From the NCBI GenBank assembly GCA_015295905.1, contig DVEB01000047.1:1-35076 (forward strand): a DNA stretch of 35,076 bases, read 5' to 3'. Source of the DNA: Synechococcales cyanobacterium M55_K2018_004 (GTDB lineage Bacteria; Cyanobacteriota; Cyanobacteriia; Elainellales; Elainellaceae). Under the pieces are notes generated by a model, which worked only from the letters and a program-made list of their open reading frames with translations, searched no databases and was not told where the DNA came from. A program made the translations under genes and the position numbers. Shown here piece by piece: positions 1 to 35,076 of this stretch (within the stretch, counting starts at the first letter, position 1; each line of letters opens with the position of its first letter).

Positions 1-35
1 GTGACCCAAAACCCTCTTAACCAGAACTGACGTTA
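1..35 (-). repeat. Family C hairpin element, one end (C0), cut by window start
   Basis: The first 35 bases read, on the minus strand, as the family C terminus: TAACGTCAGTTCTGG, then TTAAGAGGGTTTTGGG. The same end occurs at 12396, 27311, 31859 and 35037. The rest of the element lies outside the window. Its inner bases GGGTCAC match the copy at the far end of the window rather than the internal copies, which have GGGGCAC. Confidence 0.85.
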
Positions 36-364
36 TTTAATCTGGAACTATCTGATCTGGAACCACGTCTTGAAAAGCGGGATAAAGCGGGATCCTTGCG
101 TGTCTTTATCCTGAAAATTTTCCCTGGGTGATTTCGACAATCGTTCTCAGCGTGGGTAAAAACTGGTCATTTTAGAGTGAACTCCTTTTTCGAGTGCCCT
201 ATAACCGGCTTTCAAGGGGCGTTACCCCCATCTGTTGCCCTAGTTTTGCAACTGGTATGAGTTGTGCGAGAAGAACAGCAAGCAAAAACGCCAAGGTTTG
301 AAACCATTACGGCGCGTCTTTGGAAACACCACTTCTCTTTTTCTTCAGAAATTCAGGAGCAATT
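36..364. other. Intergenic leader of the RTX gene
   Basis: No gene is seen here. It contains a 10-bp tandem duplication (aaagcgggat at 74-83 and 84-93). A good Shine-Dalgarno (AGGAG, about 354-358) precedes the ATG at 365. I could not pick a convincing promoter. Confidence 0.5.
74..93. repeat. Tandem duplication, 10 bp x 2
   Basis: AAAGCGGGAT is repeated exactly upstream of the RTX gene. Confidence 0.8.
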
Positions 365-1378
365 ATGGCAATCATTAATGGCAGCAACGGCAACGACGTT
401 TTGAGCGGCACTGCCTTTGCAGACACGATCTCAGGGTTCCTGGGAGATGACCAACTGTTTGGTTTAGAAGGGGATGATATCTTGCTGGGCGGTGGCGGGA
501 ACGATCGCCTCTGGGGTGGGACTGGTAACGACACACTCCAAGGGGGCGATGGCAACGACCTCCTAGATGGTTCTAGCGGTCGTGATAATTTAATCGGTGG
601 AAAAGGCGATGACACCTATGTGGTTGACAGTTCCGGTGACAGAATTACAGAAAACGCTGGAGAAGGCATTGATTTAGTCAATGCTTTCATTAGCTACACT
701 CTCGGAGCCAACTTAGAAAATCTGACTCTGATGGGCTTCGGTAATTTAAATGGCACTGGCAATGACCTGAATAATGTGATTGTGGGAAATGCGGGGAATA
801 ATGTCATTCGAGCCAGGGGGGGAAACGATACGGTCTTGGGAGGGGCTGGGAACGATCTGCTAGATGGTGAGCAAGGCGCAGATGAGCTCCGGGGGCAGGC
901 CGGGGACGACTTTATCTTTGGTGCAGCCGGAAATGATGTGTTGCGGGGAGGCGACGGCAACGACAACCTATTTGGTGAGTCGGATAACGATAGTCTGTTT
1001 GGTGGGAATGGCAACGATCGCTTGCGGGGAGCGGGTGACACAGGACGTGGGCAGATCGATCGGCTGACTGGCGGCGCAGGCAATGATGTGTTTGTGCTGG
1101 GCGATCGCGATTTTCTACTTTACAATGACGGCAATCCGTTTAGCTCTGGTCGGGGAGACTATGCCCTGATCACCGATTTCACCAAAGGCCAGGACGTAAT
1201 CGAACTGAAGGGCGGGGAGTCCTACCGCTTGAGAGAGACCGAAGTAGACGGCGTGCGTGGTGTGGGGATTTATCTCAACCAGGGCATCTTTAACCAGGAG
1301 TTGCTGGGGCTAATCGCTGGGGTCAGCCCGTCTAGCCTCACCCTGAGAACCGGAGACTTTATTACCCGCATTGTGTAG
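365..1378 (+). CDS. RTX-type calcium-binding repeat protein
   Basis: A 337-residue protein made mostly of glycine/aspartate nonapeptides of the GGxGxDxLx (hemolysin-type) class. The first block is at about residues 5-95 and the second at about 145-250. Between them is a spacer with the usual DTYVVD...GIDLV and LGANLENLTL segments. In this family the repeats bind calcium in a beta-roll outside the cell, and the protein is exported by type I secretion using an uncleaved C-terminal signal. No N-terminal signal peptide is visible, which fits that route. No ABC exporter or membrane-fusion gene is nearby. I chose the ATG at 365 because AGGAG precedes it by a normal distance; a TTG at 320 would extend the frame without support. 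The C-terminal 90 residues (ALITDFTKGQDVIEL) are typical of cyanobacterial RTX proteins. The cargo function is unknown. Confidence 0.9.
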   Translation: MAIINGSNGNDVLSGTAFADTISGFLGDDQLFGLEGDDILLGGGGNDRLWGGTGNDTLQGGDGNDLLDGSSGRDNLIGGKGDDTYVVDSSGDRITENAGEGIDLVNAFISYTLGANLENLTLMGFGNLNGTGNDLNNVIVGNAGNNVIRARGGNDTVLGGAGNDLLDGEQGADELRGQAGDDFIFGAAGNDVLRGGDGNDNLFGESDNDSLFGGNGNDRLRGAGDTGRGQIDRLTGGAGNDVFVLGDRDFLLYNDGNPFSSGRGDYALITDFTKGQDVIELKGGESYRLRETEVDGVRGVGIYLNQGIFNQELLGLIAGVSPSSLTLRTGDFITRIV

Positions 1379-1687
1379 CAATCTGGCTGCAGGGAAGGAT
1401 GGGCAACTTTGCCCTGCCTCCCTCTCTGCCAGTCAGCTCATGATACAGAATCCTTCCGTACAGAATCCTTCTGTAAAGTAATAGTTTGTCGTGGTGTAAA
1501 ACGTGCGCTGCGCCCACGTTTTACACCACGATAAACCGACTCAATAACCGACGGATTCCGTATGAAACGTGAATTCGGCATAAGCTGACCCCTTGGATTT
1601 TTCGTGCGTGCTGCACACGAAAAATCCAAGGGTTTGAGGCACTGCATACCGCGCAGTGCCCCAAACCCCGCTTCGGCTAAACTGCCG
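1379..1687. other. Convergent gap filled by repeat elements A1 and C2
   Basis: This gap lies between two gene 3' ends. About 65 bases of unremarkable sequence are followed by a family A element (1444-1562) and, 4 bases later, a family C element (1567-1690). No gene is seen. Confidence 0.8.
1444..1562 (-). repeat. Family A hairpin element (A1)
   Basis: Reversed copy of family A. The TACAGAATCC end is itself tandemly duplicated (15-bp units at 1444-1458 and 1459-1473). A stem of about 22 bp (GTTTGTCGTGG...AAAACGTG against CACGTTTT...AAAC, one G-T wobble) surrounds a short GC-rich loop. The other terminus is CCGACGGATTCCGTA. TA lies at both ends. Confidence 0.9.
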
Positions 1688-1690
1688 TTA
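1567..1690 (+). repeat. Family C two-hairpin element (C2)
   Basis: Ends ACGTGAATTCGGC and (reverse) TAACGGCAGTTTAG match family C termini. The first hairpin pairs 1590-1606 perfectly with 1616-1632. The second pairs a GGGTTTGAGGCACTGC arm with GCAGTGCCCCAAACCC with one mismatch. Its terminal TTA at 1688-1690 is the complement of the TAA stop codon of the protein kinase. Confidence 0.88.
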
Positions 1691-3517
1691 ATGATGTTCT
1701 ACCCCCAGATAGCCCCACTGGTTGTCCAGTTTGACGGCGGCGCGATCGCCATGAAATGATCCTGCATCTTCAAACTGGGGGTCTACCACAAATTCCCCCT
1801 TCTGATTGATAAAGCCCCACAGGTTACCTAGCTTCACCGCTGCCACCCCCTCGCGGAAGGGATAGGCATCGTCAAACTGTAGGCCAATCACCAGTTTGCC
1901 ACTCTTATCAATAAATCCGTACTTGTCATTGTTGCGAACCAGCGCCATGCCTTCGGTAAAGCTAAAGGTGTCGTCAAACTGAGCCGGAATGGCGATCGCC
2001 CCCATAACATCAATGTAGCCATAGCGGCCATCAATGCGGACGCGTGCTAACCCTTCACTAAAGGTATGAGCTACATCAAACTGGGCTGGAATCACCAGTC
2101 GCCCATGCAGGTCAATGAAACCATACTTACCGTCCAGCGTGACTCGCGCTAGCCCTTCAGAAAACTCATCCGCGCTGTCAAACTGCGGCGGGATTACGAT
2201 CTTGCCATACTTATTGATATAGCCATAGCGGTGGTCTAGCTCCACGCCAGCCCGTTCTTCACAGAAAGCATGGGCGGCACTCTCGAACTGGGGCTTGATG
2301 ACAAACCGACCATTGACATCGATGTAGCCATACTTGTGGCCCACTTCGACCCGCGCCAATCCATCTGAAAAGTTTTCTGCACTATCGAACCGGGGTGGAA
2401 TCAGTAGCCGACCGTTTTTGTCAATATAACCCCACTGGTGCATGACTGAGACCCGGGCCAACCCCTCCGAGAACTGGTATGCTCCCTCACGGTAAATGCT
2501 GATGGGGTCTACCTCCAGCATGGGGGGAATGACAAAAGTTCCGTGTTTGTCGATGTAGCCCAGTTTGCCATCCAGAACAACTGCGGCCAGACCCTCCGAA
2601 TAGTCACGTGCAATCTCGAACTTTGGCGGAATGGCGATCGCATAGGTCGGGGGTTTGGGGTCTCCCAAAAACAGCGCTAGTTCCTCTGCCGTAATACTGC
2701 GACTCGTTTGGGGAGCAGGCAGGGCATCCAGCACATCCCGCACCGACAGGAAACGCTGACTGAGGTCAGGCGCAATCATTTTGTCGAGAATGGCCCGCAG
2801 AGCAGGACTCACCTGCGCCTCGTCATGCCACAACACCGCACCCGTCGCCGCATCCCGAGGCAGTTGATTGGGAGAGTAACCAGTAACGGCTTGGACTCCC
2901 ATAATACCTAAAGCAAAGAGATCGCTCGCAGGTTGGGGATTCCCAGCCACTTGTTCAGGGGCGATGTAACCAGGAGACCCCACAGGTTGGGTAAAAGCAA
3001 CATTACCCTCGCTGTCCAGAGTTAAGTAGCGAATCATCTTCACGCCGCCAAAGTCGATCAGCGCCAGCTTTTTATCTTTCCAGCGGCGGAATAGATTCTG
3101 GGGCTTGAGGTCTTGGTGAATGGCACCCCGCTCGTGCACAACGGCCAGTATCTCCAGGACTTCGCGCAGATGAGCCAGGACGGTTTTTTCGTCCCAGCGA
3201 TCGCCCAGTGCAAAGGACTGGCGCAGGTCGTGGCCGTCTACCAACTCCTGCACTAGGTAAAACTCACCCCCCTGCTCTAGGTGATCGTAGAGTTTGGGAA
3301 TCTGGTCATGGCTGCCCAACTCGTACAGCAGCTTGACCTCCGCCTCAAAAATTTCCCGTGCTTTCTGCAACAGCGCCGGTAGCTTTGAGGCAGGTTGAAT
3401 TTTTTTGACTACGCATTTGGGATTTCCTCGTCGATAGGTGTCTTCAGCAAGATAGGTCTTACCGAAGCCCCCCCGCCCCAACTCGCGAATTGTTTCGTAG
3501 CGCCCACCGATCAACAT
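1688..3517 (-). CDS. Serine/threonine protein kinase with C-terminal WG repeats
   Basis: A 609-residue protein. The N-terminal 270 residues are a Hanks-type kinase: glycine loop GRGGFGKTY (about 15-23), lysine in VVKK (about 36-39), catalytic loop HQDLKPQN (about 135-142), DFG (about 155-157) and activation segment GSPGYIAPEQ. The arginine of the usual HRD is replaced by glutamine, as in many cyanobacterial kinases. The C-terminal half holds eight full WG repeats of about 37 residues (FSEGLARV...YGYIDxxGRxVIPPQF) and a ninth cut short at WGYLGVEHH. WG repeats are thought to form a ligand- or protein-binding propeller-like array. Start: ATG at 3517, with AGGA about 8 bases upstream; the preceding TTG at 3520 is less likely. 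The stop codon lies inside repeat element C2. Substrate unknown. Confidence 0.92.
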   Translation of the reverse strand: MLIGGRYETIRELGRGGFGKTYLAEDTYRRGNPKCVVKKIQPASKLPALLQKAREIFEAEVKLLYELGSHDQIPKLYDHLEQGGEFYLVQELVDGHDLRQSFALGDRWDEKTVLAHLREVLEILAVVHERGAIHQDLKPQNLFRRWKDKKLALIDFGGVKMIRYLTLDSEGNVAFTQPVGSPGYIAPEQVAGNPQPASDLFALGIMGVQAVTGYSPNQLPRDAATGAVLWHDEAQVSPALRAILDKMIAPDLSQRFLSVRDVLDALPAPQTSRSITAEELALFLGDPKPPTYAIAIPPKFEIARDYSEGLAAVVLDGKLGYIDKHGTFVIPPMLEVDPISIYREGAYQFSEGLARVSVMHQWGYIDKNGRLLIPPRFDSAENFSDGLARVEVGHKYGYIDVNGRFVIKPQFESAAHAFCEERAGVELDHRYGYINKYGKIVIPPQFDSADEFSEGLARVTLDGKYGFIDLHGRLVIPAQFDVAHTFSEGLARVRIDGRYGYIDVMGAIAIPAQFDDTFSFTEGMALVRNNDKYGFIDKSGKLVIGLQFDDAYPFREGVAAVKLGNLWGFINQKGEFVVDPQFEDAGSFHGDRAAVKLDNQWGYLGVEHH

Positions 3518-3596
3518 CAACCCGTTCCTATACTGTTGCTTTGCTCCTGCAAATTCTTTAATTCCGGCTGATTATTCCGGCTTAACTTCGGATATG

Positions 3597-3700
3597 TAGT
3601 GCTACACGCATAGGTTAGGACAACGTTGTTTGCGGGAAACCCCACTCAGCGCGGTTTCCCGCAAACAACGTTTTTTACATCATGAGCGCGTAGCGCCATA
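3597..3700 (+). repeat. Family B hairpin element (B1)
   Basis: Family B termini: TAGTGCTACACGCATAGG at the left, and GAGCGCGTAGCGCCATA at the right. The termini are inverted relative to each other. The central stem pairs 3622-3641 with 3653-3672 perfectly (20 bp). Confidence 0.9.
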
Positions 3701-3737
3701 CCAATTCCAAACCTCTAGAGCGACAGATGAGGATGAA

Positions 3738-3773
3738 GGGGGCAGCGCTCCCTTGTGGGAGACGCAGTCCCCC
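3738..3773. terminator. GC-rich hairpin downstream of the radical-SAM gene
   Basis: GGGGG, GCG and CTCCC (3738-3752) pair with GGGAG, CGC and CCCCC (3757-3773) around a TTGT loop. It lies about 120 bases past the minus-strand stop at 3891. There is no T-run, so it could equally be a dispersed repeat. Confidence 0.4.
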
Positions 3774-3890
3774 ACCCCCATTCCTTCGATATTGATCGTC
3801 CGAAACGTTCAGCCAAGCTGATCGCCAGACTGAAATTAGTGTTCCCACTACGCTGCAAAAAACGACGCAGGAGCGATCGCAGAATTGCGC

Positions 3891-5216
3891 CTAAAGATCA
3901 CGCAAACATCGCTCGATCAGGCCGTCCACACCATTGACCGGGAAAATGGGTGTGTGCAATTGAGCTTCCAGGTCGGCAATGGTTAGGTCATCCAAAAAGC
4001 GAGTGTCATCGTGCTTCAGCATCAGCGAAGGGAGCAACACTCCGTTCCCCAGATCTCGCCCTCGCAGGTTGCGCAGCAGGTCTTCTCCGGTCAACAGTCC
4101 GGTGACTGAAATTTGCTGTCCCCAGTACTCGCTGTTGCAGGCAACCATTTCCACCGTCAGACCTGCTACCCGGTTGAGTCGCTGAAGGATGGGTTGGAAG
4201 GCTAGCTCAACGGCATTGCCCACCACCCAGGTGAAGCGACGGGAAGGAGAAACCTGAGCAGGCAAGCGCTTTGCTGCCTGGTTAAACTGCTTGAGAAATA
4301 GACGAATGGAGCCAACCCCATTGCCGATCTGCGGATAGTCTTCGTAGTGGCTTTCGGGTGGAATTGGTTGGCCTGCGATCAGGAACCACTCGTCTGCTAA
4401 CCAGGCAAAGGTGCTGCCCATCTGTTCTCGAAACTTGGTCTGGAGCGCTTGCACCTGAGCAATCACCTCCTGTGCCTTTGCCGGCGTGACAGGCACCAGT
4501 TCATCCTGTTCTGGTCGAAAGCGAGTGAGGCCGACGGGCACCACAGCAACGGAGGTGACGGCAGGAATGTCGCCCTGGTGAAACCGTGCCAGGTCAAGCA
4601 GGGTGCGATCCAGATGGGGGCCATCGTTAATACCAGGGCAAAGCACCACCTGGGCGTGAATTTGCAGCCGGTTGTCCTGGAACCACCGCAACTGGTCGAG
4701 TAATTGTCCGGCGCGGGGATTTTTCAACAGACGACTGCGGATTTCTGGTTCTGTGGCATGGACAGAGACGTAGAGGGGAGACAGGCGTAACTGGGCGATG
4801 CGGTCCCACTCACGCTGAGTCAGGTTGGTTAGGGTGAGGTAACTGCCGTAGAGAAAGCTGAGGCGGTAGTCGTCGTCCTTGTAGTAGAGCGATTCGCGTT
4901 TTCCCGGTGGTTGCTGGTCAATGAAGCAGAAGGGGCAGTGGTTGTTGCACTGGATCAGCCCATCAAATAGGGCGCTCTCAAACTCTAGTCCCAGGTCATC
5001 GTCGTAGTCTTTCTCAATCTCGACGTGGTGACGCTTGCCCTTGGTATCCAGCACTTCTAGAACCAGCACCTCATCGGCACAGAGGAACTGGTAGTCAATC
5101 AGGTCGCGGGGGGGTTGTCCATTGATAGAAACGAGGCGATCGCCCGGTTCAAAACCAATCTCTTCGGCGATCGACCCTGGCACTACACGGGCAATCGTAG
5201 CAGGCTGGATAGGCAT
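3891..5216 (-). CDS. Cyanobacterial PDZ/radical-SAM iron-sulfur protein (DUF512, TIGR03279-like)
   Basis: A 441-residue protein. The N-terminal 55 residues form a PDZ-like module (ARVVPGSIAEEIGFEPGDRL, SINGQPP). A radical-SAM-like cysteine cluster CNNHCPFCF follows at about residues 91-99, then a DUF512 domain. Members of this family in other bacteria are described as putative FeS oxidoreductases, and the cyanobacterial branch is catalogued as TIGR03279. The reaction is unknown. Length and domain order match the family. The ATG at 5216 begins MPIQPATIARVVPG, directly in front of the PDZ fold; no strong Shine-Dalgarno is visible. A four-copy 15-bp tandem repeat lies about 130 bases upstream. 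Confidence 0.9.
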   Translation of the reverse strand: MPIQPATIARVVPGSIAEEIGFEPGDRLVSINGQPPRDLIDYQFLCADEVLVLEVLDTKGKRHHVEIEKDYDDDLGLEFESALFDGLIQCNNHCPFCFIDQQPPGKRESLYYKDDDYRLSFLYGSYLTLTNLTQREWDRIAQLRLSPLYVSVHATEPEIRSRLLKNPRAGQLLDQLRWFQDNRLQIHAQVVLCPGINDGPHLDRTLLDLARFHQGDIPAVTSVAVVPVGLTRFRPEQDELVPVTPAKAQEVIAQVQALQTKFREQMGSTFAWLADEWFLIAGQPIPPESHYEDYPQIGNGVGSIRLFLKQFNQAAKRLPAQVSPSRRFTWVVGNAVELAFQPILQRLNRVAGLTVEMVACNSEYWGQQISVTGLLTGEDLLRNLRGRDLGNGVLLPSLMLKHDDTRFLDDLTIADLEAQLHTPIFPVNGVDGLIERCLRDL

Positions 5217-5343
5217 GGCAGAAAATCATCAGACGTAAGCAGAGGAGGACAAAAGGGTTTCTCCAGTTCAACCAACGACTCCGTTTATCCGCGGTGTTTT
5301 CTGTGTAGGGTGTCTAGGACGGCTGTTCAAACGCGATACTTTC

Positions 5344-5403
5344 GTGGTTTTTGGTGGCGTGGTTTTTGGTGGCGTGGTTTTTGGTGGCGTGGTTTTTGGT
5401 GGA
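5344..5403. repeat. Tandem repeat, 15 bp x 4
   Basis: Four back-to-back copies of GTGGTTTTTGGTGGC (5344, 5359, 5374, 5389; the last ends in A). It sits between the cyclic-nucleotide-binding gene and the start of the radical-SAM gene, so on the sense strand it forms an A/C-rich leader tract (GCCACCAAAAACCAC). Confidence 0.95.
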
Positions 5404-5435
5404 GATGGCGATCGAGTTGCTCTTTCTAAGGCTAG

Positions 5436-5930
5436 CTAAGATTCAACCAATCTATCTAGCTTATCGCGCACATCCATTGGGAGTCGTTTGCTGCCACCTT
5501 CTTGAAGCGCTGTGATTTTGATATTTTGCTGCCGAATCCGGCGAGACAGGAGACGAATAAAATTCACAGCAATTCCTGGTGTTTCTTCGATCGCCTCGTA
5601 GAGTTGCTGCTGGGTAAGCATCAAACACTCGCAGGGTTCAAGGGTGGTGACAGAAGCAGAGCGAGGTTCGGCATCGAACACCGCCATTTCACCAAAGAAA
5701 GCGCCCGACTCCAGACGGGCTAGCTCGCGATCGCCCGAATGCACCCTGACTCTACCCGACACTAGAATGTAGAGCGCTCGACCGTCCTGTCCCTCAGCGA
5801 AGATCGTGTGGCGGGAGGGAAAGGAAAGCTCATCCATGATAGAGGCCAACCGCACCAAAAAATCGTCCCGGAGTTCCTTAAACAACGGCACCTTGCGAAT
5901 GAACAGTAAGCGGTCAACACTGGTCAGCAT
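5436..5930 (-). CDS. Stand-alone cyclic nucleotide-binding (CAP_ED) protein
   Basis: A 164-residue protein covering a single CRP-type effector domain. It opens with RLLFIRKVPLFKELRDDFL and has the phosphate-binding cassette FGEMAVFDAEPRSASV, with the Gly-Glu and Arg-Ser-Ala residues that contact cyclic nucleotide in this family. After the cassette there is only a helical tail (RLLSRRIRQQNIKITALQ) and no helix-turn-helix domain, so it is a sensor rather than a DNA-binding regulator. Start: ATG at 5930; an upstream TTG at 5960 would add ten residues. It lies 145 bases downstream of the translocase/HEAT gene on the same strand, so the two may be co-transcribed. That would make it a candidate regulatory partner of that membrane protein (inference). 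Confidence 0.88.
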   Translation of the reverse strand: MLTSVDRLLFIRKVPLFKELRDDFLVRLASIMDELSFPSRHTIFAEGQDGRALYILVSGRVRVHSGDRELARLESGAFFGEMAVFDAEPRSASVTTLEPCECLMLTQQQLYEAIEETPGIAVNFIRLLSRRIRQQNIKITALQEGGSKRLPMDVRDKLDRLVES

Positions 5931-6075
5931 AGGTATAGATAATACGGTAATGAGACTCAACCGTGTCCTTTGCTCAAAACTATAGCGCTGTATAGATCTG
6001 TGCGCGTTGACTAAACCCCGTACTACGGCACGCGACGTGTGCTACCGTACCTTTTTTACGTCACGTTGTGCTCCT

Positions 6076-9000
6076 TCACATATCGGGGAGTGGTTCCAGA
6101 CCAGCATTACGAGGAGCAATGTAGAGCCGGTGATGTCGATCTCTGTGAGGCGGAGAGGCTGCTGCCGATTTGAGGCCGAGCGTCTTCATCAGTGCCCTCA
6201 CTTGCGCCGCAACCAAACGGTGGGGGTCATCCTTTAGGGCAGGTAGGAGTTCGCGCAGGGTACGGGGCGAAGCAGCCTCCAGGTAGGACACGATCGCCTC
6301 GCGGACAAACCCCGTCGGGTGGCGTAGGCAAGCAACGACTTGGTCGGGGGTGAGGCTCCAGCGGCACTGCCGCGCCAAGTGAACACAGCAGGCCAAGGCC
6401 CAGTCTGAAAGAAAATGCCGTAGTTCTAGCAAGTGACGGACTCGCTGGTTGGGCAACATCGGTTCGTAGGTGATGAACTCGGAGAGGCTCTCTAGTTTTT
6501 CTAAGTCAGGCCGCTGGTCGAAGATGCTGAGCAAGGCCCACTTGCTCTGGATGTCTAGGGTGTTATCGAGGATCTCTAGACCCCGGGCATTGCTCTCCCA
6601 GGAGTTAGTCTGCAGGTCAAAGGCAGCTGCCTGGATAGTACTGGAGGGATAGAGAAACCGCAACAGTAGGAAAATCCGCTGTTGCGAGTCTTGTTGCAGG
6701 TCACGCAGTGCCCGTCGCAACAACTCGCCTGCTTCGTTGGAGACATTCTCTGGAGCGAGATCCATCAGACTGGCGTACATCTGTCCGATAAACAAAAGCT
6801 CTTGGTTGATCAGCGTCTCTACGCCACTACGCCCCAGCAGTTCTTCAACGGCATCAATCCCCGCTTCATTGGGTAGCTTCAGAAGGATGCGCAGAATAGT
6901 ACGGCGAGTGCTGCCCCAGGCCGTCAGCAGGTGGGAGATAAGGGCATTCACCGCCTGGATTGAGCCAATTTTGCCGATGGTCCTCCAGGCGTAGGTGCGG
7001 ACCAGTTCCGACTTATAGGGGTCTTCCCCCAGTTCTACGAGCATTGGGATTGCCTCATCCCCAAGCCGCACTAGGGCTTGAATGGCAGCCTCACGGGTGG
7101 ACTTGTAGTAGAGTCCCCGCAGTAGGGACGGATAGTATTCTTCGGTGTGGGTGGCGGCGATCGCCTCCAGCAAGGCACAGCGCACCCGCAGAGACTCGTC
7201 CTTTAGCAAAGGTTCTACATGAATGCGCAGGGATTGCAGGTAATTGGCCTCGCCCAGTGCCCGACATCCCATCATGCGTTCCCATTCGCGTTCGTGGGTC
7301 AACATTCGCCGCAAGGTTTCGGTGGCTACGGCCTTCTGCTGCGAGTTACCCCGTCGCAACATCAGAGCCGCTGCTGTCCCCCGCACTTCTGGATCCATCT
7401 CAGGGCGGATGTAGTGCCGCAGTTGGTCAATGTCCGGGTTGGGGTCGGTCAGCCAGAGGTAGCGCAGTGCTGCTGCCAGGACGCTGGCAGGCACAGGGTT
7501 TTGGATCAGCGATCGCACGGCTTCCAGGTGAGGCGTGCCAGGATGGTCGGTCATCACATTCAGACTGAGGCGCTGCAACGCAGGGGAGAAGGTAGGCAGC
7601 AGAGGAGACAGCACCTCTCCCACATTGCGGGGATCTAGGTGGCTGAGCAGTTCAATGCAAGATTTTTTGTCATCATCGCTGCCGCGACCCAACGCATCAG
7701 CAACTGCCCGCCGGAAGGTGCGCATGTCTACGTCTGACAGGCTCAGATCCGTGCGATCGGTACTTATGACCAGCAGGTTGACATAACGCGACTGCAACAG
7801 CCACACCGTCACCCCCCAAACGGCACTCAAGGCTACAATCTGCACAAGAAAAACCAGGCTCTCTTTCTGCTGGAAGGCGATCGCCGTATCTCTAGCGAAC
7901 AACTGCTGAGTTACCCACAGGGTAGCCAGCATCGCCAAGCCCGTCAGCCCGATCGAGAGGGGTTCAGCAACGCCCCGCACCATAGACTGGATGCGGCTAC
8001 GCAGTGAATCGGGAATTGGCTGAAACAACACCGGGCCAGTTCCCGCAATCACGGTGTAGCGCAGCAATTCATCGGTAAATTTAAGCAGGATAAAGCCCCA
8101 GAACAGGCTGATGACTCCTGTTAACGTCAGCAGACTGAAAAACAGGATCAGGCAGGGAGGCAGCATTGCCACCAAAAAGACGCCTAATCGCTCGATGATG
8201 CGACTGGAGGCAAACCACTGGAGCACCAGTTCAAACACGCCTAGGATGGCACTAAACAGTGCCAAAAAGTCAGCAATCCGATCGACACTCACGTCCAGGT
8301 TTTGCTCTAACTGGGCGAGGTACTGAAAGTCGATCAGCAACAGCATGACTTGGGCGATCACAAAGAAGCCGACCAGCAGGATAACGTAGCGCCGCAATGG
8401 CCCCCGTAGCCGTCGGGTGGTGAAGTCGGGTTGGCGCTCCTGGAGGCGACGACGGGACGCATCGGGAAAAAATTGGGAGTAGCGGTGGCTCAGGTGGAAC
8501 AGAATGCCGGCCCCCAGACAGAGCATCAGGCAGGAGAGCAGGATCACATTTTCTAGGCCAACTAGCGATCGCAACACTGGCAACGATAGCCCACTCAAAA
8601 CATCCGCCACCAGAATGCCACTACTGATGAGTGGGTAGGTGCGTTTGATCTCGCGGATATTAAACAGTTGATTAGCAGTAATGGAGGTGTTGAGTTCGTT
8701 AAGGACGTAAATTGCCTCCAGCCAGAGCCGCATCAGGAAAACGGTGTAGCCCATGAGTAGGGGCAACACCAGACCGACTCGGAACAGCAGCAGTGGCAAT
8801 GCCATCAAGACGGCCACTAGTACGATTAGACGACGCAGTGGCAATACCTTTTGCAGCAGCGAGTAGGCGAATCCCAAGGAGGTGCCAATCCCCGCGCTGA
8901 CGATGTAGATCCAGGGGAGGCTGTTGGCGCCGTATTCGCCTAGGAAGAGGGCGGCAACACTCACCTCCAGCCACAACACACCGACAGAGGTGGCGGTGTA

Positions 9001-9126
9001 GAAAGCAAACATGAGGAAGGTGCGATCGCTCTCTTCCGGACGCAGATTAAACCAGTCCAGCAGTCCCCGACTCCACACCTTTTTACGTCCGGTTGTCAGT
9101 TGCTCAGTTTGCCCATTTAGTGCCAT
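6076..9126 (-). CDS. ATP/ADP-translocase-like (Npt/NTT) membrane protein with HEAT-repeat C-terminus
   Basis: A 1016-residue protein. Residues about 30-450 contain roughly a dozen hydrophobic segments in the MFS-like pattern of the Npt1/Npt2 nucleotide-transporter family (for example VGVLWLEVSVAALFLGEYGA, and ELNTSITANQLFNIREIKRTYPLI with its conserved charged residues). Residues about 490-990 are soluble helical HEAT-type repeats (LGDEAIPMLVELGEDP, LRVRCALLEAIAATH, VREAIVSYLEAASPRTLRELL). True NTT proteins exchange ATP/ADP across membranes of intracellular bacteria and plastids. Free-living cyanobacterial members have no proven substrate, so transport is an inference. The ATG at 9126 is the natural start. 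The next gene downstream encodes a cyclic-nucleotide-binding domain. Confidence 0.85.
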   Translation of the reverse strand: MALNGQTEQLTTGRKKVWSRGLLDWFNLRPEESDRTFLMFAFYTATSVGVLWLEVSVAALFLGEYGANSLPWIYIVSAGIGTSLGFAYSLLQKVLPLRRLIVLVAVLMALPLLLFRVGLVLPLLMGYTVFLMRLWLEAIYVLNELNTSITANQLFNIREIKRTYPLISSGILVADVLSGLSLPVLRSLVGLENVILLSCLMLCLGAGILFHLSHRYSQFFPDASRRRLQERQPDFTTRRLRGPLRRYVILLVGFFVIAQVMLLLIDFQYLAQLEQNLDVSVDRIADFLALFSAILGVFELVLQWFASSRIIERLGVFLVAMLPPCLILFFSLLTLTGVISLFWGFILLKFTDELLRYTVIAGTGPVLFQPIPDSLRSRIQSMVRGVAEPLSIGLTGLAMLATLWVTQQLFARDTAIAFQQKESLVFLVQIVALSAVWGVTVWLLQSRYVNLLVISTDRTDLSLSDVDMRTFRRAVADALGRGSDDDKKSCIELLSHLDPRNVGEVLSPLLPTFSPALQRLSLNVMTDHPGTPHLEAVRSLIQNPVPASVLAAALRYLWLTDPNPDIDQLRHYIRPEMDPEVRGTAAALMLRRGNSQQKAVATETLRRMLTHEREWERMMGCRALGEANYLQSLRIHVEPLLKDESLRVRCALLEAIAATHTEEYYPSLLRGLYYKSTREAAIQALVRLGDEAIPMLVELGEDPYKSELVRTYAWRTIGKIGSIQAVNALISHLLTAWGSTRRTILRILLKLPNEAGIDAVEELLGRSGVETLINQELLFIGQMYASLMDLAPENVSNEAGELLRRALRDLQQDSQQRIFLLLRFLYPSSTIQAAAFDLQTNSWESNARGLEILDNTLDIQSKWALLSIFDQRPDLEKLESLSEFITYEPMLPNQRVRHLLELRHFLSDWALACCVHLARQCRWSLTPDQVVACLRHPTGFVREAIVSYLEAASPRTLRELLPALKDDPHRLVAAQVRALMKTLGLKSAAASPPHRDRHHRLYIAPRNAGLEPLPDM

Positions 9127-9700
9127 GCAGCCCTGCTAATTTTGAGATAATGTCTGACGTGCGAATTCTTTGTGGATGAGGCGTTCGGTCTAGAACAGTC
9201 TAGAAAAAGGGGAGACTCTTGCGGGGGTGCTCTCTAAGTTCCGGTTAAGTTGTGGAAGGGGGGCGACTGCCTGAACAATTCACCTGACCAATGACCGGAC
9301 AAATTAAGTGGATTTACCGACGACAGAGGATTTGCAGTTGAACGTAAGGTTAGGGTGCCACGAATTTATATCGCTGAAACACTGCTGATCTCATCCTCCC
9401 CTGACTGTCCAGGTAGACAGGCGCGCAACACCCGTCCTCACCTAAAAAAAAATACCTGGTTTTCTCTTCAATACAGCTTTGAGTTTCTTTAAATCATCAC
9501 CCCCTGAATCAACTTTTTATGAAAGTTACCGTAAAGGCATGGATTTTTTGAACAAAAAGTGTCGCTGCGATCGCTCCAAGAGTAGCTCAAATTCTGAATT
9601 GTGCGCTCAACTTCGGTTTGACATCGCAGTTTGTACTGTCTTTGTTGTCCTGGTGAACAGTGGTCACGGGCCTCATATCTAAGCACAAAGCAAGTATTAA

Positions 9701-9770
9701 TACTGACTCCGTCGGTTATTGAGTCGGTTTGACACCACGACAAACTGCTACTTTACAGACGGATTTTGTA
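9701..9770 (+). repeat. Family A element lacking most of its hairpin (A2)
   Basis: Both family A termini are present (TACTGACTCCGTCGG at the left; CAGACGGATTTTGTA at the right). The left hairpin arm and loop are missing and only ACACCACGACAAAC of the right arm remains. The copy is flanked by 16-bp direct repeats AAGYACAAAGCAAGTA (9681-9696 and 9772-9787, one mismatch). Confidence 0.85.
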
Positions 9771-9901
9771 TAAGTACAAAGCAAGTACAAAGTTGCATCG
9801 TATCAGGCCTGTTTGACAAGGGGTTGAAGCCCCTTGCCTAGGTTACCTAGAAGTAGACAGAGCGCGATCGCTCTTACCAAACTCCAGTTGAGCGAGAGGT
9901 G

Positions 9902-10003
9902 TAGTGCTACACGCATAGGTTAGGACAAAGCATTTGGTGGGAAACTCGGCGCAGCGGGGGTGCCCACAAAATGCCTTTTACAGCATGAGCGCGTAGCGCC
10001 ATA
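9902..10003 (+). repeat. Family B hairpin element (B2)
   Basis: Termini TAGTGCTACACGCATAGG and GAGCGCGTAGCGCCATA are nearly identical to B1. The stem is different in sequence and less perfect (AAGCATTTGGTGGG against CCCACAAAATGC). Confidence 0.88.
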
Positions 10004-10061
10004 TATGGCAGTGGGAGTACGCCTTTCGCTCAAAAAATCATCGCTGGAGCCAGCAATACCA

Positions 10062-10098
10062 TAAAACTAAGGGGGCAAGCTGACTTCCCCCCCTTTAG
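10062..10098 (-). terminator. infC: Rho-independent-type terminator of infC
   Basis: On the minus strand, CTAAAGGGGG pairs with CCCCCTTAG around an 11-13 base loop, followed directly by TTTTAT. It lies about 70 bases past the infC stop codon in the right orientation. Confidence 0.7.
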
Positions 10099-10128
10099 GC
10101 AAAAAATTTAAGTTTGAACCCATCTGCT

Positions 10129-10156
10129 CGTGAGAGCCGATTCGTGAGAGCCGATA
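10129..10156. repeat. Tandem duplication, 14 bp x 2
   Basis: CGTGAGAGCCGATT and CGTGAGAGCCGATA lie directly next to each other, ten bases past the infC stop. Confidence 0.85.
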
Positions 10157-10166
10157 GTGAGAGTTC

Positions 10167-10700
10167 TCACTTCTTCGGAGACAGCATCATTGTCATGTTG
10201 CGGCCTTCCTGTTTGGGTTCCTGCTGCACCTCGGCGAATGCTTGCAGGTCACCCGCCAACCGCTTTAGTAGAGTCTCTGCTAGGTCTTTATGCTGGATCT
10301 CACGGCCCCGAAACATCACCGTTGCTTTTACTTTGTCTCCCGACTTGAGAAACCGTTCCGCCCGGTTGACACACACCTGATAGTCGTGATCCTCAATTTT
10401 GTAGCGCATTTTCACTTCCTTCACATCAGAAGTATGCTGCTTTTTCTTGGCTTCCCGTGCTTTCTTTTCTTGCTCAAACTTGAACTTCCCGTAGTCCATG
10501 ATGCGACAAACCGGCGGATCTGCCTTGTCACTCACCAGCACCAAGTCCAGCTCCTTTTCTTCGGCGATCTTAATCGCGTCGCGGGGAGTCATAATCCCGA
10601 GTTGAGCACCGTCAGTGTCGATTACTCTGATTTTGGGGAATCGAATGCGTTCATTAATAGTGGGCAGGTCACGGTTTTGTTTAATCAGAGCCATGGGCAT
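10167..10700 (-). CDS. infC: Translation initiation factor IF-3
   Basis: A 177-residue protein matching IF-3 end to end. The N-terminal domain has [21 protein letters not shown]; the basic linker follows [19 protein letters not shown]; the C-terminal domain has [13 protein letters not shown] and [12 protein letters not shown]-like residues. IF-3 binds the 30S subunit, keeps it apart from 50S and proofreads the start codon. Two ATGs lie close together (10700 and 10694). I kept the first; GGAAAT is the only Shine-Dalgarno-like sequence and sits rather far upstream. Unlike many infC genes, which use AUU, no rare start codon is needed here. No rpmI or rplT follows; the gene is solitary, with a terminator behind it. 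Confidence 0.97.
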
Positions 10701-11087
10701 GTGTGTTGCAGATTTCCTTTGCGACTAGCTAAATAAAGTTCAGTGAAGATACAGTCCAGTGAGTCATAGTGAACAGGGATCACAGGCTGAAACAAATCAT
10801 CCAGGACGTCTAGAGCGTAAGCTGCCAGCGATAAGACCACTAGAGCAAGACTACCAGAGGTGGATTCAGGTATCACCATGTTACACACCCCTGACAGTCG
10901 TGGAACTATAGATTTGTTAACCGACATTCTACTGGCTAGTTTCTGTTGGCTTCCAGAATTTGTTAACAACTGTGAACTTCTAGCATAACGAATTGCGATC
11001 GCCGATTGCCATCGCGCAACACAGGAATCTTTTCATGCCACTAGCCTTTGCAGAAACGCGGTTTGATGCTGAGGGAGCAGCCGATTT
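10701..11087. other. Divergent promoter region between infC and comF
   Basis: This 387-bp region carries the leaders of both genes. Near infC it has several CAGTGA-type direct repeats (about 10740-10770). A 94-codon minus-strand frame (10685-10969) is open but overlaps the start of infC and resembles nothing I recognise. I cannot assign promoter boxes with confidence. Confidence 0.5.
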
Positions 11088-11774
11088 GTGAAAAATGCCA
11101 CCTGGAAACGCTGGTTTCGACCAGTCTTAGACCTCTGCTTCAACTCAAATTGCCCGTTGTGTCAGCGTTCGACGGCGCAGGAGGTCTGCCTTGACTGTGA
11201 ACGACAGTTGCAGCAGTGCCGCTGGACCGATCTCCAGCCCCTGGCAGAAGGGTGGCCGGTGCTGGCCTGGGGCCGGTACGACGGTGCATTGCGACGGGCG
11301 ATCGCCACTCTCAAGTACAATAACACCCCGCAACTGGCGCGTCCCCTCGGACAATGGTTAGGCCAGCGCTGGCAGACCTATGCGGCCTCGGTTGCTCTGC
11401 CTGCCTTAACGGTGGTGCCGATCCCCATGCACCCAGACAAGCAAAAAAGCCGTGGGTTTAACCAGGCAGAACTGATTGCAGAGGCATTTTGCCAGCACAC
11501 ACACCTCCCCCTAGAGCGCGAGGGACTGCTGCGAGTCCGGGCCACCGAGGCTCAATTTGGTTTGTCTGCTGGGGCGCGTGCCGACAACCTGGCCAATGCC
11601 TTTGCCGTGGGGGAGGTGTTGCTGAATCGGCGATCGCCCAAAAGTATTTTGCTGGTGGATGATATCTACACTACTGGAGCAACTGCCCATTCCGCAGCCC
11701 AGACACTCCGCCGTGCAGGAATCCGGGTCTATGGAATGGTTGTTGTTGCCAGGACAATGCGTCAGGAAGGGTGA
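11088..11774 (+). CDS. comF: ComF family phosphoribosyltransferase-like protein
   Basis: A 228-residue protein. The N-terminal zinc ribbon uses Cys22, Cys25, Cys34 and Cys37 (CPLC...CLDC). The C-terminal phosphoribosyltransferase fold has ILLVDDIYTTGATAHS, the PRPP-binding loop. In naturally competent bacteria ComF proteins assist uptake of transforming DNA at the inner face of the membrane; many cyanobacteria carry a homologue. The start is GTG at 11088, with GGGAG about ten bases upstream. The last 13 bases overlap the convergent 126-residue gene, so the two 3' ends are antisense to each other. Confidence 0.92.
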   Translation: MKNATWKRWFRPVLDLCFNSNCPLCQRSTAQEVCLDCERQLQQCRWTDLQPLAEGWPVLAWGRYDGALRRAIATLKYNNTPQLARPLGQWLGQRWQTYAASVALPALTVVPIPMHPDKQKSRGFNQAELIAEAFCQHTHLPLEREGLLRVRATEAQFGLSAGARADNLANAFAVGEVLLNRRSPKSILLVDDIYTTGATAHSAAQTLRRAGIRVYGMVVVARTMRQEG

Positions 11775-12142
11775 AAAATAGGGCGGACTGAGGACGTTTC
11801 TCCGCTGCCAAAAATAGGGGAAGGACTCAGTCCTGTGATCTGCTGAAACTGGGCAGGCGTAACGGTGCTGACGATAGGTTGAGTTTCCCAACTTTTAAGC
11901 TTGTCGTGGGTCTGCCTAAGAAAATCGATGCCGCGTGTCATTGGGAGCTTGACCCATTGATCAACGAGGGTTTCAACTAATGCCAGTTCCACCAGTGGGG
12001 TTGGATAGAGCTTGAGCAAATTGTCGAGATAGAGGTCAAACGGGCTGTTTACCCTATCCTCTTCCGCCAAACCGCCATCCAGACGGTAACTACTCACAAT
12101 GTATTTAACTCGCTGTTGATTAACCTGTTCCTGAATATCCAT
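11762..12142 (-). CDS. Conserved cyanobacterial hypothetical protein, 126 aa
   Basis: I do not recognise a named family. The protein is soluble and acidic to neutral, with a helical core (SPFDLYLDNLLKLYPTPLVELALVETLVDQW, then FLRQTHDKLKSWE) and a low-complexity C-terminal tail. No signal peptide or membrane segment is seen. Start: ATG at 12142 (a TTG one codon earlier is less likely). The stop lies inside the 3' end of comF on the other strand. Coding character and a clean frame support a real gene. Confidence 0.7.
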   Translation of the reverse strand: MDIQEQVNQQRVKYIVSSYRLDGGLAEEDRVNSPFDLYLDNLLKLYPTPLVELALVETLVDQWVKLPMTRGIDFLRQTHDKLKSWETQPIVSTVTPAQFQQITGLSPSPIFGSGETSSVRPIFHPS

Positions 12143-12394
12143 CAATGGCTAAATCGAAAATGAGTTGAAACGTTGACCTGCAAACCTTGATCGGAAGTAT
12201 GAACCTAAAGATTAAGGACACTTTAACGCGTCTTTTGCAAATCTTCAAAAGCAATATCCCATATTTTTAAGCCAACGTGAATTCCGGAGAAGTTCAACCC
12301 CCTGCTTTCCCTGCGCGACGCGCACAGAAAATCCAGAATTTTGGGGCACTGCGCCCGGCGCAGTGCCCCAAAACCCTCTTAACCAGAACTGACG
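12143..12394. other. Spacer with element C3
   Basis: The left 130 bases show no feature beyond AT-rich sequence (possible promoter of the 126-residue gene). The right half is family C element C3. Confidence 0.6.
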
Positions 12395-12397
12395 TTA
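12275..12397 (+). repeat. Family C two-hairpin element (C3)
   Basis: Termini AACGTGAATTCCGG (left) and CCAGAACTGACGTTA (right). The right hairpin pairs 12339-12355 with 12357-12373 perfectly (17 bp, one-base loop). The left hairpin is weaker. The final TTA is the complement of the TAA stop of the adjoining small gene. Confidence 0.9.
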
Positions 12398-12607
12398 GTA
12401 ACTATCGTTTTTGCCAACCGTTTGCATTTCCAGGAGATGATTTTCGTGGTTGAGTCGGTCGGCGATCGCCACTCGCCACTCCAGGCTCACATCGGCATTG
12501 GCCAGAATTTCTTGAGCCAGTTCCCGATAAATTGCAGCGGTCGCGACGCTGACTGTTTCCAGCAGTTTGAGATTGTCGTAGACCACTTGGGGTGAAATTT
12601 CGGTCAT
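12395..12607 (-). CDS. Small conserved hypothetical protein, 70 aa
   Basis: A compact helical protein (YDNLKLLETVSVATAAIYRELAQEILANAD, SLEWRVAIADRLNHENHLLEMQ) with no membrane segment. I do not know a named family, though it has the look of small conserved cyanobacterial proteins. A strong Shine-Dalgarno GGAGGGA precedes two adjacent ATGs; the second (12607) has the better spacing. Its stop codon TAA is the terminal trinucleotide of repeat element C3, so the original C-terminus may have differed. Confidence 0.7.
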   Translation of the reverse strand: MTEISPQVVYDNLKLLETVSVATAAIYRELAQEILANADVSLEWRVAIADRLNHENHLLEMQTVGKNDSY

Positions 12608-12653
12608 CATTCCCTCCAGGGTTGTTATACCGATTTTGGATTTTAGATTTGTC

Positions 12654-12743
12654 GCATGAATCTGTTGCGTGAATCTGTTGCGTGAATCTGTTGTGTGAAC
12701 CTAGTGCGTGAACCTAGTGTGTGAACCTAGTGTGTGAACCTGT
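12654..12743. repeat. Tandem repeat, 13 bp x 7
   Basis: Six full 13-base units and one 12-base unit, starting at 12654, 12667, 12680, 12693, 12706, 12719 and 12732. Units 1-3 read GCRTGAATCTGTT and units 4-6 read GYGTGAACCTAGT, so the array has two sub-types. It lies between the gltD 3' end and the small gene. Confidence 0.95.
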
Positions 12744-12766
12744 GTGTGACCGAGGAGAATGGGGAT

Positions 12767-12792
12767 GCAGTTGAAACGAGCAGTTGAAACGA
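12767..12792. repeat. Tandem duplication, 13 bp x 2
   Basis: GCAGTTGAAACGA is repeated exactly, just beyond the terminator hairpin of gltD. Confidence 0.9.
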
Positions 12793-12793
12793 A

Positions 12794-12821
12794 AAGAGGG
12801 GTTTGCCAGATTCCCCCTCTT
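12794..12821 (-). terminator. Terminator-like hairpin of gltBD
   Basis: AAGAGGGG (12794-12801) pairs with CCCCTCTT (12814-12821). Read on the minus strand it follows the gltD stop by 13 bases and is followed by a T-rich stretch (TTTTCGTTTC). Confidence 0.65.
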
Positions 12822-12834
12822 GTGACCGATCGAT

Positions 12835-14319
12835 TTAGGGAAGGTCAGTGCTGCCCATTAAGTAGCGATCGCACTCTCGGGCAGCGCCCCGTCCTTCATT
12901 AATGGCCCACACCACGAGACTTTGTCCCCGCCGACAATCACCAGCGGCAAACACACCAGGAATGCTGGTGGCAAAGTTGCCGTGGTCCGCTTTGACGTTA
13001 CTGCGGGCATCGCGTTCAATGCCGAGGGCATCCAGCAATGGTTGTTCTGGCCCCAGGAAGCCCATTGCCAGCAACACCAGTTGAGCCGGTAAGACCTTTT
13101 CTGTGCCGGCGATCGGGTTGGGGACAAATTGTCCCTTGTCGTTGCGCCGCCAGTCCACCTCAACCGTATGAACAGCCTTCACATTGCCCAGACCATCGCC
13201 TTCAAACTTTGTGGCGGTAGTGGTGTAGACCCGTGGGTCAGCGCCGAATAGTGCTGCGGCTTCCTCCTGTCCATAGTCCATCTTGTAGACTTTGGGCCAT
13301 TCGGGCCAGGGATTGTTGGGGGCGCGTTCGTTGGGTGGCTTGGGCATGATCTCCAGTTGCACCAGACTGCGGCAGCCGTGACGAATGGAGGTGGCCACGC
13401 AGTCGGTGCCTGTATCCCCACCGCCGATGATCACAACATCTTTGCCTTGGGCAGAAATGAAGCTGCCGTTTTTGTGGCGATCGAGCAATGCTTTGGTATT
13501 ACCCGTCAGGAAATCCATAGCGAAGTGAATGCCCTTGAGTTCGCGGCCCTCGATGGGGAGATCGCGCGGCTTCGTTGCCCCCATGCAGAGTAATACGGCG
13601 TCAAACTCGTTGAGTAACACCTCAGCCGCAATATCCTTACCGACTTCCGTGTTGCAGATAAACTTCACGCCTTCTTGCTCCAGCAGGCTCAGCCGACGTA
13701 GCACCACCTGCTCTTTGTCGAGCTTCATGTTGGGGATGCCGTACATCAACAGTCCACCTGGGCGGTCGGCGCGTTCAAACACTGTTACCCAGTGTCCGGC
13801 TGTATTGAGTTGGGCTGCAGCGGCTAGACCCGCAGGGCCAGACCCCACGATCGCCACTTTTTTGCCCGTGCGTTTGGCTGGAGCTTGGGACGTGATCCAT
13901 CCCTCTTCCCAGCCTTTTTCGGCAATGGAGTATTCCAGGTTCTTGATCGTCACAGGCGGATTGGTGATGCCCAACACACAGGATCCTTCGCAGGGAGCAG
14001 GACAGACGCGCCCGGTAAATTCGGGGAAGTTATTGGTCTTGTGGAGGCGATCGAGCGCTTCTTTCCACAGGCCACGATACACCAGGTCATTCCATTCGGG
14101 GATCAGGTTGTTGATAGGGCAGCCACTTGCCATGCCACTGATCAGCGTCCCTGTGTGACAGAAGGGGGTGCCACAGTCCATACACCGTGCTGCTTGGGTG
14201 CGCAGTCGTTCTTCCGGCATGGGCAGGTGAAATTCATCCCAGTTGCGGATGCGATCGCCCGGTGCAACTTCAGAGGCAACTTCTCGCAGAAATTCAATAA
14301 AGCCAGTTGGTTTTCCCAT
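12835..14319 (-). CDS. gltD: Glutamate synthase small subunit
   Basis: A 494-residue GltD-type protein. It passes electrons from NAD(P)H through FAD and 4Fe-4S clusters to the large subunit, which makes glutamate from glutamine and 2-oxoglutarate. The N-terminus carries the cluster cysteines [10 protein letters not shown] (Cys46, Cys49, Cys54) and [10 protein letters not shown] first dinucleotide fold [15 protein letters not shown] is followed by [15 protein letters not shown]; a second, [13 protein letters not shown], binds the pyridine nucleotide. The C-terminal [19 protein letters not shown] is conserved. The ATG at 14319 gives [10 protein letters not shown], the usual start. It lies 104 bases downstream of gltB on the same strand, an operon arrangement. 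Confidence 0.97.
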
Positions 14320-14423
14320 CGTCGTGTCTCAGAGGTGTGTTCTAGGAATGGAATACGTTAGACTCCTGGCAAGGAGTGGGTGAACAACATGGAAAATCCA
14401 GACAATCAAAATAACCGTATTGC

Positions 14424-17400
14424 CTAACTTCCGCCAACGCGAGCAACATCACGAGCATTTTTCTCGAAGGCTGCATTCAGGGCTTCGTCGCCGCTGAGGC
14501 CAGAAGCGATCGCCTCCCGAATACACTCCAGCATCCGTTTGTAGTCCTTCGGCATTACCTTCACAAACTTCGGCAGCATCTCGTTCCAGTTTGCTAGAAC
14601 CTTTGCTGCTTTTTTGCTGTGGGTGTAATTGGCATGATTTTGGATCAACTGATGGATTTCGGCGATCTCCTCTGGGTCTTCCATCGGCTCAAGCATCACC
14701 ATCTGCGTGTTGCAGCGGGTGGCAAAATCACCTGCTTCATCGAGGATATAGGCAATCCCCCCACTCATCCCTGCGGCAAAATTGCGTCCTGTGGCACCGA
14801 GGACCACCACCTTGCCACCGGTCATATATTCACAGCCATGGTCGCCGACGGCTTCGACCACCGCCCTCACGCCAGAATTGCGGACGCAGAAGCGCTCACC
14901 GACCATGCCAGAGATGTAGGCTTCGCCGCTAGTGGCCCCATAGAAGGCGACATTTCCAGCAATGATGTTGTCTTCTGCGGCAAAGCTCGATCCCTTGGGT
15001 GGATAGAGGATGATCTTGCCACCGCTCAGGCCTTTGCCGAGGTAATCATTGGCATCGCCTTCCAATTCCAGCGTCACCCCTCTGGGGACAAAGGCCCCGA
15101 AGCTCTGGCCAGCACTGCCCTGGAAGTGGAGATGCACTGTGTCTTCGGGTAAGCCGTCCCAGTGCCGTTTGGTGATTTCATTACCAAGGATGGTGCCGAC
15201 CACACGATTGGTGTTTTTAATTGGCAGGGTAGCGTGGACTTTTTCACCACGGGCGATCGCCGGTTCACACAGGTCGAGTAGCACCGTCATGTCGAGCGAC
15301 TTGTCTAACCCGTGATCCTGCGGGATCTGGCAATAGCGCCCGACCTCTGGCCCCACGTCTGGCTGGTAGAGAATCTTTGACAGGTCAATGCCCTTGGCCT
15401 TCCAGTGATCAACCGCCTGCTTCGCCTCCAACACATCGGTTCGACCCACCATTTCGTTGAGACTGCGAAAGCCCAACTCTGCCATGATTTCACGCACTTC
15501 TTGGGCGACGAATTTCATAAAATTCACGGTATATTCTGGGTCGCCCATGAAATTCTTGCGCAGTTCGGGGTTTTGCGTTGCCACCCCGACTGGGCAAGTA
15601 TTGAGGTGACAGACGCGCATCATGATGCAGCCCAGTGTCACTAAGGGTGCGGTAGCGAAGCCGAATTCTTCCGCCCCCAACAGTGCCGCGATCGCGACAT
15701 CTCGTCCGGTCTTCATCTGGCCATCGGTTTCCACCACAATGCGCGATCGCAAGTTGTTCAACACTAAGGTCTGATGGGTTTCTGCCAGCCCCAATTCCCA
15801 GGGCAGGCCAGCGTGTTTGATGGAGGTCTGTGGCGATGCGCCTGTGCCCCCATCAAAGCCAGAGATTAACACCACATCGGCGTGGGCTTTTGCAACCCCT
15901 GCGGCGATCGTTCCCACGCCCACTTCAGAAACAAGCTTGACACTAATGCGTGCTTCTCGGTTGGCGTTTTTGAGGTCGTGGATTAGTTCCGCCAGATCCT
16001 CAATTGAATAAATGTCGTGGTGCGGTGGTGGTGAGATCAGTCCCACGCCGGGCGTTGAGTGGCGAACTTTGGCGATCCAGGGATAGACTTTGCCACCGGG
16101 GAGTTGTCCACCCTCGCCGGGTTTTGCACCCTGAGCCATCTTGATTTGAATTTCCTTAGCCTGGGAGAGGTATAGACTGGTGACACCAAACCGACCGGAC
16201 GCTACCTGTTTGATGGCGCTATTTTTTGAATCACCACGTTCATTCGTCCAGGTATACCGTTCCGGATCTTCGCCTCCTTCGCCCGTGTTGGATTTGCCCC
16301 CGATGCGGTTCATGGCGATCGCCAATGCTTCATGGGCTTCCTTCGAGATCGAGCCATAGCTCATTGCCCCCGTCTTGAAGCGGGTCATGATCGCCTCAAT
16401 CGGTTCCACCTCTTCAATGGGGATCGGTTGTCGGGGTTTGAAGCCAAGCAGTCCCCGTAGGGTGAAGCGTTTCTGGTTTTGCTCGTTGACCAGTGCAGCA
16501 TACTGCTTGTAAAGCTCGTAGCTACCTTCGCGGACAGCCCTTTGCAGGGTGTGAATCGTTTGTGGACTAAACAGGTGTGCTTCGCCTTCTTTACGCCACT
16601 GATACTCGCCCCCCACATCGAGGACATGGCCATTGGCAGGGCGATCGGGAAAGGCATGTTCGTGGCGCAGAATGGCCTCTTTCGCGATCACTTCCAAGTC
16701 TGCCCCCTCAATGCGCGACGCTGTCCAGGTGAAGTATTTGTCGATTACCGAGTGGTTCAGACCAATCGCTTCAAAAATCTGCGCCCCCCGATAGCTTTGT
16801 AGGGTTGAGATGCCGATCTTAGACGCGACCTTAATTACCCCCTTAGTGGCTGCCTTGATGTAGTTCTTGCAGGCGGTCGCATAGTCCACATTGACAAGTA
16901 GCCCTTCGTGGATCATGTCGCCAATGGTCTCAAAGGCCAGATAGGGATTGATCGCACCGCAGCCGTAGCCGATTAGGGTGGCGAAGTGATGCACCTCACG
17001 CGGCTCACCCGATTCCAGGACGATGCCCACACGGGTGCGCGTGCCCTTGCGGATCAGGTGGTGATGTAACCCGGAGACGGCTAACAGTGCAGGGATAGGG
17101 GCTTTGGTTGGGCTGATGTCGCGATCGCTCAAAATCAGAATGCTAATGCCGTTGGCGATCGCTGCGTCGGCTTGAGCAAACAAGTCTTCCAGGACGGCTT
17201 CCAGTCCTGCTACCCCCGACTTGGGATCAAACACGATGGGTAGGGTCATCGCGCGGAATCCTGCTTCATTGATCGTTTTCAATTTGGCTAATTCCGCATC
17301 CGACAAGATCGGCGTGTTGAGCTTGATCAAATGACAGCTTTCGGGGGTGGGTTTCAGCAGGTTCTTTTCTGCTCCAATGGTCGTCACGGGGGAAGTGACG

Positions 17401-19034
17401 ATCTCCTCCCGAATCGAGTCAATCGGCGGGTTTGTCACCTGAGCAAACAACTGTTGAAAGTAGTCGTAGAGCAACTTGGGACGATCCGACAAAACTGGCA
17501 GTGGTGTGTCTGCTCCCATGGCACCGACAGCCTCCACGCCATCTCTTGCCATGGGGGTAAGTAATAGCCGCAGTTCTTCAAAAGTATAGCCAAAGGCGGT
17601 CTGCCGCTGAATCAACGGCAACGTCTTGTGAGCCTCTGCGAGGGAGATCAATTCCGGTTGCTGGTCTGATGCGGTTTGAATGTCTGCCAGATTGACCAGG
17701 TGTTGGTTTAACCATTCTCGGTAAGGGTGTGCTTTGGCGATCGCATTCTTGATCTCTTCATCGGCAACAATGCGTCCCTCTTCCATATTCACCAGGAACA
17801 TCCGCCCTGGCTGCAAGCGTCCTTTGAACGCAACGTTTTCGGGGGCAACGGGCAGCACCCCAGCCTCCGACGCCATAATCACCAAATCATCTTTAGTCAC
17901 GTAATAACGGGATGGCCGCAGACCATTCCGGTCTAACACCGCACCGATCATGGTTCCATCAGTAAAGGCGATAGACGCGGGGCCGTCCCACGGTTCCATC
18001 AGGCAGGCGTGGTATTCATAAAACGCCTTCTTCTCATCGCTCATGGATTCATGGCCAGCCCACGGTTCTGGGATCATCATCATTACCGCGTGGGGGAGCG
18101 ATCGCCCAGCCAACACCATCAATTCCAGAGCGTTGTCAAAGATCAGCGAGTCACTGCCATCGGGGTTAATCACCGGACGAATTTTTTGGATATCCTCGCC
18201 AAACAGGTCTGATTCAAACAATGACTGCCGGGCGTGCATCCAGTTGATGTTGCCACGCAGGGTGTTGATCTCACCGTTGTGCGCCACATACCGATAGGGG
18301 TGCGATCGCTCCCAACTGGGGAATGTATTCGTACTGAAGCGTGAATGCACCAACGCCAAGGCGCTCTCCATATCGGGATCACGCAGATCGGGGTAATATA
18401 ACCCCACCTGAATCGGCATCAACATCCCCTTATACACCAGCGTCCGCGCTGACAAACTGGCCGGATACCAGTAAGGGTCTTGGCCCGTAACCCGAATTGC
18501 CTGGTGGCAGCGCTTGCGAATCACATACAATTTCCGTTCAAAGGCCAGCGCATCCAGTCCTTCTGCCTTCTGGATGAAGACCTGTTGCACAAATGGCTCG
18601 CTCGCTTTGGCTGTTTTACCCAGTGACGAGTTATCCGTCGGCACTGCTCGCCATCCCAAAACATGTTGGCCTTCCTCGGCCACGATCTGTTCAAAAGTCT
18701 TGCGGCTCTGCTGCCGTACCGATGCATCGGGTGATGTATAGATCATCCCCACGCCGTACTGCCCCGCCTCAGGCAGAGAAATCCCTAGCTGCTCCGCTTC
18801 TTTTTGGAAGAACCGATGCGGCACTTGCATCAAGATTCCCGCCCCGTCGCCGGTATTCGTTTCGGCTCCACAGGCTCCCCGATGCTCTAAATTCACCAGA
18901 ATGGTTAACGCTTGTTCCACAATGGCGTGGGACTTTTTCCCTTTCATGTGAACCACAAACCCAACTCCACAAGCATCATGCTCGAACTGTGGGTCATACA
19001 ATCCCTGTTTGGGCGGTGATTGAAAGATGTGCAT
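14424..19034 (-). CDS. gltB: Glutamate synthase large subunit
   Basis: A 1536-residue GOGAT. Cys22 (HDACGVGF) is the expected N-terminal nucleophile of the glutaminase domain after removal of a short propeptide; [17 protein letters not shown] follows. The central and FMN domains contain [22 protein letters not shown] and the 3Fe-4S motif [15 protein letters not shown]. The C-terminal domain is the glycine-rich beta-helix ([23 protein letters not shown]). Pairing with gltD indicates the pyridine-nucleotide-dependent enzyme rather than a solitary ferredoxin form. I chose the ATG at 19034 because homologous proteins begin shortly before the nucleophilic cysteine. The frame is open to a TTG at 19115, and an ATG at 19085 is an alternative. 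I found no NtcA site (GTA-N8-TAC) upstream. Confidence 0.97.
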
Positions 19035-19549
19035 TGCGATGGATATCTGGGTGATGCGAAGGGACGGTGTGTGAGAGAGCGACATATCAACTCTCACACT
19101 GTATGAATTTTCCAATAGAGGCGGCCAACACTCTCTTCTCTTAAGGAAAGCGTCAGAAATGTTAAAGAAAACGTCACATTTGAATCACGGTTGAAACCGC
19201 ATGATGATGCTAACGTTCACCTAAATGATTGACCAAGGCACAGCTCAGCGTAATGAGCGTTTTTCAAATCATGCTGTGGGTTGTAAATCAAATGAAATAA
19301 TGTCAGCAAATAATGATTTTTATGAGGACTACACGCTTAAATCGATGTGAATGTTCGCATTGCTGTTTTAACTAGATCTCGTGTAGCGCAACATAGTTGA
19401 GGCTAAGATTTTTCCTCCGCGCCTGGAATACTCAGCGCCCTGGCATCCCAACGTTGGTCAGGGGGCAGGTTGAGTTCATCTTCCGGGGATGGCAACTGGC
19501 ACCAGCTCCAGATATGGCGCGACACGTATAGATTATAGATTAGGGAGTC

Positions 19550-19577
19550 GCATTAAATCAAAAGCATTAAATCAAAA
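19550..19577. repeat. Tandem duplication, 14 bp x 2
   Basis: GCATTAAATCAAAA is repeated exactly. Confidence 0.9.
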
Positions 19578-19671
19578 GAAATAAGCAGCAAAAAATACAG
19601 AAATTTTATAGTGAATGAGTAAGCGCTTGTGATGAGGGCGATCGCCCTGTTCCAGTCCATTAGCCTGCTAC

Positions 19672-19757
19672 TATGGCGCTACGTGCTCATGGTGTAAAAC
19701 GCTTTTGGGGGAAATCCTGCTCGCGGGGTTTCCCCAAACAAAAAACGTTGCCCGACA
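19672..19757 (-). repeat. Family B element, truncated (B3)
   Basis: A reversed copy begins with TATGGCGCTACGTGCTCATG and carries stem arms AACGCTTTTGGGGGAAA and GGTTTCCCC. The far terminus (CATAGGTTAGG... type) is missing; sequence similarity stops near 19757. Confidence 0.75.
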
Positions 19758-19761
19758 TTGT

Positions 19762-19797
19762 TATTAGCTAGGTTATTAGTATTAGCTAGGTTATTAG
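19762..19797. repeat. Tandem duplication, 18 bp x 2
   Basis: TATTAGCTAGGTTATTAG is repeated exactly. Confidence 0.9.
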
Positions 19798-19811
19798 CCA
19801 GCTCTAAATTC

Positions 19812-19862
19812 GTAATGATTGGTTGAGTTGTAGGCACAGCTCGCAACCCAACCAATCATTAC
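19812..19862. repeat. Long hairpin, 19-bp stem
   Basis: GTAATGATTGGTTGAGTTG (19812-19830) pairs with CAACCCAACCAATCATTAC (19844-19862) with one mismatch, around a 13-base loop. The TTGGTTG/CAACCAA core resembles dispersed cyanobacterial hairpins, but this copy does not belong to families A, B or C. Confidence 0.85.
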
Positions 19863-19917
19863 TTGAATACCATTACTCGTGATTCAGTAGCTCAGCGTTG
19901 CCCTCAAAGCATACCCA

Positions 19918-20231
19918 GCAGTTTCTCTAGGACAATTCACGTTAATCAACGACATCATTGGTGGATTCTTGATTCTGTTTGAAAACGATTATCTAGTTGG
20001 CGATTACATTAAGGCCGGGAAAGAGGAAGAACGAGTTATCGAAGGAGCAGTTGAGGCGATCGCGCTGCAAGCGACGTATATTCGTCATCTTGATGGACAG
20101 TTGCAAAGTATCCGCAATAGCAAAGTATCCGCAATAGCGAAATTGACCCGATCGTCAACTACTCGAAACAATATTCCTATGCTAGCGTCGAGGTTCCAAT
20201 TCCTCTAGGCTTAAAAAGCGCTGACCAATGA
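19918..20231 (+). pseudogene. MscS mechanosensitive channel fragment, frameshifted
   Basis: The first frame reads AVSLGQFTLINDIIGGFLILFE, then NDYLVGDYIKAG and IRHLDGQLQSIRNS, matching the pore-helix end and beta domain of MscS channels. A 17-bp tandem duplication (20105-20121, 20122-20138) then shifts the frame. Removing one copy restores IRNSEIDPIVNYSKQYSYAS and then VEVPIPLG, up to the TGA at 20229-20231. The N-terminal membrane part and the C-terminal cytoplasmic domain are absent, and an in-frame stop lies just upstream (about 19889). In the family, the intact protein releases solutes on hypo-osmotic shock. This fragment cannot make a channel. Confidence 0.88.
20105..20138. repeat. Tandem duplication, 17 bp x 2, causing a frameshift
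   Basis: AAAGTATCCGCAATAGC is repeated exactly inside the MscS fragment. Seventeen is not a multiple of three, so it breaks the reading frame. Confidence 0.95.
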
Positions 20232-20300
20232 CTCGCACGTCTGCTGGCAGTTTGGGATGAAACTGACACGTCAAGGAACGACGAACCTGTCTGGTTTCCA

Positions 20301-20326
20301 GGTCTTTATAAATGGTCTTTGTAAAT
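20301..20326. repeat. Tandem near-duplication, 13 bp x 2
   Basis: GGTCTTTATAAAT and GGTCTTTGTAAAT are adjacent, one mismatch, in the decayed region before pap. Confidence 0.8.
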
Positions 20327-20493
20327 GATGCAGGTGGCAGAATATGCCGTCACAACTTCACCATGAGCAATTCCAATTAGCGTCAATTCTTAGGATTGGA
20401 TTAACGGCAACACTGGCTAGAGAAAGCATCGGTTAGGCTGGACTCGGATTGACTCAATTGCTATTGCATCCCAACACAGAACTGCTTCAGCCC

Positions 20494-21987
20494 ATGTTGC
20501 TAGACACGCTTGACCTGGAAGCCCGCCTCAGCAAGGAAGAATACCGCCAGCAAATGGATTCGCTCAAATCGCAACTGCGATCGCTCCAAAATGCCTGTTG
20601 GGAGAAGCAATTGCCAGTTATCTTGGTGCTGGAAGGTTGGGCCAGTGCGGGCAAAGGCAGTTTGGTAAAAAAGATGGTGGACTGCATGGACCCACGGGGA
20701 TTTACGGTTCACCCTATCCTAGAACCCACGGAAGAAGAAAAGCGATATCCTTTCCTGTGGCGCTTCTGGAAAAGATTACCAGCTAAGGGTAAAATCGGTG
20801 TCTTTTACCACAGTTGGTACACCCACGTCCTGGAAGATCGGTTGTTTGGTCGGGTGGCTGCGGCTAGGGTTCCAGCAGTGATGCAACAGATCAATGCCTT
20901 TGAGCGACAACTGGCCGATGATGGAGTGGCGATCGCCAAATTCTGGATCCACCTCAGCCGCAAGGAACTCAAGCAACGACTGAAGCAGTATGCTGAAGAC
21001 CCACTCGATTCCTGGCGGGTGCGCCCCGAAGACTGGCAACAGCACAAAAACTACGACAAGTATGCTGCTTTCGCAGAAGACATGGTGGTTCAGACCGGCA
21101 CTGGCTCTGCCCCTTGGACCTTGGTTGAAGGCGAGTGTCCCCGTTGGGCTAGGGTAAAGGTCTTCACACAGGTGGCAGCAACCCTGACCGAAGCGCTCGA
21201 TCGCCTCCAGATTGCCCCCCCTCCACTGCGGCTCGAACCTCAGTCTAAACTGGAACCCACAGAGCCTGACCTGTTAAGTGCAGTCGATCTTTCCCTCAGC
21301 CTAAGCGAGGCCGAGTATCGTCAGCAACTGAAACAAGAGCAAGTAACCTTGCGGGAACTACAACTCAAAATCCACAACCACAAAATTCCTGTCTTAGTCA
21401 TTTTTGAAGGGTGGGATGCCGCAGGCAAGGGCGGGGCCATCAAGCGACTGACAGAAACCCTTGATCCCCGCAGTTATTTTGTGCATCCCTTTGCAGCCCC
21501 TACCGATGAAGAAAAACAACACCATTATCTCTGGCGCTTCTGGCGGCAGCTCCCCACAGCGGGAACCATTGGTATTTTCGATCGCAGTTGGTATGGGCGC
21601 GTCTTGGTGGAACGCGTCGAAGGCTTTGCCAGCGATGCCGAGTGGCGCCGTGCCTACCGAGAAATCAACGAGTTTGAAGCCCAATTAGTGTCTGCAAACT
21701 ATGTGTTGCTGAAGTTCTGGCTCCACATCAGCCCAGAAGAACAGTTGCGTCGATTTAGCGATCGCCAAGATGACGAGTTCAAGCAGTACAAACTCACTGA
21801 GGAAGACTGGCGCAATCGTCAGAAATGGGACTTGTACCACGTCGCAGTGAACCAGGCCATCCAGCGCACCCACACCACACTGGCGCCCTGGCACTTAATT
21901 CCTGCCAATAACAAGTTCTATGCCCGAGTGCGGGTGATTGAGGTCGTGACCCAGGCGATCCGGAAAGCTCTGCGCGATCGCAACTAA
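20494..21987 (+). CDS. pap: Polyphosphate:AMP phosphotransferase (two-domain PPK2)
   Basis: A 497-residue tandem PPK2 protein, the usual length for Pap. Such enzymes transfer phosphate from polyphosphate to AMP, giving ADP. The C-terminal domain is canonical: Walker A GWDAAGKGG, then DPRSYFVHPFAAPTDEEK and FDRSWYGRVLVERV. The N-terminal domain is divergent: GWASAGKGS, with FYHSWYTHVLEDRL in place of FDRSWYGRVLVERV. This suggests only the second half is catalytic, as reported for this class. I chose the ATG at 20494 because it begins at the conserved LEARLSKEEYRQQM region; a TTG at 20449 is an alternative. No clear Shine-Dalgarno is seen for either. The stop codon TAA touches repeat element A3. 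Confidence 0.9.
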   Translation: MLLDTLDLEARLSKEEYRQQMDSLKSQLRSLQNACWEKQLPVILVLEGWASAGKGSLVKKMVDCMDPRGFTVHPILEPTEEEKRYPFLWRFWKRLPAKGKIGVFYHSWYTHVLEDRLFGRVAAARVPAVMQQINAFERQLADDGVAIAKFWIHLSRKELKQRLKQYAEDPLDSWRVRPEDWQQHKNYDKYAAFAEDMVVQTGTGSAPWTLVEGECPRWARVKVFTQVAATLTEALDRLQIAPPPLRLEPQSKLEPTEPDLLSAVDLSLSLSEAEYRQQLKQEQVTLRELQLKIHNHKIPVLVIFEGWDAAGKGGAIKRLTETLDPRSYFVHPFAAPTDEEKQHHYLWRFWRQLPTAGTIGIFDRSWYGRVLVERVEGFASDAEWRRAYREINEFEAQLVSANYVLLKFWLHISPEEQLRRFSDRQDDEFKQYKLTEEDWRNRQKWDLYHVAVNQAIQRTHTTLAPWHLIPANNKFYARVRVIEVVTQAIRKALRDRN

Positions 21988-22055
21988 TACCGATTCCGTC
22001 GGCTATTGAGTTGGTTTGTTGTGATGTGAAATGTGCGCACAGCCCATATTTCACA
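21988..22055 (+). repeat. Family A element, left part only (A3)
   Basis: TACCGATTCCGTCGGC and the TTGAGTTGGTTTGTTGTG arm are present, then a diverged loop (GTGAAATGTGCGCACAG...TTTCAC). The right terminus is missing. It starts on the base after the pap stop codon. Confidence 0.8.
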
Positions 22056-22073
22056 GTGCTAGGCGACTAGGAT

Positions 22074-22096
22074 GTGTTACGGCCATTGCCTAACGC
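22074..22096. repeat. Short hairpin repeat (D1)
   Basis: GTGTTACGGC-CATT-GCCTAACGC belongs to a small hairpin type common in cyanobacterial spacers. A second copy lies at 29006-29032. Confidence 0.7.
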
Positions 22097-22126
22097 CTGA
22101 ATTGACTAATGCCTGATAAGACCTGA

Positions 22127-22225
22127 TAGGAATCCGTCTGTAAAGTAGCAGTTTGTCGTGGTGTAAAACGTGCAGCGCACGTTTTACACCACGACAAACT
22201 GACTCAATAACCGACGGAGTCGGTA
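22127..22225 (-). repeat. Family A element with perfect 25-bp stem (A4)
   Basis: A complete reversed copy bounded by TA. Stem arms 22149-22173 and 22177-22201 pair perfectly around AGC. Termini: TAGGAATCCGTCTG and CCGACGGAGTCGGTA. Confidence 0.95.
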
Positions 22226-22299
22226 TGATAATTATTTTATTGTCACGCTAGTCGCCTCATCAGGCAGAGTCTCAGAAGCTCAGACCCAAAGCCTCAGCA

Positions 22300-23445
22300 T
22301 CAGATCCGAAACACAGGCAAGGTGAAGTGAAAACAACTGCCCCGGCCTAGTTCAGAATCAACCCAGATTTGCCCATAGTGCGCCTTCACAATGCGTTGAC
22401 AGAGCGCCAGGCCAATGCCGTACCCTTCCGTCGCCTCATCGCGTTCCAGGCGGAAGCGGTCTTCAAAAATGCGTTCGCGGTTTTCCGCTGGGATCCCTGG
22501 ACCGGTGTCACAGACACTCACCTGGACCTTTTGAGTGGTGCGATGCAACGCACTCACCTCAATTGTGCCGCCTGTTGGGGTGTACTTAATCGCATTGTCC
22601 AGCAAGTTAATGATGACCTGACGGACTCGGTCAGGGTCGGCAAACACCAAGGGTAAATCACTGGGAATGTCCACCTTGAGGTGCTGCATCTTTGACTCCG
22701 ACTGGTTACTCAGGCGATCGAGAATTTCCAGGCATAACTCGCCCAAATTAAGCTTTTGGGGCTGAATTTGCAGTTGCGAGCTAGTCGTCCGGGCTGCCTG
22801 CAGAATGTCGGTAATCATCCGATCAATGGCTTTGCTCTGGGTGCGGGCGTGACGCAACAACTGAGACATCATCTCAGGAGTCATACGGACGTAGCGTTCC
22901 TGTTGCTGCGGATCGAGTCCCATTTCTAGGGTTTCTAGAGCAATGGAAACTGCCGTTAGGGGATTCCGCAGGTCATGGGCTAGCATTGCAATCAATCGCT
23001 CTTTGAACTGAAGCTGAGCCTGCAACTCTTCCATTTCCTGGCGGAGCCGAAAGATTTCGTCCGTCAGCTTCAATATTTCTGAGTACTGATTCAGCGATTG
23101 CAGCGGTGGAGCAGGCTGGTCGCCATCCAGCCCTACCGAATCTTCCAGTGATTGTTGCCAGCGTGGCCACCAAGTTTCCACCTGAGCAATCAGGTTGCTG
23201 CCGGCAAGGGTCTGCCGCGGCTCAGGATAGATCTTCACCAGAGTTGGTGTCGCAACCAACTTAAAGTGTTCTGCCAAGTGGGGTTGCTCTCCCACGTCGA
23301 TGACCTGCAAATCAAAATCGTGAATTTGCCTAAGTTGCTCTAAGTGCTCCTGAATCTGTCGATTTTTGTCACCGGAACTGGGGCGCTTGTCAATAAAGAG
23401 CAAGAGCTGAAGCGGGACTTTTGAGCAATTAGTCTGGGTAGACAT
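22300..23445 (-). CDS. sasA: Circadian output histidine kinase SasA
   Basis: A 381-residue kinase. Residues about 10-95 form the KaiB-like/thioredoxin-fold sensory domain that docks on KaiC (LQLLLFIDKRPSSGDKN, LQVIDVGEQPHLAEHF, ATPTLVKIYPEPRQTLAG). A helical segment (LTDEIFRLRQEMEELQAQ) leads to the HisKA box MLAHDLRNPLTA, with His157 as phosphate acceptor. The ATPase domain has DNAIKYTPTGG, CDTGPGIP and GYGIGLALC. In the clock pathway SasA is stimulated by KaiC and phosphorylates RpaA. Domain order and length match the family. Start: ATG at 23445 with GGAG five bases upstream; an upstream TTG at 23484 lacks that support. No kai genes are in the window. Confidence 0.95.
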   Translation of the reverse strand: MSTQTNCSKVPLQLLLFIDKRPSSGDKNRQIQEHLEQLRQIHDFDLQVIDVGEQPHLAEHFKLVATPTLVKIYPEPRQTLAGSNLIAQVETWWPRWQQSLEDSVGLDGDQPAPPLQSLNQYSEILKLTDEIFRLRQEMEELQAQLQFKERLIAMLAHDLRNPLTAVSIALETLEMGLDPQQQERYVRMTPEMMSQLLRHARTQSKAIDRMITDILQAARTTSSQLQIQPQKLNLGELCLEILDRLSNQSESKMQHLKVDIPSDLPLVFADPDRVRQVIINLLDNAIKYTPTGGTIEVSALHRTTQKVQVSVCDTGPGIPAENRERIFEDRFRLERDEATEGYGIGLALCQRIVKAHYGQIWVDSELGRGSCFHFTLPVFRI

Positions 23446-23446
23446 T

Positions 23447-23472
23447 GTCTCCACGAGATGTCTCCACGAGAT
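23447..23472. repeat. Tandem duplication, 13 bp x 2, over the sasA ribosome-binding site
   Basis: GTCTCCACGAGAT is repeated exactly. On the sasA strand each copy carries GGAGAC, so the Shine-Dalgarno sequence is present twice; the proximal one is correctly spaced from the ATG at 23445. Confidence 0.9.
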
Positions 23473-23540
23473 TTGGCAGGGCAAACTGCAGCTGAATCAT
23501 ACTGCTCCCACGCAAGAGCCGTTGCAACAGGCAACACTTT

Positions 23541-23592
23541 AAGTTGTACTTATACACTATCTCGTTAAGTTGTACTTATACACTATCTCGTT
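23541..23592 (-). repeat. Tandem duplication, 26 bp x 2, upstream of sasA
   Basis: An exact 26-bp direct repeat. Read toward sasA, each unit contains AGTGTATAAGTA, a plausible -10 element (TATAAG). The duplication may therefore double a sasA promoter box. No matching -35 can be named with confidence. Confidence 0.85.
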
Positions 23593-24206
23593 TTGTGTAG
23601 GAATTTATCCTGCGATCGCAATGCGTTGGGTAACTTAAAATTCAGAGCATGGTACGCCTGTCAGCGACATACCGCCTGTTTCACGCCAGCCAATCTGTAG
23701 CTTCGGTAAACTAGTAAAAGCAAGAACCCGTCAGGGCAGATCACATCATTGGCCGTATAGGTGGGAGGAACGGAGCATGAAAGCCTCCTAAACTTTTGTT
23801 TCCTATTGTTGCGTTTGCCGGGGTGGTGTAGCCCATAGAGCATAGTCATCACTCGGTCACCATGTTGAGCCAAAGGCACAATATTGCATTTTGTAGTGAA
23901 CTGTTTTGCAGTCAATTTCAGTCAATTTTCCAGTGATAGCGGTGTGCAGCTGCGTTCAGGACAAACAACAGCACTAAGGCGTGCTTCGTGCGTCACAGCG
24001 CCGTACTGAATCAACGCACACGGCGCTATGGGTACAGCAGCAGCAGTCCTCTCGCTGGGGGGCGTTCCCAAATTCCCACGTTTTGATGAGGAAAACTGCT
24101 GTATCAAACGCTGAATTCGTTGGCTGGATTGACAATGTTCCTCCTCGTTTCCTCCAGGGCACGCGAGAATGAACATTATTCATGAAGGTTAACTTGGGCG
24201 GGCATC

Positions 24207-25394
24207 ATGAAAATCCTGGCTTTGGCTTGGGAGTTTCCTCCCCGAATTGTTGGAGGAATCGCCCGTCATGTCGCAGAACTCTATCCAGAACTGGCCAAAC
24301 TGGGTCACGAAATCCACGTGATTACCGTTGAGTTTGGTCAGGCACCGGGTTACGAAGTGGTTGAGGGCATCCACGTTCACCGAGTGCCTGTTGGCCCCAG
24401 CCATGATTTCTTTCACTGGGTCGCCAATATGAATGAGAGCATGGGACGACACGGCGGCAAGGTTTTGCAAGAAGATGGTCAGTTTGACCTGATCCATGCC
24501 CATGACTGGCTGGTGAGCGATGCGGCGATCGCCCTCAAGCACACCTTCCGGATTCCCCTGATTGCCACCATCCACGCCACCGAGTTCGGTCGTCACAGCG
24601 GGCTACATAACCCTACCCACCACTACATCCACGACAAAGAGCGACTATTGGCCCACGAAGCCTGGCGCGTCATTGTTTGTACCAACTACATGCGCCACGA
24701 AGTCGCGCGGGTGATCCACACCCCCTGGGACAAGATCGATGTGGTCTACAACGGCATCCGCCCTGGGAAAAAGCCCTCCCGCGACGAGTTCGATTACTGG
24801 GAGTTTCGTCGCCGCTTTGCTGCCGACCCAGAACGCATTGTCTACTATGTCGGTCGCATGACCTACGAGAAGGGTATTCATGTGCTGCTCGATGCCGCTC
24901 CCAAAGTGCTGTGGGAGATGGAGAGAGCCGTCAAGTTTGTGATCATCGGCGGGGGCCATACCGACCATCTGAAGCGACAGGCAGGGGAACTTGGCATCTG
25001 GGACAAGTGCTATTTTGCTGGGTTTATGCCCGACCGCGAACTCGACCACTTTCAGACAATCGCCGACTGTGCCGTGTTTCCCAGCCTGTACGAACCCTTT
25101 GGCATTGTGGCACTCGAGAGCTTTGCTGCACGGGTGCCGGTCGTGGTTTCTAATGCGGGTGGTTTCCCAGAGGTGGTGCAACACTCCAAGACGGGGATTG
25201 TTACCCAGGCAGGCAACGCCGACTCCCTGGCTTGGGGCATCTTGGAGGTGCTGAAAAATCCAAGCTATGCCAAGTGGTTGGTCGATAATGCCTATGCCGA
25301 GCTAGACGACAAGTTTTGTTGGGCAAAGTTGGCAGTACAGACTGCAGCCATCTACACCCGGGTAGTGCAGGAGCGACAACAGGTAGACTGGTGA
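24207..25394 (+). CDS. GT4-family glycosyltransferase
   Basis: A 395-residue GT-B fold enzyme. The N-terminal half begins MKILALAWEFPPRIVGGIAR, the glycine-rich acceptor-side start of GT4 and starch-synthase-like enzymes. The C-terminal half has YYVGRMTYEKGIHVLLDA and the donor-binding signature EPFGIVALES, with two glutamates seven residues apart. Retaining GT4 enzymes use nucleotide-sugars to build polysaccharides, glycolipids or glycogen-like polymers. The sugar and acceptor cannot be read from the sequence. It is cytoplasmic with no membrane segment. The ATG at 24207 is preceded by GGGCGG. The helicase gene follows 96 bases later on the same strand, probably by chance. Confidence 0.9.
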   Translation: MKILALAWEFPPRIVGGIARHVAELYPELAKLGHEIHVITVEFGQAPGYEVVEGIHVHRVPVGPSHDFFHWVANMNESMGRHGGKVLQEDGQFDLIHAHDWLVSDAAIALKHTFRIPLIATIHATEFGRHSGLHNPTHHYIHDKERLLAHEAWRVIVCTNYMRHEVARVIHTPWDKIDVVYNGIRPGKKPSRDEFDYWEFRRRFAADPERIVYYVGRMTYEKGIHVLLDAAPKVLWEMERAVKFVIIGGGHTDHLKRQAGELGIWDKCYFAGFMPDRELDHFQTIADCAVFPSLYEPFGIVALESFAARVPVVVSNAGGFPEVVQHSKTGIVTQAGNADSLAWGILEVLKNPSYAKWLVDNAYAELDDKFCWAKLAVQTAAIYTRVVQERQQVDW

Positions 25395-25490
25395 TCTACA
25401 CCTATCTCAAGTACGTTTGAACTGCACAGGTGCCTCTCCTCTGCTACAGTAAAAACACGTTTGACTACCGTGTGCTCCTCTTCGGTTTTG

Positions 25491-27071
25491 ATGAATGTCG
25501 CCGCTACAAAACCGCCTACCCTGCGTCCTTATCAGATTCAACTGATCAAAGATCTCTACGACAAACTGGCCGAGGGACACAAGCGAGTTGCCGTGATTGC
25601 GGGCACCGGGGCCGGAAAAACCGTGATCGCAGGTCAGATCTGCGCCCATGCGGAGTCGCGGGGGTGTCGTCTGATGTTCCTAGTACACCTGGATGTGCTA
25701 GTGGGACAGACCTACGAGAAAATGCGAGCCTTTGGCCTGCACTGTGGCTTTATCAAGGCAGGGTGGGCGGAGGATCCAAACGCCCCAATCCAGATTGCCA
25801 GCATTCAAACTATGCTAAAACGCCGCTGGTGGCGTCAATGGCCTGCGGATGTGGTGCTATACGATGAAGCTCACACCACAGTGTTTAGTCGGGTCGGGCA
25901 GCAGTTGCTCTATGAAACCCACCGGGATGCGGTTCACCTAGCTTTAACGGCGACCCCCTACCGCTTGGGAAAGGCACAACTGGGCGACCACATGGAGACA
26001 ATGGTGGCCTCGCCTGTCCCCTCAGAACTGCAAAAGATGGGGTTCCTTGCCCCGATGAAGTACTACGGCTTTTCCCTAGAGAACCAGATTGACCTATCGG
26101 GGGTTCGTACCGTTGCGGGGGATTTTGACGAACGCGATCTGAAGAATGCGTGCGATCGCCCTGAACTAGTGGAACGAATTGTGGAGGAGTGGCACCGCCT
26201 CACGCCCGACAAGCGCTCGATCGCCTTTTGTGTAGATGTGGAACACGCTCGCCACGTTGCGGCAGCCTTTAACGCCGCCGGAGTCCCCGCTGCCACGGTA
26301 GACGGCGACACCCCAATTAGGGAGCGACATAAGCTGTACGCCGACCTACGTGCTGGTCACATTCTGATGCTGACCTCCTGCAACGTGATCAGCATCGGTT
26401 TTGATGAACCCAGCGTTGAGGTGGGGTTGTTGCTGCGTCCCACCCAGTCCCTTGCCTTGCACTACCAGCAGATTGGGCGCGTCATGCGGATCTCGCCGCA
26501 GACCGATAAACTCAACGGTATTATTCTCGACCAGGCAGGCAACCTCAACCGTCTGGGGTTTCCAGAGGACATCCAGTTCTACTCCTTACCGACTCGCCAA
26601 GACCCGACAACCCAGGGGGTGGGGGCTGCCCCAACCAAGCAGTGTCCCGGTTGCGGGCTGCTGGTACGGATCAGCGTAATGCAGTGCCCCGACTGTGGCC
26701 ACAACTGGCAGGAGGAAGCACAGGTGATCTTGGATGACCTGTCGGAAGTGCGACACGATGAGCAGGTGACGATCACCCAGGAACAGGAGATGATCCAGTT
26801 TTTCCACGAGCAACGCAAGAAGACGTTTCGGCAGGGGGCTGCCCCTAGTTGGTGCGATCGCGTCTTCTTTGAGAAGTTTAACCGCCTGCCGCAAGATGCT
26901 TGGTGTCTGGGGTCTACCTTCGGCCATCAGCCCACCCTGGATGACAAGTACGACTATAAGCACTACCTGATGCAGATTGCGCAACGTCAGGGCAAGTCGA
27001 TTTCTTGGGTGATCAGCGAGTTTCAGAAAGAGTTTGGCCCCGCCAACTGGCAGGAAGTCATTTTGAATTAA
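25491..27071 (+). CDS. DEAH-box superfamily 2 helicase with zinc ribbon
   Basis: A 526-residue helicase of the ResIII/SF2 type. Motifs in order: Q-like region LRPYQIQLIKDL, Walker A GTGAGKT, DEAH in VVLYDEAHTT, motif III LTATPYRLG, a second RecA domain with MLTSCNVISIGFDEPSVEV, and motif VI QQIGRVMRIS. After about residue 380 comes a four-cysteine zinc ribbon (CPGCG...CPDCGHNW), followed by a 110-residue tail (FEKFNRLPQDAW, SISWVISEFQKEFGPANWQ). The architecture resembles helicases carried by phages and many cyanobacteria. The substrate is unknown. I chose the ATG at 25491; an in-frame TTG at 25461 would add ten residues without homologous character. A strong hairpin follows the stop. Confidence 0.88.
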   Translation: MNVAATKPPTLRPYQIQLIKDLYDKLAEGHKRVAVIAGTGAGKTVIAGQICAHAESRGCRLMFLVHLDVLVGQTYEKMRAFGLHCGFIKAGWAEDPNAPIQIASIQTMLKRRWWRQWPADVVLYDEAHTTVFSRVGQQLLYETHRDAVHLALTATPYRLGKAQLGDHMETMVASPVPSELQKMGFLAPMKYYGFSLENQIDLSGVRTVAGDFDERDLKNACDRPELVERIVEEWHRLTPDKRSIAFCVDVEHARHVAAAFNAAGVPAATVDGDTPIRERHKLYADLRAGHILMLTSCNVISIGFDEPSVEVGLLLRPTQSLALHYQQIGRVMRISPQTDKLNGIILDQAGNLNRLGFPEDIQFYSLPTRQDPTTQGVGAAPTKQCPGCGLLVRISVMQCPDCGHNWQEEAQVILDDLSEVRHDEQVTITQEQEMIQFFHEQRKKTFRQGAAPSWCDRVFFEKFNRLPQDAWCLGSTFGHQPTLDDKYDYKHYLMQIAQRQGKSISWVISEFQKEFGPANWQEVILN

Positions 27072-27159
27072 ACCGGAATCCGTAGGTTTACGGTTGTTGT
27101 ATTCTTTAAGCCCCCAAAAGAGAACAGACAGCAAGTAGCCCCCACCACTGTCTGCCTCC

Positions 27160-27193
27160 CCTGAGGGTGGGGTGGAAACACCCCACCCTTAGG
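27160..27193 (+). terminator. Strong GAAA-capped hairpin after the helicase gene
   Basis: CCTGAGGGTGGGGTG pairs with CACCCCACCCTTAGG over 15 bp (one G-T wobble) around a GAAA tetraloop. ATAACTTTTCCTT follows, a weak U tract. It is most simply the helicase terminator, although a structured small RNA is possible. Confidence 0.6.
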
Positions 27194-27310
27194 ATAACTT
27201 TTCCTTATGAGAAAACAACAAGAGCCAACTAGGAATCACCCATTCGGGTGAGGAACATCAAGAGAATCGTGAAGAGAATTCCTAGTTTTTAGATGTATTA
27301 TTTTTTACTA

Positions 27311-27436
27311 TAAAGTCAGTTTTGGTTAAGAGGGTTTTAGGGCACTACGCCGAGTGCGGCGCTCCGAACCCCCTACTGTTTCATGTGCGTCGCGCCCGCA
27401 ACGTCAAGGGATTCAGTGTGTCTGGGATTCGTGTTA
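27311..27436 (-). repeat. Family C element, decayed (C4)
   Basis: Left end TAAAGTCAGTTTTGGTTAAG and right end GGGATTCGTGTTA match family C. The first hairpin (GGGCACTACGCCGAGTGCGGCGCTCCG) and the second (ATGTGCGTCGCGCCCGCAACG) are degraded. Confidence 0.75.
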
Positions 27437-27696
27437 CTAGCCGTAACGCACCGTGGGGATGGCATTTGTCATGCAAGTCCCTCAGCGAAGGTGATGGAGC
27501 AACCGTGGCCTAATCGTTTAGCTAAAAATTGGCTAAAAAAATAATAAATTTCTATAGGGTCTCCTGTCAGGTTTCATGATTTTTCCAAGAAGCCCTAGAG
27601 ACACTCTGTGCGGAAGTCGAGTATGTTGAGTAGGATGTTGAGGAACGAATTTTAACATCTTCTTCGCAATTCACGCTTTGCTATCTATCTCACTGA

Positions 27697-28980
<1,284 letters not shown>

Positions 28981-29005
28981 GCAGTGTGACAATCAAATCC
29001 CTACA

Positions 29006-29032
29006 ATGCGTTATGGCTACCGCCTAACGCAT
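29006..29032 (+). terminator. Hairpin D2, possible ahcY terminator
   Basis: ATGCGTTA and GGC pair with GCC and TAACGCAT around TACC, 25 bases after the ahcY stop. The same motif appears at 22074, so it is also a dispersed repeat. No T-run follows. Confidence 0.5.
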
Positions 29033-29158
29033 CTACAGTGGGGACACGATTTATACCAATTCTTCAAACTCTTACGACGGATCCTGTGGCAGGGAGACAG
29101 GGGCTTTGTCTCCTAAAGGTAAAGAGAGAAAAGGCTCCCCGACTCTCGTCTGTCGCAT

Positions 29159-29261
29159 TATGGCACTATGCACTTATAGTGTAGAAAGTTTTTGTGGGAA
29201 ACTTCGCGCCGCGGGGTTTCCCACAAAAACTTTTGTCCTAACCCATGCGTGTAGCGCTATA
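29159..29261 (-). repeat. Family B hairpin element (B4)
   Basis: A complete reversed copy: TATGGCACTATGCACTTATA at the left, CATGCGTGTAGCGCTATA at the right. The stem pairs 29185-29202 with 29216-29233 perfectly (18 bp) with a sequence unlike B1. Confidence 0.9.
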
Positions 29262-29303
29262 ACCGACGGGGGCAGTATCAGGGCAATCAAGGGCTGCAGT
29301 TCT

Positions 29304-29921
29304 ATGGCTGACTGGATCACACGAACGGTTGAAACGCTGGGCTATTTTGGAATTGGCTTCCTCATGTTTCTGGAAAACCTCTTCCCACCTATTCCCTCCG
29401 AACTGATTATGCCGCTCGCAGGTTTTGCTGCCTCCCGACCGAATAGTGATATTGAGTTTGTTCCAGCCGTTATGGTTGGAGTGGTTGGGACGGTGTTGGG
29501 GGCACTCCCCTGGTACTATGCGGGCATGTTCTTAGGAGAAAAGCGGTTGATGGACTTGGCCGATCGCTATGGGAAGTGGTTCACCATTTCTAGCCGAGAC
29601 ATTGAAAAGGCGATCGCCTGGTTTAACCAGTATGGGGGTGCAGCGGTCTTTCTCTGTCGCCTAGTGCCTGGAGTGCGGACGCTGATCTCGCTCCCCGCAG
29701 GGTTGAGCCGCATGAATATCGGGATATTTCTGCTGTACTCAACGCTGGGCACTGTGATTTGGACCTGCCTGCTGGCCAGCGCCGGCTACTTGCTAGGAAA
29801 TAACTATGCGTTAGTAGAGAAGTATCTGGGGCCAGTCTCAAAGATTGTCCTGCTAGGGTTGCTGGTTATGTTTGGAATTTGGGTGTGGCAGCGACGGCGC
29901 CAACGATTGCGATCGCGCTAA
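29304..29921 (+). CDS. DedA/SNARE-associated-type membrane protein
   Basis: A 205-residue integral membrane protein. It has the DedA signatures FLENLFPPIPSELIMPLAGF near residue 25-45 and FLCRLVPGVRTLISLPAGLSR in the second half. Hydrophobic helices include FVPAVMVGVVGTVLGALPWY, and the C-terminal helix IVLLGLLVMFGIWVW is followed by a basic tail (QRRRQRLRSR). DedA proteins are inner-membrane transporters, several of which flip polyprenyl-phosphate or phospholipids; the substrate here is unknown. I chose the ATG at 29304 (MADWITRTVETLGYFG), which gives the family length. The open frame upstream to 29106 runs through repeat B4 and is not part of the protein. Element A5 begins 12 bases after the stop. 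Confidence 0.9.
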   Translation: MADWITRTVETLGYFGIGFLMFLENLFPPIPSELIMPLAGFAASRPNSDIEFVPAVMVGVVGTVLGALPWYYAGMFLGEKRLMDLADRYGKWFTISSRDIEKAIAWFNQYGGAAVFLCRLVPGVRTLISLPAGLSRMNIGIFLLYSTLGTVIWTCLLASAGYLLGNNYALVEKYLGPVSKIVLLGLLVMFGIWVWQRRRQRLRSR

Positions 29922-29933
29922 GGAAAAGCCTGA

Positions 29934-30035
29934 TACCGACTCCGTCGCTTATTGAGTCGGTTTGTTGTGGTGTAAACCGTGCGCAGCGCACGGTTTACAC
30001 CACAACAAACTGCTACTTTACAGACGGATTCTGTA
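29934..30035 (+). repeat. Family A element with perfect 25-bp stem (A5)
   Basis: A complete copy: TACCGACTCCGTCGC...CAGACGGATTCTGTA. Arms 29960-29984 and 29986-30010 pair perfectly around a single A. Compared with A4, two stem positions have changed on both arms, so pairing is kept. Confidence 0.95.
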
Positions 30036-30065
30036 TGAGTAGCAGTGGAGTGCTGAAACTGCGAT

Positions 30066-30087
30066 TATGGCGCTACGCGCTCATGAT
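30066..30087 (-). repeat. Solo terminus of a family B element (B6)
   Basis: TATGGCGCTACGCGCTCATGA matches one family B end exactly, then similarity stops. The C5 element begins a few bases on. Confidence 0.75.
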
Positions 30088-30093
30088 AGACCA

Positions 30094-30177
30094 AGCGTGA
30101 ATTCCGGAAAAGCAAGGGTTGTGAGGCACCACGCTGAACGTAGTGGCCCACAACTCTCTTCACCAGACCTGAGGTTA
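30094..30177 (+). repeat. Family C element, one hairpin only (C5)
   Basis: Ends AGCGTGAATTCCGG and CCAGACCTGAGGTTA. Only the hairpin GTTGTGAGGCACC...GTAGTGGCCCACAAC remains; the second hairpin is absent. The TA terminus ends one base before the complement of the ribokinase stop codon. Confidence 0.82.
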
Positions 30178-30178
30178 A

Positions 30179-31102
30179 CTACTGCTGGTGTTGTGCCAAA
30201 AAATTGTCAAGGTCTTGTCGGCTCGGTAAGGATGGTTGTGCACCCGCTTTTGTCACAGAAAGCGCAGCCACAGCGGCAGCTTGAGTTGTAGCCTCAGACA
30301 GGGGTAGGCCAACTGCTAACCCTGCGGCCAATCCTCCATTAAAGGCATCGCCAGCGGCAACAGTGTCTACTGCTTTAACGGGAAAGACTGGAATAGTAAA
30401 AATTACGTCTGGGGTCACGCAGACCGCTCCTTGGTTACCTAGCTTAACAATCACGGTAGCCACACCGCGTTTTTGCAGACGACGAGCAGCTTCAATGGCG
30501 GAGGGACGATCGCTCACAGAAACCCCACTTAACTGACTCGCCTCCACTTGATTGGGAGTTAGGATATCGACAACAGGGTAGAGGTCTGCGGGTAGATCTG
30601 AGCGGGCAGGCGCAGGGTCAAGGATGACGGTTAACCCCGCCTGCTTGGCTGCCTTTGCGGCGGCAACGGTTACAGGTAAGGGAATCTCTAGTTGTAAAAG
30701 CAAGACCTTCGCAGTCGGGAGCAATTCCTGGAGCCGCTCAATATTAGTCTGGTCAACATTGCCGTTAGCGCCTGGAATGACGATGATGTTGTTTTCACCA
30801 GCCTCGTCTACTGAAATTAGGGCGACTCCAGAATGACTGGAATGATCGATTTGGAGGCGATCGCATCCGACACCATTGCGCTGCAAACCTTGCAATAACT
30901 GGTGTCCAAAGCCATCACTGCCCAGCCGACCCACCATCTGAACAGGAACGTCTAACCGGGCAACTGCAACAGCTTGGTTGGCTCCCTTGCCACCAGGAAT
31001 CGTATCAAACGTATGACCGATTAATGTTTCGCCAACTCCTGGTAGCCGAGGTACTCTGGCAACCAGATCCATATTGATAGAGCCAAAAACTAAAACGCTC
31101 AT
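30179..31102 (-). CDS. rbsK: Ribokinase (PfkB family)
   Basis: A 307-residue sugar kinase of the usual ribokinase length. PfkB signature 1 is PGGKGANQAVAVARL and signature 2 is DTVAAGDAFNGGLAAGLA, whose Asp is the catalytic base. The start MSVLVFGSINMDLVARVPRLP and GETLIG are typical of RbsK. It phosphorylates D-ribose at O5 with ATP, feeding ribose into the pentose phosphate pathway or nucleotide synthesis. Another PfkB sugar substrate cannot be fully excluded. No ribose transporter lies nearby. A 176-residue gene lies 77 bases upstream on the same strand and may be co-transcribed. Confidence 0.92.
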   Translation of the reverse strand: MSVLVFGSINMDLVARVPRLPGVGETLIGHTFDTIPGGKGANQAVAVARLDVPVQMVGRLGSDGFGHQLLQGLQRNGVGCDRLQIDHSSHSGVALISVDEAGENNIIVIPGANGNVDQTNIERLQELLPTAKVLLLQLEIPLPVTVAAAKAAKQAGLTVILDPAPARSDLPADLYPVVDILTPNQVEASQLSGVSVSDRPSAIEAARRLQKRGVATVIVKLGNQGAVCVTPDVIFTIPVFPVKAVDTVAAGDAFNGGLAAGLAVGLPLSEATTQAAAVAALSVTKAGAQPSLPSRQDLDNFLAQHQQ

Positions 31103-31179
31103 ACTCTGCCTACGACGATGGTTTGAATGCGGCGATAACGACGGTCTACATCGCCAACCCCACCTCGAAGCCGTTCGTC

Positions 31180-31710
31180 TTACTGGATAACCTGGGCGAT
31201 CGCTGCTTGAATCGCCTTGCGTTGCTCGTCATCGTAGCCCCAGCGGTCGAGAAACGTTTGGTAAACACCCCCTCCACAGGTGACACTGTGCAACAGTTGG
31301 GAGGCCTTTTCCTGGAGTTGGGGCAGTTGCAGCAGGTGGATCAGGTGGGCAGTGCGGCGTTTGACCCGGTCGGACCCCTGGGCCATGTCTGCATCGCCGT
31401 TGCGACGATGGGCGATCGCCATAGCCGACGACATCGCCAGGTTTTTCACCAGCAGTTCCGAGACAATTTCAGGAGAAGTTTGTAGCGCTTGCACCACAGC
31501 GGCGGTTGGGTGGTCTGCGAGTGTCCGTTCATCAGTGAGGTAGGTAACGAAGAAGCCCCTTGCTCCATTTTCGCTGCTCACCAAGCCAGCGAGGGCGGCT
31601 TGCAGGTCAGCTTCCGCAAGACTGCCAGCCTCCATCTGGGTGATCAGGCTCTGGGTCTGGGCGATCGCGGCTTCAAAGGTGAGAGCATTGGGGGTGTTGG
31701 TCTGAGTCAT
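31180..31710 (-). CDS. Conserved hypothetical protein, 176 aa
   Basis: I do not recognise a named family. The protein is mostly alpha-helical and soluble, with an N-terminal helix (FEAAIAQTQSLITQME), a middle part SENGARGFFVTYLTDERTLADHP, and a C-terminal helix pair (RRTAHLIHLLQLPQLQEKASQL). No signal peptide. The ATG at 31710 begins MTQTNTPNALTF; the frame is open to 31812 but that part is cysteine/arginine-rich and not protein-like. It sits 77 bases upstream of ribokinase on the same strand. The middle region looks conserved in style, so I think it is a real cyanobacterial gene. Confidence 0.7.
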   Translation of the reverse strand: MTQTNTPNALTFEAAIAQTQSLITQMEAGSLAEADLQAALAGLVSSENGARGFFVTYLTDERTLADHPTAAVVQALQTSPEIVSELLVKNLAMSSAMAIAHRRNGDADMAQGSDRVKRRTAHLIHLLQLPQLQEKASQLLHSVTCGGGVYQTFLDRWGYDDEQRKAIQAAIAQVIQ

Positions 31711-31858
31711 GGCACAAAAGCACGGTCGGTTGCACAACAGGGATGAACTTTGGGGTGAATTGCGGGGCGATCGCCAAACGCGGAAACACTTCTGATCATG
31801 GCACCAACTCATATTGTTGGCACAGTTTGAGCCGAAAAAATCACCCAGATCTTACGCC

Positions 31859-31982
31859 TACGTCAGTTCCGGTTAAGCAGGTTGTGGGGCACTGTGCCCG
31901 GCGCAGTGCCCCACAACCTTTGATGTTCCGCGCGCGACACGCACGGAACATCAAAGGTTTCAGCTTTTTGGAATTCACGGTA
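31859..31982 (-). repeat. Family C two-hairpin element, complete (C6)
   Basis: The cleanest copy. TA-bounded ends TACGTCAGTTCCGGTTAAG and TTTTTGGAATTCACGGTA. The first hairpin pairs 31880-31894 with 31904-31918; the second pairs 31917-31930 with 31944-31957. Both are perfect over 14-15 bp. Confidence 0.93.
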
Positions 31983-32178
31983 CTCCTGGATGGATTTTGT
32001 GGATGAATAGATACCGAATTTCCTGCATTTGCAGCATAATTTGAGGGTATCGTCTTGCCCCAGCTCTCCTTTCCCCACCGGAGAGAAGGAGTTGGGGGAT
32101 AAAGGGAGATTTTCAAAGGTGATAGGCTCTCCAGCCGCTGCATGGTTGGGTTACGGGCGATCGCAAGTCATTAGGCTC

Positions 32179-32232
32179 GCTCTAGAAGTGGTTTTGTAGT
32201 GTAGTGTTGCCCCACAAAATCATTTCTAGAGC
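32179..32232 (+). repeat. 19-bp inverted repeat upstream of the metallopeptidase
   Basis: GCTCTAGAAGTGGTTTTGT (32179-32197) pairs with ACAAAATCATTTCTAGAGC (32214-32232); the two non-identical positions are G-T wobbles in the sense RNA. The loop is 16 bases. It ends 43 bases before the ATG. Confidence 0.85.
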
Positions 32233-32275
32233 ACGAACTCCTGAATTCCAACTCAGTCTATTGGGAGAAAACAAA

Positions 32276-33130
32276 ATGCGGTGGGAATACGGACGGCGTA
32301 GCGACAACGTTGAAGATCGTCGCAGTCGGGGGATGGGCGCAGCCCCAGTTGTTGGGGGGGGAATTGGGACGATCCTGATTGCACTGCTAGTGGCATTTTT
32401 AGGTGGAGACCCCAGCGCTGTCCTCAACCAAGGGGCACCCTACAGCCAGCCCTACCCGACGCAGATTGAGCAGCGATCGCCCCAGCAGGACCAACTGGCC
32501 GACTTTACCTCTGTGGTGCTAGCAGATACAGAAGATGTCTGGAACCAACAGTTCCGCCAGTTGGGAGGCACCTATGTGGAGCCAAAGCTTGTCCTGTTCA
32601 CAGGAGCCGTTGAGTCAGCCTGTGGCTACGCTGAGGCTGCCGTGGGGCCGTTCTACTGTCCGCGCGATCAGAAAGTCTACATCGACCTGAGCTTTTACAA
32701 CGACATGAAGACGAAGCTCAATGCACCGGGCGACTTTGCCCAGGCCTACGTGGTGGCCCACGAAGTTGGACACCATGTCCAGAACTTGTTGGGTATTTCG
32801 AGTCAGGTGCAGTCCCTACAACGGCGCGTCAGTAAGACCCAGGCCAACCAACTCTCAGTCCGACTGGAACTTCAGGCCGACTGTCTGGCAGGCGTTTGGG
32901 CCAACAACGCCCAGTCCCAACGGCAGATCCTGGAACCGGGCGACATCGAAGAGGCGCTCAACGCTGCCAGCGCCATTGGGGACGACCGCCTCCAGCGAGA
33001 GGCACGCGGCTATGTGGTGCCTGACTCATTTACCCACGGCACTTCTGCCCAGCGAGTGCGCTGGTTCCGCAAAGGGTTTGAAGCGGGCACACCAGAAGTC
33101 TGCAACACCTTTGAGACTAACAATCTCTAA
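32276..33130 (+). CDS. Neutral zinc metallopeptidase, YpfJ/KPN_02809 family
   Basis: A 284-residue protein. The family N-terminus MRWEYGRRSDNVEDRRSRG is followed by a glycine-rich membrane segment (GGGIGTILIALLVAFLGG) and a soluble domain outside or at the membrane. The zinc site is HEVGHHVQ (HExxH), with further conserved acidic residues in LELQADCLAGVWA. Earlier signatures are CGYAEAAVGPFYCPRDQKVYIDL and the closing FTHGTSAQRVRWFRKGFE. Substrate unknown. I chose the ATG at 32276 because GGGAG lies nine bases upstream. The TAA stop directly touches repeat element A6. A 19-bp inverted repeat lies in the leader. Confidence 0.93.
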   Translation: MRWEYGRRSDNVEDRRSRGMGAAPVVGGGIGTILIALLVAFLGGDPSAVLNQGAPYSQPYPTQIEQRSPQQDQLADFTSVVLADTEDVWNQQFRQLGGTYVEPKLVLFTGAVESACGYAEAAVGPFYCPRDQKVYIDLSFYNDMKTKLNAPGDFAQAYVVAHEVGHHVQNLLGISSQVQSLQRRVSKTQANQLSVRLELQADCLAGVWANNAQSQRQILEPGDIEEALNAASAIGDDRLQREARGYVVPDSFTHGTSAQRVRWFRKGFEAGTPEVCNTFETNNL

Positions 33131-33223
33131 TACCGACTCCGTTGGTTATTGAGTCGGGAACGTGCGCGCAGCGCACGTTCTTCCATCACGACAAACTGCT
33201 ACTTGACAGACGGATTCTGTGTA
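33131..33223 (+). repeat. Family A element with a shortened hairpin (A6)
   Basis: Ends TACCGACTCCGTTGG and CAGACGGATTCTGTGTA. The outer left arm is lost and a new short stem GAACGTGCGC-GCA-GCGCACGTTC fills the centre. It starts on the base after the metallopeptidase stop. Confidence 0.88.
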
Positions 33224-33284
33224 AGAGGCTGTCTGAGCAGTCAGGCTCAAGGCGAAGGCACAATTGACCGGCTAGCCTTCAGTC

Positions 33285-33309
33285 CCGGCCAAGCGTTGCC
33301 CTTGGCCGG
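33285..33309 (-). terminator. GC-rich hairpin downstream of the SpoIID-like gene
   Basis: CCGGCCAAG pairs perfectly with CTTGGCCGG around a 7-base loop, 48 bases past the minus-strand stop. No T-run follows, so termination is only a suggestion. Confidence 0.45.
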
Positions 33310-33357
33310 CGACGATCACAGCGAGTGTTTGTGGAACCGAGAAGGGACTGGCTCCTG

Positions 33358-34563
33358 CTACTGCACCTGAATACGAGATAGGATCGTCCCTGTGTAGTAG
33401 TGCCGCAGAATGTCCATATAGGAGCGGCCCTGCAACGCCATAAACTGGGCGCCCCACTGGCTCATACCTAGGCCGTGTCCAAAGCCACGCCCAACGATCT
33501 GGAAGCTAGTGGGTGCCCCGGCGACTCCGCGCGTGCTGGCGATTGCATCGGGTTGAGGAGTCACACTAAACCAGGTGCTGCGTAGGTTGAGGGCACTCCG
33601 CAACTGCGCGCCTGTAATTGTCTTAGTGCCTGCATCCCCCGTGGCTCGCAAGGTAATGACCCGCCCCACTGGGCTGACCCGCTCCGGTGTGAGTGAAAGA
33701 ATATTCCCAATCCCAGGAATCGCTGCCCTCAGTTGATCAGCAGTCACATTGACTGTCCACTGAGCATTAGGCGCAGCTTCGTCAAAAGCAGGGACGGCTC
33801 GCAGATAGGGTAAAGGATTCGTCCAGACGTTTTCTACATTATCGGTGTGGCCGCCAGCAGAAGCATGGAAGACTGCGTTAATGATGCGCCCTTGGTGCGT
33901 CACAACCTGACCCCGGGTGGCCTGGACTGCGGCGATTGTGCTGCTGGCCTCTTCTTCCACGCCGTTGTAGACTTGCCAACGCACAGTATCCCCCACATCA
34001 AAGACTGCATTGGCCCCCGTCTGCCGCTGGTAGAGGGCGTAGGTGCGAGCAGCAACAGCCTGTGCCTTGAGGGCTTCTGGGTGCCAGTTAGGATACACCT
34101 CGCTGCCAACGACGCTGTAAAGATACTCTTCTAAGTCAACGTAGTTCACAGCCGTGAGACCACCCGCCGTGGGAACCACTAGCGTGCGCCCACGATACCA
34201 GCGGCCACCGATCCACACCAAGCCGTTTTCGCCAGACGGTTCTAGCCAGACTGCCCCTGTGCGCCAGTCACTGACGGCGACCTGTCCGTTCTCCGCCCTA
34301 GCCACGACCGCTGTCTGGGCAGGCAGTTGGGCTAAGACTCGGCCATTGCCATCTCGCAGAGTTGTGGGAGTAGATCCCCCCACCTGCACTTGGCTGACAT
34401 CTTGCTCAATGGCGACTCGCATCTCTAGTTCGCCTGCTAGGGCTGGGGCGATCGCCGCCACCCACAGAAGCGCAGTCAACCACCAGGACCGCTTGCCAAA
34501 ATGCAACAGTTGCCGGAGGGTTTGCAACTGAGCGACAGGACATTTTTCAGACTGATTACTCAC
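33358..34563 (-). CDS. SpoIID/LytB-domain protein, predicted peptidoglycan lytic enzyme
   Basis: A 401-residue exported protein. A basic start (GKRSWW) precedes a hydrophobic stretch LTALLWVAAIAPALA, a likely signal peptide ending ALA-GE. The SpoIID domain follows: VGSEVYPNWHPEALKAQAVA with the glutamate that is catalytic in SpoIID, then AVFHASAGGHTDNVENVW and the C-terminal GFGHGLGMSQWGAQFMALQG...HYYTG. SpoIID trims glycan strands in sporulating Firmicutes. Cyanobacteria do not sporulate that way, so a role in septal or general wall remodelling is inferred. A GTG start at 34563 is supported by GAGG five bases upstream. The stop codon is TAG. Confidence 0.92.
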   Translation of the reverse strand: MSNQSEKCPVAQLQTLRQLLHFGKRSWWLTALLWVAAIAPALAGELEMRVAIEQDVSQVQVGGSTPTTLRDGNGRVLAQLPAQTAVVARAENGQVAVSDWRTGAVWLEPSGENGLVWIGGRWYRGRTLVVPTAGGLTAVNYVDLEEYLYSVVGSEVYPNWHPEALKAQAVAARTYALYQRQTGANAVFDVGDTVRWQVYNGVEEEASSTIAAVQATRGQVVTHQGRIINAVFHASAGGHTDNVENVWTNPLPYLRAVPAFDEAAPNAQWTVNVTADQLRAAIPGIGNILSLTPERVSPVGRVITLRATGDAGTKTITGAQLRSALNLRSTWFSVTPQPDAIASTRGVAGAPTSFQIVGRGFGHGLGMSQWGAQFMALQGRSYMDILRHYYTGTILSRIQVQ

Positions 34564-34898
34564 AAAAGCCTCACAGTAAACTCAACAGTTGCGTTGCACA
34601 CATGGGGCCGGAATTCACTGGGAATTCGAGCAGTGCTTGGGCGATCGCACTCAGCCAACTAATATAGACCAATTTCTATGGATGTCACCCCTTCAGACTG
34701 CCCGCGATCGCAAATTTTCTTAAGCCACAGCAATTTTGCGGCCATTTTTGCAGCCATGCTTTTGCCGGGCCGCTTTTTCTACCCTAAAAATCACGCCTGC
34801 GTAGGCACCCTTGTCGTAGGTTTCCCTCAATGTTGATCTAGTAGATAGACATTTCCCCCCGCTTTGTTCCAGCCCGTATATAGGTGGTACACCGTTAG

Positions 34899-34930
34899 TT
34901 AACGTGAATCCGGATAAGCTAAACGCCTTT
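34899..34930 (+). repeat. Family C terminus, fragment (C7)
   Basis: TTAACGTGAATCCGGATAAG matches the GTGAATTCCGG end of family C. The body is absent; element B5 starts immediately after. Confidence 0.65.
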
Positions 34931-35034
34931 TATAGCGCTACACCCATAGGTTAGGCCAACGCGTTTTGTGGGAAACTCCGCGCAGCAGGGGTTCTCACAA
35001 AACGTTTTTTACAGCATGAGCGCATAGCGCCATA
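34931..35034 (+). repeat. Family B hairpin element (B5)
   Basis: Ends TATAGCGCTACACCCATAGG and GAGCGCATAGCGCCATA. Stem arms ACGCGTTTTGTGGGAAAC and GTTCTCACAAAACGT pair with a few mismatches. Confidence 0.9.
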
Positions 35035-35036
35035 AC

Positions 35037-35076
35037 TAATGTCAGTTCTGGCTAAGAGGGTTTTGGGTCACCGCGC
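35037..35076 (+). repeat. Family C element, one end (C8), cut by window end
   Basis: TAATGTCAGTTCTGGCTAAG leads into AGGGTTTTGGGTCACCGCGC and then the window stops, in the middle of the first hairpin. Confidence 0.88.

Follow-up and report, generated by a model that had tools for sequence, protein, structure and literature searches.

Introduction

In S. elongatus PCC 7942, SasA is a histidine kinase that phosphorylates RpaA, and a truncating mutation of sasA renders a circadian reporter arrhythmic and alters growth (PMC12435244). The clock of that organism is known to be sensitive to SasA (PMC12435244). There the protein itself was truncated, whereas in the locus described here the control region alone is altered. 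No paper on a duplicated sasA promoter stood out in the literature searched, as judged from the listings.

Direct repeats beside start codons, as found here, are also described for the heptamer TAACTGA in Beggiatoaceae and some cyanobacteria, where copies just upstream of start codons were suggested to serve translational regulation (PMC4679880). That system comprises many sets of one heptamer; ours is one locus, and its repeated 13-mer includes the start codon. Also comparable are the slippage-type short tandem duplications found outside genes. In the source genome and four relatives analysed here, these have units of 10-44 bp repeated exactly, head to tail, in two or a few copies, mostly in non-ORF sequence. 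The pair described here shares these properties but lies on a start codon and a promoter-like element, not on spacer.

We analysed the control region of sasA in a 35,076-nucleotide stretch of cyanobacterial DNA, hereafter the window. Our main reading, to which we assign a probability of about 60%, is that two lineage-specific slippage duplications gave sasA a second copy of a promoter element and a new Shine-Dalgarno sequence.

The sasA gene and its duplicated control region

The gene on the minus strand at 22300-23454, counted from a GTG homologous to the starts of its relatives, encodes an adaptive-response histidine kinase. Its protein matched NCBIfam PRK09303 over residues 3-380 with 547.8 bits (cut-off 342); this model is titled 'histidine kinase' in NCBIfam, and we take it to be the SasA model. 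The Pfam domains KaiB (15-96), HisKA (148-221) and HATPase_c (270-378) follow in this order. The identification of the gene as sasA in the initial annotation is thus borne out by the profile match and the domain architecture. The same genome carries kaiC (circ_KaiC, 1052.9 bits, cut-off 546.25, contig C176). A divergent family-4 glycosyltransferase gene neighbours sasA on the plus strand (24207-25394; Pfam Glycos_transf_1, 156.9 bits). The Rfam scan of the window gave no match at the gathering threshold, and the tRNA search of the window found none.

The control region of the kinase gene carries two exact tandem duplications. The 13-bp unit TGTCTCCACGAGA is present in two head-to-tail copies that are 100% identical (23446-23458 and 23459-23471), with the repeat extending to 23472. 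The 26-bp unit TTAAGTTGTACTTATACACTATCTCG likewise occurs as two 100% identical copies (23539-23564 and 23565-23590), and here the repeat extends to 23592. Read on the minus strand, as sasA is, the units are TCTCGTGGAGACA and CGAGATAGTGTATAAGTACAACTTAA, respectively. Both had been reported as exact duplications at 23446-23592, with coordinates and minus-strand letters that proved correct. The gene-proximal 13-bp copy (23446-23458, minus strand) holds the probable start codon, and the GTG of the upstream copy (23465-23467 within 23459-23471, minus strand) is out of frame. On the same strand, promoter-like elements begin at 23561 in the gene-proximal 26-bp copy (GATAGTGTATAAGTACAACTTAAA) and at 23587 in the distal one.

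The source genome is a draft assembly of 5.0 Mb in 362 contigs, rated 99.98% complete. With up to three mismatches allowed, no further copy of the 26-mer was found in the 5.0-Mb assembly, and matches of the sasA control region elsewhere in the genome covered only 15-28 bases.

Position of the start codon

We compared the starts of 44 sasA loci; removal of two with identical upstream copies (L031, L083) and three without a resolved start (L028, L030, L033) left the window and 38 relatives, none of them congeneric with the source. The proteins of 37 of the 38 relatives open with M-[EQK]-, in 31 of the 37 as ATG-GAG, although eight of the 38 starts were located with the pattern M[EQK][AVP], which presupposes this outcome. 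The remaining 30 starts were set at whichever ATG came closest to 13 codons before xLQLLLF, a rule biased toward that spacing; the start lies exactly 13 codons before the motif in 22 of these 30, the same spacing as for GTG 23454. In the window, the 13th codon before PLQLLLF is a GTG (23452-23454, minus strand), placed by alignment to relatives, not by a gene finder. It is followed by GAG-ACA-ATG-TCT, and the counterparts of GTG-GAG-ACA-ATG-TCT are ATG-GAG-GCA-TTG-CCC in L010 and M-E-T-L-P in L006. As relatives mostly open with ATG-GAG, usually 13 codons before the LQLLLF motif, ATG 23445 is most likely codon 4, and sasA probably starts at GTG 23454, within the 13-bp repeat.

The initial annotation had taken the 13-bp repeat as a ribosome-binding site before an ATG. 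By homology the repeat spans the start codon GTG 23454 itself, and the GGAG adjoining it belongs to codon 2. A duplication across the start was seen in the window only, in one of 39 regions compared (-60 to +45). The same annotation had raised the case that the duplications are fixed in relatives; neither was found within 300 bp upstream or in the -60 to +45 region of any of the 38 relatives whose start could be placed, none of them congeneric. Both duplications are most likely lineage-specific.

A Shine-Dalgarno-like sequence in the 13-bp repeat

The duplication creates a Shine-Dalgarno-like GGAG (23462-23465, minus strand) 7 nt before GTG 23454, inside the 5-10 nt range of Shine-Dalgarno spacing. 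We calculated the duplex of the leader with the anti-Shine-Dalgarno sequence. With two 13-bp copies its energy was -6.4 kcal/mol, from the four-base core only, versus no pairing with one copy. For these energies we used what we take to be the usual cyanobacterial anti-Shine-Dalgarno sequence, because the 3' end of the 16S rRNA was not found in the assembly. Neither a covariance model, which also missed 5 of 14 control genomes, nor a 3'-end pattern found 16S rRNA in the draft; perhaps it was a collapsed repeat absent from the assembly. Pairing at least as strong as in the window (-6.4 or better) was reached in three of 32 rows of relatives (L005, L008, L027) and was weaker in the other 29; two of the 32 rows repeat others, and L030 was included with a provisional GTG start.

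Shine-Dalgarno cores occurred at -16 to -5 before 29 of 136 genes of the source genome, versus 8 of 136 and 12 of 136 at control positions. The enrichment was weak in two of four relatives sampled (5 of 41 versus 4 and 1; 12 of 46 versus 5 and 10). Such enrichment makes the Shine-Dalgarno reading plausible, though most sampled genes are without a core.

Folding of the sasA leader was not stabler than that of shuffled sequences (z 0.51; 132 of 200 shuffles folded at least as well). Within the predicted fold, GGAG was mostly paired, with an unpaired probability of about 0.13-0.15, and under both transcript starts assumed a second copy made the start codon more accessible (unpaired 0.78 with two copies vs 0.37 with one, and 0.87 vs 0.78). 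The fold also contains a 7-nt complementarity between ACGAGAT of the 26-mer and ATCTCGT of the 13-mer, which a rough reckoning placed at chance level.

A potential out-of-frame upstream ORF of 12 codons, VETSRGDNVYPD up to its stop, overlaps the sasA start (23429-23467, minus strand), and it is possible that it is translated. In one relative, L005 (G014:C305), the sequence ATGGAGGCA, which is the sasA start in relatives, opens a frame that stops after eight codons. The ATG in the sasA frame of L005 lies 23 nt downstream of the ATGGAGGCA ATG, and the old GGAGG is 16 nt before this new start, beyond the usual spacing. L005 may perhaps represent a second route by which codon 2 comes to serve as a Shine-Dalgarno sequence.

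A promoter-like element in the 26-bp repeat

The 26-mer reads GATAGTGTATAAGTACAACTTAA and includes GATAGTGTATAAGTA, which is near the GATAGTCTATAAATA-type element found before sasA of four relatives. Each copy contains a -10-like hexamer TATAAG on the minus strand, at 23549-23554 in the proximal and at 23575-23580 in the distal copy. The initial annotation had placed the repeat over a -10-like box; the box does resemble the element of the four relatives in a post hoc comparison, and its promoter function we infer.

The element of these relatives, here called B type, stands before sasA in L002, L015, L021 and L081 and reads GATAGTCTATAAATAGTAAAGAAA, exactly or with at most four mismatches. L021 and L081 share one genus, and L002 has the closest sasA by protein. 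The window element agrees with the B type in 17 of 24 letters. A matrix built from the four relatives ranked the proximal copy third among all positions on both strands of 311 kb of the source genome (14.4 bits) and gave the distal copy 11.1 bits, in a comparison picked after the resemblance had been noticed. With up to two mismatches, GATAGTCTATAAATA occurred within the 311 kb only at the two 26-bp copies. The pattern GATASTSTATAARTA, drawn up to include the letters of the window, matched five times in 36 genomes, four of them before sasA (two in the window and one each in G009 and G001).

Other searches did not select the 26-bp copies. For the proximal copy, a matrix of the A type described below (15 relatives) gave -18 bits and a pooled A and B matrix -2 bits. 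An unsupervised motif trained on 28 relatives scored the 26-mer copies at -4.1 bits and placed its best site in the window elsewhere, at -354, with a weak 6.8 bits. This training set left out L001, L005, L030, L031 and L083, and the loci L011, L020, L022, L026, L076, L077, L080, L082 and L084, which were resolved later, were absent from it. Neither copy was listed by a generic sigma-70 promoter scan, and inspection revealed no convincing -35 hexamer for them. Relative to the GTG, the two promoter-like elements stand near -107 and -133, and the element of relatives (up to five mismatches) at -58 to -412. The 26-bp unit is probably the core promoter of sasA in the window, now present twice.

An element before sasA in the family

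A second element, the A type AAATCTGTCAAAATNRTTAAG, was found with at most one mismatch in 16 of 36 family genomes. It occurred once in each, always before sasA, with the glycosyltransferase gene divergent; a homologue of this gene adjoins sasA in all 16 loci with the element. One example is a 21-bp site at 1501-1521 of L124 (G007:C230:18632-18652). At the same threshold, no match was present in the genome of the window. In a sample of 388 genomes of the class, 20 had the A type, namely the same 16 and four others, in which no sasA was seen in the fetched loci. In three of these four, all outside the family, the element differs by one mismatch and precedes one and the same gene. Read by eye, this gene begins with MAFEQSPLPFAPDALESAGMKAETFEYHYGKHHKAY, and it is presumably that of iron superoxide dismutase.

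The unsupervised motif search over 28 relatives recovered the A-type element, with AAATCTGTAAAAATGATTAAGA as the best model, and its letters TGTCAAAAT/TGTTAAAAT resemble what we take to be the consensus of an extended -10 box. In roughly half of the relatives, no clear instance of either type is present. The titles and opening abstract lines of the literature searched contained no mention of the A-type element. A 21-24-bp element present once per genome before sasA in 16 of 36 family genomes is a candidate, open to experiment, for controlling the transcription of sasA specifically.

Frequency of short tandem duplications

We counted exact tandem duplications (unit 10-80 bp) in 311 kb of the source genome, made up of the window and 276 kb of other stretches. 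There were 43, compared with 0, 0, 0, 1 and 0 in five first-order Markov resamplings of the same sequence, indicating that the duplications in the window are not chance matches. The 61 kb outside ORFs of at least 100 codons held 31 of the 43 and the 250 kb inside held 12, giving densities of 5.07 and 0.48 per 10 kb, an approximately ten-fold difference; the 13-bp repeat fell into the inside class, since the mask for its ORF ran from TTG 23484. In four relatives, 100 kb each contained 12, 28, 10 and 4 such duplications, and in six of the 38 relatives the 300 bp upstream of sasA hold a tandem duplication unrelated to those of the window. This frequency in the source genome and its relatives shows that the type of mutation is ordinary, and the interest of the locus is in where the duplications fell, together with the sasA-specific element.

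Proposed origin and alternative explanations

In the course of events that we favour, the region would have undergone two replication-slippage events (slippage being the presumed mechanism), independent as far as visible. The 13-bp event would have copied the ancestral start-codon region TCTC-GTG-GAG-ACA, with the proximal copy preserving the frame. The inner GTG would stay the start, and the codon-2 GGAG of the outer copy would now stand 7 nt ahead of it. At this ordinary Shine-Dalgarno spacing, translation would probably initiate more strongly; the outer GTG could launch the 12-codon out-of-frame decoy peptide and so counteract the gain. The 26-bp event would have doubled a core promoter element of the -10 type, so that two potential promoters, spaced 26 bp, might be used jointly. 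Each of the two changes would be expected to increase the amount of SasA made, and the duplications may have raised sasA expression. The simplest evolutionary reading is that the mutations were neutral or raised expression mildly, in a genome prone to such duplications. If our reading holds, the locus is a clear natural example of how a single slippage event can make the codon beside a start act as the Shine-Dalgarno sequence of that start; most relatives of the lineage pair weakly there (29 of the 32 rows).

Several explanations compete with this one. One is pure neutrality, which we hold to be less likely than our main reading: slippage would have produced both duplications, and they would persist without affecting sasA expression because non-coding sequence tolerates them. 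It would agree with the frequency of such duplications outside ORFs in the source genome and relatives, the different duplications near sasA in six of 38 relatives, the many genes that manage without a Shine-Dalgarno core at the usual place (present in just 29 of 136 sampled) and the predicted pairing of GGAG. However, both duplications fell on parts that look functional by homology, the start codon and the promoter-like element, and not on empty spacer. Neutrality would also be compatible with a start at ATG 23445, in which case the repeat would double the ribosome-binding site of that codon. ATG is the commonest start codon, which counts for this choice, and ATG 23445 is in frame with GGAG upstream. 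Relatives nevertheless begin three codons further up, where ATG-GAG-GCA aligns with GTG-GAG-ACA, and the two GGAG sequences would lie only 3 nt (proximal) and 16 nt (distal) from this ATG, making it an improbable start.

TTG 23484 is a still weaker candidate, and we give it very little credence. An open frame does run from it across both 13-bp copies, so that the duplication would be coding and the N-terminus altered, but the residues before M-E-A are dissimilar among relatives, and in at least five of them (L008, L014, L017, L023, L024) the open frame begins just two codons before M-E-A. Equally hard to credit is an origin of the duplications in the assembly. The source genome is a draft of 362 contigs; against this, the relatives G002 and G008, single-contig each, carry the same kind of duplication. 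Short-read assemblers collapse short tandem repeats more often than they expand them, which also counts against an artefact. At the other extreme, and in our view quite improbably, the duplications might be adaptive and set the expression of the clock-output kinase in a way that slippage can reverse. If this were true, the Shine-Dalgarno sequence would disappear or return as one 13-bp copy is lost or regained, with the frame after the inner GTG unchanged. A 26-bp copy lost or gained would alter the number of sasA promoter elements, and cells of one population could differ in SasA level.

Other repeats in the window

Repeats of other kinds were observed elsewhere in the window. Four exact copies of CGTGGTTTTTGGTGG lie between long ORFs at 5343-5402. 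Between the minus-strand ORFs 11762-12145 and 12835-14319 there is a dense tandem array with several 13-bp units (12657-12792), and also an inverted repeat whose perfect 17-bp arms enclose a 1-nt loop (12339-12373), terminator-like or a hairpin of a repeat family. Just 3' of sasA, a palindromic repeat of ~97 bp (22130-22226) has perfect 25-bp hairpin arms at 22149-22173 and 22177-22201. Copies with 82-94% identity occur at no fewer than 40 other places in the genome (40 of 312 first-look candidates scored), and the window also shows the repeat at 1463-1565 and 29933-30031. By its letters it looks like a member of a MITE or REP family.
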